A DNA stretch of 64,000 nucleotides from Pandoraea capi (GTDB taxonomy: Bacteria > Pseudomonadota > Gammaproteobacteria > Burkholderiales > Burkholderiaceae). The notes under the pieces were generated by a model. The model saw nothing but the letters and a program-made list of their open reading frames with translations. It was not told where the DNA came from and made no database searches. Both the position numbers and the translations under genes were made by a program. This document shows positions 1 to 64,000 of the stretch, piece after piece. The first letter of the stretch is position 1, and the number at the start of each line of letters is the position of its first letter. The DNA is taken from contig NZ_CABPRV010000001.1 in the NCBI RefSeq assembly GCF_902459735.1, forward strand, positions 62,001-126,000, written 5' to 3'.

Positions 1-314
1 CGCTCTCCGACACGAAGGCCGACGCGCGTGCACTGGCCGAACGTCTGCAAACCGGTGTCGAAGTTCACGTCAGCGGCTGTGTCCGCTCGTGCGCGTCGGC
101 GCATCGCGCGCCGTGGTCCTTGCTTGCTGTCGGCCCGGGACAGTACGACCTATACCGCGACGCGGCGTCAGACGTAGCCCCCCTCGACCACATCGACACC
201 CCCGGCACTCGCCGGGACGGCGCCGCCCGCTTCGGCGCGCGCGTCGCCACTCACCTGACGCTCGAAGCGATTGCGCTTCGACTCAACTCGCAAGACCGGA
301 TTGCCCAGCCATGA
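1..314 (+). CDS. cobG: CobG, precorrin-3B synthase, C-terminal part
   Basis: The open frame enters from the left edge (first full codon at 3) and ends at TGA 312-314, leaving about 103 residues. It contains HVSGCVRSCAS, which resembles the Cys-x-x-x-Cys siroheme/4Fe-4S ligand segment of nitrite/sulfite-reductase-like enzymes, followed by a typical AVGPGQYDLYRD tail. CobG is the oxygen-dependent monooxygenase that makes precorrin-3B, the marker enzyme of the aerobic cobalamin route. The stop overlaps the ATG of cobH (ATGA), so the two are translationally coupled. The N-terminus lies outside the window. The identification rests on the Cys motif and the cobH-cobI-cobJ context. Confidence 0.85.
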   Translation, partial: LSDTKADARALAERLQTGVEVHVSGCVRSCASAHRAPWSLLAVGPGQYDLYRDAASDVAPLDHIDTPGTRRDGAARFGARVATHLTLEAIALRLNSQDRIAQP

Positions 315-937
315 TTGATTATGTCCGCGACGGACAGGCCATCTACCGCGAATCGTTCGCCACGATCCGCGCCGAAGCCGACCTCTCGCGCATCCCTGCC
401 GACCTCGAAAAGCTCGCCGTTCGCGTCATCCACGCGTGCGGCATGGTCGATATCGTCGATGCCCTGCAATTCTCGGACGGCGCAGGCACGGCCGGACGCC
501 ACGCCCTGCGCGCCGGTGCTCCGATCCTTTGTGACGCCAACATGGTCGCGCACGGCGTGACCCGCGCCCGCCTGCCCGCCGCGAACGATGTCGTGTGCAC
601 GCTCACCGATCCCGCCGTGCCGGAACTTGCCCGCACGATGGGCAACACACGCTCGGCAGCGGCGCTGGAACTGTGGCGACCGAGACTTGAGGGCAGCGTC
701 GTCGCCATCGGCAACGCGCCGACCGCCCTGTTTCATCTGCTCGACATGCTTGATCAGGGCGCGCCGCGTCCCGCGCTGATCCTCGGCTTTCCGGTCGGCT
801 TCGTCGGCGCCGCCGAGTCCAAAGCCATGCTCGCGGCCGACAGTCGCGGCGTGCCGTACGTCATCGTTTCAGGCCGCCGAGGCGGCAGCGCCATGGCGGC
901 GGCGGCCATCAACGCTCTGGCATCGGAGATCGAATAA
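311..937 (+). CDS. cobH: CobH, precorrin-8X methylmutase
   Basis: A 208-residue protein, the usual family length. It converts precorrin-8X to hydrogenobyrinate by moving the C11 methyl to C12. The sequence shows the catalytic-His segment [10 protein letters not shown], then [11 protein letters not shown] and the C-terminal [13 protein letters not shown] signature. I chose ATG 311 because it overlaps the cobG stop as ATGA and gives the standard [12 protein letters not shown] start; the frame is open further upstream but only as a shadow of cobG. Its stop overlaps the next ATG (TAATG), continuing a tightly packed cobGHIJ operon. Confidence 0.95.
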
Positions 938-1668
938 TGACAACCTCCGGCAAACTCTTCGGCATCGGTGTCGGCCCGGGCGACCCCGAGTTGCTCACGC
1001 TCAAAGGCTTGCGTCTGCTGCAAGCCGCCCCGGTCGTCGCGTACTTCGTGGCGAAGGGCAAGAAAGGCAACGCCTTCGGCATCATCGAAGGCCATTTGCT
1101 CGACTCGCAGACGCGCATGCCGCTCGTCTATCCGGTCACGACCGAAGCGCTCGAACCGCCGCTGTCGTACGAGACGATCATCGCGGACTTCTACGACACG
1201 GCCGCCGCACTGATCGGCGAGCATCTTGAAGCGGGACGCGACGTCGCCGTGGTCTGTGAAGGCGATCCGTTCTTCTACGGCTCCTACATGTATCTGCACG
1301 ACCGGCTGGCCGGACGGTTCGACGTCGACGTGGTCCCGGGCGTGTGCTCGATGCTTGGCGGGGCCGCCGTGCTGGGCACGCCGCTCGTCTATCGCAATCA
1401 GAGCCTGTCGGTGCTCTCGGGCGTGATGCCCGAAGATGAACTGCGCCGCAAGCTCGCCGACACGGACGCCGCCGTCATCATGAAGCTCGGGCGCAACTTC
1501 GATAAGGTGCGGCGTGTGCTCGACGAGCTAGGACTCGCCAGCCGTGCGCTCTACGTCGAGCGGGCGACGATGGCGAACCAGCGCATCGTGCCGCTGGCGG
1601 ACGTGGACCCGAGCGCGTCGCCGTACTTCTCGCTGCTCGTCGTGCCGGGGCAGAAATGGCAGGGATGA
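937..1668 (+). CDS. cobI: CobI, precorrin-2 C20-methyltransferase
   Basis: A 243-residue class III SAM-dependent tetrapyrrole methyltransferase that methylates precorrin-2 at C20 to give precorrin-3A. The N-terminal SAM loop [16 protein letters not shown], the [14 protein letters not shown] motif and VVPGVCSM are all present, as in CobI/CbiL. Its start overlaps the cobH stop and its own stop overlaps the cobJ start region, so it sits in the middle of a coupled operon. The length matches the family. No anomaly seen. Confidence 0.95.
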
Positions 1669-3422
1669 ACCGCTCGACTACGAGTCAGGCCATCGCGCCG
1701 GCACCGGCCATCGTCGTGCTCGGACGCAGCGCGCTCGACACCGCGCGACGTCTTCAGGCGGGCCTGGCGGGCGCGACCGTGCACGGTCTCGAAGCCCGCG
1801 TCGGGCACGACGCGGACGTGAGCTTCACGCAACTCGGCGAACATCTTCAGGCGCTGTATGCCGACGGCACGCCGATCGTCGCCCTGTGCGCGGCCGGTAT
1901 CGTCATCCGTTGTGTCGCCCCGATGTTGAGCAACAAGGGAACGGAGCCGCCGGTGCTGGCCGTCGCCGAAGACGGCAGCGCCGTGGTGCCGCTGCTCGGC
2001 GGTCTGGCGGGTGTCAACGTTTTGGCGCGTCACCTCGCGCAAACGCTGGGGATCGCCCCGGCCATCACGACCAGCGGCGAACTGCGTTTCGGCACCTGTC
2101 TGCTGAATCCGCCAGAGGGCTACGTGCTCGCGGATCTTGAGCAGAGCAAGCATTTCGTCTCGGATCTGCTCGCCGGGGAAACGGTGCGCATCGAAGGTGA
2201 CGCCCCGTGGCTCGACGACGCCGACCTCCCGAAAGCCGACGGTGCGGCGCGGACGATTCGCATCACGCCGTTCGTCGATGACGCGCATGGCACCTCGCAT
2301 CGCGACGCCCTGGTGATTCATCCGCGCAGCCTGCTCGCCGTCGTCGCTCAGCCGCAAGGTGTCGACGCGCAACAGATTCGCGCGAGGCTCTCTGCGCAGG
2401 CGCTCTCGCCACAGGCATTGGCGGCTGTGCTTGCACCCATCTCGTCGATGGGCGACGCCGCCGTGCAAGCCATGGCCGACGAACTTGCGGTGCCGCTGCG
2501 CTTTGCCAACTTCGACGATTCTGAAGCCTCCGCCGCCATCGATTGGCTGGTGACGACGCTTGGCCCGGACGTCGACTTTCATCACGATGCCAGTGGCATC
2601 GTACTCGCACGAGCGCGGGCGCCGATCGATCCCGCGCGGATCGGTCAGGCACGCGGCACGCTGACCGTCATCGGGCTCGGCCCCGGCGACGTCGGCCTGC
2701 GTGTGCCCGATGCCACTGCCGCGCTGGCGGCGGCGACCGACATTCTCGGCTATGCCACGTACGTCGCCATGGCCGGCCCGTTCCGCGACGACCAGCAGGT
2801 GCACGCGACCGACAACCGCGAGGAATTGATGCGTGCGCGCCACGCGTTCGAGCTCGCGAGCGCGGGCAGGCATGTCGTGGTCGTGTCGTCGGGCGATCCG
2901 GGCGTGTTCGCGATGGCAAGTGCCGTGCTCGAAGCGCTGGACGTGAGTGAGCATGCGCACTGGAAGACCGTCGACCTGCGCATCGTCCCGGGCATCTCGG
3001 CGGCGATGGCAACGGCAGCACTCGCAGGCGCACCGCTCGGTCACGACTTCTGCGTGCTGTCGCTATCGGACAATCTGAAGCCGTGGCAGGTGATTCGCGA
3101 GCGCCTGCAACACGCGGCACAAGCCGATCTCGTCATGGCGTTCTACAACCCGATCTCGCGGGCGCGTCCGTGGCAACTGGGCGAAGCGCTGGACATCGTG
3201 CGCGAATGGCGCACGCCGGACACGCGCGTGGTGCTCGGACGCGACGTCGGCCGCCCCGGCGCCACGCTCGTCAACACCACGCTTGGCGAGTTGCGTGCGG
3301 AGCAGGTCGACATGCGCACGATGGTCATCGTCGGCTCGTCGACCACGCGAGGCATCGATGGCGGCCCGAACGGGGAGTGGATCTACACGCCCCGCTGGTA
3401 CGGCGAGCCGCCGAAGCGCTGA
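1656..3422 (+). CDS. cobJ: CbiG-CobJ fusion, precorrin-3B C17-methyltransferase
   Basis: At 588 residues this is about twice the length of plain CobJ. The C-terminal part, from about residue 330, is a tetrapyrrole methyltransferase: [11 protein letters not shown] loop, [35 protein letters not shown] and the [11 protein letters not shown] region. It carries out C17 methylation and ring contraction. The N-terminal ~300 residues match the CbiG N and middle domains ([46 protein letters not shown]). The CbiG C domain is absent here but appears fused to CobA at 12217. The alternative ATG at 1665 overlaps the cobI stop as ATGA; ATG 1656 has GGGG five bases upstream. Confidence 0.92.
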
Positions 3423-3504
3423 GAATTGTCACGGCTGCGCGGCGCGACGAGGTCGAAGAAGACGTTGCGCCGCCGGGCTGCCAGGCGGCTAGGCGGCTAG
3501 GTGG

Positions 3505-4560
3505 CTAAACCGCCTCGGCCGGCCCGAGCTTGTCGTACCCCTTGATCCGGTAGACGACGAACGACAGCAGCCACGACAGGATGAACACGCCGATGATGGC
3601 GAAGCCGAGGTTGTTGAAGTTCTCGTTCAGCTCGGCAATGACATCCCAGAACCCACCCGTCAGTTCGTACTTGTTCTGGAACATGCCGAGCGTTTCGATC
3701 CCGCCGATGAGCACGGCGACGAGCACCGACACGAGCGTGATCGTCAGGTTGTAATACAGCTTGCGAATCGGACGAACGAAGGCCCACTCGTAGGCGCCGA
3801 GCATCAGAATGCCGTCCGTCGTGTCGACGAGCGTCATACCGGCGGCAAACAGCGCCGGGAACACCAGCACCGTGCCCAGCGACACGCCATGCGCCGCCTG
3901 ACTGGCCGACAGCGCCAGCAGACTCACTTCGGTGGCCGTATCGAACCCGAGGCCGAACAGGAACCCCAGCGGCAGCATCCACGCCGGATGCGACACGAGC
4001 CGGAACATCGGACGGAACAGGCGCGCCACGAAGCCACGATTGTTCAGCAGGATATCGAGATCGTCGTTGTCGTAGGGCAGACCGCGACGCACCTTGTCGA
4101 ACGCACGCCACACCCCTCGCAGTATGAAGATATTCATCGCAGCGATCAGGAACAGGAACGTTGCCGAGATACTGGTGGAAATGATGCCGCCGACACCCCG
4201 CCATTCCTCGACACGGTTTTGCAGCGCCACCGCTGCAAGCGCCACGCCGGCCGCCACGATCAGCACCACGGCTGAGTGCCCGAGCGCGAAGAAGAAGCCG
4301 ACCGAGACGGGGCGCTGCCCGTCCTGCATCAGCTTGCGCGTGACGTTGTCGATGGCGGCGATGTGATCGGCATCCACCGCATGACGCAGGCCGAAGCCCC
4401 ACGCCAGCACGCCGGTACTCAGCAGCAGCGGGTCGCCACGGAACGCGACGAACGCCCAGACCCACGCGCCGATATTGAACGCCGCGAGCAAGGCATACAT
4501 GCCGCCGACGCGAGTGCGCAAGCGTCCCGCCGGCGGCAAGGAGGTAAGAGACATGGACAT
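3505..4560 (-). CDS. NiCoT-family nickel/cobalt transporter
   Basis: A 351-residue polytopic membrane protein with about eight hydrophobic segments. The family signature RHAVDADHIAAIDN, the metal-binding HA-x-DADH loop of HoxN/NixA/NhlF permeases, is intact. FALGHSAVV, GLGFDTATE and MTLVDTTDGILM are further conserved blocks. It imports Co2+ or Ni2+ across the inner membrane; its place as last gene of the cobW-cobN-chl operon, 45 bp after the VWA frame, points to cobalt for CobN. A second ATG at 4554 is equally possible. It converges on cobJ with an 82-bp gap holding a short GGCGGCTA-type tandem repeat. Confidence 0.93.
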   Translation of the reverse strand: MSMSLTSLPPAGRLRTRVGGMYALLAAFNIGAWVWAFVAFRGDPLLLSTGVLAWGFGLRHAVDADHIAAIDNVTRKLMQDGQRPVSVGFFFALGHSAVVLIVAAGVALAAVALQNRVEEWRGVGGIISTSISATFLFLIAAMNIFILRGVWRAFDKVRRGLPYDNDDLDILLNNRGFVARLFRPMFRLVSHPAWMLPLGFLFGLGFDTATEVSLLALSASQAAHGVSLGTVLVFPALFAAGMTLVDTTDGILMLGAYEWAFVRPIRKLYYNLTITLVSVLVAVLIGGIETLGMFQNKYELTGGFWDVIAELNENFNNLGFAIIGVFILSWLLSFVVYRIKGYDKLGPAEAV

Positions 4561-4605
4561 ACGGTCGATCCTTAAATCAAGTGAGTCCGTGCAACTGGGA
4601 AATCC

Positions 4606-5319
4606 TTAAACACGCGGTGCAATCTCATCCAGACGAACGCATTCGGCCGCCCACGCGCGAGCGAGACGTTCGCAACCACCCAGCGCGATATGTGCCACAT
4701 GTCCGATACGCGCCTGCTCGCAATCGACCACGACAACGCGGTCGACGCCCGGGGGCTTCGACGGCATGTCGCGGGTGCGTCCGTCCGTCAGCAGCCACAA
4801 CACCCGCAACTGCGATGCCTGTGCGCCTTTGGCGCGTTTTGCCCGCGCGAGCAGTCGTGCCGCGGCGGCGACACCGGCCGACAGCGGCGTACCGCCCCCA
4901 CCGCCGATCGGCTCGATCCAGCGCTCGTTCCACCATCGCGGCACGGCGGGACCGAACAGCACCTCGGCGCGATCGCCGCCGAAGCGAATCAGCGCGACTT
5001 CGGATCGCGCCCGCGCCAGGCGGTCGAAGCTATCGAGCAACCAGCCTTTCGCCTGCGCGAGACTGCCGAGCATCGATGCGGAAGCGTCGAGCACGAAGCA
5101 GTGCAATTCGCCGCCGGGGGTTTCGTCCCCCGCGTAACGCAGATGCGTTCTGTCCAGCGGCTGCGGGCCTTTGCGCAATAGCGTCGCGCTCCAGACGATG
5201 CGTCGTCCCGGCACGAACGTCTCGCTGCGAGGTTTCGCGCGTCTTGCCTGCCCTGCACCGTGTAACCACCGGGAACCGCCGGACGAGCCGACGGCGGCGC
5301 GCTCCCGATGGTTCAGCGT
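4606..5319 (-). CDS. chlD: VWA (C-terminal) half of ChlD-like cobaltochelatase subunit, -1 frame
   Basis: About 237 residues in the -1 frame relative to the AAA+ gene upstream. It is a von Willebrand A domain with a full MIDAS: DASASM (DxSxS), the later Thr in GGGGTPLSAG, and LLTDGRTRD. The frame is open back to 5391 but that codon is TTG without a Shine-Dalgarno; the first ATG (5073) falls inside the MIDAS, so independent initiation looks unlikely. A -1 slip at the A-run 5325-5319 joins it to the AAA+ domain, giving a 600-residue ChlD/BchD-like medium subunit (fused MIDAS near residues 441-445, 507 and 542). A basic, low-complexity linker precedes the VWA fold. Confidence 0.8.
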   Translation of the reverse strand, partial: TLNHRERAAVGSSGGSRWLHGAGQARRAKPRSETFVPGRRIVWSATLLRKGPQPLDRTHLRYAGDETPGGELHCFVLDASASMLGSLAQAKGWLLDSFDRLARARSEVALIRFGGDRAEVLFGPAVPRWWNERWIEPIGGGGGTPLSAGVAAAARLLARAKRAKGAQASQLRVLWLLTDGRTRDMPSKPPGVDRVVVVDCEQARIGHVAHIALGGCERLARAWAAECVRLDEIAPRV

Positions 5320-6407
5320 TTTTTTGACGACAGCGGGACCACGCCCTTCACGCGAGTCGTTCCGATTGGCTCGGGTGGTAGATAGCCCCAATCGGGCGCA
5401 GCGTCGCCGGTTCCACTGCTCTGCGGCGCGTCCCCTGCGTCAGCCCCACGGGCCTCTTGTGCGGTGCCGCCGGCGTCCTGATACGGACGGCCGGACGACG
5501 TGCCTTGCACAGGTGCGTGACGACGATGCCCCAGCACCGACTCCGCCACGCGCTCGACATGCGCGCGTGTGGCCGCCGGCGAACCTTCCAGCGCAGCCAG
5601 TGCCCGTGCGGCGCGCAGCATGATGAGGTCGGCGCGCATGCCGTCGACCTGCGCTTCGATACATCGGGCGCTCACGGCATCGTGCGCGTCGTCGTCGATG
5701 CCGACATCGGCCAGCGCCGCGCGCGCGTCGAGAATGCGCTGACGAAGCTCGGCCTGCGCCGGTGCGTGTCGCTCGTGAAACGCCGCCGGATCGAGATCGA
5801 ACGCCAGCCGCGTCTTCACGATTTGCTGACGCACCTGCGGATCGAAACAGTTCTCCAGCACGACCGTCAGGCCGAAGCGGTCCAGCAGTTGGGGCCGCAG
5901 CTCGCCCTCCTCCGGATTCATCGTACCGACGAGCATGAAGCGCGCTGCGTGCCGGTGCGATACCCCGTCGCGCTCCACGACGTTGATGCCGCTCGCGGCA
6001 ACGTCCAGCACCACGTCGACGAGCGCATCGGCCAGCAGGTTCACTTCGTCGACATACAACACGCCCTGATGCGCGCGCGCCAGCAGGCCCGGCGAGAACT
6101 TCACGCCGCCGCCGCGCAGCGCTTCGTCGATATCCAGCGCACCGATCAGGCGCTCCTCGGTCGCGCCCAGCGGCAGCGTCACGAAAGGACAGTCGGGCAG
6201 CAGATCGGCCAGCGAGCGGGCCGCCGTCGATTTCGCGGTGCCGCGCGGGCCGGTGATCAGCACGCCGCCAATCGACGGATCGACGGCGATCAGCAACAAG
6301 GCGTCGCGCAGCGGCACCTGACCGACGAGCGCAGTCAGGGGAAATGAAGGAAAAGGCGGCGGCATTGGCGACGTCTCAGACGCGCTCGGTTCGTTGGGCG
6401 ATGTCAC
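5313..6407 (-). CDS. chlI: ChlI/BchI-like AAA+ ATPase, small subunit and N-terminal part of ChlD
   Basis: A 364-residue Mg-chelatase-type AAA+ protein. Walker A GPRGTAKST is at residues 53-61, Walker B GVLYVDE near 115-121, sensor-1/arginine-finger region GTMNPEEGELRPQLLDRFG follows, and a helical lid then a Gly/Pro-rich linker ends at TGA 5315-5313, two codons after the run AAAAAAA. It should power cobalt insertion by CobN. I chose GTG 6407 because it overlaps the cobN stop as GTGA and has GGAG about seven bases upstream; ATG 6365 would remove 14 residues. Dedicated CobS/CobT genes are not seen here, so this gene probably supplies both small and medium subunits. Confidence 0.88.
   Translation of the reverse strand: MTSPNEPSASETSPMPPPFPSFPLTALVGQVPLRDALLLIAVDPSIGGVLITGPRGTAKSTAARSLADLLPDCPFVTLPLGATEERLIGALDIDEALRGGGVKFSPGLLARAHQGVLYVDEVNLLADALVDVVLDVAASGINVVERDGVSHRHAARFMLVGTMNPEEGELRPQLLDRFGLTVVLENCFDPQVRQQIVKTRLAFDLDPAAFHERHAPAQAELRQRILDARAALADVGIDDDAHDAVSARCIEAQVDGMRADLIMLRAARALAALEGSPAATRAHVERVAESVLGHRRHAPVQGTSSGRPYQDAGGTAQEARGADAGDAPQSSGTGDAAPDWGYLPPEPIGTTRVKGVVPLSSKKR
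5319..5325 (-). other. Candidate programmed -1 ribosomal frameshift site (A AAA AAA)
   Basis: On the minus strand the codons TCA AAA AAA CGC TGA end the AAA+ frame. The heptamer A-AAA-AAA allows both tRNA-Lys to slip back one base and read ACG CTG AAC into the VWA frame. A GC-rich hairpin (six-pair stem CCGCCG/CGGCGG, 5297-5276, ten-base loop) follows after 21 bases. An AAGGG Shine-Dalgarno-like element (5348-5344) lies 18 bases upstream. Both are further from the slippery run than in the textbook dnaX signal. Slippage-based chlI/chlD production has been reported for other chlD genes of cobalamin producers. Confidence 0.75.
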
Positions 6408-9400
6408 GACACGCTCCGTTCGATTTCCTGGCCGACGGCCAGGAGATGATTTTCGATTTGCTCGCGGTAGGCGCCGGGCGATTGCCACAGGCCCCGGCCG
6501 ATGGCTTCGAGCAGACGCTCGCACACGCCGCGCAGTGCCTGCGGGTTGTGGCGCTGCATGAACTCGCGCGTGTGCGCATCGTTCAGGCAGGCGTCGGTCA
6601 CGAGTCCGTATTGATGGTCCGACACCACGCGCGCCGTGGCGTCGTAACCGAACAGGTAATCGACCGTTGCGGCAATCTCCGCCGCGCCCTTGTAACCGTG
6701 ACGCTTCACCCCGTCGAGCCATTTCGGATTGACGACACGCGCACGGATCACGCGGGCGATCTCTTCGGTCAGCGGGCGCACGCGCGGCGCATCCGGGCGG
6801 CTGTGGTCGGCGTGGTACACCTCGGGCTGCTGCCCCGAGAAGTGGCGCACGGCCGCCGTCATGCCGCCCTGAAACTGGTAGTAATCGTTCGAGTCGAGCA
6901 CGTCGTGCTCGCGATTGTCCTGATTCTGCAAAACGACGTCGATGCTCGCCAGACGCGTCGCAAACACGCCATGTGCCTGCTCTCCGGCACTCGCCTGCGC
7001 ATACGCATAGCCGCCGGACTCACGATAGGCTTGCGCGAGATCTTCGTCCGTCTGCCACAGGCCGTTGTCGATCATCTCCTGCAAGCCCGCGCCGTAAGTG
7101 CCGGGGCGCGAACTGAAGACGCGCCAGCCCGCACGCTTGCGTGCCTCGTCGGCGTCGAGTCCGCGCGCCATCCAGGCGTCGCGCTCGCGCAGCACACGCG
7201 CGCGGATCGGGTTGATGTCCTCCGGCTCGTCGAGCGCCGCCACGGCCTGCACGGCAGCGTCGAACAGGTGCATGACATTCGGGAAGGCGTCGCGGAAGAA
7301 GCCGGACACCCGCAGCGTGACGTCGATGCGCGGACGCTCCATGCCGCCCGGCGGCAGAATTTCGAAGTCCGTCACCCGGTGACTGCCGGCAGCCCACTTC
7401 GGACGCACGCCCAGCAACGCGAATGCCTGCGCGATATCGTCGCCGCCGGTGCGCATCGTGGCCGTGCCCCACACCGACAGGCCGATAGCACGCGGGTAAT
7501 CGCCGTGATCCTGCAAATGACGCTCGATCAACTGGCGCGCCGATTTCACGCCGAGCGCCCATGCCGTCTGCGTGGGAATCGCGCGCGTGTCGACGGAGTA
7601 GAAGTTGCGCCCCGTGGGCAGCACGTCCGGGCGTCCGCGCGAGGGCGCGCCGCTCGGTCCCGGCGGCACGAAGCGCCCTTCGAGACCGCGCCGAAGATGC
7701 CTTAGCTCCTCGCTGCCGCAGGCATCGAGCGACGGCAGCACTTCGTCCCGCGCTCGCGCCAGCACTTCGCGCGTCGCGCTCAGATGCAGTGTCTTGCCTT
7801 CGAGCGACGCGGCAGGCGCTGCATCCTGACCGGTCAACGTCTCCAGCAAGTTCGTCGCCAGCAACTCCAACCGCTCTCGCGTATCGCCCTGATGACGCCA
7901 CGGTGCATCGCTCACCTGTGCGAGCAACGCCGGACGCGGTCCGTCCCACGGCGCCGACCATTCGGCCTTGAGCGGATCGAACCGGTCGTCGATCTGCAAG
8001 TCTTTCGCCAGCGCATCGATGAGGCTGGCGTCGCGGCCCTGCCCGCCACGCACGGGGAAACGCATCAGCGCGAGCAACGTATCGCGACGTTCGCGCCCCG
8101 TCGGCGAGCGACCGAAGATGTGCAGACCGTCGCGAATCTGCGTCTCCTTCAGCTCGCACAGCCAGGTGTCCACGCGGGTAAGCAGTTCGTCTTCCGCGTC
8201 CGTATCGTTCGGGGCGTCGAGGCTCAGTTCCTCGTGCAGCCGATGACGAACGATGGTCTCGAGGATCGTGCTGCGCAGTAGTCTGGCGCGGCGCGCATCG
8301 ACCATCAGCGCTTCGTAATACTCGTCGACCTGACGCTCCAGATCCTGAAGCGGGCCATACGACTCCGCGCGCGTGAGCGGCGGCATCAGATGATCGATGA
8401 TCACGGCCTGCGCGCGACGCTTCGCCTGACTGCCCTCGCCCGGATCGTTCACGATGAACGGGTAGAGATGGGGCAGCGGGCCGAGCGTCAGATCCGGCCA
8501 GCAACTGTCGGACGGCGCCACGCTCTTGCCGGGCAGCCATTCGAGACTGCCGTGTTTGCCCACGTGCACGACGGCATCGACCTCGACCGTATGGCGCAGC
8601 CAGAAGTAAAACGCGAGATAGGCGTGCGGCGGGACGAGTTCGGCGTCGTGATAGCTGGCGTAATCGCCGTCGATGCGAGAGCGCGACGGCTGGATGCCCA
8701 CGAACACATTGCCGCATCGCCAGCCGGCGATCATGAAGCGTCCCTGCCGGACGGTAGGGTCCTGATCTGCCGGCCCCCAGCGTTCGTTCAGCGCGTCGCG
8801 CACGTCTGCCGGTAACTGCGCGAACGCCGCGAGATAGTCGTCGAGCGCGTAGCTCTGAAAGGCCGGGCGCAACGCACGCGTCTCGGGATCGTTCGTCACG
8901 CCGCGCGTCAGTCGCGCCATCAGCGCCTCGCCGTCGTCGGGCAGTTCATCGACGCGGTAGCCTTCGTCGCGCAGCAAGGTCAGTATCTCGACGACCGACG
9001 CCGGGGTATCGAGTCCGACACCATTGCCGATGCGTCCCTCGCTCGCCGGGTAGTTCGCCAGCACCAGCGCAAGACGCTTTTGCGCGTTGGGCTTCGTGCG
9101 CAGCAGGCACCAGCGGCGACTGAGTTCGGCCACGAACGCGACGCGTTCCTTGTCAGGCTGGTAGCGCACGACATCGACTTCAGTGCGCGGGCAGCGATAG
9201 TCGAGGCCCTTGAAGCTGATCGCCCGCGTGATGATGCGGCCGTCGACTTCCGGCAGCGCGACGTGCATTGCGATATCGCGGGAGTTGAGGCCCTGATTGT
9301 CCTTGACCCAATCGTCGCGATTACCGCCGCTGAGAATCACCTGCAACACCGGCGCGTCGCTGCCGAAGACCTGCGACTGGCGCGGATCTTCCGGCGTCGA

Positions 9401-10228
9401 GGTGGAGAAGGCCGTGGTGTTGAGGACCAGCGAGACGTCGTAGGTGTCGCAGAGTTGCTGCACTACGTCGCGGCTGAGGGCGTCCTTGAGCGACGTAATC
9501 GCGATCGGCAGCGGATTCAGACCGCGCGCGCTCAGTGCATCGATCAGGGCGTCGAACACGCCGGTATTCGCCGCCTGCAAGTGCGCGCGGTAGAACAGGA
9601 TGGCGACGACGGGCGCCCCGGCATGCCAGCAGGCCTGCCAGTCGTCCATCGTGGCGACTCGGGTCGGCGATCGCGGATTCGGGTGGTACAGCGTGGCATT
9701 GGGCACCGCGACCGGCAGCGGCGGTTCGTCGCCCCAGCCGAGCGCGTGCCACGCGATGGCACGCAGAAACGCCTCGGCGTTGACCGGTCCGCCCTGACGC
9801 AGGTAGCGCCACAGGCGCGTACAGAACTCGGGGCTTGCCGTGCTCAGCGCCGTCAGGTTCGGGTCTTCCTGCAAGTCGCCGGAGAACATCACCAGCATCT
9901 GAGCGCGACGCTGCGCCAGTTCGACGATCCGCTCGATGCCATACGGCCAGTAAGCTTCGCCCCCCAGATGGTCGACCACCACGACGCGCGCATGCTGCAA
10001 GACATCGTCGACATAGAAGTCGACCGACGCCGGTTGCCGCAGATACGTGACGTTGGCAAGCCGCAGGCTCGGGAAATCGTCGCCGAGCCGCTCGACCACG
10101 CTCGCGAGCAACGACAGCGTGGTGTCGGCCGAGCTGAGCACCACGATGTCGGCGGGTTGTTGATCGATGCGGATCACGCCGGCGGCGTCATCGACAAAGC
10201 CGCCGGGGACTGTCCGTAACAGATGCAT
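6404..10228 (-). CDS. cobN: CobN, cobaltochelatase large subunit
   Basis: A 1274-residue protein, the normal CobN length. CobN binds hydrogenobyrinate a,c-diamide and, with an ATPase small subunit and a VWA medium subunit, inserts Co2+ in the aerobic pathway. Conserved CobN/BchH blocks are visible, including VHVGKHGSLEWLPGKSVA (His-rich substrate segment), PHLYPFIVNDPGEGSQAKRR and the C-terminal RNPKWLDGVKRHGYKGAAE-like segment. It begins 18 bp after cobW and its TGA overlaps the GTG of the AAA+ gene, so all three are probably co-translated under the riboswitch upstream of cobW. Confidence 0.96.
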   Translation of the reverse strand: MHLLRTVPGGFVDDAAGVIRIDQQPADIVVLSSADTTLSLLASVVERLGDDFPSLRLANVTYLRQPASVDFYVDDVLQHARVVVVDHLGGEAYWPYGIERIVELAQRRAQMLVMFSGDLQEDPNLTALSTASPEFCTRLWRYLRQGGPVNAEAFLRAIAWHALGWGDEPPLPVAVPNATLYHPNPRSPTRVATMDDWQACWHAGAPVVAILFYRAHLQAANTGVFDALIDALSARGLNPLPIAITSLKDALSRDVVQQLCDTYDVSLVLNTTAFSTSTPEDPRQSQVFGSDAPVLQVILSGGNRDDWVKDNQGLNSRDIAMHVALPEVDGRIITRAISFKGLDYRCPRTEVDVVRYQPDKERVAFVAELSRRWCLLRTKPNAQKRLALVLANYPASEGRIGNGVGLDTPASVVEILTLLRDEGYRVDELPDDGEALMARLTRGVTNDPETRALRPAFQSYALDDYLAAFAQLPADVRDALNERWGPADQDPTVRQGRFMIAGWRCGNVFVGIQPSRSRIDGDYASYHDAELVPPHAYLAFYFWLRHTVEVDAVVHVGKHGSLEWLPGKSVAPSDSCWPDLTLGPLPHLYPFIVNDPGEGSQAKRRAQAVIIDHLMPPLTRAESYGPLQDLERQVDEYYEALMVDARRARLLRSTILETIVRHRLHEELSLDAPNDTDAEDELLTRVDTWLCELKETQIRDGLHIFGRSPTGRERRDTLLALMRFPVRGGQGRDASLIDALAKDLQIDDRFDPLKAEWSAPWDGPRPALLAQVSDAPWRHQGDTRERLELLATNLLETLTGQDAAPAASLEGKTLHLSATREVLARARDEVLPSLDACGSEELRHLRRGLEGRFVPPGPSGAPSRGRPDVLPTGRNFYSVDTRAIPTQTAWALGVKSARQLIERHLQDHGDYPRAIGLSVWGTATMRTGGDDIAQAFALLGVRPKWAAGSHRVTDFEILPPGGMERPRIDVTLRVSGFFRDAFPNVMHLFDAAVQAVAALDEPEDINPIRARVLRERDAWMARGLDADEARKRAGWRVFSSRPGTYGAGLQEMIDNGLWQTDEDLAQAYRESGGYAYAQASAGEQAHGVFATRLASIDVVLQNQDNREHDVLDSNDYYQFQGGMTAAVRHFSGQQPEVYHADHSRPDAPRVRPLTEEIARVIRARVVNPKWLDGVKRHGYKGAAEIAATVDYLFGYDATARVVSDHQYGLVTDACLNDAHTREFMQRHNPQALRGVCERLLEAIGRGLWQSPGAYREQIENHLLAVGQEIERSVS

Positions 10229-10246
10229 GCGACGTGTCTTCCGGGC

Positions 10247-11353
10247 TCAGGCCGCCGCGGTAGACGTGGCCGACGTGGCGCTCACGCCCAGTGCCGCGTC
10301 GAATTCGCGCTGGAGCGCTTCGGCGTCAAGGTCTTCGCCAATCAGCACGAAGCGGCTGCCGCGTGCTTCGCCATCGCGCCAGTGACGGTCGAAATAGCTG
10401 TCGAAACGCTTGCCGACGCCCTGAATCACGAGACGCATCGGTGCGCCCGGCAACGCCGCGAACCCCTTGGCGCGGTAGATCGTGTGGTTCTGCACCAACT
10501 GGCTCAACGCGGCGATGACCGAGTCGCGCGACGCCGGTGCCGTGAGCGATGCCGACACCATGACCGAATCGAACTCGTCGTGATGGTGGTCCGCATCGTC
10601 CGCCGAACCATGATGGTCGTGACGCTGATCGATGGTTTCCTCGGAGGCCGAGTTCAGACCGAGCAGCACGCTCAGATCGAGGTTGCCGTTGCTCGCCGGC
10701 ACGATCTTCACGTGCGCAGGCAGCTCTTCGCGAATCAGGGCCGACACGCTGACTTGCGCCGCGTCGTCGAGCAGATCGGTCTTGTTGAGAATGACCAGAT
10801 CCGCCGCGCTCAACTGGTCTTCGAACAGTTCGTGTAGCGGCGATTCGTGGTCGAGATTCGGATCGGCCTTGCGCTGTTCGTCGACCGCCACCGGGTTTTC
10901 GGCGAACTGGCCGCTGGCGGCGGCAGGACCGTCGACCACGGTAATCACGGCGTCGACGGTGAAGCTGTTGCGGATCGACGGCCAGTTGAACGCCTGCACC
11001 AGCGGCTTGGGCAGCGCGAGGCCGGACGTCTCGATAAGCACATGGTCGATCTGGTCGCGACGCTCCACCAGCGCTTCCATCACAGGGAAGAACTCCTCCT
11101 GGACGGTGCAGCACAGGCAGCCGTTGGCCAGCTCGTACAGTTGGCCCTCGGTCTCCTGACCGTTGTCGTCGCAGCCGATGCCGCAACCCTTGAGGATTTC
11201 GCCGTCGATGCCCAGTTCGCCGAATTCGTTGACGATGACCGCGACGCGCAGGCCGTTGTTGTTGGACAGGATGTGACGCAGCAGCGTGGTTTTACCGCTG
11301 CCGAGAAAGCCCGTGATCACGGTCACGGGGATCTTGCGCATGGAAGTCGACAT
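10247..11353 (-). CDS. cobW: CobW, cobalt-chaperone-type GTPase
   Basis: A 368-residue G3E-family metallochaperone GTPase. Walker A GFLGSGKTTLL lies near the N-terminus, CLCCTV is the metal-binding CxCC motif, NKTDLL is the guanine-recognition motif, and a His-rich stretch (RHDHHGSADDADHHH) separates it from the CobW C-terminal domain. It is thought to deliver cobalt to CobN. ATG 11353 (MSTSMRK) gives the usual start; ATG 11341 is possible and the frame stays open to 11521. No strong Shine-Dalgarno lies directly before 11353. First gene of the cobW-cobN-chl-nicoT operon, about 195 bases downstream of the riboswitch. Confidence 0.94.
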   Translation of the reverse strand: MSTSMRKIPVTVITGFLGSGKTTLLRHILSNNNGLRVAVIVNEFGELGIDGEILKGCGIGCDDNGQETEGQLYELANGCLCCTVQEEFFPVMEALVERRDQIDHVLIETSGLALPKPLVQAFNWPSIRNSFTVDAVITVVDGPAAASGQFAENPVAVDEQRKADPNLDHESPLHELFEDQLSAADLVILNKTDLLDDAAQVSVSALIREELPAHVKIVPASNGNLDLSVLLGLNSASEETIDQRHDHHGSADDADHHHDEFDSVMVSASLTAPASRDSVIAALSQLVQNHTIYRAKGFAALPGAPMRLVIQGVGKRFDSYFDRHWRDGEARGSRFVLIGEDLDAEALQREFDAALGVSATSATSTAAA

Positions 11354-11547
11354 GGAATAAGGCAAAGCGTGGTGACACGCCTCTTCCGGCCCGGTCGTCG
11401 GTGCTGCCGGTATTGCCGGCATGGCATTCGACCTGTCCGGCAGGACACGGCCGCGCCGCCGGTGACGGCTGCATCGGGAAAGCGGAGGAAACGTGGCGAA
11501 ACTGAAGGTTTGACTGCACACCGCCTACCCGCAGTGCCAATCGTCTT

Positions 11548-11802
11548 CTCCGGCCGGTATCCGGGCTGACGAAATGGCCGCTTCACCTTCCCACGCCGCC
11601 CGTGAGGGCATTAGCGCAGTGGTCTCGCCCCGCGAAACACGTGCGGGGTTGAAGTCGGCCTGGCGCCGCATGACTGCGGCACCTTCGTTTCACCGTTGCG
11701 GGGGCAGCACAGGCTGGGGCGTCGCGTCGAACCCATGAGGGGGCGCGCCGCCCGTCTGTTTCCCGTTTAACTGCGCACGCCTGAACGTGTGCGCGAGCAC
11801 CA
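11548..11802 (-). promoter_or_regulatory. Cobalamin (B12/AdoCbl) riboswitch
   Basis: Read leftward, the segment shows the ordered conserved blocks of the cobalamin riboswitch: TTAAACGGGAA near 11770, CCCCGCAAC near 11700, a CCACTG near 11619, GGGAAGGTGAAGC near 11590, and CAGCCCGGATACCGGCC (11568-11552), the B12 box region. It lies upstream of cobW and should reduce expression of cobW-cobN-chlI/D-nicoT when adenosylcobalamin is plentiful. The gap to cobW contains a TGTCC/GGACA hairpin that may belong to the expression platform. The exact ends are approximate. Confidence 0.9.
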
Positions 11803-12043
11803 GATTAGCCGCGAGTGTAGGTGCCGGATACCGCTCCGTCAAGGCGAGAGGCCGCCTCCAGTCCTCCCTCAGCCGCCCCGCCGGTGCCCACAATCGGGGC
11901 CCCGGCGGGGCGGACGGACGCGAAGCGAGCCGCGCAAGGCCTGTGGTATCCTCGCCACCAAATTTTCGGTCCCCCTGCTCCCTCGATGAGGGGCATGAAG
12001 GGCGTTACCGCGCATTCGCTTCGCGCACCGTAGCCGACCGCTC
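11803..12043. other. Intergenic region between riboswitch and cobA
   Basis: The stretch separates the leftward riboswitch transcript from the rightward cobA operon and must hold both promoters. I find no second riboswitch: CCCCGCAAC and the B12 box are absent on the + strand. A TATCCT hexamer (TGTGGTATCCT, near 11940) is a possible -10 for cobA but has no convincing -35. Confidence 0.4.
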
Positions 12044-12220
12044 ATGCCCTCCCCCGTCGTCCCGCTTATGAGTCATCGTCCTGCCCCGGTCCCGGTGGCC
12101 CGTCTGCGTCCTGCATCGCGTTCCCTGTCGGGCGCTGTTTTCGTCTCGTGCGGCCCGATGCACGACCTGCTCGACCTGCACGTCTCCCACCACGATTACG
12201 CCGAAAGAGGCCCGCAATGA
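12044..12220 (+). CDS. Possible small ORF coupled to cobA
   Basis: ATG 12044 opens 58 codons (or 50 from ATG 12068) ending at TGA 12218-12220, which overlaps the cobA ATG as ATGA. The predicted peptide is Pro/Arg-rich first and ends in CGPMHDLLDLHVSHHDYAE, a Cys/His-rich tail that could bind metal. I recognise no family. It could be a leader peptide coupling cobA translation, a small metal-related protein, or chance. There is no strong Shine-Dalgarno before 12044. Confidence 0.3.
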   Translation: MPSPVVPLMSHRPAPVPVARLRPASRSLSGAVFVSCGPMHDLLDLHVSHHDYAERGPQ

Positions 12221-13443
12221 GCCGTGCGTGGCTGATCGGCGCCGGACCGGGCGACCCCGAACTCATCACCGTCAAGGCCATGCGCGCGCTCGGCCAGGCG
12301 GATGTCGTACTGGTCGACGATCTCGTGAATCCCGGCATCCTGGCGATGGCCGCGCCGCACGCGCAGATCGTCTACGTCGGCAAACGCGGCGGGCATGCGT
12401 CCACGCCGCAGCGCGAGATCATCGCGCTGATGCTCTCGCACCTTCGTGCAGGCCGAAGCGTGGCGCGCCTGAAAGGCGGCGACCCCTTCGTGTTCGGGCG
12501 CGGCGGCGAGGAACTGCAAGCGTTGCAGGCGGCGGGAGTGCCCGTCGAGATCCTGGGCGGGATAACCGCCGGCATTGCGGCACCGACGACGCTCGGCATC
12601 CCCGTCACTCACCGGGGGTTGGCACAGGGCGTGATTTTCGTGACGGGGCACAGCGCAGGCGAAGACGAGCCGGACTGGCGAGCGCTCGCGGCCACGGGCC
12701 TGACGCTCGTGATCTACATGGGCATTCGCCGTCTGCAAGACATCACGGATCAATTGCAACAAGCGGGCATGTCGCCGGACACTCCGTGCGCGGCCATCGA
12801 GTCGGCAACGCTCCCGGCGCAACGTCACGTCATTGCCACGCTGCACACCTTGTCTGCCGAGGTTCGTGCGGCGGCCATCGGATCGCCGTCGATCATCGTG
12901 ATCGGCGACGTGGTGTCGCTCGCGCAGCGCCCCGGCATGATCGACGGTGATGATGCCGGCAGTGAGATCGCCGGGATTTCCCGACGCCCCACGGCGCAGC
13001 GCCCGCTCAGCCTCGGCATCGGTTTTCGGCAAGGCGTGACGACAGCGCAGATCGAAGCCGCGGTACTCGCTGCACTGGGCGCGCGTTCGCTTGCCGAGGT
13101 CGCCACCCTCGCGACGCTCGACAAGAAGGCCAGCGATCCGGCGCTCGTGCGCTTCTGCGAGCGCCACGGCATTTGTCTGGCAGGCTATGCGCCTGCGCAG
13201 ATCGATGCGTGTCTCGACGCGCATCCCCAACTGTCCCGCTCCGACACCGTGCTCGCCCACGTGGGTGTGCGCGCGGTGTGCGAGCCTTGCGCCTTGCTGG
13301 CATCGTCCGGCGGCACGCTGCTCGCGAAAAAATACGCCGACGACGGCATCACCGTCGCCATCGCGGAGACGACCACCATCGCCGCCTCAGACAACCCTCA
13401 GCACGACGCTCAACCGGAGTCACGAAACGATGAAGACAGATAG
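12217..13443 (+). CDS. cobA: CobA-CobE fusion: uroporphyrinogen-III C-methyltransferase with CbiG_C-like domain
   Basis: A 408-residue protein. Residues 1 to about 250 are a SUMT: IGAGPGDPELITVKA, VYVGKRGGH, RLKGGDPFVFGRGGEE and GIPVTHRG. This part makes precorrin-2 from uroporphyrinogen III. Residues about 265-395 form a CobE/CbiG_C-like domain (LSLGIGFRQGVTTAQIEAAV, LAGYAPAQID, VGVRAVCEPCALLASSGGTLLAKK). CobE is needed in the aerobic pathway but its exact role is unsettled. ATG 12217 has AGAGG six bases upstream and overlaps the stop of the small upstream frame. It starts the cobA-cobO-cobB-bluB operon and overlaps cobO by 14 bases. Confidence 0.93.
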   Translation: MSRAWLIGAGPGDPELITVKAMRALGQADVVLVDDLVNPGILAMAAPHAQIVYVGKRGGHASTPQREIIALMLSHLRAGRSVARLKGGDPFVFGRGGEELQALQAAGVPVEILGGITAGIAAPTTLGIPVTHRGLAQGVIFVTGHSAGEDEPDWRALAATGLTLVIYMGIRRLQDITDQLQQAGMSPDTPCAAIESATLPAQRHVIATLHTLSAEVRAAAIGSPSIIVIGDVVSLAQRPGMIDGDDAGSEIAGISRRPTAQRPLSLGIGFRQGVTTAQIEAAVLAALGARSLAEVATLATLDKKASDPALVRFCERHGICLAGYAPAQIDACLDAHPQLSRSDTVLAHVGVRAVCEPCALLASSGGTLLAKKYADDGITVAIAETTTIAASDNPQHDAQPESRNDEDR

Positions 13444-14032
13444 CGAATCCCACCTGCGCATGACCCAGCGACGTCGCGAAGGACACGAAAAGAAGCAAGC
13501 TGCTGCGACGACCGAAAAGGGCCTGCTGATCGTGCATACGGGCAACGGCAAGGGCAAGAGCACGGCGGCGTTCGGCATGGCCGTGCGCATGCTCGGTCAC
13601 GACCAGCGCATTGGCGTGGTGCAGTTCATCAAGGGCGCGCTGCATACGTCCGAGCGCGACTTCCTCGGCAGCCACCCGCAGTGCGACTTCATCACCATGG
13701 GTGACGGCTACACCTGGAACACGCAGAACCGCGACGCCGACATCGCCACCGCGCGCAAGGGCTGGCAAGCGGCCGTCGACATGATCGAGAGCGGCAACTA
13801 CCGCATGGTGATTCTCGATGAGCTCAATACCGTCCTGAAGTACGAATATCTGCCGCTCGACGAAGTGCTCGGTGTGCTCACCGCACGTGGCGAAATGCAG
13901 CACGTCGTGGTCACCGGCCGTCATGCGCCGGACGAACTGATCGAAGCGGCGGACCTCGTCACCGAGATGCGTCTGGTGAAGCATCCGTATCGCGAGCAGG
14001 GTGTGAAGGCGCAGCAGGGCGTCGAGTTCTGA
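13430..14032 (+). CDS. cobO: CobO, cob(I)yrinic acid a,c-diamide adenosyltransferase
   Basis: A 200-residue CobA/CobO/BtuR-type corrinoid adenosyltransferase. The P-loop GNGKGKSTAAFG, VVQFIKG, and the ILDELNTVLKYEYLP block are intact. It transfers the 5'-deoxyadenosyl group from ATP to the cobalt(I) corrinoid. ATG 13430 has GGAG ten bases upstream and overlaps the end of cobA. The N-terminal ~30 residues are charged and variable, as in the family. cobB begins two bases after its stop. Confidence 0.95.
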   Translation: MKTDSESHLRMTQRRREGHEKKQAAATTEKGLLIVHTGNGKGKSTAAFGMAVRMLGHDQRIGVVQFIKGALHTSERDFLGSHPQCDFITMGDGYTWNTQNRDADIATARKGWQAAVDMIESGNYRMVILDELNTVLKYEYLPLDEVLGVLTARGEMQHVVVTGRHAPDELIEAADLVTEMRLVKHPYREQGVKAQQGVEF

Positions 14033-14034
14033 TC

Positions 14035-15348
14035 ATGGCGTCATGCCCCGCGCTGTTCGTGAGTGCGCCTGCGTCCGGTCAGGGCAAGACCACGGTCACG
14101 GCTGGTCTGGCGCAATGGCATCGCGAGCAGGGACGCCGCGTTCGCGTCTTCAAGACCGGTCCCGACTTTCTCGACCCGAAGATTCTCGAGCGCGCCAGCG
14201 GGGCGTGCGTCCTGACGCTCGATCTGTGGATGGTCGGCGTTGCGCAATGCCGTCGCCTGCTGGCGGAGGCTGCGCGCCAGGCCGACCTGATTCTCATCGA
14301 AGGTGTGATGGGATTGTTTGACGGCACCCCGAGCAGTGCAGATCTGGCGATGACGTTCGGTGTGCCTGTCGTCACTGTCATCTCCGCGAAATCGATGGCG
14401 CAGACGTTCGGTGCGATTGCCTCGGGACTCGCCCACTACCGGCCGGGGTTGGCGATGCATGGCGTGCTCGCGAATCACGTGAGTTCGCCGCGTCATGCGC
14501 AGTTATTGCAGGAGGGCATGCCGGCGGACTTGCGATGGCTTGGGCATCTCCCGACATCGGCGCAGATGACGCTGCCCGCACGACATCTCGGCCTGCATCA
14601 GGCCGATGAGATCGATCGGCTCGATGCCCGGATTGCCGCGACCGCGCAGGCGCTCGCCGGCACCGCACTCGCCGACCTCCCGCCCCCGGTCAGCTTCGAT
14701 GCGCCGACGTTGGACGCGATGCCGGACATCCCGAGACGACTCGACGGCAAGCGCATCGCAGTTGCGCGTGACGCCGCCTTCTCGTTCATCTACCCGGAGA
14801 ACCTTCGTCTGCTGGAGACGATGGGTGCACATGTGACGTATTTTTCGCCGCTCGCGAACGACGCCGTTCCCGACGCGACGGATGCCCTGTTCCTGCCCGG
14901 CGGCTATCCCGAACTACATGCGGCGCGGCTTGCAGGCAATGCGCGTAGCGCTGCGAGCGTGCGTGCGCATGCGGCGGCAGGCAAGCCCATCGTGGCGGAG
15001 TGCGGCGGCATGCTGTATCTGCTGGAAAAGTTGACGGATGCCGACGGCGTCTCGACATCCATGCTGGGCATTCTGCCCGGGCACGCCACGCTGCAAAAGC
15101 GCCTCGCCGGTCTCGGCATGCAGGCGCTGGAGACATCGCACGGCACGCTCAGGGGGCACGCCTTTCACTACACGCGCATGGCCACGTCGATGGCGCCGAT
15201 TTACCACTCGGCACGGCCCGGCAGCGCTTCCAGCACGACGGGTGAGCCGGTGTACCGTCAAGGCGCGATCGTGGCGAGCTATCTGCACGGCTACTGGCCG
15301 TCGAACCCGGCGCTCACTGCCGCACTCTTTCATGGCACAGCCTTTTAG
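14035..15348 (+). CDS. cobB: CobB, hydrogenobyrinic acid a,c-diamide synthase
   Basis: A 437-residue glutamine-dependent amidase. The N-terminal synthetase domain starts with the P-loop SAPASGQGKTTVTAGLA and contains LILIEGVMGLFDG. The C-terminal class I glutamine amidotransferase domain has GGYPELHAARLA, the nucleophile in VAECGGMLYL and the final His in SYLHGYW. It amidates the a and c side chains, making the CobN substrate. It follows cobO by two bases and overlaps bluB by 17 bases. Confidence 0.95.
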   Translation: MASCPALFVSAPASGQGKTTVTAGLAQWHREQGRRVRVFKTGPDFLDPKILERASGACVLTLDLWMVGVAQCRRLLAEAARQADLILIEGVMGLFDGTPSSADLAMTFGVPVVTVISAKSMAQTFGAIASGLAHYRPGLAMHGVLANHVSSPRHAQLLQEGMPADLRWLGHLPTSAQMTLPARHLGLHQADEIDRLDARIAATAQALAGTALADLPPPVSFDAPTLDAMPDIPRRLDGKRIAVARDAAFSFIYPENLRLLETMGAHVTYFSPLANDAVPDATDALFLPGGYPELHAARLAGNARSAASVRAHAAAGKPIVAECGGMLYLLEKLTDADGVSTSMLGILPGHATLQKRLAGLGMQALETSHGTLRGHAFHYTRMATSMAPIYHSARPGSASSTTGEPVYRQGAIVASYLHGYWPSNPALTAALFHGTAF

Positions 15349-16015
15349 CGAGCGCGAACGCGCCGCCGTCTACCGCGCGATCTACGAGCGGCGCGACATG
15401 CGCCATTTCGTACCGACGCCCGTCGATCCCGAGGTTCTCGCACGACTGCTCGACGCTGCGCATCACGCCCCGAGCGTCGGATTCATGCAGCCCTGGCGCG
15501 TGGTACGGGTAACGTCGCCCGCCTTACGTTCGGCATTGCGCGACGCGGTAGAACGTGAGCGGGGCAAGACGGCCGACGCGCTCGGTGCCCGCCGCGACGA
15601 ATTCATGAAGCTCAAGGTCGAGGGCATGCAGCAGTGCGCCGAGATCCTGGTGATGGCGCTGATGGACGGACGCGAGCGGCACGTTTTCGGCCGACGCACG
15701 TTACCGGAGATGGATCTGGCCTCGGTATCCTGCGCGATTCAGAACCTGTGGCTGGCCGCCCGCGCGGAAGGCCTCGGCATGGGATGGGTGTCGATCTTCG
15801 ATCCCGACGAAGTTGCGCAACTGCTGCAAATGCCCGCGGGTGCAAAGCCGGTCGCGATTCTCTGCCTCGGACACGTGACGGAGTTCTACGAGGCCCCGAT
15901 GCTGGAACAGGAAGGCTGGGCGTCTCGCGCCCCGCTGGACGAGTACGTTTTCGAAAACCGATGGCCGTCGGAAAAGGACGCCGCGGCGAGCGATCCCGGT
16001 AGTGCAGCGGAATAA
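15332..16015 (+). CDS. bluB: BluB, 5,6-dimethylbenzimidazole synthase
   Basis: A 227-residue nitroreductase-fold flavin-destructase. ERRDMRHF (FMN-binding), APSVGFMQPWR, DLASVSCAIQNLWLAARAEGLGMGWVSIFDP and ILCLGHV match BluB. It cleaves FMNH2 with oxygen to give DMB, the lower ligand of B12, which fits the aerobic pathway seen here. ATG 15332 lies within the cobB end, so it is translationally coupled. Last gene of the operon; the next gene is on the other strand. Confidence 0.95.
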   Translation: MAQPFSERERAAVYRAIYERRDMRHFVPTPVDPEVLARLLDAAHHAPSVGFMQPWRVVRVTSPALRSALRDAVERERGKTADALGARRDEFMKLKVEGMQQCAEILVMALMDGRERHVFGRRTLPEMDLASVSCAIQNLWLAARAEGLGMGWVSIFDPDEVAQLLQMPAGAKPVAILCLGHVTEFYEAPMLEQEGWASRAPLDEYVFENRWPSEKDAAASDPGSAAE

Positions 16016-16227
16016 TGTGGGTGATGCCGTCTAGAACGAACGCCCCAGAAAGACACTAGACTACGAGACACCGGCACAACGATTTCTTAACTCTGTTGCG
16101 TCGACCGGTTGAATCCACAGCCGATCTTGGTCATTTCTGAAAACCGCTTTCCCCCCCGACTTGACGTACGGTAAGTCAACTTTCGAGTATCGTTTTCCGG
16201 ACGTCGAACGGCCATTGCAAACCTGCT

Positions 16228-16797
16228 TTATCTAACCGTGCCTAATAGCGCATCGGCAGTCGTAACAGTGCAATATTCGGTGTCCAGGTTGGCGAGTGAC
16301 ATCGCGTGAACATCGTCGGCGCTTCGTGGCGCCCCGTTCCAGTCGGTCCGCGCAAACGTGAAACAGCCGTCAGACACGAGCCATGTCTGGAAACCGAGGT
16401 TACCGGCCATGCGGACCGTGGCTTCCACTGAATTATTGGTGATGACGCCCGCCACAACCAACGCGTCGAGCCCTCCAGCCCGAAGCCGATCTTCCAGATC
16501 GGTTCCGATGAACGCACTGTTCGTATGCTTCGGGATAACCAATTCCCCTGCTACCGGCGCTGTCTCTGGCTTGAATGCATGCCCTGGCTGGCCCGGCCGG
16601 TAGTGAGACGCGGGATTTTTGGAGTCGTGCCGAACATGCCAGACCGGCCACCCTCGGCAACGCCAGTGAGCCAGTAATCGGCCGACTTGCCGCTCGGCAT
16701 CGGGGTTATTTCGCTCGCCCCAACTGGGATGGTCAATCGCGCGCTGCAAGTCGATCAGCAGCAGTACTGCGCCGGGAGCGGGAAGTCGGGCGTCCAT
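16228..16797 (-). CDS. Isochorismatase-like (cysteine hydrolase) family protein
   Basis: A 189-residue Rossmann-like hydrolase. The catalytic Asp (LLIDLQRA) and Lys (VIPKHTNSAFIGTDLE) are present, but the position normally held by the nucleophile reads VITNNSVEATVR, with Ser where Cys is expected. Substrate unknown; amide-type substrates are usual in the family. I chose ATG 16797; a GTG at 16848 would overlap the upstream hydrolase by 14 bases and add 17 residues. Base composition is visibly less GC-rich than the flanking cob genes. Confidence 0.82.
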   Translation of the reverse strand: MDARLPAPGAVLLLIDLQRAIDHPSWGERNNPDAERQVGRLLAHWRCRGWPVWHVRHDSKNPASHYRPGQPGHAFKPETAPVAGELVIPKHTNSAFIGTDLEDRLRAGGLDALVVAGVITNNSVEATVRMAGNLGFQTWLVSDGCFTFARTDWNGAPRSADDVHAMSLANLDTEYCTVTTADALLGTVR

Positions 16798-16834
16798 GTG
16801 TTCAGATATGAAATCTTTCGAATCGATCCAGTGA

Positions 16835-17464
16835 TCAGGACCGGTCACCCGCGCGGGTCCGCGTTAGGTGAGCATCGACAAGGCCTGCGAGTTCCGACGC
16901 GTGCTCATGCGCCAGATCATGGTTACCACCCGGGACGACGTGCAACTGTGCGTCAGGCAGCAGTTCGCGCAGCCGCTGGCCGACCGCTAACGGACTGATG
17001 GGATCGGCATCCCCCCAAAGCAAGAGGACAGGCTGTGCAATACGGCTGAGTTCGTCAGTCAGGTCAGCGGTAAACGATGTGAACCAGTTCGGGAAAGACG
17101 GATTGGCATTGATAAATCCGCTTTGCCAATCTACCGCACCCAGCGCTCGTGTATCGATGCCGCCAGACGTCACCGTCAAAACAAGATGGGTTATCAGATC
17201 AGGCCTTTCCAGCGCTGCGCGAATCGCCAACACCCCTCCCATCGATTGCGCGATCAAGGCCGTGGGCTCGTCGATGTGAGAGACGACCCTTCTAACGAGG
17301 CCGTCGATGTCGTTGACATCAGGCGCCGGTGGCTCCTGACCGAACCCCGGATAGGGAAGGATGACTTTCCGGGCGGGGGTGCTCAGCAGATTTGCGAGCG
17401 GTTGCCAGAACGCAGTGTTTCCGGACGCACCCGGCAGGAAAAGCAGTTTCGATGGAGCAGGCAA
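16835..17464 (-). CDS. Alpha/beta-fold hydrolase
   Basis: A 209-residue small alpha/beta hydrolase. FLPGASGNTAFW is the oxyanion region, AQSMGGVLA the nucleophile elbow, LLWGDADPISP the acid segment, and GGNHDLAHEH the catalytic His. It starts with TTG 17464, the only start codon before an upstream in-frame stop, with GGAG nine bases before. It probably forms a two-gene operon with the isochorismatase-like gene. Substrate unknown. Lower GC than the neighbourhood suggests acquisition by transfer. Confidence 0.8.
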   Translation of the reverse strand: MPAPSKLLFLPGASGNTAFWQPLANLLSTPARKVILPYPGFGQEPPAPDVNDIDGLVRRVVSHIDEPTALIAQSMGGVLAIRAALERPDLITHLVLTVTSGGIDTRALGAVDWQSGFINANPSFPNWFTSFTADLTDELSRIAQPVLLLWGDADPISPLAVGQRLRELLPDAQLHVVPGGNHDLAHEHASELAGLVDAHLTRTRAGDRS

Positions 17465-17879
17465 GCGTGGATTCTCCGTGTCTGGAATCTTCGATCAGGC
17501 GGGTCAACGACGAAAACGGCTTTGCACCACTGGCCGATGCCCGCGAGCTTATCGTGACGAGTGGAGACCCGACGGAAATGTTTGATGCGGTTGAAATATG
17601 GCGCGCCCCATCGTGCAGCCGTAATCATGATGGTATCCGCAGCGTCGGGAAATATGGCGAGTTTCTGCGCACTGCGCTGGCTTAGGAAGGCAAGTCGTTA
17701 TCCCGGTATGGTTTGTGACAGGCTTCGGGCGGGTGATTGTTGCCTCCGGGGCAACATGGTGCGCCCCACGCCGGATCTTCCGTCATTCAGTGTCGACATC
17801 TAAGATGAAGAGGCTGTTTCATGCCTTTGCGCCCTGACCGAACCGCGTCGGGACGCGTCAACCCATCGAGGTCGCCACC
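17465..17879. other. Intergenic region, 415 bp
   Basis: No convincing gene. One rightward frame (to 17685) stays open because it continues as a shadow of the hydrolase gene; it has no start or ribosome site of its own. A leftward TGTCACA-N16-CGAC element (17720-17694) is listed separately. GC is lower than in the neighbouring cob genes. Confidence 0.5.
17694..17720 (-). promoter_or_regulatory. Weak ECF41-like promoter candidate
   Basis: Leftward TGTCACA (17720-17714), 16 bases, then CGAC (17697-17694): one mismatch to the CGTC -10 of ECF41 promoters. It faces the alpha/beta hydrolase pair, whose first codon is about 230 bases downstream. May be chance. Confidence 0.25.
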
Positions 17880-18359
17880 ATGAGTCAACGTCTGAACGCC
17901 TTCGCCCAGTCGCCCGAGCTTTTCAAGAAATTCGTCGAGTTCGGCATGTTGCTGAAGTCGAGCACCATCGAATCCTCCATCCTGAGCCTGATCGAGATTC
18001 GCGCATCGCAGATCAATGGCTGCGGCTTCTGCCTCGACATGCACGTGAAGGAGGCGAAGATTCGCGGTGAGCGCGAGCTTCGCCTGCATCACGTGGCGAT
18101 CTGGCGCGAGTCTCCCCTCTTTTCCCCGCGCGAGCGCGCCTGCCTGGCATGGACCGAAGCCCTGACGACGCTGGCCCCGCACGGGGTGTCCGACGACGTC
18201 TACGAGCAAGTGCGTGCGCACCTGTCCGAGAAAGAAATTTCGGATCTCAGCTTCGCTGTCATGGCCATTAACGGCTGGAATCGGTTGAACGTCGGCTTCC
18301 GCACTGTGCCCGGCTCGGCCGACAAGGCATACGGCCTCGACAAGGCGAATCTCGGTTGA
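17880..18359 (+). CDS. Carboxymuconolactone decarboxylase (AhpD-like) family protein
   Basis: A 159-residue alpha-helical CMD-family protein with the redox CxxC in NGCGFCLDMHVKEA and the trailing His, the AhpD-like peroxidase/thiol-relay signature. Genes of this family are among the typical partners of ECF41 sigma factors, and one lies 1.3 kb to the right (19629-20510). GAGG sits about 12 bases before ATG 17880. It converges on the LysR gene. Substrate unknown. Confidence 0.88.
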   Translation: MSQRLNAFAQSPELFKKFVEFGMLLKSSTIESSILSLIEIRASQINGCGFCLDMHVKEAKIRGERELRLHHVAIWRESPLFSPRERACLAWTEALTTLAPHGVSDDVYEQVRAHLSEKEISDLSFAVMAINGWNRLNVGFRTVPGSADKAYGLDKANLG

Positions 18360-18432
18360 ACACGCGTCACGGCGACCGGCGACGACACTGGCTATCGGCG
18401 GTTGTCGCCCGCACGACGCGCCAGCTCGCGAC

Positions 18433-19482
18433 TTACGCCTGCTTCAGCAGCACCCCGTCGAAGACTTGCAGGTCCAGCGAACGGATGCGCTCGGTCATGT
18501 AGTCGATGAACACGCGCATCCGGGCCGGCAGGTGCTGACGGCTCAGGAAACACAAGTAGTGCCCATAGTCGTCGGGCGCGTGTTGCGCAAGGCATGCCAC
18601 CAATGTCCCGGCACGCAGATGGTGGCTCACCTGATAGGCCGCCATCTGCGCAACCCCCTGACCGTCCAGCACCGATTGCAGGACCAGATCGGCATCGTTG
18701 AACGTCAGCATGGCGTTCGGCGCGACCTTGAGCGGACGGCCGTCCTTCCTGAACTCCCATTCGCATAATCGACCGGACGCCAGCCGGTAATTCACGCAAC
18801 TGTGATCGGCAAGCGTCTCAAGACTCGTCGGCAATCCATGTCTGGCGACGTATTCGGGCGACGCGCACAACACCATCTGCATGGGAATCACCTGCTTCGC
18901 GATGACCTGACTGTCTTCCATGCGGCCGTTGCGAAACGCGATATCGACGCCGTCGGCGGCCAGGTCGACAGGTGCGTCGTCAAGCAACAATTCAATAGCG
19001 ATATCCGGATGCGCACGACGGAATCCGGCGAGGAGTGGAGCTACGACCTGCCGGCCGAAGCTCACCGTCGACGACACGCGCAATCGCCCGGACGGTGGGC
19101 CTTCGCGTAGCTCCCGCATGTCGTCGAGCGCCTGCACGATGCGCGTCACGCCGGGATGACATTCATCGTAGAAACGTTGTCCTTCGGGCGTGAGCGAGGT
19201 GCTGCGCGTGGTGCGCACAAATAGCCGGACGCCCAACTGCGCCTCCAGCTTTTGTACGCTGCGACTGACCGCCGAGCGGCCGATGCCCAGCCGGTCAGCG
19301 GCCTTCACGAAGTTGCCTTCCGCCGCGACGGCGAGAAACGCCACGACACCGGCATAACTCGTAGCGAAGCTGTCCGCCAGCGAGTCCGCGCGATGGGCAC
19401 GATGGGTGGCTGCCCGGTCGGGCAGCGTGCTCCGCGCCGTGACGGGGGATTTGACCGGCAGCATTGAGAGGGATGTCGACAT
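18433..19482 (-). CDS. LysR-family transcriptional regulator
   Basis: A 349-residue LTTR. The winged HTH (GVVAFLAVAAEGNFVKAADRL, IGRSAVSRSVQKLE) starts near residue 45 after an unusually long, Ser/Arg/Ala-rich N-terminal tail; the effector domain follows (GRLRVSSTVSFGRQVVAP). ATG 19482 is preferred because the longer frame to 19551 would run through a promoter-like element (19545-19519). Target unknown; the convergent CMD-family gene is one candidate. The nearby ECF41 promoter motif suggests that the sigma factor drives this regulator. Confidence 0.9.
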   Translation of the reverse strand: MSTSLSMLPVKSPVTARSTLPDRAATHRAHRADSLADSFATSYAGVVAFLAVAAEGNFVKAADRLGIGRSAVSRSVQKLEAQLGVRLFVRTTRSTSLTPEGQRFYDECHPGVTRIVQALDDMRELREGPPSGRLRVSSTVSFGRQVVAPLLAGFRRAHPDIAIELLLDDAPVDLAADGVDIAFRNGRMEDSQVIAKQVIPMQMVLCASPEYVARHGLPTSLETLADHSCVNYRLASGRLCEWEFRKDGRPLKVAPNAMLTFNDADLVLQSVLDGQGVAQMAAYQVSHHLRAGTLVACLAQHAPDDYGHYLCFLSRQHLPARMRVFIDYMTERIRSLDLQVFDGVLLKQA

Positions 19483-19518
19483 GATGGCGAACCCGCGGTT
19501 TGTTGACCATACCGCTAA

Positions 19519-19545
19519 GACGAGCCACCGGATCGATTTGTGACA
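19519..19545 (-). promoter_or_regulatory. ECF41-type promoter upstream of LysR gene
   Basis: Leftward TGTCACA (19545-19539), exactly 16 bases, CGTC (19522-19519). This matches the TGTCACA-N16-CGTC target motif known for ECF41 sigma factors. The predicted start point is about 30 bases before ATG 19482. The ECF41 sigma gene ends only 84 bp upstream on the same strand. Confidence 0.6.
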
Positions 19546-19628
19546 TCGCATGAAAAAAATCTTGCGAGGCCTTACCTCGTGTCAGGCGCGTCGCATGACA
19601 TGAATCGAGCAGACGGGACGCTTGCCGC

Positions 19629-20510
19629 TCAGCGCCGTGCCAGCGCCGCCGCGATCCCTGCCAGCTTGTCCGGGTTGCGTTGCGCGAGAATGCGCGTCAG
19701 GCGTTCGCCGTCGGTCTCATAAGCGAGCACCGACTCCAGTTGCCCCTCGATGAAGCGTAGCAGCGCCCATTCGCCGTTGACGAGTGCCACTTCGACCCGC
19801 AGCGCGTCGCCATAACGACGCGTGCCCGCGAAGAAGAGCTGTGCGAGCCGCTTCCCGCCGACCAGGCTGCTGAAAGCCGAGACCTTGCCGCCACCGTCGC
19901 CGATGAGTTCTGCGTTGTCGCTCAGCAGCGCGTGCAGCGCATGGAAGTCGCTGCGCTGCATCGCGTCGGCGAAGGCTGTCAGCAAACGATGCAGCGTGGC
20001 GCGCGGCACGGACTCGCGTGGCTTGCCGTCGCGCAACGTCTCTCGCGCGCGTCGTACGAGCTGGCGGACGGCGGCGGGCGTCTTCTCCAGCGTTTGCGCG
20101 ATGTCGTCATACTCGGCGTCGAACACATCGCGCATCAGGAAGGCAGCGCGAGCGTCCGGCGAGAGACGTTCCAGCGTGTAGAGAAAGGCGACGGAAACAT
20201 CTTCGGCGAACTCGTGCACCTGCTCCGGCGTCGGTGGCGCTTCGGCCATCAGCACCGGCTCGGGCAGCCAGACGCCGGTGTAGTGCTCGCGCTCGGTCTT
20301 GGCCGCGCGCAGGCGGTCGATGGAAAGGCGTGTCGTGATCGTGACCAGCCACGCTTCGGCGTTCTCCACCGCATGCACGTCGGTGTTGTGCCAGCGCAGC
20401 CACGCATCCTGCACGACGTCCTCGGCTTCCGCGACGGCGCCCAGCATGCGATACGCAATCGCTTGCAGGCGCGCACGGTGACGCTCGAAGGTGAGTGCGG
20501 AGTCGGTCAT
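19629..20510 (-). CDS. ECF41-group sigma factor with fused SnoaL-like domain
   Basis: A 293-residue sigma factor: region 2 (RLQAIAYRMLGAVAEAEDVVQDAWLRW) near residues 14-40, region 4 (ERLSPDARAAFLMRDVFDAEYDDIAQTL) near 114-141, then a C-terminal NTF2/SnoaL-like domain. The ECF41 hallmarks WLPEP (81-85, linker) and DGGGK (205-209) are both present. In this group the fused domain regulates the sigma factor and replaces a separate anti-sigma factor. I chose ATG 20510 (MTDSALTF); the frame is open to 20561. Likely targets are its own neighbourhood. Confidence 0.93.
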   Translation of the reverse strand: MTDSALTFERHRARLQAIAYRMLGAVAEAEDVVQDAWLRWHNTDVHAVENAEAWLVTITTRLSIDRLRAAKTEREHYTGVWLPEPVLMAEAPPTPEQVHEFAEDVSVAFLYTLERLSPDARAAFLMRDVFDAEYDDIAQTLEKTPAAVRQLVRRARETLRDGKPRESVPRATLHRLLTAFADAMQRSDFHALHALLSDNAELIGDGGGKVSAFSSLVGGKRLAQLFFAGTRRYGDALRVEVALVNGEWALLRFIEGQLESVLAYETDGERLTRILAQRNPDKLAGIAAALARR

Positions 20511-20609
20511 GTCGTGGCGAAGGCCAGAGGGCGCACACAGGCTTGCGCGAAAGGAAACCAATTTTGCCGCAGCTTGAACAGCGCGGCAAGGGAGGTGGGA
20601 ACACCGCCC

Positions 20610-21398
20610 TTACGTCCGACGTGAGCTGAAGTACTCGCTCGGCGGCACGCCGAGAATCTTGCGAAACATGGTGGAAAACGCACTCGGGCTGTCGTAGCCG
20701 TGTTCGAGCGCCAGCGTCAGGATCGATGCGCCGGCGGCCAGCCGTGGCAAGCTCAGCAAGACACGCGCGTGTCGGCACCACGTCGCGTGCGTCATCCCCG
20801 TTTCGCGCTTCAGTACACGGGCAAGCGTGCGCTCGTTCATATGCGCGCGCCTGGCCCAGTCCGCAAGCACTGCCGGCTGCGAGGGGTCCTGGAGGAGTTC
20901 GATGCACAACGCCGCCACGGCCCGATGACGCGGCAAGGGGACATGTAGCGACAGCGGCGGTGCACGTTCGATCTCGTCGAGAATCAACCCGAGCACGCGA
21001 CCGTCGCGCGTGCTGTCATCCGGGCTGGCGTTGCCTTGAGCCAATTCACAGGCCTCGAGAATCAACTCGCGCAGTAGCGGGCGCACGGTGATCACAGAGC
21101 ATGTCGCAGGAAGCGAGTGACGGACGTCGGGATCGACGAACACAGTGCGCATTTCCACGTCGTCGGCCATCTCGATCGAATGCGACGTCGCACCGGGCAC
21201 CCAGACCGCACGACCGGTGGGCACGACCCAGTTCCCCGCGGTCGTGCGCACGATCATCACGCCGGCGATCGCGTGGATCAGTTGCCCGTGTCGATGGGAA
21301 TGTTCGGGGTAAACCGTGCGCGAGGGTGGATTGGTCGCCACGATGGCAACCGGGAAACTGGCGTCGCCAGCATGCAACGCATCGATGAAGCTGTCCAT
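20610..21398 (-). CDS. AraC-family regulator (cupin plus HTH)
   Basis: A 262-residue regulator. The N-terminal cupin sensor (YPEHSHRHGQLIHAIAGVMIV, WVVPTGRAVWVPG) is followed by a C-terminal double HTH ending in GYDSPSAFSTMFRKILGVPPSEYF. ATG 21398 gives the standard start. It is divergent from the NodT-EmrA-EmrB operon across a 93-bp gap, so it is the probable regulator of that pump. A similar regulator lies at 29328. Confidence 0.92.
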   Translation of the reverse strand: MDSFIDALHAGDASFPVAIVATNPPSRTVYPEHSHRHGQLIHAIAGVMIVRTTAGNWVVPTGRAVWVPGATSHSIEMADDVEMRTVFVDPDVRHSLPATCSVITVRPLLRELILEACELAQGNASPDDSTRDGRVLGLILDEIERAPPLSLHVPLPRHRAVAALCIELLQDPSQPAVLADWARRAHMNERTLARVLKRETGMTHATWCRHARVLLSLPRLAAGASILTLALEHGYDSPSAFSTMFRKILGVPPSEYFSSRRT

Positions 21399-21491
21399 TT
21401 TACGACGATGGTTGTGCACTCTGCGCACGAGGAATTCGACGCCGACACCATACCATCGGAACTCCCGCCTTGTCCGATCACTCGCTTCGTC

Positions 21492-23171
21492 ATGCATGCC
21501 GATTTGTCTGCTTCGTCTGCTTCGTCTGCTTCGTCTGCTTCGTCCGCATCGGCCGTCCTGGCCTCCCGGAATTTCCCGCCATCGCACCGTACGCCTTACC
21601 GATCCCTTTCGCTTTGCCGTATTCCTGTTTGGCTTGCCTGCGTGACCTCCTCGCTCTGGCTAGGCGCATGCAGCGTCGGTCCGGTGTACGAAACACCGCA
21701 AACGCCGGCGACGATGCAAGGCCAATTCGACGCCGCCTCCTCCGCCCCTGTGACAGCCAATGCCCCCGCCGACGAATGGTGGCGCCTGTATGGCGACACC
21801 GCGCTTGACTCGCTGGTTACCGATGCACTCCGGGAGAATCGCGACCTTGCCGTGGCGGCAGCGCACATGCGACGCGCGCGTGCCGTGCTCGGCGAACAGC
21901 AGACGCAGCGCTTGCCCGAGACCTCGGCATCGTTCGGTCCGCGCTACGGCAAAGCCGAAGCCGATCAGACCGTGTCGGCCAGTCGGAATACGAACAGCCC
22001 GGCGGCGCGCTCGGCCTGGGCGCCATCGTTCTCGCTGTCGTGGGAAGTCGATCTCTGGGGGCGTGTCGAGCACGCGATCGATGCAGCGGGCGCCGATGCC
22101 GAGGCCGCCGCCGCCGAAAGCGATGCCATGCGGGTGAGCGTGGCTGCGCAAACGGTGAGCGCGTATTTGCAGGCCTGCGGGCTGGCCGATCAGGCGAGCG
22201 TTACGCATCGCACACTCGAGATCGCCGTGCGTATCGCCAATCTGACACGTCGACAGCGCGCTGACGGACGGGTCTCCGACCTTGAAGTCACACGAGCACA
22301 GGCGTTCGTGGACGACACGGCGGCGAATCTGCCGGTCATCGAAGGGAATCGGCGCGCCGCATTATTCGAGTTATCCGTGCTGACGGGGCGCGCGCCGACC
22401 GATCTGCCGTCGTCGGCGGCGCAATGCCAGCGCGTGCCGACGCTCGCAACGCCATTCCCTGTCGGCGACGGAGCGAGCCTGTTGCAGCGCAGGCCCGATC
22501 TGCGAGCCTACGAACGACGTCTGGCGGCAGCCACCGCACGCGTCGGCGTTGCAAGCGCTGATCTTTATCCGCGCATCACGCTCGGCGCCTCCGTCGATTG
22601 GCTATCGAGCACGGGCAGCCTCGCGTCGCTCGGGGACAGCCACGCCGTTACCTGGAGCGTCGGCCCGCTGATCCAGTGGCAGTTTCCCAACCTCAGCGCC
22701 AGCCGTGCCCGCCTGCGCGCCGTTCATGCTGACGAAGACGCGGCGTTGGCGGCATTCGAGGGCCGTGTGCTCGTCGCACTAAAGGAGACGGAACAGGCGC
22801 TCGCGCACTATGGTGCCGACTGGTCGCAAGCGCGGTCGCTGGCAGCCTCGCGCGAGGGTAACGCGCGCGCACTCGAATTGGCCGCGCGCCTGTACAAGGC
22901 AGGCGCGATCGACTTTCTCGGTTTGCTCGATGCACAGCGCTCGCTTGCGCATGCCGACGCCGCCCTGGCCCGCAGTACGACGCAGGTCGGTCTGGATCAG
23001 GTCACCGTCTTCAAGGCGTTGGGCGGCGGTTGGCAATCGCTGCACACGACGTCGTCCGGTGACGTTGCAGCGAAGGCTGGCGAGATTGCGTCGAGCATCG
23101 CGGCGGCCTCTGCTCCTGCAACATCGCCCCGTACCCCGCTATCTCCCCAAGCGCCCGGGTCCGTGCGCTGA
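21492..23171 (+). CDS. NodT-family outer-membrane efflux lipoprotein
   Basis: A 559-residue TolC-like channel. The lipobox WLGAC (lipid-attached Cys) follows a hydrophobic segment; SVGPVYETP and EWWRLYGD mark the start of the mature protein, and two long coiled-coil repeats of the outer membrane efflux fold follow (AWAPSFSLSWEVDLWGRVEHA, LLQRRPDLRAYERRLAAATARVG). The stretch before the signal sequence is odd: a tandem 9-bp repeat encodes Ser-Ala-Ser repeats. The true start may therefore be downstream of ATG 21492. It exports drugs together with the EmrA/EmrB genes that follow. Confidence 0.9.
   Translation: MHADLSASSASSASSASSASAVLASRNFPPSHRTPYRSLSLCRIPVWLACVTSSLWLGACSVGPVYETPQTPATMQGQFDAASSAPVTANAPADEWWRLYGDTALDSLVTDALRENRDLAVAAAHMRRARAVLGEQQTQRLPETSASFGPRYGKAEADQTVSASRNTNSPAARSAWAPSFSLSWEVDLWGRVEHAIDAAGADAEAAAAESDAMRVSVAAQTVSAYLQACGLADQASVTHRTLEIAVRIANLTRRQRADGRVSDLEVTRAQAFVDDTAANLPVIEGNRRAALFELSVLTGRAPTDLPSSAAQCQRVPTLATPFPVGDGASLLQRRPDLRAYERRLAAATARVGVASADLYPRITLGASVDWLSSTGSLASLGDSHAVTWSVGPLIQWQFPNLSASRARLRAVHADEDAALAAFEGRVLVALKETEQALAHYGADWSQARSLAASREGNARALELAARLYKAGAIDFLGLLDAQRSLAHADAALARSTTQVGLDQVTVFKALGGGWQSLHTTSSGDVAAKAGEIASSIAAASAPATSPRTPLSPQAPGSVR
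21507..21545 (+). repeat. Tandem 9-bp repeat TCTGCTTCG
   Basis: Four exact copies of TCTGCTTCG plus one diverged copy lie at the start of the efflux lipoprotein gene, encoding a Ser-Ala-Ser-rich tract. Copy-number change would keep the reading frame. Confidence 0.85.
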
Positions 23172-23255
23172 CCCAGGACCGTTGCCCGCTGATGCCGCCT
23201 CACGCGGTATCGCACCCCCTGTTCCCATTGGTTCGTTTGTTATCGAGAGATTGTC

Positions 23256-24377
23256 ATGAGTACAGTTACCTTGCCCGGCACGCCGTTGCGTGCAAGTCGC
23301 AAGACATGGATGGTCGTGGCAGGTGCCGCGCTTGCCGTCATCGCTATGGTATCCGTCGGTCGCTGGTGGCTGGTTGGGCGCTTTATCGAAGGCACCGACG
23401 ACGCTTACGTGCGCGCCGACGTCACCAGCATCGGCCCGCGCGTGGCGGGCTACATCAGCGCGGTGGACGTGCAAGACAACCAGCATGTGCACAAGGGCGA
23501 CGTATTGGTCCGTCTGGACGACCGCGAAGTGCAGGCACGTCTGGTGCAGGCGAAGGCAGCCGTACGCTCCGCGACGGCCGACGTGCAGGCACAGACAGAT
23601 GCAGCGGCAACGCTCGACGCGGAAGTTGCGCGTCAGGCGAGCGTCATCGCTCAGGCGCGAGCGGACGTGGAGGGCGCCGATGCGCAAACCGGCCGTCGGG
23701 TCGCCGATGCCAATCGCTATCGCTCGTTGCTCGCCGACGGCGCGGCCAGCGAGCAGCGCACCGAGCAGGCCGATGCGCAGGCGCGTCAGGCGCGTGCCGC
23801 GCTCGCCCACGCGCAAGCCGCCAGTCAGGTGCAGGTTGAGCAGTTGAAGGTGCTGCACCGTCAACGCGTCGAGCGCCATGCCGCCATCGAACAGGCACAA
23901 GCGCTTCTGGCTGCCGCCCGGGCAGCGCAAACGCAGGTCGAGCTGACACTGGCGCACACCGTGGTGCGAGCGTCGGCCGACGGTGTCGTCGGGCAGCGAC
24001 GCGCACGCGTGGGCGAGTATGTCGACGCCGGAACGCCGTTGCTGGCGCTCGTGCCGCTTGACGACGTCTACGTCGTGGCCAACTTCAAGGAAACACAGGT
24101 TCGTCATATGCGTCCGGGGCAGACCGTCGAGATCGACGTCGACGCCTATCCCGATCATGTGCTGCACGGCACGGTGGCGAGCTTCTCGCCGGGATCGGGA
24201 GCGCAGTTCGCGCTGTTGCCCCCCGACAATGCGACGGGCAACTTCACCAAGATCGTGCAGCGTATCCCGGTGCGAATTCGCCTGGATCACGGTGCCGCAC
24301 ACTCGCCGGCGCTGCGCCCTGGCATGTCGGTCGTCGCGCGGGTCGACACGCGCAGCACGCCGGGAGATGTGCAATGA
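23256..24377 (+). CDS. EmrA/HlyD-type membrane fusion protein
   Basis: A 373-residue periplasmic adaptor. One N-terminal membrane anchor (WMVVAGAALAVIAMVSVG) is followed by a biotinyl-lipoyl half-motif (TDDAYVRADVTSIGPRVAGYI), a long coiled-coil hairpin rich in Ala/Gln, and the returning barrel (TVVRASADGVVGQRRARVGEYVDAGTPL). It links the inner-membrane MFS pump to the NodT-type channel. Its end overlaps the MFS gene by four bases (ATGA). Confidence 0.93.
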   Translation: MSTVTLPGTPLRASRKTWMVVAGAALAVIAMVSVGRWWLVGRFIEGTDDAYVRADVTSIGPRVAGYISAVDVQDNQHVHKGDVLVRLDDREVQARLVQAKAAVRSATADVQAQTDAAATLDAEVARQASVIAQARADVEGADAQTGRRVADANRYRSLLADGAASEQRTEQADAQARQARAALAHAQAASQVQVEQLKVLHRQRVERHAAIEQAQALLAAARAAQTQVELTLAHTVVRASADGVVGQRRARVGEYVDAGTPLLALVPLDDVYVVANFKETQVRHMRPGQTVEIDVDAYPDHVLHGTVASFSPGSGAQFALLPPDNATGNFTKIVQRIPVRIRLDHGAAHSPALRPGMSVVARVDTRSTPGDVQ

Positions 24378-25960
24378 GCGCGGCTGCCGAGCGTAGCGCG
24401 TCGCATGAGGCGGAGCCGGCAGCCGCGCCGCCTCCAGCCGCCGACACCGTATCGTTGCGTGCGTGGGTGGCCGTGCTCGGCGGGGTGTTCGGATGTTTCA
24501 TGGCGGGGATGAACGTGCACGTCACGAACGCGTCGCTGCCGGACATCCGGGGCTCGCTCGGCGCCAGCTTCGAAGAGGGGTCGTGGATCACCACGGCGTA
24601 TCTGGTGGCCGAGATCATCGTGATCCCCCTGACAGGCTGGCTGGTGAAGGTGTTCTCGGCACGGCGTGTGTTGCTGGTCGGCACCACGGGGTTTCTCGTG
24701 TTCTCGCTGGCGTGTTCGCTGGCGCCGGATATCTCGACGATGATCGTCGCACGGGCGTTACAGGGCGCTTTCGGCGGCGTGTTGATTCCCCTGTCGTTCC
24801 AGTTGATCGTGTCCGAGTTGCCGCCGTCCAGACACCCGCTGGGCATGGCATTGTTCGCGGTGGCCAACAATGTCGCACAGGCGGCGGGGCCGTCCCTTGG
24901 CGGATGGCTCACCGAGATGTACTCATGGCGTTGGATCTTCTATTTGCAGATTCCGCCCGGCATTGCATTGCTGGCGGCGATCGGCTGGTCGATCAAGGCG
25001 ACGCCGGTGCATCTGGATCAGTTGAGAAAAGCCGACTGGTTCGGCATCGGCGCGATGGCAATCGGGCTGAGCGCGCTGCAGATCGTGCTTGAGGAAGGCG
25101 GCCGCAAGGACTGGTTCTCGTCCACGGAAATCGTGCAGCTTTCGGTCGTTGCGGTGCTTGGACTGATGGCGTTTCTCTGGACGCAGTGGCATCGCGCGCA
25201 ACCGTTCATCAACCTGCGGCTGCTGGCGCGATACAACTTCGGTGTAGCGAGTCTGATGCAGTTTCTGTTCGGCGCGGTAGTGTTCGGCGTCGTGTTTCTC
25301 GTACCGAACTACTTCGCCGAGTTGCAGGGATTCAGCGCACGCGATATCGGCATGACGATGATTCCCTACGGGGCGGTGCAGTTCGTCATGTCGTTTCTCA
25401 CGCCGCCGCTCATGCGCCGTATCGGACCGCGCCTGACGATCATTGCCGGCTTCGCACTGGTCGCTGCGGGCTGTCTGATGAATGTGCATCTGAACATCGA
25501 CGCGGGAGTCAACGTCATCGAACCCTCGCTGGTGGTGCGTGGCATCGGTCAGTCGCTGGTCGTCGTGGCGTTGTCGGTGATGGCGATCGCAGGGGTGGAA
25601 AAGGCGCAGGTGGGCTCGGCATCGGGCCTCTTCACGATGGTGCGCAACGTGGGCGGCGCCATCGGCATTGCGGTGGCCAGCCAGATCGTCGTCGAGCGGC
25701 AGAAGTTGCACGCTATGCGCATCGGCGAGTCCGTCACGCCCTATACCGAGGCCCTGCACGAACGGATCTACGCGATGCAACACTGGCTGGGACACATGGG
25801 AATATCGGCACACGACGCGCGCGACGCGGCGCTCAGACTTATCGAGCAACGTGTGATGCGAGAGGCGCTGTTCATGGCGTACAGCGACACGTTCCTGCTT
25901 GCCGGCATCGCCATGCTCGCCTGTACGGTGGCGGCATTCGCGTTGCGGGGCAAATCATGA
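24374..25960 (+). CDS. EmrB/QacA-type MFS drug transporter (DHA2, 14 TM)
   Basis: A 528-residue 14-helix major facilitator, the usual DHA2 size. Visible marks are NVHVTNASLPDI (TM1), GSWITTAYLVAEIIVIPLTGWL (motif A region), RALQGAFGGVLIPL, and the motif C-like GPSLGGWLTEMYSWRWIF. It forms a proton-driven tripartite pump with the preceding adaptor and outer-membrane lipoprotein, probably controlled by the divergent AraC regulator. Substrates unknown. Confidence 0.94.
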   Translation: MSAAAERSASHEAEPAAAPPPAADTVSLRAWVAVLGGVFGCFMAGMNVHVTNASLPDIRGSLGASFEEGSWITTAYLVAEIIVIPLTGWLVKVFSARRVLLVGTTGFLVFSLACSLAPDISTMIVARALQGAFGGVLIPLSFQLIVSELPPSRHPLGMALFAVANNVAQAAGPSLGGWLTEMYSWRWIFYLQIPPGIALLAAIGWSIKATPVHLDQLRKADWFGIGAMAIGLSALQIVLEEGGRKDWFSSTEIVQLSVVAVLGLMAFLWTQWHRAQPFINLRLLARYNFGVASLMQFLFGAVVFGVVFLVPNYFAELQGFSARDIGMTMIPYGAVQFVMSFLTPPLMRRIGPRLTIIAGFALVAAGCLMNVHLNIDAGVNVIEPSLVVRGIGQSLVVVALSVMAIAGVEKAQVGSASGLFTMVRNVGGAIGIAVASQIVVERQKLHAMRIGESVTPYTEALHERIYAMQHWLGHMGISAHDARDAALRLIEQRVMREALFMAYSDTFLLAGIAMLACTVAAFALRGKS

Positions 25961-26005
25961 GAAGGTGCTGAACGCACGCGCTATGGCACGGCGCGTTGGC
26001 GTGGT

Positions 26006-26082
26006 TGGCCTGCCCAGAGGGATTCGAACCCCCGACCGTCGGCTTAGAAGGCCGATGCTCTATCCAACTGAGCTATGGGCAG
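26006..26082 (-). tRNA. tRNA-Arg (anticodon UCU)
   Basis: A 77-nt cloverleaf on the minus strand. The acceptor stem CTGCCCA/TGGGCAG is followed by discriminator G and an encoded CCA (26008-26006). The D arm contains AGTTGGATA, the anticodon arm is TCGGC-CTTCTAA-GCCGA with anticodon TCT, and the T arm is GGGGG-TTCGAAT-CCCTC. It lies between the efflux operon and rocD, with no integrase or direct repeat nearby. Confidence 0.97.
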
Positions 26083-26225
26083 TGCGCTTGCGACATGCTG
26101 GCGGCGATCTGATACCGCTGCCGGAGAAGCCCGGACGCGACGCGATACGTCACATCCGGGTAATCGGCGATTATAGCGCACGTGCATGCCAAATTCATGC
26201 GCGGCCCTTCGGGAGTTCTCCCCCT

Positions 26226-26254
26226 TTGCGTGCCAGCGCGTTCGCATCTAGACT
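26226..26254 (+). promoter_or_regulatory. Sigma-70 promoter candidate for rocD
   Basis: TTGCGT (26226-26231), 17 bases, TAGACT (26249-26254), about 22 bases before ATG 26277. A GGAGG ribosome site follows at about 26263-26267. Confidence 0.45.
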
Positions 26255-26276
26255 TCAGACGTGGAGGAACGCGCTC

Positions 26277-27530
26277 ATGAACGAGATCGAACGCGAACAA
26301 CGCTTTGGTGCGCACAACTATGCTCCCCTGCCCGTCGTGCTCTCGCACGCCAAAGGTGTCTGGGTCTGGGACGTCGAGGGCAACCGCTACCTCGACATGA
26401 TGAGCGCCTATTCCGCCGTCAGTCATGGCCACGCGCATCCGCGTCTGGTCGCCGCACTCACCGCGCAGGCGCAGCGACTCGCCGTCGTCTCCCGCGCTTT
26501 CTACACCGACCGGCTCGGCGCCTTTCTCGAACGCCTCTGCGACCTCACGACGCTTGGCGGCGCCCTGCCCATGAACACAGGCGCCGAAGCCGTGGAGACG
26601 GCCATCAAGGCCGCGCGACGCTGGGGATACAGCGTCAAACGCATTCCCGCCGAGAAAGCCGAAATCATCGTCGCCGACGGCAACTTCCACGGACGCACCA
26701 CCACCATCGTCGGCTTCTCCTCCGAGCCCGCCTATCGCGCCGACTTCGGCCCGTTCGCGCCCGGCTTCGTGCGCGTGCCCTACGGCGATATCGACGCCGT
26801 GCGCGCCGCCATCACCCCCAACACCTGCGCCGTACTGTTCGAGACGATTCAGGGCGAAGGCGGCATCGTCGTGCCGCCCGACGGCTTTCTGCGCGGGCTG
26901 CGTCAACTCTGCACCGAGCAGAATGTGCTGATGCTGCTCGACGAAATCCAGTCCGGCCTGGGACGCACAGGCCGATGGTTCGCCTATCAGCACGAAGGCA
27001 TCGTGCCGGACGGCATCATGCTCGGCAAGTCGCTGGGCGGCGGCCTGCTGCCGGTGTCGGCCTTCGTCGCACGGCGCGACATCATCGACCTTTTCGAACC
27101 CGGCAGCCACGGCTCGACGTTCGGCGGCAATGCGCTCGCCGCCACCGTCGCGCTCGAAGCGCTCGACGTCATGGCCGACGAAGACCTGCCGGGCAGAAGT
27201 GCGGAAATGGGGGAATATCTGCTCTCGCGTCTGCACGCGATTCACTCGCCGCTCATTAGGGAAGTGCGGGGACGTGGCCTCTGGGCAGGCATCGAAATCG
27301 ACCCGGCGCGCGCCGATGCGCACGACCTGTCGATGCGCATGCTGCGCCGTCGTGTGCTCGCCAAGGAGACGCGCTCGACCGTGCTGCGTCTCGCGCCACC
27401 GCTCGTCATCGAACGTACGGAGATCGATACCTGCATCTCTGCACTCAAGGCCGTGCTCGCCGAAGCGGAACACGATGTCAGTGCGCCGACGTCTTCGACC
27501 AGAGATTCATCACCAGCACGCCGGCGATGA
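26277..27530 (+). CDS. rocD: Ornithine aminotransferase
   Basis: A 417-residue class III PLP aminotransferase that converts ornithine plus 2-oxoglutarate to glutamate semialdehyde and glutamate. Conserved elements are [42 protein letters not shown] (cofactor phosphate), [17 protein letters not shown], and the Schiff-base Lys in [15 protein letters not shown]. The start is decided by GGAGG nine bases before ATG 26277. The C-terminal tail overlaps the convergent SMR gene by 53 bases. Confidence 0.93.
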
Positions 27531-27807
27531 TCAGCGCCATGCCGAGCATGGCCGGCGCATCGAGCTTCTGTCCGAACAACACCCGTGACGCGATGGAAAT
27601 GAGCACGATGCCCAGCCCCGACCACATCGCATAGGCAATGCCCACGGGGATCGTGCGCAGCGTGAGCGAGAGCATGTAGAACGCGATGCCGTAACCCGCC
27701 ACGACCAGCGCGACCGGACCGACCCGCGTAAAACCCTCAGACGCCTTCAGCGCAGACGTCGCGATCACCTCCGCCACGATTGCCACCAGCAGATACAGAT
27801 ACGCCAT
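27478..27807 (-). CDS. SMR-family (EmrE/SugE-like) transporter
   Basis: A 109-residue protein with four hydrophobic helices. The essential glutamate of TM1 is in [18 protein letters not shown], and [12 protein letters not shown] and [11 protein letters not shown] match EmrE. These dimers export cationic compounds in exchange for protons. ATG 27807 has AGGAGGGA (minus strand) just upstream. Its 3' end overlaps the end of rocD on the other strand. Confidence 0.93.
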
Positions 27808-27890
27808 CGTCCCTCCTTTGCTCCGGACTTGCCAACACACGGGCGCCCATCTTACCCGACGTCCCCTCTGCAACGCGCTGCAAAAATCAC

Positions 27891-27920
27891 TTGCCTAAGC
27901 GATCGCCGTCGCGCTACATT
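27891..27920 (+). promoter_or_regulatory. Sigma-70 promoter candidate for alaC
   Basis: TTGCCT (27891-27896), 18 bases, TACATT (27915-27920), about 70 bases before ATG 27992. Confidence 0.4.
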
Positions 27921-27991
27921 CGCCGTCACGGTGTGGCCAGCACACCGGCGTCGCTCGGACGGTTCCGGGCGCTTACGTTCCAGGATTTCTC

Positions 27992-29209
27992 ATGTCCAGC
28001 TCTCAGGGCTCGCGCAGCTTTGCGCGCATCAATCGTCTTCCCCCGTACGTTTTCAACATCACCGCCGAGCTGAAGATGGCGGCGCGCCGTCGTGGCGAGG
28101 ACATCATCGATCTGTCGATGGGCAATCCCGACGGGGCCACACCGCCGCATATCGTCAGCAAGCTCGTCGAAGTCGCACAACGCCCCGACACGCACGGCTA
28201 TTCGACCTCGCGCGGCATTCCCCGCCTGCGTCGCGCCATCACCCGCTGGTACAAGGATCGCTACGACGTCGAACTCGACCCCGAGCGCGAAGCGATCGTC
28301 ACCATCGGCTCGAAGGAAGGCCTCGCGCACCTGATGCTCGCCACGCTGGATCAGGGCGACACGGTGCTCGTGCCGAACCCGTCGTACCCGATTCACATCT
28401 ACGGTGCGGTGATCGCCGGCGCCAACATCCGCTCCGTGCCGATGACGCCCGGTATCGACTTCTTCACCGAACTCGAACGCGGCATTCGTGAGAGTCATCC
28501 GAAGCCGAAGATGGTGATTCTCGGCTTCCCGTCGAACCCCACGGCGCAGTGCGTCGAACTCGAATTCTTCGAGCGGGTCGTCGATCTGGCACGCAAGCAC
28601 GACATTCTCGTGGTGCACGATCTGGCCTATGCCGACATCGTCTATGACGGCTACAAAGCGCCGTCGATCATGCAGGTGCCCGGCGCGCAGGACGTCGCCG
28701 TCGAGTTCTTCACGCTGTCGAAGAGCTACAACATGGCCGGCTGGCGCATCGGCTTCATGGTCGGCAACGCCGAACTGGTCGCCGCACTCGCGCGCATCAA
28801 GAGCTATCACGATTACGGCACGTTCACGCCGGTTCAGGTCGCCGCCATCGCCGCGCTCGAAGGCGATCAGACATGCGTCGAAGAGATTCGAGAGCAATAC
28901 CAGCGACGCCGCGATGTGCTCTACAAAGGCCTGACGGAAGCGGGCTGGACGGTCGATCTGCCGAAGGCGTCGATGTACATCTGGGCGCGCATTCCGGAAC
29001 CGTATCGCGCGCTTGGCTCGCTGGAGTTCGCCAAGAAGCTGCTCGCGCAAGCCAAGGTATCGGTCTCGCCCGGCATCGGCTTCGGTGAATATGGCGACGA
29101 GTACGTGCGCTTCGCGCTGATCGAAAACGAGTCGCGTATCCGGCAAGCCGTGCGCGGCATCAAGCACATGTTCCGTGAAGACGGACTCGTGCAACCGACG
29201 GTGGCATAA
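27992..29209 (+). CDS. alaC: AlaC-like glutamate-pyruvate aminotransferase
   Basis: A 405-residue class I PLP aminotransferase. The N-terminal [20 protein letters not shown] and [17 protein letters not shown] are typical of AlaC. The Schiff-base Lys is in [26 protein letters not shown] binds the cofactor ring. It makes alanine from pyruvate with glutamate. A strong intrinsic terminator follows at 29239. Confidence 0.92.
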
Positions 29210-29238
29210 GGCATCGCAGCCAGTACGGCACGCAAAGC

Positions 29239-29268
29239 AAAAGGGGCGCCTCGACGGCGCCCCTTTTT
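29239..29268 (+). terminator. Intrinsic terminator after alaC
   Basis: GGGGCGCC-TCGAC-GGCGCCCC hairpin (29243-29263) followed by TTTTT. Confidence 0.9.
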
Positions 29269-29327
29269 CGTTGGAACGTCGCGCGTTTCCCGCTCGCACG
29301 CCCCCCGTCACCGCCCGATGCACGGCG

Positions 29328-30104
29328 CTAGGCGAGCGCAAGATAGCGGCTCGGCGGCTCGCCAAGCACCCGGCGAAACGCGGCCGTGAACGCGCTCGGA
29401 CTACCGTAGCCGAGATCCAGTGCGACACGCGTGACCGGTTGTCCGTCGCTCAGCCGCTCGACCGCCGCCAGCAGGCACACCTGCTGGCGCCATTGCGCAA
29501 AGCTCACCCCCGTCGCCTCGCGAAAGCGGCGCGTGAACGTGCGGCGGCTCATCGACGCCATCGCCGCAACGGTATCCAGTTCCAACGTCATCGACGGTGC
29601 CGCGAACACGTCCCGACACACGCGCGCCAACTCGGCGTCGGTTGGCAACGGCGCATGTAGCGACAGACGCGGCATCGCCGCGATCTCGGCGAGCAGCAAC
29701 GCCATGAGCTTGCCGTCGCGCGCCTGCTCGTCGTACAGCGGCGGCAAGTCGATGGCGTCGTCCAGCAACTGGCGAAGCAGCGGTGAGACGCCATAGACAC
29801 AGCATCGGTCCGGCAAGCCTGCCGACCGCGACGCCTCGGGCGTGACGAACGTGTTGAGCATCGTCACCGGCCCGGTCATCGTCATGTCGTGCGAGACCTG
29901 CGCGGGCACCCAGCAGGCACGCTGCGGCGGCACGAACCATCGCCCCTGCGGCGTCGACACCGTAATCATGCCGCGCGACGCGAACGCGAACTGCCCGCGC
30001 GCATGGGCGTGTTCCGGGAAGGTGAGCCCGGCCGGGTAGTCGTTGGCCGTGACGACGACGCTGCGCGGCAAATGCTCGTAGGGATCGATCAACGTATTTC
30101 GCAT
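29328..30104 (-). CDS. AraC-family regulator
   Basis: A 258-residue protein with an N-terminal cupin (FPEHAHARGQFAFASRGMITV, WFVPPQRACWVPA) and a C-terminal double HTH (MASMSRRTFTRRFREATG, GYGSPSAFTAAFRRVLGEPPSRY). It is divergent from the alpha/beta hydrolase at 30207 across a 102-bp gap, a likely regulatory target. It resembles the regulator at 20610 in architecture. Confidence 0.92.
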   Translation of the reverse strand: MRNTLIDPYEHLPRSVVVTANDYPAGLTFPEHAHARGQFAFASRGMITVSTPQGRWFVPPQRACWVPAQVSHDMTMTGPVTMLNTFVTPEASRSAGLPDRCCVYGVSPLLRQLLDDAIDLPPLYDEQARDGKLMALLLAEIAAMPRLSLHAPLPTDAELARVCRDVFAAPSMTLELDTVAAMASMSRRTFTRRFREATGVSFAQWRQQVCLLAAVERLSDGQPVTRVALDLGYGSPSAFTAAFRRVLGEPPSRYLALA

Positions 30105-30206
30105 GGCCCGAATTCTACAGCGATTGACCCGTCATCGACGGTGGGCAATCTCCGCCGTGGCTACGATGAGCGTCCGGGCAATTCCCGCTGTCCCGAAGGA
30201 TTCGAC

Positions 30207-30977
30207 ATGCCAGATCGCAAACCCAACACGTTTCACCGCGTCGGCCACGGCCCGCACGCCATCATCGCGCTGCACGGCTGGTTCGGCGACGCCTGCTCGT
30301 TCGCGGCTTGCGAGCCGTGGCTCTCGCAAGGCGACTTCAGCTACGTCTTCATGGACTATCGCGGCTATGGCGGCATGCTGGATGTCGCGGGCGAGCACAC
30401 CATTACCGAGATCGCCACGGACGCCATCGCCCTCGCCGATTCGCTCGACTTCATGACGTTCAGCCTGATCGGTCATTCGATGGGCGGCATGGCAATCGAG
30501 AAGGTCGCCGCACTCGTGCCGCACCGCGTGCGCAAGCTCGTCGCCGTCGCGCCGGTGCCCTGTGGCGGTGTGGCGTTCGACGCCGCCCGTCGCGCCCTGT
30601 TCGAGAGCGCCGCCACCTCGCTCGATGCCCGCAAGGTCATCATCGACCGTAGCACCGGCAACCGGCTGCCATCGTCGTGGATCGACTGGAAGGCCAACGC
30701 CTCCGCGACAGGTTCGTCGTCACAGGCCTTCGCCGCGTATTTCCCGGCATGGGCCGATACCGACTTCAGCAACGAGATCCACGCCGACGTGCCCGTCAAA
30801 GCGCTCGTCGGCGAGCACGATCCGGTGTTCACCGCCGAGTTGATGGCACAGACCTATGGGAAGCGCTACGCGCGAGCGAGCGTCGGGGTGATCCGCAACG
30901 CCGGTCACTATCCGATGAACGAGACGCCGCTCGCGCTGGTGAATGCCATCGAGTCGTTCCTCGGCAGCGGCGACTAG
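30207..30977 (+). CDS. Alpha/beta-fold hydrolase
   Basis: A 256-residue hydrolase: ALHGWFGDACSF (oxyanion region), MDYRGYGGM, LIGHSMGGMAIEKVA (nucleophile elbow), ALVGEHDPVFTAE (acid) and RNAGHYPMNETP (His). Substrate unknown; lactonase, esterase and haloperoxidase relatives share this pattern. Probably regulated by the divergent AraC gene. Confidence 0.88.
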   Translation: MPDRKPNTFHRVGHGPHAIIALHGWFGDACSFAACEPWLSQGDFSYVFMDYRGYGGMLDVAGEHTITEIATDAIALADSLDFMTFSLIGHSMGGMAIEKVAALVPHRVRKLVAVAPVPCGGVAFDAARRALFESAATSLDARKVIIDRSTGNRLPSSWIDWKANASATGSSSQAFAAYFPAWADTDFSNEIHADVPVKALVGEHDPVFTAELMAQTYGKRYARASVGVIRNAGHYPMNETPLALVNAIESFLGSGD

Positions 30978-31024
30978 TGCCGACTGGAGCCGACTAGTTA
31001 CCAACCAGTGCCAACCAACGCAAA

Positions 31025-31046
31025 TGGGGAGTCCGAAGACTCCCCA
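31025..31046. terminator. Hairpin between convergent genes
   Basis: TGGGGAGTC-CGAA-GACTCCCCA inverted repeat with a tetraloop, midway between genes ending at 30977 and 31090. No U-tract on either strand; likely a bidirectional terminator or 3'-end stabiliser. Confidence 0.45.
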
Positions 31047-31089
31047 TGCGCTTTCACGTATACCGACGATCGGTGCTGTCGTTGTGGCG

Positions 31090-31503
31090 TCAGGCCGGCA
31101 ACCACTCCTGCAGCGTCACTTCGATGGTGATGAACGACAGGTTGCCACCGCGAACGAAGCGACCCGCGAACATGCGCCCGTTGGTGTCGGCCACCATGCC
31201 ATGCAGCATGGGCAGCGCGTTCGCCGCACCGGGCCGGGCATCGACCTCGCCGAACACGTTGAGGATCTCCACGCCGGGGCCGTTCACCACTTGCTCGCGC
31301 CAGCCGTCACCCGCACGGAACGCCAGTCGTGCGTCGATCAGACTGCCGACGGCCCCCCGCACGATGGCGCGCGAGATGGCATGCTCGGCACACAGCGCCT
31401 CGATGCTTTCCGTCAGATCCTGATTCGGCTTCAGGCGCGCCACCACCAACCGGCCCAGCGTGCCGCTCTCGATGGCGACCGGAACATCCAGTGCGACGCT
31501 CAT
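31090..31503 (-). CDS. PPC/DUF296-domain protein
   Basis: A 137-residue protein with the PPC (DUF296) fold: GRLVVARLKPNQDLTESIEALCAEH, ISRAIVRGAVGSLIDARL and LPMLHGMVADTNGRMFAGRFVRGG. In the usual PPC metal site (H-x-H then GGH) only one His remains here, so metal binding may be lost. ATG 31503 overlaps the stop of the upstream PPC gene by four bases. Last gene of the thiolase-ligase-PPC-PPC operon. The molecular role is unknown. Confidence 0.8.
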   Translation of the reverse strand: MSVALDVPVAIESGTLGRLVVARLKPNQDLTESIEALCAEHAISRAIVRGAVGSLIDARLAFRAGDGWREQVVNGPGVEILNVFGEVDARPGAANALPMLHGMVADTNGRMFAGRFVRGGNLSFITIEVTLQEWLPA

Positions 31504-32036
31504 GAGAAATCTCCCACCACCGGACGCAGCAGATGAAACCGCGTCTCCTCGTCGTCGCCCGTCACGTATCCGCCATGCTCGAACAGACACAGACGAATCA
31601 CCACAGGCTCGTCCCCGGCCCAGGTGTGATCGAGGATCAGATGCCCGCCGTGCAACTCGCCGGACGGGTCGGAGAACCCCGCATGGCAATGCAGCAGCGT
31701 GGCGCCGTCAGCCGTGCGACCGACGGTGATCGCGCCGCCGATCAGATCGACCTCGCGCATCTCGTCGATCGGCGCGCCGTACCCGAAGGGGCGCTCCACG
31801 TCTGTCGTGTTCTCGATCATGTGATACCGCAGCCCTCGCGCGGTACCCGCACAGAAACGCCCGACGCCGCCACCGTACGCATAGCGGGATAACGCCGCGC
31901 GTAAGGACTCGCCGAGATTCGCACCAGACCGGATCGTCACGCGCAGTTCGTGCTGCCCGCTCAACACGCAGTCTTCCACACGGGGTAACGTGGGGACGCC
32001 TGCATGCTGATAGACCCGTGAAAGCGCAGGTTTCAT
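31500..32036 (-). CDS. PPC/DUF296-domain protein (second copy)
   Basis: A 178-residue PPC-fold protein, more diverged and with an N-terminal extension. The metal-type motif LLHCHAGFSDPSGELHGGHLI is complete (H-x-H ... GGH). RHELRVTIRSG-like and GGGVGRFCAGTARGLRYHMIEN segments form the rest of the domain. ATG 32036 overlaps the acyl-CoA ligase stop as ATGA. With the 31090 protein it may form a hetero-oligomer with one active and one inactive site. Function unknown. Confidence 0.78.
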   Translation of the reverse strand: MKPALSRVYQHAGVPTLPRVEDCVLSGQHELRVTIRSGANLGESLRAALSRYAYGGGVGRFCAGTARGLRYHMIENTTDVERPFGYGAPIDEMREVDLIGGAITVGRTADGATLLHCHAGFSDPSGELHGGHLILDHTWAGDEPVVIRLCLFEHGGYVTGDDEETRFHLLRPVVGDFS

Positions 32037-33610
32037 AGTCGATAGTCTCCTTGCTCTTCGAGCATCGTCTTGATTTGCTTTTTCACGATTTTGCCGTAGC
32101 CCGATTTGGGCATGGCACTCCAGAATACGAAGCGGCGCGGCCACTTGTAGCGGGCAATACGCGCTTCGAGATGTCCGAGCAGTTCATCGGCCTGTGCGGC
32201 CATGCCTTCCCGGGCGACCACCACCGCGAGCCCGCTCTCCCCCCACTTGGGGTCGGGCACGCCGAGCACGGCACACTCGGAGACGCACGGGTGTGTCAGC
32301 AACGCTTCTTCGATCTCGCGCGGATAGACGTTCGAGCCGCCCGAGATATACATGTCCGACGCTCGACCCGTGATGTACAGGAAGCCCTGCGCGTCCACAT
32401 GACCGAGGTCGCCGGTGTGGAACCAGTCGTCCTTGAACGCCTTGGCGTTAGCGTCCGGATTGTTGTGATACCCCATGAAGACGGCCGGCCCGCGCACGCA
32501 GATCTCCCCCGACGCGAACGCCGGCTGACGCTGCCCCTGCTCGTCGAGAATCGCCACCTCCATGCCCGTGCGCGGCAGACCGCAAGTGCCCACGCGGGCG
32601 TCCGGCGCGTCATCGTCGTCGCTATGCAGCCACGGCGGCAGCACCGTGATGTTGCCCGTCACTTCGCCCAGGCCGTAGTACTGCACCAGCACGCGCCCCA
32701 GCTTCTGCAACGCATACTTCTGATCGGCGCGGTACATCGGTGCGCCCGCGTAGATCACGAAGCGCAGCGAGCTATGGTCGTACTCGTCCACTGCCGGATC
32801 TTCGACCAGCATCTTGACGATGGTCGGCACCGTGAACATGTTGTCGACACGGTGACGCTCGACCGCCTGCCAGACCTGCGCTGCGTCCATCTTCTCGCCC
32901 GGCAGCAACACGCTCGCCGCGCCTCGCGCCGTATTGACGATGGCGTGAATGCCCGCGCCATGCGAGAGCGGCGCCACGACCATCGAGCGGCTGCGATACG
33001 TGATGCCCGGCATCAGATCCGCCAGATGGTTGGTGACGACGAACGCCATCTGCCCGTGCGAGAGCACGCCGGCCTTCGGATGCCCCGTCGTGCCGGACGT
33101 GTAGAAGAACCACAGCGGGTCCTCGTACTCGACCTCTTCCTCGAAACCGGGTGCACCGAGATGTTCGGCCACCAGCGTCTCGTAGTGCAGTTCGCCTTCG
33201 CGCGGCGCGCCCAGTGCGATCACATGACGCAACGCCGGCGAGGCGGCGCGCACGGCATCGACATGACCTTCGAATCCTGCGTCGTAAATCATGGCGCAGG
33301 CACCGCTCGACTGCCCCAGATACGCGGCCTCCGGGGCGGTGATGCGAAAGTTCGTCGGCACCCACACCGCGCCCAGACGAAACGCGATCCACGCGCTCTC
33401 GAAGATCGGCAGGTTGTTGCGCGAATGCACCAGCAGCTTGTCGCCTTTGCCAACGCCGAGCTTGCGCAGGGCATCGACGGCAGCGTTCACGCGGGCGTCG
33501 ATCTCGCCCCACGTGGTGATCTTGTCGCCCACGATCAGACCGGGTTCGTCCGGATGACGGCGGGCGACGTCGGCCAGTAGTCGGCCGAGGTTCATGACCT
33601 TCTTGAGCAT
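32033..33610 (-). CDS. Class I acyl-CoA ligase (AMP-forming)
   Basis: A 525-residue ANL-superfamily enzyme. The phosphate loop is in FFYTSGTTGHPKAGVLSHG; YGLGEVTGNITVLP, HTGDLGHVDAQGFLYITGRASDMYISGG and the C-terminal catalytic Lys in PKSGYGKIVKK are all present. It activates a carboxylic acid to its CoA thioester; the substrate could be medium or long chain or aromatic. AGGAG seven bases before ATG 33610 decides the start. It lies 20 bp after the thiolase gene. Confidence 0.9.
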   Translation of the reverse strand: MLKKVMNLGRLLADVARRHPDEPGLIVGDKITTWGEIDARVNAAVDALRKLGVGKGDKLLVHSRNNLPIFESAWIAFRLGAVWVPTNFRITAPEAAYLGQSSGACAMIYDAGFEGHVDAVRAASPALRHVIALGAPREGELHYETLVAEHLGAPGFEEEVEYEDPLWFFYTSGTTGHPKAGVLSHGQMAFVVTNHLADLMPGITYRSRSMVVAPLSHGAGIHAIVNTARGAASVLLPGEKMDAAQVWQAVERHRVDNMFTVPTIVKMLVEDPAVDEYDHSSLRFVIYAGAPMYRADQKYALQKLGRVLVQYYGLGEVTGNITVLPPWLHSDDDDAPDARVGTCGLPRTGMEVAILDEQGQRQPAFASGEICVRGPAVFMGYHNNPDANAKAFKDDWFHTGDLGHVDAQGFLYITGRASDMYISGGSNVYPREIEEALLTHPCVSECAVLGVPDPKWGESGLAVVVAREGMAAQADELLGHLEARIARYKWPRRFVFWSAMPKSGYGKIVKKQIKTMLEEQGDYRL

Positions 33611-33630
33611 CTCTCGTCTCCTGTATGCAC

Positions 33631-34797
33631 TCAGCGTGCTTCGAGAATGCTCACGTAGTTCGCTACCGCCGCGCCGCCCATATTGAAGACGCCTGCGAGC
33701 TTCGCTCCCGGAATCTGCATCTCACCGGCCGTGCCCGTGAGTTGCATCGCCGCCATGACGTGCATCGACACGCCCGTGGCACCCACCGGGTGACCCTTGG
33801 CCTTGAGACCGCCCGACGGGTTGACCGGCAGCAGACCGTCTTTTTGCGTCAGCCCTTCGGCCAGCACGCTCGCGCCCTGCCCCGGCTTGGCCAGCCCCAT
33901 CGCTTCGTACTCGATCAGCTCGGCGATGGTGAAGCAGTCGTGGGTCTCGACCAGCGAGAGGTCTTTCAACGACACGCCCGCAACACCCAGCGCCTGACGC
34001 CACGCGTGCTGACCGCCTTCGAACGCCAGCGGATCGCGACGCGAGAGCGGCAGGTAATCGTTGACCTGCACGGCCGCGCGGAAGCCGACCGCTTTGGGCA
34101 TGGCGCGCGCCACATCGGCCTTCGAGATCACGAGGGCGGCTGCGCCGTCGGACACCATCGAGCAGTCGGTGCGCTTGAGCGGACCGGCCACGTACGGGTT
34201 CTTCTCGGAGACATTGCGGCAGAAGTCGTAGCCGAAATCGCGGCGCATGTGCGCGTACGGATTGACCGAGCCGTTGCGATGGTTCTTCGCGGCGATCTGG
34301 GCGAGGGCGTCGGACTGGTCGCCGTAACGGTCGAAGTACGTCTGCGCGATCGTGCCGAACACCCCGGCGAAGCCACCGGGAATACCGGCTTCCTCACGCG
34401 CATACGAACACTTGAGCAGCACTTCGCCGACTTGCGGCGTAGCGAGTTCGGTCATCTTCTCGAAGCCGATCACCAGCACGTGCGTGGCCTTGCCTGCTTC
34501 GATCGATTGCAGCCCGCCATGCACAGCAGCCGAGCCCGTGGCGCAGGCGTTTTCGTAGCGCGTGGCCGGTTTGAAGCGCAGCCCGGGAATCCGGTTGAAG
34601 ATGAGCGACGACGGGAAGTCCTGATACAGGAAACCGCCATTGAAAGTGCCGACGTGAATCGAGTCGATCTGTTCGGGCGAAAGGCCCGCGTCGTCGAGAG
34701 CAGCTTGTGCGACGTCGGCCAGCAGAACTTCGGCATCGACGTTATCGAGTTTGCCGAACTGGGAGTGGGCCCAGCCGGTAAGGCATGCAGCAACCAT
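33631..34797 (-). CDS. Thiolase-family acetyl-CoA acyltransferase (SCP2-type)
   Basis: A 388-residue thiolase-fold protein. The nucleophilic Cys is in YENACATGSAAVHGG, the His loop in NPSGGLKAKGHPVGATG, and THDCFTIAELIEYEAMGL is typical of SCP2-type thiolases. The classical C-terminal CxG cysteine is replaced: GVFNMGGAAVANYVSILE. ATG 34797 has CGGAGAC upstream. First gene of the leftward catabolic operon; with the acyl-CoA ligase it suggests beta-oxidation-like cleavage of an unusual acid. Confidence 0.9.
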   Translation of the reverse strand: MVAACLTGWAHSQFGKLDNVDAEVLLADVAQAALDDAGLSPEQIDSIHVGTFNGGFLYQDFPSSLIFNRIPGLRFKPATRYENACATGSAAVHGGLQSIEAGKATHVLVIGFEKMTELATPQVGEVLLKCSYAREEAGIPGGFAGVFGTIAQTYFDRYGDQSDALAQIAAKNHRNGSVNPYAHMRRDFGYDFCRNVSEKNPYVAGPLKRTDCSMVSDGAAALVISKADVARAMPKAVGFRAAVQVNDYLPLSRRDPLAFEGGQHAWRQALGVAGVSLKDLSLVETHDCFTIAELIEYEAMGLAKPGQGASVLAEGLTQKDGLLPVNPSGGLKAKGHPVGATGVSMHVMAAMQLTGTAGEMQIPGAKLAGVFNMGGAAVANYVSILEAR

Positions 34798-35087
34798 GAA
34801 GTGTCTCCGGAAAAATGGGGTCATCCAGACTCCGGTGAGCAATTTCGATGCCAGACCTCTGCCGCGTGTCTGCGCGCGGTCCGCACAGGGCCAGGTCTGC
34901 GACATCGACGGCTCGGTCAGTCGTCGTTGCGAGTTCCATCCGTCTCACGCGCTTTTGGCGCATTCGCAATTGACGCAAGCGTAAAGCGGGATTTGTCGCC
35001 GCATCAAGTGAAATTTGAAAATCGCCAAGGCTTGTAATACGCGGAAATTTTGCTGTGCCGCAACAGAAATCGCCGGGTCGATATCGA

Positions 35088-35103
35088 TGCGACACCTGTC
35101 GCA
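35088..35103. promoter_or_regulatory. Activator-type inverted repeat 1
   Basis: TGCGACA-CC-TGTCGCA, a perfect inverted repeat with two central bases. Confidence 0.7.
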
Positions 35104-35120
35104 CCGCGCGTGGCCGGGCA

Positions 35121-35136
35121 TGCGACAGGTGTCGCA
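35121..35136. promoter_or_regulatory. Activator-type inverted repeat 2
   Basis: TGCGACA-GG-TGTCGCA, the same repeat with inverted centre; 33 bp centre to centre from repeat 1, about three helical turns. Confidence 0.7.
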
Positions 35137-35150
35137 AGGCATTGGCGAAA

Positions 35151-35166
35151 TGCGACAGGTGTCACA
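35151..35166. promoter_or_regulatory. Activator-type inverted repeat 3
   Basis: TGCGACA-GG-TGTCACA, one mismatch in the right arm; 30 bp from repeat 2. All three sit about 170-250 bp upstream of the sigma-54 promoter, the usual enhancer position. Confidence 0.65.
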
Positions 35167-35333
35167 CCCCGGTCGCCGGGGCGTCCCGGCGCTGTTCGCA
35201 CATGCAGCAAACGCCCGACATCGGGCCAGTTCGCCGCGAAGCCTTGTTGCGCATGACGAAAGGATGCCGACACGCCACGCGGGATTTCACTGATGCTTAA
35301 CAACGTAAGGGTTTTCCCGTTCAGGGCCCGAAC

Positions 35334-35349
35334 TGGCATTCGATTTGCG
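35334..35349 (+). promoter_or_regulatory. Sigma-54 (-24/-12) promoter for TRAP operon
   Basis: TGGCAT-TCGAT-TTGCG: GG and GC dinucleotides separated by exactly ten bases, close to the TGGCAC-N5-TTGCA consensus. The predicted start point is near 35360, giving a leader of about 150 bases before dctP ATG 35513. Confidence 0.68.
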
Positions 35350-35512
35350 TAAGATGACCCAGCCACTTGCGAGCCGAATGTCCGGCAGATGACGCGAATC
35401 GATGAATTTGCGCATCGCCAGTCGAGTTGGCCGGGACGTTGCGAGGCGATCAACCTCACACGTCTTGCGCATCAGACGCAGTCACCAAACCTATAAATAG
35501 GAGACATGCAGT

Positions 35513-36532
35513 ATGAGCACCATGGATCGTCGCCACTTCATCAAAGTCGTGGCCGCAACATCGGCAGCCGCCGCTACGGGGTTGTATCAGACGCAGGCCC
35601 ACGCCGCCGAATTCACGCTGAAGTTCGCCAACAACCTGCCCGTCAGCCATCCGATGAACATCCGCGCCAAGGAGATGGCGCAGAAGATCGCGGAGCAGTC
35701 GAAGGGACGTATCGACTTCCAGATCTATCCGAACAACCAGCTCGGCTCGGACAGCGACATGCTGAGCCAGATCCGCTCCGGCGCGATCGATTACTTCACG
35801 CTCTCGCCGCTGATTCTCGGCACGCTCGTGCCGGCCGCGCAGATCTCGGGCGTGGGTTTCGCGTTCAAGGATTACAGCCAGGTGTGGGCGGCCATGGACG
35901 GCGGTCTCGGCGCGCACGTGCGCGGTCAGATCGCGAAGACCACGGTGTTCGCCTTCGACAAGATCTGGGAAAACGGTTATCGCCAGATCACCACGAGCAG
36001 CCGTCCGATCAACTCGCCGAACGATCTGAAGGGTCTGAAGATTCGCGTGCCCACGAGCCCGCTGTGGACGTCGATGTTCCGCGCGTTCGATTCGTCGCCC
36101 ACGTCGATCAACTTCGCCGAGGTCTATTCCGCCTTGCAGACGCACATCGTCGAAGCGCAGGAAAACCCGCTGGCGCTGCTGACCACGGCCAAGCTCTACG
36201 AAGTGCAGAAGTACGTGTCGATGACGAACCACATGTGGGACGGCTTCTGGTTCCTCGCCAACAAGCAGAAGTGGGACAAGCTGCCGAAGGACCTGCAGGA
36301 CATCGTGACCGCCAACGTGAATGCCGCCGCCGTCGCCCAGCGTGAGGACGTGCGCAAGCTCAATGAAGGCGTGACGGCCGAGCTCAAGCAGAAGGGTCTC
36401 GTGTTCAACGCACCGAACAACGAGCAGTTCCGCGACAAGCTGCGCGCCGCGGGCTTCTATGCCGAATGGCACAAGAAGTTCGGCGACGAAGCATGGGCCA
36501 TGCTGGAAAAGTACACAGGGAAGCTCGCGTAA
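35513..36532 (+). CDS. dctP: TRAP transporter solute-binding protein (DctP family)
   Basis: A 339-residue periplasmic binding protein. The N-terminus MDRRHFIKVVAATSAAAATGL looks like a twin-arginine signal, ending near AHAAEF. Family blocks include LKFANNLPVSHPMN, AGAIDYFTLSPLILG-like and LKGLKIRVPTSPLWTSMFRAF, and the carboxylate-binding Arg is in KIRVP. TAGGAG nine bases before ATG 35513 decides the start; ATG 35522 is possible. It delivers an organic acid to the DctQM protein encoded immediately after. Probably sigma-54 driven. Confidence 0.92.
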   Translation: MSTMDRRHFIKVVAATSAAAATGLYQTQAHAAEFTLKFANNLPVSHPMNIRAKEMAQKIAEQSKGRIDFQIYPNNQLGSDSDMLSQIRSGAIDYFTLSPLILGTLVPAAQISGVGFAFKDYSQVWAAMDGGLGAHVRGQIAKTTVFAFDKIWENGYRQITTSSRPINSPNDLKGLKIRVPTSPLWTSMFRAFDSSPTSINFAEVYSALQTHIVEAQENPLALLTTAKLYEVQKYVSMTNHMWDGFWFLANKQKWDKLPKDLQDIVTANVNAAAVAQREDVRKLNEGVTAELKQKGLVFNAPNNEQFRDKLRAAGFYAEWHKKFGDEAWAMLEKYTGKLA

Positions 36533-38410
36533 ATGGAAACGTTGACGATGACGGCCGAGCCGACGCACGCGCTCGCCCGCCTCTTCTGCCACGTCAACCG
36601 CGCGGTGATGAAAGTCACCGAAGCGGCTGCCGTGCTGCTGGTGGTGGCGGAAACTCTCATCCTGCTCGCGGGCGTGATCTCGCGTTACGGGTTCGACAAT
36701 CCGCTCACGTGGTCGGATGAGCTTGCGCAGATCCTTTTCATCTGGCTGTCGATGCTCGGCGCCGTGCTCGCCCTCGATCGGGGCGAACACATGCGTCTTT
36801 CCGCCATCGTCAACAAACTTCCCGCTGCATGGCGCGACTGGTTCCAGACCATGGCCGCGCTGACCGTGTGCGTGTTCGTCGCGCTGATCATCATGCCGGC
36901 GTACACGCATGCGATCGAACAGATGGACATCACCACGCCCGCCCTCGAAATTCCCGACGGCCTGCGTGCAGCAGCGCTGCCGGTGGGCGCCGCGCTGATG
37001 CTCATCGCGGCGATCTCGCGCATGGCACGCTGCTCCAGCCTGCGTCAGTTCGGGCTCGGCGTGCTGTTCGTCGCCGCGCTCGGCGCCGCGCTCTGGCTCG
37101 GGCGCCCCGCGCTCATCGCCATGGGCAACTACAACCTGCTCATCTTCTTCGTGCTGATCGTGGGCGCGTGCGTGGCGGGCGGCATTCCGATCGCCTTCGC
37201 GTTCGGCACGGCCACCCTCGCTTATCTCGCGCTCGTGACCGATGCCCCATTGCAGATCGTCGTGAGCCGCATGGACGAAGGCATGTCCGGGCTCGTGCTG
37301 CTGTCGGTGCCGCTGTTCGTGCTGCTCGGCGCGCTCATCGAAATGAGCGGAATGGCGCGCAGCCTGATCGAATTCATGGCCTCGCTGCTCGGCCACGTGC
37401 GCGGCGGCCTTCAGTACGTGCTGCTCGGGGCGATGTTCCTGGTGTCGGGCATCTCCGGTTCCAAGGCGGCCGACATGGCCGCCGTCGCCCCGGCGCTGTT
37501 CCCTGAGATGCAGCGACGCGGTTCGAAACAGGAAGACCTCGTCGCCCTGTTGTCCGCCACCGGCGCGATGACCGAGACGATCCCGCCGAGCCTCGTACTC
37601 ATCACCATCGGCGCCGTGTGCGGCGTGTCGATCACCGCACTGTTCGTCGGTGGCCTGCTGCCCGCCGTGATCGCCACGCTGGCCATCGTCGTGGTGTGCT
37701 TCGCCCGCTCGCGTAAGGAAGCGCCCAACGCCGCGCGTCGCGCACCGTGGAGCGTGATCGGCAAGACCTTCATCGTTGCGCTGCCCGCGCTGGCGCTGCC
37801 GATCCTCATCCGTACGGCAGTGATCGAAGGTGCAGCAACGGCCACGGAAGTGTCGACCATCGGCATCGCGTACACCATCGTGATCGGCCTGATCGTCCAC
37901 GCCTTCAAGAAACATCTGAACTTCAAGCGTCTCTATCCGCTGCTCACCGAGACCGCAGCCCTGTCCGGCGCGATCCTGCTGATCATCGGCATGGCCACCG
38001 CGATGGCATGGGCGCTCACGCAATCGGGCTTCTCGTCCAAGCTCGTCGGTCTGATGCACGGCGTGCCGGGCGGACAGGTCGGCTTCCTGCTCATCTCGAT
38101 GGTCGTGTTCATCGTGCTCGGCAGCGTGCTCGAAGGCATTCCCGCCATCGTGCTGTTCGGACCGCTCCTGTTCCCGGTCGCGCGCTCGCTCGGCATTCAC
38201 GACGTGCATTACGCCATGGTCGTGATCCTGTCGATGGGCATGGGCCTGTTCGCCCCGCCGCTCGGTGTCGGCTTCTACGCCGCGTGCGCCATCGGCAAGA
38301 CATCGCCCGACAAGGTCTTCAACCGGATGTGGACGTACATGGGGGCGCTGCTCATCGCGCTGCTCATCGTGGTCTTCATCCCCTGGATCTCGATCGGTTT
38401 CCTGAAGTAA
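36533..38410 (+). CDS. dctM: Fused TRAP transporter DctQ-DctM membrane subunit
   Basis: A 625-residue fusion. Residues 1 to about 165 form the four-helix DctQ part (SRYGFDNPLTWSDELAQILFIWLSMLGAVLALDRGEHM); the rest is the 12-helix DctM part (IPIAFAFGTATLAYLAL, VPLFVLLGALIEMSGMARSLIEF, PPSLVLITIGAVCGVSITALF, EGIPAIVLFGPLLFPVARSLGIHDVHYAMV). It drives sodium-coupled uptake of the DctP-bound acid. It starts on the base after the dctP stop. A GC-rich inverted repeat follows the gene. Confidence 0.95.
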   Translation: METLTMTAEPTHALARLFCHVNRAVMKVTEAAAVLLVVAETLILLAGVISRYGFDNPLTWSDELAQILFIWLSMLGAVLALDRGEHMRLSAIVNKLPAAWRDWFQTMAALTVCVFVALIIMPAYTHAIEQMDITTPALEIPDGLRAAALPVGAALMLIAAISRMARCSSLRQFGLGVLFVAALGAALWLGRPALIAMGNYNLLIFFVLIVGACVAGGIPIAFAFGTATLAYLALVTDAPLQIVVSRMDEGMSGLVLLSVPLFVLLGALIEMSGMARSLIEFMASLLGHVRGGLQYVLLGAMFLVSGISGSKAADMAAVAPALFPEMQRRGSKQEDLVALLSATGAMTETIPPSLVLITIGAVCGVSITALFVGGLLPAVIATLAIVVVCFARSRKEAPNAARRAPWSVIGKTFIVALPALALPILIRTAVIEGAATATEVSTIGIAYTIVIGLIVHAFKKHLNFKRLYPLLTETAALSGAILLIIGMATAMAWALTQSGFSSKLVGLMHGVPGGQVGFLLISMVVFIVLGSVLEGIPAIVLFGPLLFPVARSLGIHDVHYAMVVILSMGMGLFAPPLGVGFYAACAIGKTSPDKVFNRMWTYMGALLIALLIVVFIPWISIGFLK

Positions 38411-38445
38411 CGCCAACCCCTTAACGGTTTCGCGATATCACCGAC

Positions 38446-38477
38446 GGGCTCCGCCGCTTAAGCAGGCGGTGGAGCCC
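38446..38477 (+). terminator. Hairpin between TRAP genes and SDR gene
   Basis: GGGCTCCGCCGC and GCGGTGGAGCCC form a long stem with one G-T type mismatch around a short loop. No T-run follows, so it may act as a partial terminator or 3'-end stabiliser before the SDR gene at 38514. Confidence 0.5.
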
Positions 38478-38513
38478 GAGCTGTAACTGCCAGTAAATTT
38501 AGGAGTCCATAGC

Positions 38514-39269
38514 ATGACGGAGAAGGTAGCAGTAGTCACGGGCGGCGGCATGGGCATTGGTGCCGCCATCTGCGAACGATTGATCAAGGATGGCATGACC
38601 GTGGTCGTGGCCGATCTGAACGAAGGCGCGGCAACGGAGACGGCTGCAGCGCTCAGCGCAGCGGGTGGCCGCGCGTGGGCGCTGGGGATGAACGTGGGTG
38701 AGGAAGCGTCGATCGCCGACGGCTTTGCGCAGGTGGCGAAACGGTACGGACGGTGCGACGTGCTCGTCAACAATGCGGGCATCGCCAAGACGTTTCCGTT
38801 CCTGGACTATCCGCTCGAACACTGGCATCAGGTCATGGCCGTGAACCTCACGGGCACGCTGCTGTGCGGACAGCACGCCGCGCGGCTCATGCGCGAGCAG
38901 CGCTGGGGACGTATCGTCAATCTGGCATCGGTCGCGGGGATTCTGGCCAGCGCGGGTCGCACGGCTTACGGCACGTCGAAGGCGGCGGTGATCGGACTGA
39001 CGCGTCAGATGGCGATCGAACTCGCGCCGTTCGGCATCACTGCGAACGGCATCGCGCCGGGGCCGATCGACACGCCGCTGACCAAGGTGCTGCACTCGGA
39101 CATCTCGCGTCGTCACTATACCGAGACGACCCCGCTGGGGCGCTACGGGCAGCCGGGTGAAATCGCCGGTGCGGTGAGCTTTCTGGCGTCGGACGACGCC
39201 TCGTATGTGACCGGCCACATTCTGCCGGTCGACGGCGGCTTCGTGGCCGCCGGGATTCTGGAAATCTGA
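38514..39269 (+). CDS. SDR-family oxidoreductase (FabG-like)
   Basis: A 251-residue classical short-chain dehydrogenase. TGGGMGIGAAIC is the NAD(P) loop, NNAGIAKTFPF follows, catalytic Ser lies in NLASVAGILAS, and the YxxxK in AYGTSKAAV. AGGAG lies ten bases before ATG 38514. Its position after the TRAP genes suggests that it oxidises a hydroxy-acyl intermediate of the imported acid. Substrate unknown. Confidence 0.9.
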   Translation: MTEKVAVVTGGGMGIGAAICERLIKDGMTVVVADLNEGAATETAAALSAAGGRAWALGMNVGEEASIADGFAQVAKRYGRCDVLVNNAGIAKTFPFLDYPLEHWHQVMAVNLTGTLLCGQHAARLMREQRWGRIVNLASVAGILASAGRTAYGTSKAAVIGLTRQMAIELAPFGITANGIAPGPIDTPLTKVLHSDISRRHYTETTPLGRYGQPGEIAGAVSFLASDDASYVTGHILPVDGGFVAAGILEI

Positions 39270-39344
39270 GGGCGCGCTCGCGCCCCGGCTTTCCTCGTCT
39301 CAACGTCCCAACTCCCCCCATCATTCCCCCCACGCATGACGCGC

Positions 39345-40289
39345 TCAGCGCAGGCTGGTGTCCGGCAGATCGGGCACCAGCCGCGCGCCCGGCGCGCGCT
39401 GCATCTCCCGCCACACACTGCGCGCGTTCTCCACGAACGTTGCCACGCAGGGGTTGTGGTTGTCCCGGCTCCACAGCAGCGCCACCTCGGCCACAGGCGC
39501 GTTCCTGAGCGGCTTGAACACGGCGTTGCCCGAAGCACTGGCACTGCTCATCGACATCGGCACCATGGCCACGCCAAGGCCCTCTCCGACAAGGTTGATG
39601 ATCGTCTGCTGCAAGTTGGTCTCGAGACGGATGTGCGGCGAGAAGCCCGAGCGCCGGCAATGCGTGACAATCAGGTCGTACACGAGCGGCGCGATCTCGC
39701 GCGGAATGCTCACGAACGATTCTTCGGCGAGATGCTCGGCGTCGAGCACGCGCACCTTCGCGAGCGGGTGCGTGCGCGGAATGACCGCCACCATCTCCTC
39801 GCGAAACACCGTCGCCGTATCCAGCCCGGTCAGATCCTCCGGGCGGTACATGATGCCGACGTCCGTCTGCCCGGCCCGCACCGACTCCGCGAGCAGATTG
39901 GGCAGCGTTTCCGCCAGCTTCATGTCGACGCGTGAATACGCAGCGGCGTACGTCCGGGTAAGCGCCGGCAGGATGTTGTAGGCCGACGACATCATGAAGC
40001 CGACGGTGATCGCACCGTCCTCCCCTCGGCTGGCCGCCACGACATTGCGCCGCGCCCGGTCGACCGAATTGAGGATTTCCACCGCGTCCTGATAGAAGCG
40101 CGTGCCGGCCCGTGTGAGCCGCACGCTGCGATTCGTGCGCTCGAACAGTTGCACGCCCAGCTCGGCCTCCATCAACGCGATCTGACGCGATAGCGGCGGC
40201 TGCGAGATATGCAGTTGCTGGGCCGCGCGGCCGAAGTGAAGCGTCTGCGCGAGCACGACAAAGTACTGGAAATGGCGCAATTCGATCAT
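39345..40289 (-). CDS. LysR-family transcriptional regulator
   Basis: A 314-residue LTTR. The HTH is MIELRHFQYFVVLAQTLHFGRAAQQL, HISQPPLSRQIALME; the C-terminal effector domain begins GAITVGFMMSSAYNILPALTR, like CatR/BenM-type regulators of aromatic-acid genes. ATG 40289 gives the standard start. It is divergent from the sigma-54 activator and convergent with the SDR gene. Likely targets are the TRAP/thiolase island. Confidence 0.92.
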   Translation of the reverse strand: MIELRHFQYFVVLAQTLHFGRAAQQLHISQPPLSRQIALMEAELGVQLFERTNRSVRLTRAGTRFYQDAVEILNSVDRARRNVVAASRGEDGAITVGFMMSSAYNILPALTRTYAAAYSRVDMKLAETLPNLLAESVRAGQTDVGIMYRPEDLTGLDTATVFREEMVAVIPRTHPLAKVRVLDAEHLAEESFVSIPREIAPLVYDLIVTHCRRSGFSPHIRLETNLQQTIINLVGEGLGVAMVPMSMSSASASGNAVFKPLRNAPVAEVALLWSRDNHNPCVATFVENARSVWREMQRAPGARLVPDLPDTSLR

Positions 40290-40471
40290 TTGATACCCCA
40301 AAGGTATTATTGGCACATCAATATTGTATTGGATGTTATGACTCAGCGGTCGTATCCTGCATTGGCGGTTGGCCACCCGAGCCGGTCGCGACATAAAGAG
40401 ACGTCAGGAATCGCCAGGCCACAAGCCACCGACGGCGCCCCTTTCGTACCAATACGAGAAGGAGACAAGTC

Positions 40472-41803
40472 ATGCCCGCTCACCTAGCCGTAGCGCACGC
40501 CCCCGCTCGACCTGTCGGCCTCGCCAGCCCCCTCGGCGCCGCCAATGCGAATACCGTCGGTGCTGTCGGCACCGTCAACAACGTCAACACCGCCTTCAAC
40601 AACTTTGCCGCGCTCGCCGAGCGCATCGTACGTGTGCCTGCGGCCGCCCCCGCCCGCCCGGCACCGATGCATGCCCGGCATTTGCGCCCCGACTACCTCG
40701 ACATCGACGACCTGTGCGGCACCGACGCCCGCATGCGCGATCTGCTCGCGCGCGGCAAGCGCTTCGTTGACCGCGGTCTGCCGGTGCTGATTCTCGGCGA
40801 GACGGGCACCGGCAAGGAATTTCTCGCGCGGGCATTGCATGCGTACAGCGAACGTCGCGCGCAGGCCTTCGTCGCGATCAACACGGCATCGCTGCCGGAA
40901 CATCTGGTCGAGAGCGAGTTGTTCGGCTACCAGCGCGGCGCATTTTCGGGCGCATTGCCCGGCGGCATGAAAGGAAAACTGCAACAGGCCGACGGCGGCA
41001 CGCTGTTTCTCGATGAGATCGGCGACATGCCGCATGCGTTGCAAACGCGCTTGCTGCGCGTGCTGTCGGAGCGCGAGGTCACACCGCTGGGCGCAAGCCA
41101 GCCGGTCCCGGTCGATGTGCAACTGATCTGCGCGACCCATCAGGATCTCGCGAGTGCGGTCGCGCAAGGCACGTTCCGCGAAGATCTCTATTACCGGATC
41201 GCGGTCGGCGTGCTCACACTGCCCACGCTGCGTGAGCGCGACGACAAGACTGAATTGATTGCGCGCATGCTGTGCGACGAGTGGCCCGGACTGCGCGTCG
41301 ATCAGGCACTCTCGCGCGTGTCGCCGGATGCGCTCTCACGTTTGCTCTCACACCAATGGCCGGGCAATCTGCGTCAGATGCGCGCCGCGTTGCGTTATGC
41401 GTGCGCCGTGATGGGCGACGACGTGCTGTGCGCGAGCGATTTGCCGCCGGAGTGTCTGCAAGCCGGCGCGCTGCACTCGGCAACGTCGATGCGGATGACG
41501 CAAGCGTTATCTCGCGACGACGTGTTGCGCACGAAGGAACTTGGGGAAGGCAAGGATGCGAAGGATGTGAGCGCTGCATCGAAGGCGGTCGCACTGCATG
41601 CGGAATCCCTCACGCATGACGCTCATCACGACGCCGAACGCGAACGCATTCTGCAAGCGCTCGCCCAACATCGCTGGAACATTTCCGCCGCCGCGCGCAC
41701 GCTCGGCTTCTGCCGTGCGTCGTTGTATCGCAAGCTCAAGCAGTTGAGCATTCCCCACGTGCGAGATTGCGGCGAAGCCCTCACCACCGGCTATTACGCC
41801 TGA
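40472..41803 (+). CDS. Sigma-54-dependent Fis-family activator without sensor domain
   Basis: A 443-residue AAA+ activator. GETGTGKE (Walker A, 109-116), GAFSGA (156-161, the sigma-54 contact loop, Ser in place of Thr), GTLFLDE (Walker B, near 176-182) and a C-terminal Fis HTH (HRWNISAAARTLGFCRASLYRKLKQL) are visible. The first ~70 residues are a low-complexity Asn/Ala/Pro tail, with no GAF, PAS or receiver domain. AGGAG precedes ATG 40472. It resembles the AcoR group. The inverted repeats at 35088-35166 are natural candidate binding sites. Confidence 0.92.
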   Translation: MPAHLAVAHAPARPVGLASPLGAANANTVGAVGTVNNVNTAFNNFAALAERIVRVPAAAPARPAPMHARHLRPDYLDIDDLCGTDARMRDLLARGKRFVDRGLPVLILGETGTGKEFLARALHAYSERRAQAFVAINTASLPEHLVESELFGYQRGAFSGALPGGMKGKLQQADGGTLFLDEIGDMPHALQTRLLRVLSEREVTPLGASQPVPVDVQLICATHQDLASAVAQGTFREDLYYRIAVGVLTLPTLRERDDKTELIARMLCDEWPGLRVDQALSRVSPDALSRLLSHQWPGNLRQMRAALRYACAVMGDDVLCASDLPPECLQAGALHSATSMRMTQALSRDDVLRTKELGEGKDAKDVSAASKAVALHAESLTHDAHHDAERERILQALAQHRWNISAAARTLGFCRASLYRKLKQLSIPHVRDCGEALTTGYYA

Positions 41804-41837
41804 CGACACCTGCGCCAGTACGCTGAAAATCGCGGGC

Positions 41838-41866
41838 AAAAAAAAGCGCGGCCGATGAGGCCGCGC
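41838..41866. terminator. Hairpin after the sigma-54 activator gene
   Basis: GCGCGGCC-GATGA-GGCCGCGC (41846-41866) preceded by AAAAAAAA, which gives a U-tract only for leftward transcription. Rightward, the T-content after it is weak. Confidence 0.5.
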
Positions 41867-42652
41867 CAAGGTTTGGAGACTTTTCACTCAACGCAAAAGT
41901 CTACTTCTCGCGGAACGTAGTATAGGTCTGCATCCCGAAATCATTGTCATCATTCGACGCAATGAATTATTCGGTGACTCGCAATAGTCCGTAAAACCCC
42001 ATAAATAAAGCACTTTTCGGCACGCGATGCTTTCGTGCGCTTGCCAACATCTCCGATTTATCCCATTGCGCACGTGCACGCGTCATAGATGACAGCCACA
42101 TGGCAGCCATCCAACATGATGAGAAACGACACGCGCGATCGTCGTGATGAAGTGATGAGGTGAAACATCTCGTCATCGATGCGCGAGACGATGACTGTCA
42201 CAACATGCGATGGTTCGATGCGAGGCGTGCGCAATCATTCATGCGGCATGCTCACACACTCACGGAACCAAATCCGATCATGCGTGTCGCGCGCAAATTC
42301 AATGCTGGCAATGCTTCGCGCGCGCTTTCTTCTGCACATCACACTGTGTCCCAAGCGCAACACACATCGCTTGCACGGCGATTTCTCACCTACGCTTAAT
42401 CAAGCCAATCCCTTGTCAGGCAATGCTTTGGGACGTGTCTCGCAGATTCTTTTCATATCTGAAATAGATTCTTGCGGATTCTGAAATAGGCGGGAGTAGC
42501 GGTGACTCATACACTGCCCCCTGTCAACAGAGCAGTGCCGATAGCTGTTCGGGTCCGCGAGTGACGCATCGTCACCTCGACATGTTCTGTTTCGCCGCGT
42601 TCTGTTTACACGCGAATTCTGCGATTCGTGTCACGTTACTGGAGCTTAAACC
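41867..42652. other. Long AT-richer upstream region of porin
   Basis: No gene seen. GC is clearly lower than in flanking genes. Direct repeats occur: TCTGAAATAG twice (near 42458 and 42480) and GTTCTGTTT twice (near 42585 and 42600), plus CGAAT-TCTGC-GATTCG close to the start. Such a long leader suits a strongly regulated porin, for example an OmpR-type regulator or an antisense small RNA, but I cannot name one. Confidence 0.45.
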
Positions 42653-43816
42653 ATGAAAAAAACTCTTCTTGCCGCGGCCGTTGTCGGCGCGTTCTCGATG
42701 ACCGCGCACGCTCAAAGCAGCGTCACCCTGTACGGCTTGATCGACGCCGGCGTCGCTTACACGAGCAATTCGACGAACACGGTCGGTGCATCGGGTTCGA
42801 AGAACTTCCGTGCAACGAGCGGTCTGGTCAACGGCAGCCGTTGGGGCCTGAAGGGCTCGGAAGACCTGGGTGGCGGTAACAAGGCCATCTTCGTGCTGGA
42901 AAACGGTTTCTCGATCAACAACGGTAGCCTGGGCCAAAACAACCGCATGTTCGGTCGTCAAGCCTTTGTCGGCCTGCAGAACGATCGTTTCGGCGCTGTG
43001 ACCATCGGTCGTCAGTACGACTCCGTGGTTGACTACCTGGCACCGCTGACCCTGAACGGTTCGTCGTTCGGCGGCACGATCGCCTCGCACCCGTATGACA
43101 ATGACAACACGAACAACTCGTTCCGTGTTAACAACTCGGTCAAGTACTCGAGCGCCAACTACAACGGCCTGACGTTCGGCGGCCTGTATGGCTTCTCGAA
43201 CAAGGCTGGCGACTTCGCCAACAACCGTGCATTCAGCGCCGGCGTGAACTACGCAAACGGCCCGCTGACGGTGGCTGCTGCTTACTTGGAGCGTCAAGGC
43301 AATCCGGGTAACAACAACGGTAGCGGCGCTGTCGACACGTCGACCGGCGGCGATTCGATCTTCCAATCGTCGAAGCAACGCGTTTGGGGTATCGGTGGTA
43401 ACTACGCCTTCGGCCCGGCAACGGTCGGCCTGGTGTACACCCACACCCAACTGCAAGGTCTGACGGGCCTGAACTACAACAGCACCGCTGTGTCGTTCGC
43501 CAACGACGGCCTGAAGTTCGACAACTTCGAAGTCAACGGTCGCTACATGCTGACCCCGGCAGTCTCGCTGTCGGCCGCGTACACGTACACGATGGCCAAG
43601 CAAGATTCGACGGACAAGAAGCCGAAGTTCCACACCGTGACGCTGCAAGCTGACTACCGTCTGTCGAAGCGCACCGATGTGTACCTGACGGGTTCGTACC
43701 AGCACATCTCCGACAACGAAGGTACTGGCCTCGCAGCCGGTGTCGGCGCTGCCGGCGGTATGTCGTCGACCAGCTCGCAAACCGTCGTCGGCACGGGTAT
43801 CCGTCACCGCTTCTAA
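42653..43816 (+). CDS. Gram-negative trimeric porin (Burkholderia OmpC type)
   Basis: A 387-residue outer-membrane beta-barrel. Signal peptide MKKTLLAAAVVGAFSMTAHA is followed by the mature start QSSVTLYGLIDAGVAYTSN; 16-strand porin features include SRWGLKGSEDLGGGNKAIF, RQAFVGLQNDRFGAVTIGRQYD and the terminal GIRHRF with final Phe for assembly. Codon use is markedly biased (CTG, GGT, AAC, CGT), as in very highly expressed genes. GGAG lies ten bases before the ATG. Confidence 0.96.
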   Translation: MKKTLLAAAVVGAFSMTAHAQSSVTLYGLIDAGVAYTSNSTNTVGASGSKNFRATSGLVNGSRWGLKGSEDLGGGNKAIFVLENGFSINNGSLGQNNRMFGRQAFVGLQNDRFGAVTIGRQYDSVVDYLAPLTLNGSSFGGTIASHPYDNDNTNNSFRVNNSVKYSSANYNGLTFGGLYGFSNKAGDFANNRAFSAGVNYANGPLTVAAAYLERQGNPGNNNGSGAVDTSTGGDSIFQSSKQRVWGIGGNYAFGPATVGLVYTHTQLQGLTGLNYNSTAVSFANDGLKFDNFEVNGRYMLTPAVSLSAAYTYTMAKQDSTDKKPKFHTVTLQADYRLSKRTDVYLTGSYQHISDNEGTGLAAGVGAAGGMSSTSSQTVVGTGIRHRF

Positions 43817-43863
43817 TCAAGGCGGCGTGAACACCGGGGTAGTGATCCGGTGTTCCTGACATG

Positions 43864-43895
43864 AAAATGGCAGCCCTCGGGCTGCCATTTTTTTT
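43864..43895 (+). terminator. Intrinsic terminator after porin
   Basis: AAAATGGCAGCC-CTCG-GGCTGCCATTTT followed by T's; strong rho-independent terminator. Confidence 0.93.
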
Positions 43896-43912
43896 ATGGT
43901 GCGGTGAATCGA

Positions 43913-45406
43913 TCAGAAGCGCGTCTCGCGCGCCGCGCGCAGGAAGTTATCCAGCACCGGCGTGCAGTCGAGAAACTCCGGGCCACCCGCGCGATGGAAT
44001 TCCGGGTGCCATTGCAGGCCCATCACGAACGGCGCCTTGCGGTAGCGAATCGCTTCGACCACACCGTCTTCCGCACACACCGCTTCCACGCTCAGATCGC
44101 GGCCCAGCGTCTTCACCGACTGATGGTGAATCGAGTTGACGATCGGCACGTCGACCGGCGCCAGCATCTGCGCGAGCGAAGAACCTTCAGGGAAGGTCAG
44201 CGTGTGACGGTTGTGTTCGTACGTTTCAGTCACGTGCGGGATCGCTTGCGGCAAGTCCGTCGCAATGTCCTGATGCAGCGTGCCGCCGAAGGCCACGTTG
44301 ATCAGTTGGCAACCACGACACACGCCGAGAATCGGCTTGCCCTGCTCCACGAACTCATGCAGCAGCTCAAGTTCGTACATGTCGCGCATGCGGTCGCCCT
44401 GCCATTCGTGACGCGTCGCCACTTCCGAATAGGTCAGCGGCGAAACGTCGGCGCCGCCCTGCAGGACCAGACCGTCCAGATGCTTCGCGTAATCGTGCAG
44501 ACGAATGTGGCTCGGGTGCAGCAACCCCTGCGTGTCGACCGTCGGAATCATGAAAACGAGCACGTCGCGGGACATCACCCAGTGGGCAATCGACTCTTCC
44601 AGGTATTGCAACGTTTTGCTGCGCAAACCTTTCGAGCCGGGTTCCGGATGGAAGATACGCGCCGAGATACCGATTTTCAGCGTGCGCTGGGTGATGCGTT
44701 GTCCCGCGCGGTCGTACCACGCACGAAAACGCGCCGACATGATGCGACGCAGTACCGACCACGGCGAATCGCCCGCCTGCAAATAGGACGGCTGACCGCC
44801 CATCGAGGCCGGGCTGCCCGGGCGCGGCGCACTCGAACCGAAGGCCGGTTGATGCGGCGGTTCACCACCACCATCGCCTCCACCACCGCCTCCCGCACCA
44901 CCACCGGCACCGGCGGTCGTACCCGCCTCACCGATGTTGCCGCCAGCGCTGCCCACACCAGCGGCCTTCACATCGTCACCCGATTTCGGCGCAGATGCGC
45001 CAATCGGGTTGCTGTCGGACGCCACGGCGGCGGCCGACGCGTGCGTTGTGGGCTTCGCAGCAGGCGTTTCCGCCTGCGCGTCCGCCGAAGCGGCGGCATC
45101 GGACGGCGGCGCGGGGCGCGTCAGCGTGTCGGGATTCGGCGGCATGCCCGAAGCCCCTTCAGCGGTCCCGGCAACGGGCTTAGCGGTCGGACGGGGAGTC
45201 GCTGGGGTGGCGGGTTCCACGTAGTCCGATGCGCGGGTCGCAGGCGAATCCGCGGGCGAGCCCGTAGAAGCCCCGGCAGCTTTCGTGGATTCAGGCGTAG
45301 AGGGCGTGGACGGCGTTGTCGCAGTCGACGGGGAAGTGGGCTTGCTCTTATCGGATTCGGGCTGGGACGGCGGCTGCGGCGATTTCGGATCTTGAGCGTC
45401 GGTCAT
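43913..45406 (-). CDS. PuuD-like class I glutamine amidotransferase (peptidase C26) with disordered N-terminus
   Basis: A 497-residue protein. The C-terminal ~260 residues are a gamma-glutamyl-GABA hydrolase-like domain: LKIGISARIF, DGLVLQGGADVSPLTY, nucleophile in ILGVCRGCQLINVAFGGTLHQD, and GLQWHPEFHR with the catalytic His and Glu. The first ~215 residues are Pro/Ser/Thr/Ala/Gly-rich and almost certainly disordered, which is unusual for PuuD (about 250 aa). ATG 45406 is the first start; a shorter protein from an internal start is possible but no strong ribosome site was seen. Confidence 0.88.
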   Translation of the reverse strand: MTDAQDPKSPQPPSQPESDKSKPTSPSTATTPSTPSTPESTKAAGASTGSPADSPATRASDYVEPATPATPRPTAKPVAGTAEGASGMPPNPDTLTRPAPPSDAAASADAQAETPAAKPTTHASAAAVASDSNPIGASAPKSGDDVKAAGVGSAGGNIGEAGTTAGAGGGAGGGGGGDGGGEPPHQPAFGSSAPRPGSPASMGGQPSYLQAGDSPWSVLRRIMSARFRAWYDRAGQRITQRTLKIGISARIFHPEPGSKGLRSKTLQYLEESIAHWVMSRDVLVFMIPTVDTQGLLHPSHIRLHDYAKHLDGLVLQGGADVSPLTYSEVATRHEWQGDRMRDMYELELLHEFVEQGKPILGVCRGCQLINVAFGGTLHQDIATDLPQAIPHVTETYEHNRHTLTFPEGSSLAQMLAPVDVPIVNSIHHQSVKTLGRDLSVEAVCAEDGVVEAIRYRKAPFVMGLQWHPEFHRAGGPEFLDCTPVLDNFLRAARETRF

Positions 45407-45813
45407 GATGGCTTTGAAATGCGTCCTAAAAAGAACGGGAGGACGAAGGGGGAAAGATGGATTGACCAGGTCGGCCCGGGAATTATCCCGCTGCCATTAT
45501 CCAACCGCAACCGGAGTGCCCGGAACGCCAGCACTCGACCGGACGTCATGACGAAGGCGTTCCCAACCTGCCAGATACGCATTCCGACCCGCCGATCGCG
45601 CGATGAAACCGTCTCGACCCCATGATGTCGAAGCTACTTGTTACGCATCGGGCGCCGGTTTCCGGCCGTGAATCACCTTCAGCGCCGCATGCAATCGTTG
45701 CGTACAATCGAAACAAGTTGCGCGATATTAAACCAATATTGAGCGATGTTATCCATGATTGCGAGAAATTGCTTGCCGCTCATGGCAAGCTCATTGGTAC
45801 CAGGAGTTTGCAA
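45407..45813. other. Intergenic region upstream of DUF1232 gene
   Basis: No independent gene; an open frame continues upstream of 45814 without a ribosome site. An AT-rich patch with ATATT-AAACC-AATAT (near 45727) and a TACAAT hexamer (near 45707) may include the promoter of the DUF1232 gene. Confidence 0.4.
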
Positions 45814-46095
45814 GTGAAGCGTTTTCTTCGTCTGTGGCAAATCGCCCGTCATGATTTCCGCGTGCTCTGGCATGCGGCCCGCGATCCGCGACGTCCGCGC
45901 TGGCTGCTGCCCGCCGTGGTACTCCTCGCGGTTTATCTGCTGAGTCCCATCGACCTGATCCCCGATTTCGTCCCGGTGTTCGGGCTGCTGGACGACGTGG
46001 TCGTCATCGGCATGGTCATCCACTGGCTCATCAAGCGTTTGCCGGTCGATGTGCGCGAAGACGCGCGCGCTCATGTCTTCACGCAGCGCGCCTGA
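45814..46095 (+). CDS. DUF1232 (YkvA-like) small membrane protein
   Basis: A 93-residue protein with one or two hydrophobic helices and the DUF1232 core PRWLLPAVVLLAVYLLSPIDLIPDFVPVFGLLDDVVVIG. I chose GTG 45814 because AGGAG lies seven bases upstream and the family begins near here; the open frame reaches 45622. Function is unknown in this family. Confidence 0.85.
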   Translation: MKRFLRLWQIARHDFRVLWHAARDPRRPRWLLPAVVLLAVYLLSPIDLIPDFVPVFGLLDDVVVIGMVIHWLIKRLPVDVREDARAHVFTQRA

Positions 46096-46147
46096 ACGCC
46101 TGACACGCACATCGCCAGCCGTAGACACAAACAAACGGGAACGAAAA

Positions 46148-46167
46148 AGGGACGCCTCGGCGTCCCT
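46148..46167. terminator. Hairpin between convergent genes
   Basis: AGGGACGCC-TC-GGCGTCCCT with A's before and a short T-tract after (CCTTTT); acts on both flanking genes. Confidence 0.7.
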
Positions 46168-46200
46168 GTCCTTTTCAGCCCGCGAAACGCTCGGGGCCGC

Positions 46201-47175
46201 TCAGGGCATGAGCAACGTCGACCCGGTGGTCTTGCGCGACTCCAGATCACGGTGCGCCTGCGCGACATCCGCCAGTGCGTAACGCTGGTTGACCTCGATC
46301 TTCACCGTGCCGTTACCGACGACATCGAACAACTCGTTCGCCGTGGCTTCGAGATCGGTGCGCTTGGCGGTGTAGTTGAAAAGCGTCGGACGCGTGAAGA
46401 ACAACGAGCCGCGCGACACGAGATCGGCGGTGTTGATCTGCGCGACGGGACCGGAAGCGCTGCCGAAATTCACCATCGTGCCCAGCGGACGCAGGCAGTC
46501 GAGCGAGCCGATAAACGTGTCCTTGCCGATGGAATCGTAGACCACGGGCACGCCCTCGCCACCGGTGATGTCCTTGACGCGCTCGACGAAGTTCTCGCGC
46601 GTGTAGACGATCGGATGATCGCAACCGTACTGACGCACGAGCGCCGCCTTCTCGTCCGAGCCGACCGTGCCGATCACCGTCGCGCCCAGCGCCTTGGCCC
46701 ACTGGCACACGATCAGCCCGACACCGCCGGCAGCCGCGTGAATCAGGATCGTGTCGCCCGCCTTGACCGAGTACGTGCGACGCAGCAGATACTGCGCCGT
46801 CATGCCTTGCAGCATCATGGCGGCGGCCTGATCGTCGCTGATGTTGTCGGGCACACGCACCAGCGGCGCGGCCGGCATCACACGCGCCTGCGAATACGCA
46901 CCGCACGGACGGCTCGCGTAGGCAACGCGGTCGCCCGGCTGCACATGCGTGACGCCCTCGCCCACGGCCTCGACCACGCCGGCGGCCTCCATGCCCAGAC
47001 CGGCAGGCAGCGGCTGCGGATACAGGCCCGTGCGGAAATACACGTCGATGTAGTTCAGGCCCACGGCGTTGTGACGCACGCGCGCCTCGCCCGGTCCCGG
47101 TTCGCCGACTTCGACGTCGACCCATTGCATCACTTCCGGGCCGCCGTTCTGTTCGATGCGGATTGCTTTTGTCAT
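46201..47175 (-). CDS. Zeta-crystallin-type NADPH:quinone oxidoreductase
   Basis: A 324-residue zinc-free medium-chain dehydrogenase/reductase. NYIDVYFRTGLYP, GMEAAGVVEAVGEGV and the nucleotide loop AAAGGVGLIVCQWAKALGA match the quinone reductase (Qor) group. ATG 47175 has AAGGAG eight bases before it; the open frame to 47340 has no other ribosome site. It lies just downstream of methylglyoxal synthase and an SDR on the same strand. Confidence 0.92.
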   Translation of the reverse strand: MTKAIRIEQNGGPEVMQWVDVEVGEPGPGEARVRHNAVGLNYIDVYFRTGLYPQPLPAGLGMEAAGVVEAVGEGVTHVQPGDRVAYASRPCGAYSQARVMPAAPLVRVPDNISDDQAAAMMLQGMTAQYLLRRTYSVKAGDTILIHAAAGGVGLIVCQWAKALGATVIGTVGSDEKAALVRQYGCDHPIVYTRENFVERVKDITGGEGVPVVYDSIGKDTFIGSLDCLRPLGTMVNFGSASGPVAQINTADLVSRGSLFFTRPTLFNYTAKRTDLEATANELFDVVGNGTVKIEVNQRYALADVAQAHRDLESRKTTGSTLLMP

Positions 47176-47240
47176 CCTCGCTCCTTCCCCTCGATGGGTA
47201 GTCGATCGGTCATGTTGATCGTGCGTGTTGGTCGTACTTG

Positions 47241-47654
47241 TCAGGCCGACGGCTGCGCCGCCAGCCTGACAATCAGTTGTTCCAGCAGCAAACGCGCCGT
47301 GGCGCTGTTGGTCGCGCACGGCACGTTGTGCACGTCGCACGCGCGCACCAGCGCGTTGATGTCGGGTTCATGCGGTTGCGGTGTCATCGGGTCGCGCAGG
47401 AACAGCACCATGTCGACGCGCCCCTCGGCCAGTTGCGCGCCGATCTGCAAATCGCCGCCGTGCGGCCCGGAGAGCATGCGCTCGACGTCGAGCCCCAGTT
47501 CGGTGGCGATGCGCCCGCCCGTCGTGCCCGTGGCCACGATCTGACATTGGCGCAGCACGTCGACGTAATCGCGCGCGACCGCCAGGATCTCGTCCTTCTT
47601 CTTGTCGTGTGCGATGAGTGCGATGCGGACCTTCGGTACTGTCGAAACCGTCAT
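47241..47654 (-). CDS. mgsA: Methylglyoxal synthase
   Basis: A 137-residue protein, close to the usual MgsA length. [22 protein letters not shown] (phosphate loop), [17 protein letters not shown], and [17 protein letters not shown] with the catalytic Asp are all intact. It converts dihydroxyacetone phosphate to methylglyoxal. ATG 47654 is preferred because AGGGA lies eight bases upstream. It precedes a quinone oxidoreductase on the same strand. Confidence 0.95.
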
Positions 47655-47744
47655 TGATGCGATCCCTGAACGTGAAATGGGTGATGGATGATGCACGAGA
47701 AACGACGCCCGAACGTCGCCCGCGCGACGTCGGAACGTGCTCGC

Positions 47745-48524
47745 TCAGAAAGTCCCGGGATAGGCGCCGCCATCGATCAACACGTTCTGCCCGGTGATGT
47801 AGCCCGCCTGTGCGCTGCACAGGAACGCGCACGTCGCGCCGAACTCATCCGGACGGCCGAAGCGACGGGCCGGGATGGCGGCTGCACGTTTGGCGCGCAT
47901 GTCGTCGACCGGCTGTCCGCTCTTCGCCGCAGACGCTTCCAGCGTTGCCGCCAGCCGGTCGGTGTCGAACGCCCCCGGCAGCAGGTTGTTGATGGTGACG
48001 TTGTGCGCCACGGTCGTGCGCGCAACGCCGGCCACGAATCCCGTCAGCCCCGAGCGGGCGCCGTTGGACAGCCCGAGGATGTCGATGGGGGCCTTCACGG
48101 CAGATGAGGTGATGTTGACGATACGCCCGAAGCCGCGGGCGATCATGCCGTCCACCGTCGCCTTGATCAGCTCGATCGGCGTGAGCATGTTGGCGTCGAT
48201 CGCGCGGATCCAGTCGTCGCGCTGCCAGTTGCGGAAGTCGCCCGGGGGCGGCCCGCCGGCATTCGTCACGAGAATGTCCGGTTGCGGACATGCCGCGAGC
48301 GCCTGCGCGCGGCCTTCCGGCGTGGTGATGTCGCAGGCCACGGCAGTCACCGTCACGCCTGTCGCGGCGCGAATCTCGCTGGCGGCGGCATTCAGGGCGT
48401 CGGCCGTGCGGGCCACGATCACCACGTTGACACCGGCGTCGGCCAGCGCCTGCGCACAGGCGCGCCCCAGCCCCTTGCTCGCGCCGCACACCAGCGCGGT
48501 GCGGCCCTTGATTCCCAGATCCAT
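47745..48524 (-). CDS. SDR-family oxidoreductase
   Basis: A 259-residue short-chain dehydrogenase. CGASKGLGRACA is the nucleotide loop and NAGGPPPGDF follows. The catalytic Ser lies in NITSSAVKAP, but the usual Tyr of the YxxxK is replaced in the aligned segment LSNGARSGLTGF (no Tyr or Lys), so catalysis of the classical type is doubtful. This atypical pattern occurs in a subfamily of SDRs annotated as 3-oxoacyl-ACP reductase-like. Substrate unknown. Confidence 0.88.
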   Translation of the reverse strand: MDLGIKGRTALVCGASKGLGRACAQALADAGVNVVIVARTADALNAAASEIRAATGVTVTAVACDITTPEGRAQALAACPQPDILVTNAGGPPPGDFRNWQRDDWIRAIDANMLTPIELIKATVDGMIARGFGRIVNITSSAVKAPIDILGLSNGARSGLTGFVAGVARTTVAHNVTINNLLPGAFDTDRLAATLEASAAKSGQPVDDMRAKRAAAIPARRFGRPDEFGATCAFLCSAQAGYITGQNVLIDGGAYPGTF

Positions 48525-48752
48525 GTTCAGCCTTCAAGAAGACAAGTGATGCATTGGCGGAGGCTGCGAGGAGACGCGAAAGTCAGCGCCCGGCAGCCGT
48601 CTTGCAGCGATTCTAAGGGAATCGACCGCGCGCCGCTGCGAGGGCGTGACGTCGAAACCCGGACCGGCCTCGTCCGCTTCGGCTAAAATCGCGGCCATGC
48701 GGGCTTTAATCGCGACATACCGGTCCGATAGCCCAGCCTCGAATTGCCTGCC

Positions 48753-49403
48753 ATGAAACAAGACTCCCGATTCCCGAACCTTTTCATCTGCGATCATCCG
48801 CTGATCCAGCACAAGCTCTCGCACATGCGCGACAAGGAAACGTCGACGCGCACGTTCCGCGGCCTGCTGCGTGAGATTACGCTGCTCATGGGTTACGAGA
48901 TCACCCGCGATCTGCCGCTCACGACCGAGCGCATCGACACGCCGATGGTCCCGATGGACGCTCCCGTCATCGCCGGCAAGAAGCTCGCCGTGGTGCCCGT
49001 GCTGCGTGCCGGTGTCGGCATGAGCGACGGCCTGCTCGATCTGGTGCCCTCTGCACGCGTCGGCCACATCGGGGTGTATCGCGACGATCAGCATCGCCCG
49101 GTCGAATACCTCGTGCGTCTGCCGGATGTGGCCGACCGCCGCTTCATTCTTTGCGACCCGATGGTCGCGACCGGCTACTCGGCCGTTCATGCCGTGGACG
49201 TGCTGATCAAGCGCGGCGTGGAACCGGAGAACATCGCGTTCCTCGCCCTCGTGGCGGCTCCGGAAGGCGTGAAGGTGCTGCACGACGCGCATCCGGGCGT
49301 GAAGCTGTATGTGGCATCGCTGGACGAGCGTCTGGACGATCACGCGTACATCATTCCAGGTCTCGGCGACGCGGGCGACCGCCTGTTCGGCACCAAGAAC
49401 TGA
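48753..49403 (+). CDS. upp: Uracil phosphoribosyltransferase
   Basis: A 216-residue enzyme, normal for Upp. [45 protein letters not shown] (PRPP loop) and [19 protein letters not shown] are characteristic. It makes UMP from uracil and PRPP. ATG 48753 ([10 protein letters not shown]) is the standard start. A TAAAAT -10-like hexamer lies at about 48684. A strong terminator follows. Confidence 0.96.
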
Positions 49404-49437
49404 CGGATTGACGTCGTCACGCAAATTGCGCAAGACA

Positions 49438-49465
49438 AAAAGCCCCGGGAATTCCCGGGGCTTTT
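49438..49465. terminator. Intrinsic terminator after upp
   Basis: Perfect palindrome AAAAGCCCCGGGAA/TTCCCGGGGCTTTT, useful in both directions; it also serves the convergent exporter gene. Confidence 0.88.
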
Positions 49466-49483
49466 GCTTTGTACGGCCGCTTG

Positions 49484-49521
49484 GGTCACTTAGGTCACTT
49501 AGGTCATTTAGGTCGCTTACC
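49484..49521. repeat. Tandem 9-bp repeat GGTCACTTA
   Basis: Four tandem copies (two exact, two with one or two changes: GGTCATTTA, GGTCGCTTA) between the upp terminator and the DMT gene end at 49534. Confidence 0.8.
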
Positions 49522-49533
49522 GATGGCGTCGGC

Positions 49534-50451
49534 CTATGTCCCCTTGCGGCGCGTAGCCATGGCGACCCCGACGGCCGCTAGCACCATCCCGCCCCAGGCC
49601 AGCGACGGCATGTGCTCCCCGACCATCAACCACGCTGCGAGCGCTGCGGCCGGCGGCACGAGGAAGAACAGCGCCGACACGCGCGACGCCTCGCCGCGTC
49701 GGATCATCGCCAGCAGCAACGAGATCGCAACGATCGAATTACCGATCACCAGATAGACGAGCGTCAGTCCGAGTTGCCACGTCCAGTCGACACGCATCGG
49801 TTCGAGCCACCAGGCGAGCGGCAGCGTCGCGGCGAAGCCGACGGCGTACTGCACGAGATTCGACGTGACCGGATGCTGCCCCAGGCCAAAGCGTTTCTCG
49901 TAGAGCGTGCCGCAAGTGATCGCTCCGAGCGCCACGAACGTCAGCAACAGGCCGAGCGCCGAGGTCGCCTCCACCGCCGAGCGCGCCACGATGACGAGCG
50001 CCGCCCCCGCCAGCCCCAGACCGAGTCCGATCCAGTTCATGCCGCTCACGCGCTCGCCGACCAGGTGCGGCACGGCCAGCGCCACGAGAATCGGTTGCAG
50101 CGACGTGATCAGCGCCACGCTGCCCGCCGACACCCCGAGACGCAGCGCCAGATACGTCATGCTGAAGTACAGCGCCTGAATCAGCAGACCGATGACGACG
50201 AGATGCCCCCAGGCCGCTGCCGTCTTCGGCAATGGGGGGCGCATGACCAGCGCGAGCGGTGCGAGCAGCACGAGCACCAGACCGTAGCGCAATGCGAGGA
50301 AAGTCAGCGGATCGGCGTAGGCCAGACCGATCTTGGCGACGGTGAACCCGACCGACCACAGGAACAGAAAGATGAGCGGCGCGGCACGCAACCACAGCGG
50401 ATCGTGGGCCACACCGGTACGTACCGGATCCAGCGACGATTTCAGAGACAT
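49534..50451 (-). CDS. EamA/DMT-superfamily transporter
   Basis: A 305-residue protein with ten hydrophobic helices in two EamA repeats (FLFLWSVGFTVAKIGLAYADPLTFLALR; LGAITCGTLYEKRFG, VIGNSIVAISLLLAMIRRGEASRVSALFFLVPP). Members usually export amino acids or other metabolites. Start at ATG 50451; substrate unknown. It converges on upp. Confidence 0.92.
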   Translation of the reverse strand: MSLKSSLDPVRTGVAHDPLWLRAAPLIFLFLWSVGFTVAKIGLAYADPLTFLALRYGLVLVLLAPLALVMRPPLPKTAAAWGHLVVIGLLIQALYFSMTYLALRLGVSAGSVALITSLQPILVALAVPHLVGERVSGMNWIGLGLGLAGAALVIVARSAVEATSALGLLLTFVALGAITCGTLYEKRFGLGQHPVTSNLVQYAVGFAATLPLAWWLEPMRVDWTWQLGLTLVYLVIGNSIVAISLLLAMIRRGEASRVSALFFLVPPAAALAAWLMVGEHMPSLAWGGMVLAAVGVAMATRRKGT

Positions 50452-50603
50452 CGGTGAGTGGAAGGTCCTTTTCCCTTTTTATTATCTGGCGGGCATTGCC
50501 CGGCGATGCACCTGATCAGGACGGCGAGCGGGTCCGATGATCGATAGGCGGGGCGATTCGACAGGGGCGATTGGAGGTCGGCCCGCCCGACCGGACGGCG
50601 CGC

Positions 50604-52220
50604 TCAGCGGCGCTTGCTGCCCCCGAAAATGCTGCCCAGCACGCCGCGCACGATCTCGCGTCCCAACTGACTGCCGACGGTGCGCATCGTGCTCTTGACC
50701 ATCGCTTCGACCGGCGAATCCTTGCTGCGCGACCCGCCCGAGCCGCCCAACAGACCGCCCAGCGAATCGAGCAGACCGCCGCCACCGGCCGACGGTGCGC
50801 TGCCGCCATTGCCTGCGGGCACAGGCGTGCCGTCCGGCTGGCGTGCCTGCGTCCGGCCGACGAGCTTTTCATACGCCGACTCCCGATCCACGACCTTCTC
50901 GTACACGCCCGCGACGAGCGATGCTGCCATCAACGCGGTGCGCTCCTGCGGCGTGATCGACCCGATACGCGACGCCGGCGGTGCAATGTACGCGCGCTCG
51001 GTGATCTCGGGACGCCCCTTCTCGTCGAGCAGCGACACCAGCGCTTCGCCCACCCCCAACTCGCCGATCACCGTCTCGATGTCGAGCGATGGATTCGCCC
51101 GCATCGTCTGCGCGGCCACCTTCACCGCCTTCTGATCGCGCGGCGAATACGCCCGCAAGGCGTGCTGCACGCGGTTGCCCAACTGGCCGAGCACCGTGTC
51201 CGGGACGTCGACCGGGTTCTGCGTCACGAAGTACACGCCCACGCCCTTCGAGCGAATCAGGCGCACCATCTGCTCGATTCGTTCCAACAGCGGCTTGGGC
51301 GCTTCGTTGAACAACAGGTGCGCTTCGTCGAAGAAGAAGACGAGCTTGGGTTTATCGGGATCGCCGACTTCCGGCAGACGCTCGAACAACTCGGCGAGCA
51401 GCCACAGCAGGAAGGTGGCGTAGATACGGGGGGCCGCGAGCAGCTTGTCGGCCGCGAGGATGTTGACGACGCCGCGCCCTTGCGCGTCCGTCTGCATGAA
51501 GTCTTCGATATTGAGCATCGGCTCGCCGAAGAACTTGTCCGCGCCTTGCTGCTCCAGCGTGAGCAGCCCGCGCTGGATCGCGCCGACCGACGCCGCCGAA
51601 ATGTTGCCGTACTGCGTGGTGAAGTTCGACGCGTTGTCGCCCACATGCTGGAGCATGGCGCGCAGGTCCTTGCTGTCGAGCAGCAGCAGGCCGTTGTCGT
51701 CGGCGATCTTGAACACGAGGTTGAGCACGCCGGTCTGCGTCTCGTTGAGCCCCAGCAGGCGCGCGAGCAGCAGCGGGCCGAGATCGGAGATGGTGGCGCG
51801 CACCGGGTGGCCCTGCTCGCCGAAGACATCCCAAAGGGTGGCAGGGCTGCCGTGCCAGTCGGGGGTGTCGAATCCCAGATTGGCGATGCGCTCCTTGAGT
51901 TTGGGGGTCTCGACACCGGACTGCGTGATGCCGGTCAGATCGCCTTTGACGTCTGCCAGAAAAACCGGCACGCCAATATCTGAAAAGGCCTGGGCGATGA
52001 CTTGCAGGGTGACGGTCTTGCCGGTACCGGTCGCCCCGGTGATGAGGCCGTGGCGGTTGCCCATTGCCGGCAGCAGTCCGAGAACATGCTGGGCGTTGCG
52101 CGCGATCGTGAGCCGTTCACCGGCATCGTGAGCCGAACTTGCCGAGGCGGCGGCCGGCGAATCGACATCGGTGGCGGCGGGGGCGGAAGGCACTTGCGAC
52201 GGCACGGGCTTCTTGGGCAT
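50604..52220 (-). CDS. HerA-like (DUF853) ATPase
   Basis: A 538-residue HerA/FtsK-type ATPase. The P-loop is [16 protein letters not shown], Walker B is [12 protein letters not shown], and [12 protein letters not shown] and [15 protein letters not shown] are typical of DUF853. The C-terminus is Gly-rich with a short conserved tail ([24 protein letters not shown]). GAGG six bases before ATG 52220 sets the start. It may act on DNA; its role is not established. Confidence 0.92.
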
Positions 52221-52530
52221 GAGAGACCTCGGCGGTGAACGCGGGGCGACTCGTGACACGGCGCTGCAAACACCCGTGGCACGGTGCGGCGGCATGATAA
52301 AATTGCTTCCGATTATAGCGGCACGCGTTGCCGCTCGGACTGCACCGCCCCGAAATACCCCACACGGACCCGTGATCGACCGGCCCCGTGTGACGCGACG
52401 GGGCGGCTGGACAATCGGCGCCCGCGACCCCGGTGGTGGCGGGCGCTCCCGTTTCAACGGTTGGCCGCGCCGCACTGCGCGGGCCGGCAGAGCATACTTC
52501 GCCGCACAGCGCGGCACGACGGAGAAATTC
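52221..52530. other. Divergent intergenic region, 310 bp
   Basis: Between the HerA-like gene and yebC. An AT-rich patch (GATAAAATTGCTTCCGATTA, near 52295) may hold promoters for both directions. No gene or strong hairpin seen. Confidence 0.4.
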
Positions 52531-53256
52531 ATGGCGGGTCATAGCAAATGGGCCAACATCAAGCACAAGAAGGCTGCGGCAGATGCCAAGCGCGGTAAAG
52601 TCTGGACACGTCTGATCAAGGAAATTACCGTGGCTGCCCGTCTGGGCGGCGGTGACGCCGACAGCAACCCGCGTCTGCGTCTGGCCGTGGAAAAGGCGGC
52701 AGACGCCAACATGCCCAAGGACAACGTCAAGCGCGCGATCGATCGCGGCGTGGGCGGTCTGGACGGCGCCAACTACGAAGAAATCCGCTACGAAGGCTAC
52801 GGCATCAACGGCGCGGCCGTGATCGTCGACACCATGACGGACAACCGTGTGCGCACGGTGGCCGAAGTGCGTCACGCCTTCTCCAAGTTCGGCGGCAACA
52901 TGGGTACCGACGGCTCGGTGTCGTTCCTCTTCACGCATTGCGGTCAGTTCCTGTTCTCGCCGGAAACCCCGGAAGACAAGCTGATGGAAGTGGCGCTCGA
53001 CGCCGGCGCCGACGACGTGATCACCAATGAAGACGGCAGCTTCGAAGTCGTTTGCCCGCCCAACGACTTCCAGGCCGTGAAGGACAAGCTCGAAGCGGCC
53101 GGCCTGAAGGCCGAAGTCGCGGAAGTCACGATGAAGCCGCAAACCGAAGTGGTCTTCACCGGCGATGACGCCGTGAAGATGCAAAAGCTGCTCGACGCGC
53201 TCGAAAACCTCGACGACGTGCAGGACGTATTCACCAACGCCGTCATCGAGGAATAA
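52531..53256 (+). CDS. yebC: YebC/PmpR-family regulatory protein
   Basis: A 241-residue protein of the TACO1/YebC family. [35 protein letters not shown] and [23 protein letters not shown] are the family signatures. Roles in transcription control and in helping ribosomes translate proline stretches have been described. CGGAG lies about nine bases before ATG 52531. purD begins one base after its stop, so they form an operon. Confidence 0.95.
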
Positions 53257-53257
53257 G

Positions 53258-54535
53258 ATGAAAATTCTGGTTGTCGGCTCGGGCGGCCGCGAACACGCGC
53301 TCGCGTGGAAGCTTGCCCAATCGCCGCGTATTCAACTGGTCTATGTCGCCCCGGGTAACGGTGGCACGGCGCTCGACGAGCGCCTGCGCAACGTGCCGAT
53401 CAGCGACCCGAACGTGCTCGCCGAATTCGCCGCGCGCGAAGGCATCGCCCTGACCGTGGTCGGTCCGGAAACGCCGCTCGCCGCCGGTATCGTCAACATC
53501 TTCCGCGCCCGCGGCCTGAAGATCTTCGGCCCGACGAAGGAAGCCGCACAGCTCGAATCGTCGAAGGACTTCGCCAAGGCGTTCATGAAGCGCCACGGCA
53601 TTCCGACCGCCGATTACGAAACGTTCTCCGACGCGGCCGCTGCGCACGCGTACATCGACGCCAAGGGCGCCCCGATCGTCATCAAGGCCGACGGTCTGGC
53701 CGCCGGCAAGGGCGTGGTCGTGGCGATGTCGCTCGACGAAGCGCACAACGCCGTCGACATGATGCTCGCCGACAACAAGCTCGGCGACGCCGGCGCCCGT
53801 GTGGTGATCGAGGAGTTCCTGCAAGGCGAGGAAGCCAGCTTCATCGTGATGGTCGACGGCAAGAACGTGCTGCCGCTGGCCACCTCGCAGGATCACAAGC
53901 GTCTGCTCGACAACGATCAGGGCCCGAACACGGGCGGCATGGGCGCTTACTCGCCCGCGCCGATCGTCACGCCGCAGATCCACGCCCGCGTGATGCGCGA
54001 AATCATCATGCCGACCGTGCGCGGCATGGAAACCGACGGCATCCGCTTCACCGGCTTCCTGTACGCCGGTCTGATGATCGACGCCGACGGCAACGTCAAG
54101 ACGCTTGAATTCAACTGCCGTATGGGCGACCCGGAAACGCAGCCGATCATGGCGCGTCTGAAGGGCGACTTCTCGGTGGTGGTGGAACACGCCATTGCCG
54201 GTACGCTCGACAAGGTCGAACTGGACTGGGATCGTCGCTACGCGCTGGGCGTGGTGCTCGCCGCTCACGGCTATCCGGATACGCCGCGCAAGGGCGACCG
54301 CATCTCGGAAGTCCCGGCGGAGACTGAGGAGTGCGTAACGTTCCATGCGGGTACCCAGCTCGAGAACGACGTGCTCAAGGTCACCGGCGGTCGTGTGCTG
54401 TGCGTGGTCGGCTTGTCCGATACGGTACGTGGCGCGCAGAGCGTGGCGTACCAGACCGTCAACCAGATCAACTTCGACGGCATGCAGTATCGCCACGACA
54501 TCGGCAATCGCGCGCTGGCGCGCAAGCCGGAGTAA
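53258..54535 (+). CDS. purD: Phosphoribosylamine-glycine ligase
   Basis: A 425-residue GAR synthetase, usual length. N-terminal KILVVGSGGREHALAWKLAQS, ATP-grasp segments PIVIKADGLAAGKGVVVA and IEEFLQGEEASFIVMVDG, and EFNCRMGDPETQPIM are intact. It is the second step of purine synthesis. It is coupled to yebC. A strong terminator follows at 54620. Confidence 0.97.
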   Translation: MKILVVGSGGREHALAWKLAQSPRIQLVYVAPGNGGTALDERLRNVPISDPNVLAEFAAREGIALTVVGPETPLAAGIVNIFRARGLKIFGPTKEAAQLESSKDFAKAFMKRHGIPTADYETFSDAAAAHAYIDAKGAPIVIKADGLAAGKGVVVAMSLDEAHNAVDMMLADNKLGDAGARVVIEEFLQGEEASFIVMVDGKNVLPLATSQDHKRLLDNDQGPNTGGMGAYSPAPIVTPQIHARVMREIIMPTVRGMETDGIRFTGFLYAGLMIDADGNVKTLEFNCRMGDPETQPIMARLKGDFSVVVEHAIAGTLDKVELDWDRRYALGVVLAAHGYPDTPRKGDRISEVPAETEECVTFHAGTQLENDVLKVTGGRVLCVVGLSDTVRGAQSVAYQTVNQINFDGMQYRHDIGNRALARKPE

Positions 54536-54848
54536 GGCAGACGGCAGGCCGAGGTCAAGCCGGTGCGGTCGAACGCCTGACGGCAACCCCGGCTGGAATG
54601 GTTGGAACGGTTGAAAGCGCGGCCCGGGAGACCCCAAGTCTCCCGGGCCGTTGTCGTTTCCGGGCCTTTGCATCCGATCGTTTGGGCTGCCTCACATCCT
54701 GTGTGCGGCGCGATTGACAAGCGCAGGCCAACTTGGCACGCTGGCGACGCGTGACACTGGAAGTTCACTCGCCAGCATGCGCATCCGGCCAGCCCCGGCG
54801 GAATTCATGCAGTTTTCCCGACAGACCCCTCGCTCGACGGAGACTCAC
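54536..54848. other. Intergenic region with purD terminator
   Basis: Apart from the terminator hairpin (54620-54650) no gene is seen; the frame running into mscS lacks a ribosome site until ATG 54849. Confidence 0.5.
54620..54650 (+). terminator. Intrinsic terminator after purD
   Basis: CGGCCCGGGAGAC-CCCAA-GTCTCCCGGGCCG, a 13-bp perfect stem, then TTGTCGTTT. Confidence 0.85.
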
Positions 54849-55748
54849 ATGTTCGACCTCGACAAGCTGGTCAACGATTATCTGGTGCCGTTCGGCCTGA
54901 AGATCCTGATGGCCATCGTCATCTGGATCATCGGCGGCATCGTCATCAATCTGGTCGCGCGGCTCGTACGCGGCGCGATGACCCGCCGCAACATCGATCC
55001 CACGCTCGTACGCTACACCGAGTCGTCGCTGCGCATCGCGTTGCGCATCGCACTCATTCTCTCCATCCTCAGTGTCTGCGGCATCGAGACGACGTCGTTC
55101 GCCGCCCTGCTCGCCGCCGCCGGTATCGCGATCGGCGCCGCATGGTCGGGACTGCTGTCCAACTTCGCGTCGGGCATCTTCCTGATCGTGCTGCGACCGT
55201 TCAAGTCCGGCGACATGATCAGCGCGGGCGGCGTGACGGGCGTGGTCGACGAGATCGGCCTGTTCGTCACCACCCTCACCACGGCGGACAATCTGCGCGT
55301 GTACATCGGCAACACCAAGGTCTTCGGCGACAACATCACCGTGTACGACGCCAACGCCTTCCGGCGCGTGGATCTCACCGCACAGCTTGCCCATACGGTC
55401 GATTTGCAGGATGCCGTCGCGAGACTGAAAGCCCGCGTCGCCCAGATTCCCAACGTGGTTGAGAAGCCCGGCGTCGATGTGGAGATTCTGGAATTCAATC
55501 CGTCCGGGCCGGTGCTGGCGGTGCGGCCGTACTGCCACAACCGCGATTACTGGCAGGTGTACTTCGACACCAACCGTGCGATTGCCGAAGTCGGCGGCAC
55601 GGCGCACTGGCCGGTACCCGCAACGCGTCAGATCCTGATGCCGCCGCCGGGGGCAGCCGCCGGGGTTCCCGCCGCCACCCCGTCTATCGTGCCCGGTGCC
55701 GGCGGCGCAGCCCCCGCAGGCACCCTGCCCAACTCGCCGGCGCCCTGA
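54849..55748 (+). CDS. mscS: Small-conductance mechanosensitive channel MscS
   Basis: A 299-residue MscS-type channel. Three N-terminal hydrophobic helices end in the pore helix AAAGIAIGAAWSGLLSNFASGIFLIVLRPF; the beta domain (GVTGVVDEIGLFVTTLTTADN) and alpha/beta C-terminal domain follow. The tail is Pro/Ala/Gly-rich and disordered. ATG 54849 (MFDLDKLV) is the family start. It opens under membrane tension to release solutes. Confidence 0.94.
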   Translation: MFDLDKLVNDYLVPFGLKILMAIVIWIIGGIVINLVARLVRGAMTRRNIDPTLVRYTESSLRIALRIALILSILSVCGIETTSFAALLAAAGIAIGAAWSGLLSNFASGIFLIVLRPFKSGDMISAGGVTGVVDEIGLFVTTLTTADNLRVYIGNTKVFGDNITVYDANAFRRVDLTAQLAHTVDLQDAVARLKARVAQIPNVVEKPGVDVEILEFNPSGPVLAVRPYCHNRDYWQVYFDTNRAIAEVGGTAHWPVPATRQILMPPPGAAAGVPAATPSIVPGAGGAAPAGTLPNSPAP

Positions 55749-55894
55749 GCGTCACACGTTGGCTCAGGACTTGACTCAGGTCATCCGGGCGGCACCGGCG
55801 AAGATGGCCGGCCGCCCGCGTCTTGCTGCGTCCCGGTACAATCTCGGGTAAATCGAACGCGTCGACCCGCCAATCGGTGGCCCCTTTACCGGCC

Positions 55895-55965
55895 TCGTTG
55901 ACGATATCGACGACGGTATTACCGACGATATTGCCGACGGTATTCGCAAAGAAATTGCCGACGGA
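55895..55965 (+). repeat. Imperfect GACGATATT/GACGGTATT repeats upstream of hemF
   Basis: At least five copies of a GACG(A/G)TAT(T/C)-like unit with 3-6 bp spacers, immediately before hemF. In the + frame they would read as DDI/DGI repeats ending at a TGA that overlaps the hemF ATG, but no standard start codon exists in that frame. Confidence 0.6.
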
Positions 55966-55994
55966 CACATCGACCACGCAAGGGACGTCACAGA

Positions 55995-56930
55995 ATGACA
56001 GCGCAAGACACCGCACAGGCGCCGGACACGGCGGCGGTACGCACGTATCTGCTCGGGCTTCAGGACAACATCGTCGCCACGATGGAGCGCCTCGATGGCA
56101 AACGCTTCTTCGTCGACGACTGGCAACGCCCCGCCGACAGCCCGTTGCGCGGTGACGGCCGCACCCGAGTGCTCGACGACGGCGACTTCTTCGAGCGTGG
56201 CGGCGTGAACTTCTCCCATGTGATCGGCGACAAGCTGCCCGCCTCGGCCAGCGCCTCGCGGCCCGAACTGGCCGGGCGCGGCTTCGAAGCCCTCGGCGTC
56301 TCGCTGGTGCTGCATCCGCGCAATCCGTATTGCCCGACCGTGCACTTCAACGTGCGGATCCTGATCGCCACGGCCCCGGGCGAACTACCGGCCTTCTGGT
56401 TCGGCGGCGGCATGGACCTCACGCCGTATTACCCGTTCGAAGACGACTGCAAGCACTTCCATCAGACCTGCAAGGACGCGCTCGATCCGTTCGATGCCAC
56501 GTGGTACCCACGCTTCAAGACGTGGTGCGACGACTACTTCTACCTGAAGCACCGTCAGGAGCCGCGCGGCATCGGCGGCATCTTCTTCGACGACTTCTCG
56601 GGCGGCGGCTTCGACACCGGGTTTGCCGTCATGCAAAGCGTGGGCGACGCTTTTCTCGACGCCTATGTGCCCATCGTGGAACGCCGTCGCGGCATGCCGT
56701 ACGGCGAGCGCGAGCGCGATTTTCAGGCGCACCGCCGCGGCCGTTACGTCGAATTCAATCTGGTCTGGGACCGGGGCACGCACTTCGGCCTGCAATCGGG
56801 CGGACGCACCGAATCGATTCTGATGTCGATGCCGCCGGTCGTGAAATGGCACTACGACTGGAAGCCGGAACCGGGCACGCCGGAAGCGAAGCTCTATACC
56901 GATTTCCTCGTGCGCCGCGAGTGGGTGTGA
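55995..56930 (+). CDS. hemF: Oxygen-dependent coproporphyrinogen III oxidase
   Basis: A 311-residue HemF. Conserved blocks are RGGVNFSHV ([13 protein letters not shown]), [36 protein letters not shown], and [34 protein letters not shown]. It decarboxylates two propionates in haem synthesis, using oxygen. ATG 55995 lies within an ATGA that also ends a frame with repeats. It leads the hemF-nadD-rsfS-rlmH cluster. Confidence 0.97.
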
Positions 56931-56943
56931 AGGCCGAGCCAGC

Positions 56944-57729
56944 ATGACCGTCACCTCAACTGCGACGTCGGCACCGTCCGGCAAGAGCGCCACGCCAGCG
57001 AATCGCCCGAATCCCACCAACCGCCCCGACAGCGCCGACCGCGCCATTCCGGCCGTGCGGCGCATTGGCGTGCTGGGCGGCACGTTCGACCCGATTCACA
57101 CCGGTCATCTCGCGCTCGGCGCGCTGTTCGCCGGCACGCTCGCGCTCGACGAACTGATCCTGATGCCCGCCGGTCAGCAGCCGCAGAAGCAAGGCAGCAC
57201 GGACGCCGGGCATCGGCTGGCCATGACGCGCCTGGCCGCCGAAGGTCTCGCCGCTGAGCTGGCCGTCACGCATCCGTCGACGCAGGTCATCGTGAGCACG
57301 CGCGAGATCGAGCGCGCCGGGCCGAGCTACACCGTCGATACGTTGCGGGACATGCGCCGCGATATCGGTCCCGACGTCTCGCTCTCGCTGCTCATCGGCT
57401 CAGACCAACTGGTAAGGCTCGACACCTGGCACGCGTGGCGCGAACTGTTCGATTACGCGCACGTCTGCGCCGCGGCAAGGCCCGGTTTCAGCCGCGATAC
57501 GGCGTCGGCGCAACTGCGCGATGTCTTCGCACAACGGGAAGAGACCGCGCTCGGGGTACAATCCACGCCATGCGGCGGCATCCTGATCGACGACTCACTG
57601 GCCGTCGACATATCCGCCACCGAGTTGCGCGCCACGCTGGCGCACGCGCAAGACGCGGCCACGCCCCCGGAAAACCTGCCCGAACCTGTGTGGCAGTACA
57701 TCCGCGCGCAACACCTGTATCGCGCCTGA
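56944..57729 (+). CDS. nadD: Nicotinate-nucleotide adenylyltransferase
   Basis: A 261-residue NadD, with about 38 extra disordered residues (Thr/Ser/Pro/Asn-rich) before the catalytic GVLGGTFDPIHTGHLALG. The SAxxxR-type signature appears as DISATELRATLA. It makes deamido-NAD from nicotinate mononucleotide. A later start within the tail is possible, but ATG 56944 is the first after the hemF stop. Confidence 0.93.
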   Translation: MTVTSTATSAPSGKSATPANRPNPTNRPDSADRAIPAVRRIGVLGGTFDPIHTGHLALGALFAGTLALDELILMPAGQQPQKQGSTDAGHRLAMTRLAAEGLAAELAVTHPSTQVIVSTREIERAGPSYTVDTLRDMRRDIGPDVSLSLLIGSDQLVRLDTWHAWRELFDYAHVCAAARPGFSRDTASAQLRDVFAQREETALGVQSTPCGGILIDDSLAVDISATELRATLAHAQDAATPPENLPEPVWQYIRAQHLYRA

Positions 57730-57792
57730 CGGCCCCCGTATGACGTTGGCGGGCCGCTGTGCCGCACCCCTGTTTCACCCAAAAGACGCACT

Positions 57793-58239
57793 ATGGATAT
57801 TCGTAAACTTCAACGCCTGATCGTCGACGCTCTCGAAGACGTCAAGGCCCAGGACATCAAGGTGTTCAACACCGAACACCTCACCGCACTGTTCGAGCGC
57901 GTGGTCATCGCGAGCGGTACGTCCAACCGCCAGACCAAGGCGCTCGCCGCCAGCGTGCGCGACAAGGTCAAGGCCGCCGGTGGCGATATCGTCAGCATCG
58001 AAGGCGAAGATGTCGGCGAATGGGTGCTGGTCGACACGGGCGACGCCATCGTGCACATCATGCAGCCAGCCCTGCGCCAGTACTACAACCTCGAAGAAAT
58101 CTGGGGCGAGAAGCCCGTTCGCCTGAAGGCCGCCGGCACCAAGGCAGGCGCCAAGGCCAGCGCAGAAGACGACGCTGAAGACGCCGAAGATGACGAGGCG
58201 CCCGCCCCCGCGCCGGCTCGCCGCAAGAGCAGCAAGTAA
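57793..58239 (+). CDS. rsfS: Ribosome silencing factor RsfS
   Basis: A 148-residue RsfS/Iojap protein. [68 protein letters not shown] and YYNLEEIWG are the family marks. The C-terminal ~30 residues are an added acidic tail with a basic end. It blocks joining of ribosomal subunits by binding uL14. Between nadD and rlmH. Confidence 0.95.
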
Positions 58240-58274
58240 GACGCCGCGCGCGACTTCGCCGACACGCCGCCGCC

Positions 58275-58745
58275 ATGCGTCTGTTCATTCTCGCAGTCGG
58301 GCACAAGATGCCCGGCTGGATCGAGACCGCCTTCGCCGAGTACGCCAAGCGCATGCCGCCCGAGCTGCGCATCGAACTCAAGGAAATCAAGCCGGAGCAA
58401 CGCTCCAACTCCCGCACCGCCGAGACGGTCATGGCCGCCGAAGCGCAGCGCATCGACGCGGCGCTGCCGCGCGGCTGCCGTCTCGTGTGTCTGGACGAAC
58501 GCGGGCAGGATCTCACCACGATGCGTCTGGCGCAGTCGCTTACCGTCTGGCAGCAGGACGGGCGCGATGTGGCCTTCGTGATCGGCGGTGCCGACGGGCT
58601 CGATCCGGGCCTCAAGGCGCGTGCCGACACCCTCATCCGTCTGTCCAGCCTCACCCTGCCGCACGGCATGGTGCGGGTGCTGCTCGCCGAACAGCTCTAC
58701 CGCGCGTGGAGCATCAACGCCAATCATCCGTACCATCGGGTGTAG
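58275..58745 (+). CDS. rlmH: 23S rRNA pseudouridine-1915 N3-methyltransferase RlmH
   Basis: A 156-residue SPOUT methyltransferase. [36 protein letters not shown] (knot, SAM site) and [30 protein letters not shown] match RlmH. It methylates pseudouridine 1915 in 70S ribosomes. It follows rsfS by 35 bp. Confidence 0.96.
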
Positions 58746-59092
58746 GGTCTGGCGTGAGGGGCGCTCTCGCAGCATCACCGCAGCGCCTCCGCAGCGGGCG
58801 CCCCCCCTCTGTATGACAAATCAATAAGTCAGCCATAAGTCACAAGGCTTTGGTGCGGCGCAATGCATCGTTGTATCAGGCTGCCGATGCCGCGTCGCGC
58901 CTTGCCCACCGGCCCGTTCCGGGCGTTGTCAATCCCCCCGTTGCACTCGCGTGCAACACCCGTTGTGCAGTGCGAGTGGAAAAATCATAACGACGTGTTA
59001 GTCTACGCGGCGCTACACAGTTCGCACCGCGAACAAGCAGGGGCCGCTCACTCAACAGGCCCTGGACTTCTCGTGAACCCCCGGAGATTGGT
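58746..59092. other. Upstream region of the ugp operon, 347 bp
   Basis: No gene seen. It contains the inverted repeat at 58940 and a weak promoter candidate (TTGTGC at 58963, 17 bases, CATAAC at 58986). I could not find a convincing Pho box. Confidence 0.45.
58940..58957. promoter_or_regulatory. Inverted repeat, possible operator for ugp
   Basis: GTTGCAC-TCGC-GTGCAAC, a perfect 7-bp inverted repeat directly upstream of the promoter candidate at 58963-58991. Confidence 0.4.
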
Positions 59093-60424
59093 ATGAAGCA
59101 ACCTTCCCTGCGCACCTTTGCCCTGGCTGGCGTGGGCGCTGCACTGGCACTCGGCATGAGCACCTCGGCCCTGGCCGCCACGGAGATCCAGTTCTGGCAT
59201 TCGATGGAATCGGCCCTCGGCGATCGCGTGAACCAGATCGCTGCCGACTTCAACGCCTCGCAAAGCGACTACAAGATTGTCCCGATCTACAAGGGCAACT
59301 ACGAGCAGGGTCTGGCAGCGGGTATCGCCGCCTTCCGCGCCGGTAACGCCCCGGCCATTCTCCAGGTGTACGAAGTGGGCACCGCCACGATGATTCAGGC
59401 CAGGAAGGCCGTGAAGCCCGTGTGGCAAGTCATGAAGGACGCCGGCGAGCCGTTCGATGAAAAGGCCTTCGTGCCCGCCATCGCCGGTTACTACGCCGAC
59501 GGCAAGACCAATCACCTGATCTCGATGCCGTTCAACAGCTCGACGCCGGTGCTCTATTACAACAAGGACGCCTTCAAGAAGGCGGGCCTCGATCCGAACA
59601 CCCCGCCCAAGACGTGGGCCGACGTGAAGACCGACGCCGAGAAGCTCAAGGCTTCGGGCATGTCGTGCGGCTTCACGATGGGCTGGCAAGGCTGGACGCA
59701 GCTCGAAAACTACAGCGCCTGGCACGCCCTGCCGTTCGCCACGAAGGATAACGGCTTCGGCGGCCTCGACGCCAAGCTGAGCTTCAACGGCCCGCAACAG
59801 GTCAAGCACATCCAGTTCCTGGCCGACATGGCCAAGGAAGGCTCGTTCACGTACGTGGGCCGCAAGGATGAAGTGACCTCGAAGTTCTACAGCGGCGATT
59901 GCGGTATCGCCATGACGACGTCGGGCGCACTGGCCAACATCGGCAAGTACGCCAAGTTCAGCTACGGCGTGGGCATGATGCCGTACGACGCCGATGTGAA
60001 GGGCGCACCGCAGAACGCCATCATCGGTGGCGCCAGCCTGTGGGTGCTCGCCGGCAAGTCGCCCGCCGAGTACAAGGGCGTGGCCAAGTTCCTGAACTAC
60101 CTCGCCTCGCCGGCCGTGGCCGCCAAGTGGCACCAGGACACCGGCTACCTGCCGGTCACCAAGGCCGCTTACGAGCTGACCGAGAAGCAAGGCTTCTACG
60201 CGAAGAACCCGGGCGCCGACACGGCCATCAAGCAGATGCTCAACAAGGATCCGCTGCCGTACACGCGTGGCCTGCGTCTGGGCAACATGCCGCAGATCCG
60301 TACCGTGGTCGACGAAGAACTCGAAGGCGTGTGGAGCGGCAAGCAAACGCCTAAAGCCGCGCTCGACAAGGCTGTGCAACGTGGCGACGACCTGCTGGCT
60401 CGTTTCGCGAAGCAAGGCAGCTAA
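59093..60424 (+). CDS. ugpB: UgpB, glycerol-3-phosphate-binding protein
   Basis: A 443-residue periplasmic binding protein. Signal peptide ends at ALAATEI; mature [71 protein letters not shown] and the [12 protein letters not shown] segment match UgpB. It captures sn-glycerol-3-phosphate or its diesters for UgpAEC. A GGAG sequence lies about nine bases before the ATG. A terminator-like hairpin follows. Confidence 0.94.
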
Positions 60425-60509
60425 ACCGCCTCGAACGCGCGATTACGCCGTCAATGCAGGGGCTTTTCCTGCGTTCGCAGCATGAATCGTGACGTTACAA
60501 TGACACCAC

Positions 60510-60548
60510 CCCGGCTCGCCTGAAACGCGGGCCGGGTTGGTTTTTTTT
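60510..60548 (+). terminator. Intergenic terminator/attenuator between ugpB and ugpA
   Basis: CCCGGCTCGC with GCGGGCCGGG forms a 10-bp stem (60510-60536), seven-base loop, then TTGG and eight T's (60541-60548). Partial termination here would explain higher levels of the binding protein than of the permease. Confidence 0.75.
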
Positions 60549-60560
60549 GGTCACTACGTT

Positions 60561-61457
60561 ATGGCGCACAACTCCAGAGAACGCCCTCGCTTCGGCACCG
60601 GCTGGCTGCCCTACGCTCTTGTAGCCCCGCAGCTCTTCATCACTGTCGTATTCTTCCTGTGGCCGGCGGGCGAAGCCCTTTGGCAATCGACATCGACGCA
60701 AGACGCTTTCGGCCTTTCGAGCGAATTCGTCGGACTCGACAACTTCACAGCGCTGTGGGGCGACTCGCTCTACCTCGCATCGTTTCGCACGACGATGATC
60801 TTCAGCGGACTGGTCACGGTCTGCGGTCTCGTCATCTCCCTGTTGCTCGCGGCCATGGCCGATCGCGTCACGCGCGGCAAGCGCGTCTATCAGACGCTGC
60901 TGATCTGGCCGTACGCCGTCGCACCCGCCATCGCCGCCGTGCTGTGGGCCTTCCTCTTCAACCCGAGTATCGGTCTGGTCACCTTCGGCCTCGCCAAGCT
61001 CGGCATCGAGTGGAACCATGCGCTCAATGGCGGACAGGCCATGTTCCTCGTCGTGCTCGCGTCGATCTGGAAGCAGATCAGCTATAACTTCCTGTTCTTC
61101 TACGCCGGCTTGCAGGCCATTCCGCGCTCGCTCGTGGAAGCCGCCGCCATCGACGGCGCAGGTCCGATCCGGCGTTTCTTCGGGCTGGTGTTGCCGCTGA
61201 TTTCGCCGACGACGTTCTTCCTGCTCGTGGTCAACCTCGTCTACTCGTTCTTCGACACCTTCCCGGTGATCGATGCGGCGACCGGCGGCGGCCCGGGCCA
61301 GTCGACCATGACGCTGATCTACAAGATCTATTCGGAAGGCTTCAAGGGGCTCGACCTCGGCAGCTCGGCTGCCCAGTCGGTGGTGCTGATGGTGATCGTC
61401 ATCGTGCTCACGGTCGTGCAGTTCCGCTTCATCGAACGCAAGGTGCAATACGCATGA
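60561..61457 (+). CDS. ugpA: UgpA, glycerol-3-phosphate ABC permease
   Basis: A 298-residue six-helix permease. [47 protein letters not shown] and the EAA loop [25 protein letters not shown] are typical. ATG 60561 is preferred over TTG 60537, which lies inside the terminator stem. Its stop overlaps ugpE (ATGA). Confidence 0.95.
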
Positions 61458-62299
61458 TCGAGAACCGTCGCGGCCTGGATATCTTCTGCCACGTCATGCT
61501 GATTATCGGCGTGCTGCTGGTGGTCTTTCCGCTCTATGTGGCGTTCGTCGCCGCCACCATGAACGAGAGCGAAGTCTTCAACGTTCCTTTGTCGCTCATT
61601 CCGAGCACCCACCTGTTCGAAAACCTCGCCACGGTGTGGGGTACCGGTACGGGTAACGCCGCCATGCCGTTCGGTCTGATGCTCGGCAACAGCCTGTTCA
61701 TGGCACTGGTCGTCACGATCGGCAAGATCTCGGTCTCGATCCTGTCGGCCTTCGCCATCGTGTACTTCCGCTTCCCGCTGCGCAATCTGTTCTTCTGGCT
61801 CATCTTCGTCACGCTGATGCTGCCGGTCGAAGTGCGTATCTTCCCCACGGTGCAGGTGATTTCGACCCTGGGGCTGATCAACAGCTATGCGGGTCTGACG
61901 GTGCCGCTGATCGCGTCGGCCACGGCCACGTTCCTGTTCCGGCAGTTCTTCATGACGCTGCCCGACGAACTCGTCGAAGCCGCGCGCATCGACGGCGCCG
62001 GTCCGATGCGTTTCTTCTTCGACGTGGTCCTGCCGCTGTCGAAGACGAACATCGCGGCGCTGTTCGTCATCACGTTCATCTATGGCTGGAATCAGTACCT
62101 GTGGCCGATTCTCGTGACCAATGCGCCGGAAATGACAACGGCCGTCGTGGGCATCAAGAGCATGATCGGCAGCGGTGACACCGCCACCCAATGGCAACTC
62201 GTCATGAGCGCTACGCTGCTCGCCATGCTGCCGCCGCTGGCGGTGGTGCTGCTGATGCAACGTTGGTTCGTGCGCGGTCTGGTCGATTCGGAAAAGTAA
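61454..62299 (+). CDS. ugpE: UgpE, glycerol-3-phosphate ABC permease
   Basis: A 281-residue permease partner of Ugp[54 protein letters not shown] and the EAA loop [25 protein letters not shown] are conserved. It overlaps ugpA and is followed two bases later by ugpC. Confidence 0.95.
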
Positions 62300-62301
62300 T
62301 C

Positions 62302-63396
62302 ATGGCAAATCTCAAACTCCATAGCGTCAAGAAAACCTACGACCAGAACAACTACGTGCTGCACGGTGTCGACATCGACATCGAAGACGGCGAGTTCGTG
62401 GTCATCGTCGGTCCGTCGGGTTGTGGCAAGTCGACGCTGCTGCGCATGGTCGCCGGCCTCGAATCAGTCAGCGAAGGCAGCATCCTCATCGGCTCGCAGG
62501 TCGTGAATCAGCTGGAGCCGAAGGATCGCAACATTGCGATGGTGTTCCAGAACTACGCGCTGTATCCGCATATGGACGTGCGTCAGAACATGTCGTACGG
62601 CCTGAAGATTCGCGGCATCGACAAGAAGCTCATCGACGAGCGCGTGCTCGCCGCCGCGCGCATTCTGGAACTCGAACCCCTGCTCGCACGCAAGCCGCGC
62701 GAACTCTCGGGCGGTCAGCGTCAGCGTGTGGCGATGGGCCGGGCCATCGTGCGCGAACCGGCCGTGTTCCTGTTCGACGAACCGCTCTCGAACCTCGACG
62801 CCAAGCTGCGCGTGCAGATGCGTCTGGAAATCCAGCGTCTGCACAAGCGCCTGAAGACCACCAGCCTGTACGTCACGCACGATCAGGTCGAAGCCATGAC
62901 GCTGGCCGATCGCGTGATCGTCATGAACAAGGGCTACGCCGAGCAGATCGGCACGCCGACGGACGTGTACGAGCGCCCGGCATCGCTGTTCGTGGCAAGC
63001 TTCATGGGCTCGCCCGCGATGAACCTGCTCAAGGGCCGTGTCGACCCGGAAGGCCGTACGTTCGAGATCGAAGGTGGCCCGGCACTGCGTCTGCCGCCCA
63101 CGAGCATGGCGCACGCCAATCGCGAACTCGTGCTCGGCGTGCGTCCGGAACATCTGGTGCCGGCCGAGCAGCAGAACGGCCTCGGGGCGTTCGCGGCACA
63201 GACCAGCATCCACGTCGATCAACTCGAACTGCTCGGCGCCGACAACCTGCTGCATGGCCGCTGGGGCGAGCAGCAGGTGACGGTGCGTCTGCCGCATGAG
63301 ATGCGACCGGCAGCGGGCACGGTCGTGCCGCTGGCCATCTCGGCCAAGGCGCTGCACCTGTTCGATCCGTCGACCGGCAAGCGAGTCGAAGCATGA
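62302..63396 (+). CDS. ugpC: UgpC, glycerol-3-phosphate ABC ATPase
   Basis: A 364-residue MalK-like ATPase. Walker [12 protein letters not shown], signature [17 protein letters not shown], Walker [17 protein letters not shown], switch [11 protein letters not shown] and a C-terminal TOBE/regulatory domain ([12 protein letters not shown]) are intact. It powers UgpAE. ATG 62302 gives [13 protein letters not shown]. Its stop overlaps ugpQ (ATGA). Confidence 0.96.
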
Positions 63397-64000
63397 GCGA
63401 CGCTCCCGTACCCTCTCATTTGTGGCGCGACTGGCCGTATCCGCGCATCGTCTCGCATCGCGGCGGCGGCAAGCTCGCACCGGAGAACACGCTGGCGGCG
63501 TTCGAGATGGGCGCGTCGCTCGGCCTGCGCATGGTTGAATTCGACGCCAAACTCTCCGCAGACAACGTCGTCTTTCTGTTGCATGACGATACCGTCGACC
63601 GCACCAGCAATGGTCATGGCGCCGCGGCGCAAATGACCTACGCCGAGATCGAGACGCTCGATGCCGGTAGCTGGTTCGGCGCTGACGGCCGTTTTGCGGG
63701 CCAGGTAATGCCGACACTGGCGCAGGTGGCCGAACGCTGCCTCGCGCTGGGTCTGGCGGCGAACGTCGAAATCAAGCCGTGCCCGGGGCGCGAAGCCGAA
63801 ACGGGCAAGCGGGTGGCCGAGGCGGTCAGAACGCTGTGGGCCGGTCAGGCGCAGCCCCCGCTGCTCTCGTCGTTCTCCTACGAGGCGCTCGAAGCGGCCG
63901 CTGCTGCCGTGCCGGAGTTGCCGCGCGGCATGCTGTACGAGGCGGTGCCGGCTCACTGGCGGGACGATGCCCGCAAGCTCGGCACGGTCACGCTGCATGC
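63393..64000 (+). CDS. ugpQ: UgpQ, glycerophosphodiester phosphodiesterase, partial
   Basis: The frame runs off the right edge after about 202 residues. [51 protein letters not shown] and [11 protein letters not shown] carry the GDPD catalytic His, Glu and metal ligands. It splits glycerophosphodiesters into glycerol-3-phosphate and alcohols. It is coupled to ugpC by an ATGA overlap. Confidence 0.95.

Follow-up and report, generated by a model that had tools for sequence, protein, structure and literature searches.

The chlD gene behind cobN in Pandoraea capi: a well-supported -1 frameshift gene with a conserved slip site and a covarying hairpin

Organization of the cobN-chlD locus

The window, that is, the whole stretch of DNA analysed, comprises 64,000 nucleotides of Pandoraea capi (contig NZ_CABPRV010000001.1, positions 62,001 to 126,000). 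On one strand it contains, in this order, a cobalamin riboswitch, cobW, cobN, chlD and a nickel/cobalt transporter gene. The features are as follows, scores being given with their family thresholds:

11535-11819, minus strand: cobalamin riboswitch heading the operon (RF00174, 46.3 bits, gathering threshold 31.5)
10247-11521, minus strand: cobW (TIGR02475, 488.6 bits, cut-off 332.1)
6404-10228, minus strand: cobN, large cobaltochelatase subunit (TIGR02257, 1591.8 bits, cut-off 822.05)
6414-6417, minus strand: GGAG, which to judge from its sequence probably serves the chlD GTG start as ribosome-binding site
5313-6407, minus strand: chlD 0-frame, ChlI/CobS-like AAA+ small subunit of 364 aa, with a GTG start and a TGA stop (5313-5315)
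5344-5348, minus strand: AAGGG, Shine-Dalgarno-like, 18 bases before the A-run
5319-5325, minus strand: slip heptamer A_AAA_AAA
5313-5318, minus strand: six-base spacer CGC-TGA, which includes the 0-frame stop
5265-5312, minus strand: putative stimulatory hairpin, with an outer helix (about 5312-5303 with 5274-5265) and an inner helix (about 5299-5295 with 5281-5277)
4606-5319, minus strand: -1 frame after the slip, VWA domain with the MIDAS motif DASASM, 237 aa and stop
3505-4560, minus strand: nickel/cobalt transporter of the HoxN/HupN/NixA family, 45 bases downstream of chlD (TIGR00802, 396.5 bits, cut-off 333.05)

The chlD start (6407) and the cobN stop overlap as GTGA, the last two bases of the GTG belonging also to the stop. 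Read in phase, the junction is tc-A AAA AAA-CGC TGA, with one sense codon between the run and the TGA. The initial annotation had described an AAA+ frame stopping two codons after A-AAA-AAA and a VWA frame offset from it by -1, and both statements were confirmed in the window sequence, where the TGA is the second codon past the run. The two product lengths it gave were also recovered: 364 residues with normal termination and, computed from the sequence, 363 + 237 = 600 residues after a slip, the VWA part being the C-terminal part of the long product.

The AAA+ frame matched AAA_5, Mg_chelatase and AAA_lid_2 and scored 335.3 bits with TIGR02030, under the cut-off of 466.95; its solved relatives by sequence are ChlI (8osf) and BchI (1g8p). 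The VWA frame matched VWA_2 (E 4.1e-8) and the solved VWA part of BchD (structure 2x31, E 2.2e-10). TIGR02442, a putative cobaltochelatase with AAA+ and VWA in one protein, has a cut-off of 779.45 that was not reached by the frames scored apart (395.7 and 63.1 bits). With an AAA+ frame followed by a VWA frame at -1, an A_AAA_AAR heptamer in phase before the stop and a predicted structure downstream, the gene would, as judged from these elements, be a member of the fs-chlD group. Elsewhere in the window, positions 41837-41921 (minus strand) matched Rfam ncS025 (Burkholderia sRNA 25) with 46.6 bits, the gathering threshold being 46.

Conservation of the slip site

The family survey comprised 299 genomes, searched with the VWA part and with at most eight candidates per genome scored; 154 genomes matched. 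Loci were counted for 149 of these, with G039, G047, G059, G128 and G142 left out as weak matches. The -1 layout with the slip heptamer was identified in 142 of the 149 loci, belonging to nine genera, and these 142 form the fs-chlD set. The other seven are L191, L192 and L195 (frames apart and no run), L193 and L194 (in frame), L196 (no VWA match in the scripted count) and L185. The last one, from genome G265, is the lone fs-chlD-like family locus examined that lacks the heptamer, with a run of six As and, upstream, another change in length; this departure may be either real or an assembly error.

The heptamer is A_AAA_AAA in 138 of the 142 loci and A_AAA_AAG in 4, and in every case the second codon past the run is the 0-frame stop (TGA in 139, TAG in 2 and TAA in 1). 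The codon between the run and the stop is not fixed, being CGC in 84 loci, GCC in 45 and one of eight others in 13. Identity of the VWA part to that of the window falls to 37% among loci keeping the slip site and the stop distance. Outside the slip site, 399 of the 1151 lysine codons of the same 142 genes are AAA, and there are two Lys-Lys pairs, none of them AAA-AAA.

The VWA part was matched in 5 of the 32 genomes of the genus. The values obtained and the printed sequence around the slip site are the same in L007 (Pandoraea anhela) and in L048 (G002, same genus). The named Burkholderiales loci (L007-L026, from Pandoraea, Paraburkholderia, Trinickia and Burkholderia) overlap partly with the 149 family loci and were not added to the counts; they contain the run and the stop in 20/20 and the -1 offset in 19/20, the exception being L025, with the VWA match in frame 0.

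A comparison of the run and its flanks in related genomes had been proposed in the initial annotation, and its outcome, the heptamer and the stop two codons on being kept in 142/149 loci, excludes the homopolymer sequencing error that was considered there. The same comparison contradicts the geometry claimed as particular to this copy, the run, the stop and the stem spacing being those of the family.

The AAGGG was correctly placed 18 bases before the run, and it is present in 5/5 loci of the genus; it is not conserved family-wide, lying at most 30 bases upstream of the run in 32/142 loci (any of seven Shine-Dalgarno-like 5-mers in 37/142). As a conserved upstream stimulator it was rejected on this count, and to judge from the sequences it is probably not a working part of the signal.

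A covarying hairpin downstream of the slip site

The conserved outer helix begins at the base after the stop, at about 5312 and six bases past the run, a classical spacing between run and stem. The 21 bases reported at first fit the inner helix, not the conserved outer one. In this copy pairing is predicted to extend for another three bases and so to involve the stop codon. For the 59 bases that follow the run (5260-5318) the folding energy was -34.1 kcal/mol (z -4.15, reached by 0/200 shuffles); a 45-base piece that ends before the 3' arm is complete gave z -2.01 (reached by 7/200 shuffles), and the 59 bases before the run gave z -0.24.

Covariation was examined in the 142 loci by aligning the -1-frame proteins and putting the codons back, so that pairing did not shape the alignment. 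The 5' arm lies in a Ser-His-Arg just after the run and the 3' arm in a more distant Arg-Trp. Standard pairs make up 95.6% of the cells over nine pairs, falling to 20.7-49.1% when the partner is shifted by 1 to 4 bases. Two pairs present no mismatch: H5.2-W28.1, between position 2 of the His codon and position 1 of the Trp codon (A-U 125, G-C 14, G-U 3), and H5.3-R27.3, between third (silent) positions on both sides (U-A 121, C-G 18, U-G 3); in 1000 shuffles each reached at most 133/142 standard pairs. In 14 loci the Trp codon is replaced by one starting with C (13 Arg and 1 Pro), and all of them have G in the middle of the His codon (Arg). With these loci on a FastTree tree rooted at its midpoint, one parsimony solution has both sides of H5.3-R27.3 changing at once on 6 branches, besides three changes from U-A to U-G and one from U-G to C-G, and both sides of H5.2-W28.1 on 2 branches, besides two changes from A-U to G-U and one from G-U to G-C. 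The covariation of the helix at silent codon positions is unexplained by protein constraint. The outermost pair is standard in 115/142 loci (at most 108 in shuffles) and, on the loop side, where the helix is weaker and less regular, 7.2-26.1 is standard in 88/142 (at most 67) and 7.3-25.3 in 79/142, not above shuffles.

In single-sequence folds of the 72 bases that directly follow the run, the first long-range pair was found at offset 6 in 14/142 loci and at offset 0-3 in 123/142, so that the spacer is often paired in prediction. A global MAFFT alignment of the slip regions followed by RNAalifold yielded no structure, perhaps because loop lengths vary. A triplex has been put forward (PMC5009743); the hairpin arms of this copy, compared by eye, are not divided into purines and pyrimidines.

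Linkage to cobN and other chelatase genes

The end of cobN lies directly upstream of fs-chlD, on the same strand, in 142/142 loci. Of the 32 genomes of the genus, the 5 with cobN are those with the VWA part. A cobN-family match is present in 165 of the 299 family genomes (151 over the cut-off), and these 165, the lists being compared by eye, include every one of the 154 in which the VWA part was matched. Without the weak matches G199, G209 and G253, the 154 become 151, of which 143 contain fs-chlD (including G265) and 8 are others. The cobN expected beside an aerobic cobaltochelatase is hence present and linked, and cobalt insertion itself is predicted.

The only ChlI-type place at E 1e-10 is fs-chlD itself, both in 5/5 genomes of this genus and in 24/24 fs-chlD genomes picked from among eight other genera. 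In the 8 other cobN-bearing family genomes the AAA+ match falls within an open frame of 667-831 aa, and chlD is apparently in frame there (the frames were inspected in G066 and G081). No second ChlI place was found in these eight at 1e-10, and the highest cobS score among them is 125 bits, with no match at all in four; from these genomes, a small subunit produced on its own is perhaps not required in every case. The in-frame ChlD of G066 (749 aa, at 8128-10377 of L197:3843-10377) is next to cobN and has a Cys-containing insert in its AAA+ part, whilst the preceding cobN has a His-rich stretch; no second ChlI place was identified in the G066 genome at 1e-10.

The initial annotation also saw no separate cobS or cobT. 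This holds for the window as far as seen, but the genome has a pair on contig C7, unlinked to cobN, comprising a CobS-like protein of 538.3 bits (TIGR01650 cut-off 558.55) and a CobT-like protein of 313.6 bits (TIGR01651 cut-off 759.05). Lying under both family cut-offs and apart from cobN, the pair is not cobS/cobT proper. Matches of the cobS-like kind were identified in 26/32 genomes of the genus, 4/5 with cobN and 22/27 without it. The argument from cobS/cobT absence was rejected, as the pair is present on C7 and common in the genus with or without cobN. The pair is found beside xsc and pta in the source genome (G000) and in 5/6 further stretches. Since it is spread irrespective of cobN and beside xsc/pta, it is fs-chlD, not the pair, that follows cobN. 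This separates the chlD after cobN from the CobS/CobT-like pair travelling with sulfoacetaldehyde genes, the latter being what annotation may call cobaltochelatase.

On contig C7 the pair is located at L052:5757-12240, and the same layout was identified in L201, L202, L203, L205 and L206. Its neighbour xsc is the sulfoacetaldehyde acetyltransferase gene; two regulators are presumably of the IclR type, and a permease, present except in L201, is one that we take to be of the TauE type (no NCBIfam match). The pair is retained in the cobN-free genomes G009, G027 and G016. L204 (G018 contig C2, about 7366-10092), the remaining one of the six stretches, contains a second CobS-like gene copy, which has a CobT-like neighbour and lacks xsc and pta; its 584.9 bits make it the sole match above the TIGR01650 cut-off in the 32 genomes of the genus, and no cobN match was found in G018. 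In four fs-chlD genomes of other genera, cobS scored 538 bits in G190 (strong), 122 in G045 (weak) and 26 in G175 (marginal), with no match in G077. A literature search joining the names of both enzymes, the cobaltochelatase pair and sulfoacetaldehyde acetyltransferase, found none.

Proposed mechanism and alternative explanations

The best reading of the locus is the one initially proposed, a programmed -1 frameshift by which one gene encodes two subunits, the slip site and the covarying hairpin being found in nine genera. The gene is very probably an fs-chlD of the aerobic B12 pathway, in which the slip yields a small and a medium subunit that join CobN for cobalt insertion. Most ribosomes would end at the TGA and release the 364-aa ChlI/CobS-like AAA+ small subunit. 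The hairpin just after the stop would pause a fraction of them, and these would slip back one base on A_AAA_AAA, with two lysyl-tRNAs re-pairing, and continue into the 600-aa ChlD/CobT-like medium subunit with its VWA domain. Both subunits would then assemble with CobN to insert cobalt. Programmed -1 frameshifting is very well supported in this gene, and we infer it for this organism, together with the slip rate in cells and the formation of the complex; cobalt is the likely metal from the gene context. It seems unlikely that the hairpin is also regulated by a metal, a pathway intermediate or a binding factor setting the small-to-medium ratio; if it were, frameshifting would be a level, below that of the riboswitch, at which cobalt insertion is tuned.

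The same two products would arise if RNA polymerase stuttered on the A-run and gave mixed mRNAs, for which 138/142 loci offer a homopolymer of 7 or 8 As. However, the runs are short, the six As of A_AAA_AAG in 4/142 suit tandem tRNA slippage, and a covarying downstream hairpin would have no evident role in polymerase slippage, all of which makes this explanation very unlikely. The VWA part could instead be translated separately from an internal start, by coupled re-initiation or from an independent site. The MIDAS was located in 142/142 loci, and between the slip and the MIDAS an in-frame ATG, GTG or TTG exists in 138/142 (ATG in 45/142). In the window there is indeed no ATG before DASASM, as first described, but two GTG and two TTG are in frame, and the TTG at 5176-5178 has GGAG ten bases upstream, so that the accompanying claim of no ribosome site was too strong. 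Against separate translation, the sole column ahead of the MIDAS that is start-like in most loci is a GTG that precedes the MIDAS Asp by two codons and already lies inside the domain (111/142, the next column reaching 40/142), and the codon alignment of the 142 loci gave no shared start position outside the VWA domain; the run, the stop position and the hairpin would be left unexplained. An internal start is accordingly highly improbable, and slippage of the ribosome remains the preferred source of the VWA product.

That the break falls at a homopolymer would suit a pseudogene or a sequencing error in a gene truly of one frame, but 142/149 loci, from separate assemblies of nine genera and with a hairpin that covaries, share the break at this run, which leaves this a negligible chance, already refuted at the family level. 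The frameshifting could also be real and the complex handle a different metal, or have a task other than inserting cobalt into a B12 precursor: the cation is left open in the available text of PMC5009743, and fs-chlD is named in genomes without B12 genes in that of PMC9227772. Such a role is quite unlikely given the cobN directly upstream in every one of the 142 loci, the cobalamin riboswitch heading the operon, the cobW and nickel/cobalt transporter genes within it, and the cobN-family match that, lists compared by eye, accompanies each VWA match in the family.

Comparison with known systems

The mechanism is already published, and this gene is a further well-supported example with measured covariation. 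Antonov 2020 is reportedly another paper on fs-chlD. Of the papers available in part, Antonov et al. 2013 described 23 fs-genes with a -1 shift in six genera, including Burkholderia, and three related cassettes with 63, 40 and 10% frameshifting in E. coli reporters, the 10% one being A_AAA_AAA (PMC3711429). In the available text of PMC5009743, A_AAA_AAR is under strong purifying selection and the structure potential is strong, yet the structure-forming sequence is not strongly conserved. According to the part available of Kuznetsov et al. 2022, the two subunits used in aerobic B12 synthesis both come from fs-chlD (PMC9227772); its database comprises more than 1200 genomes, Burkholderia being unnamed in that text. 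The dual product of chlD that the initial annotation attributed to other cobalamin producers was hence on record in 2013 and 2022. A literature search on Pandoraea with chelatase and frameshift found none, and one combining ribosomal frameshifting, magnesium chelatase and Burkholderia retrieved the 2013 paper only.

As far as these texts are available, the present copy shares with published fs-chlD the AAA+ and VWA frames joined by a -1 shift, the A-rich run, the downstream structure and the two subunits from one gene accompanied by aerobic B12 genes. It differs in belonging to Pandoraea, and the covariation measured here was not found set out in the available parts. What is added to a known recoding case is a family-wide set of 142 loci with a fixed slip site and covarying hairpin arms.

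The in-frame ChlD/cobaltochelatase of actinomycetes and some Burkholderiaceae also combines AAA+ and VWA, and is beside cobN in G066, but has both domains in one frame (21/21 actinomycete loci and the G066 ORF), in contrast with the two frames of fs-chlD. The CobS/CobT of the Pseudomonas denitrificans type (TIGR01650/TIGR01651) are likewise a small AAA+ and a medium VWA subunit of cobaltochelatase; they are encoded by two separate genes, and the CobS/CobT-like pair of this genome is another locus.

The dnaX gene of E. coli presents the same elements as fs-chlD: an A-rich tandem-Lys heptamer, an early stop, a downstream hairpin and two products in one complex. The differences are that dnaX has a working upstream Shine-Dalgarno-like stimulator, whereas the AAGGG of fs-chlD is not conserved, and that frameshifting gives the shorter product in dnaX and the longer one in fs-chlD.
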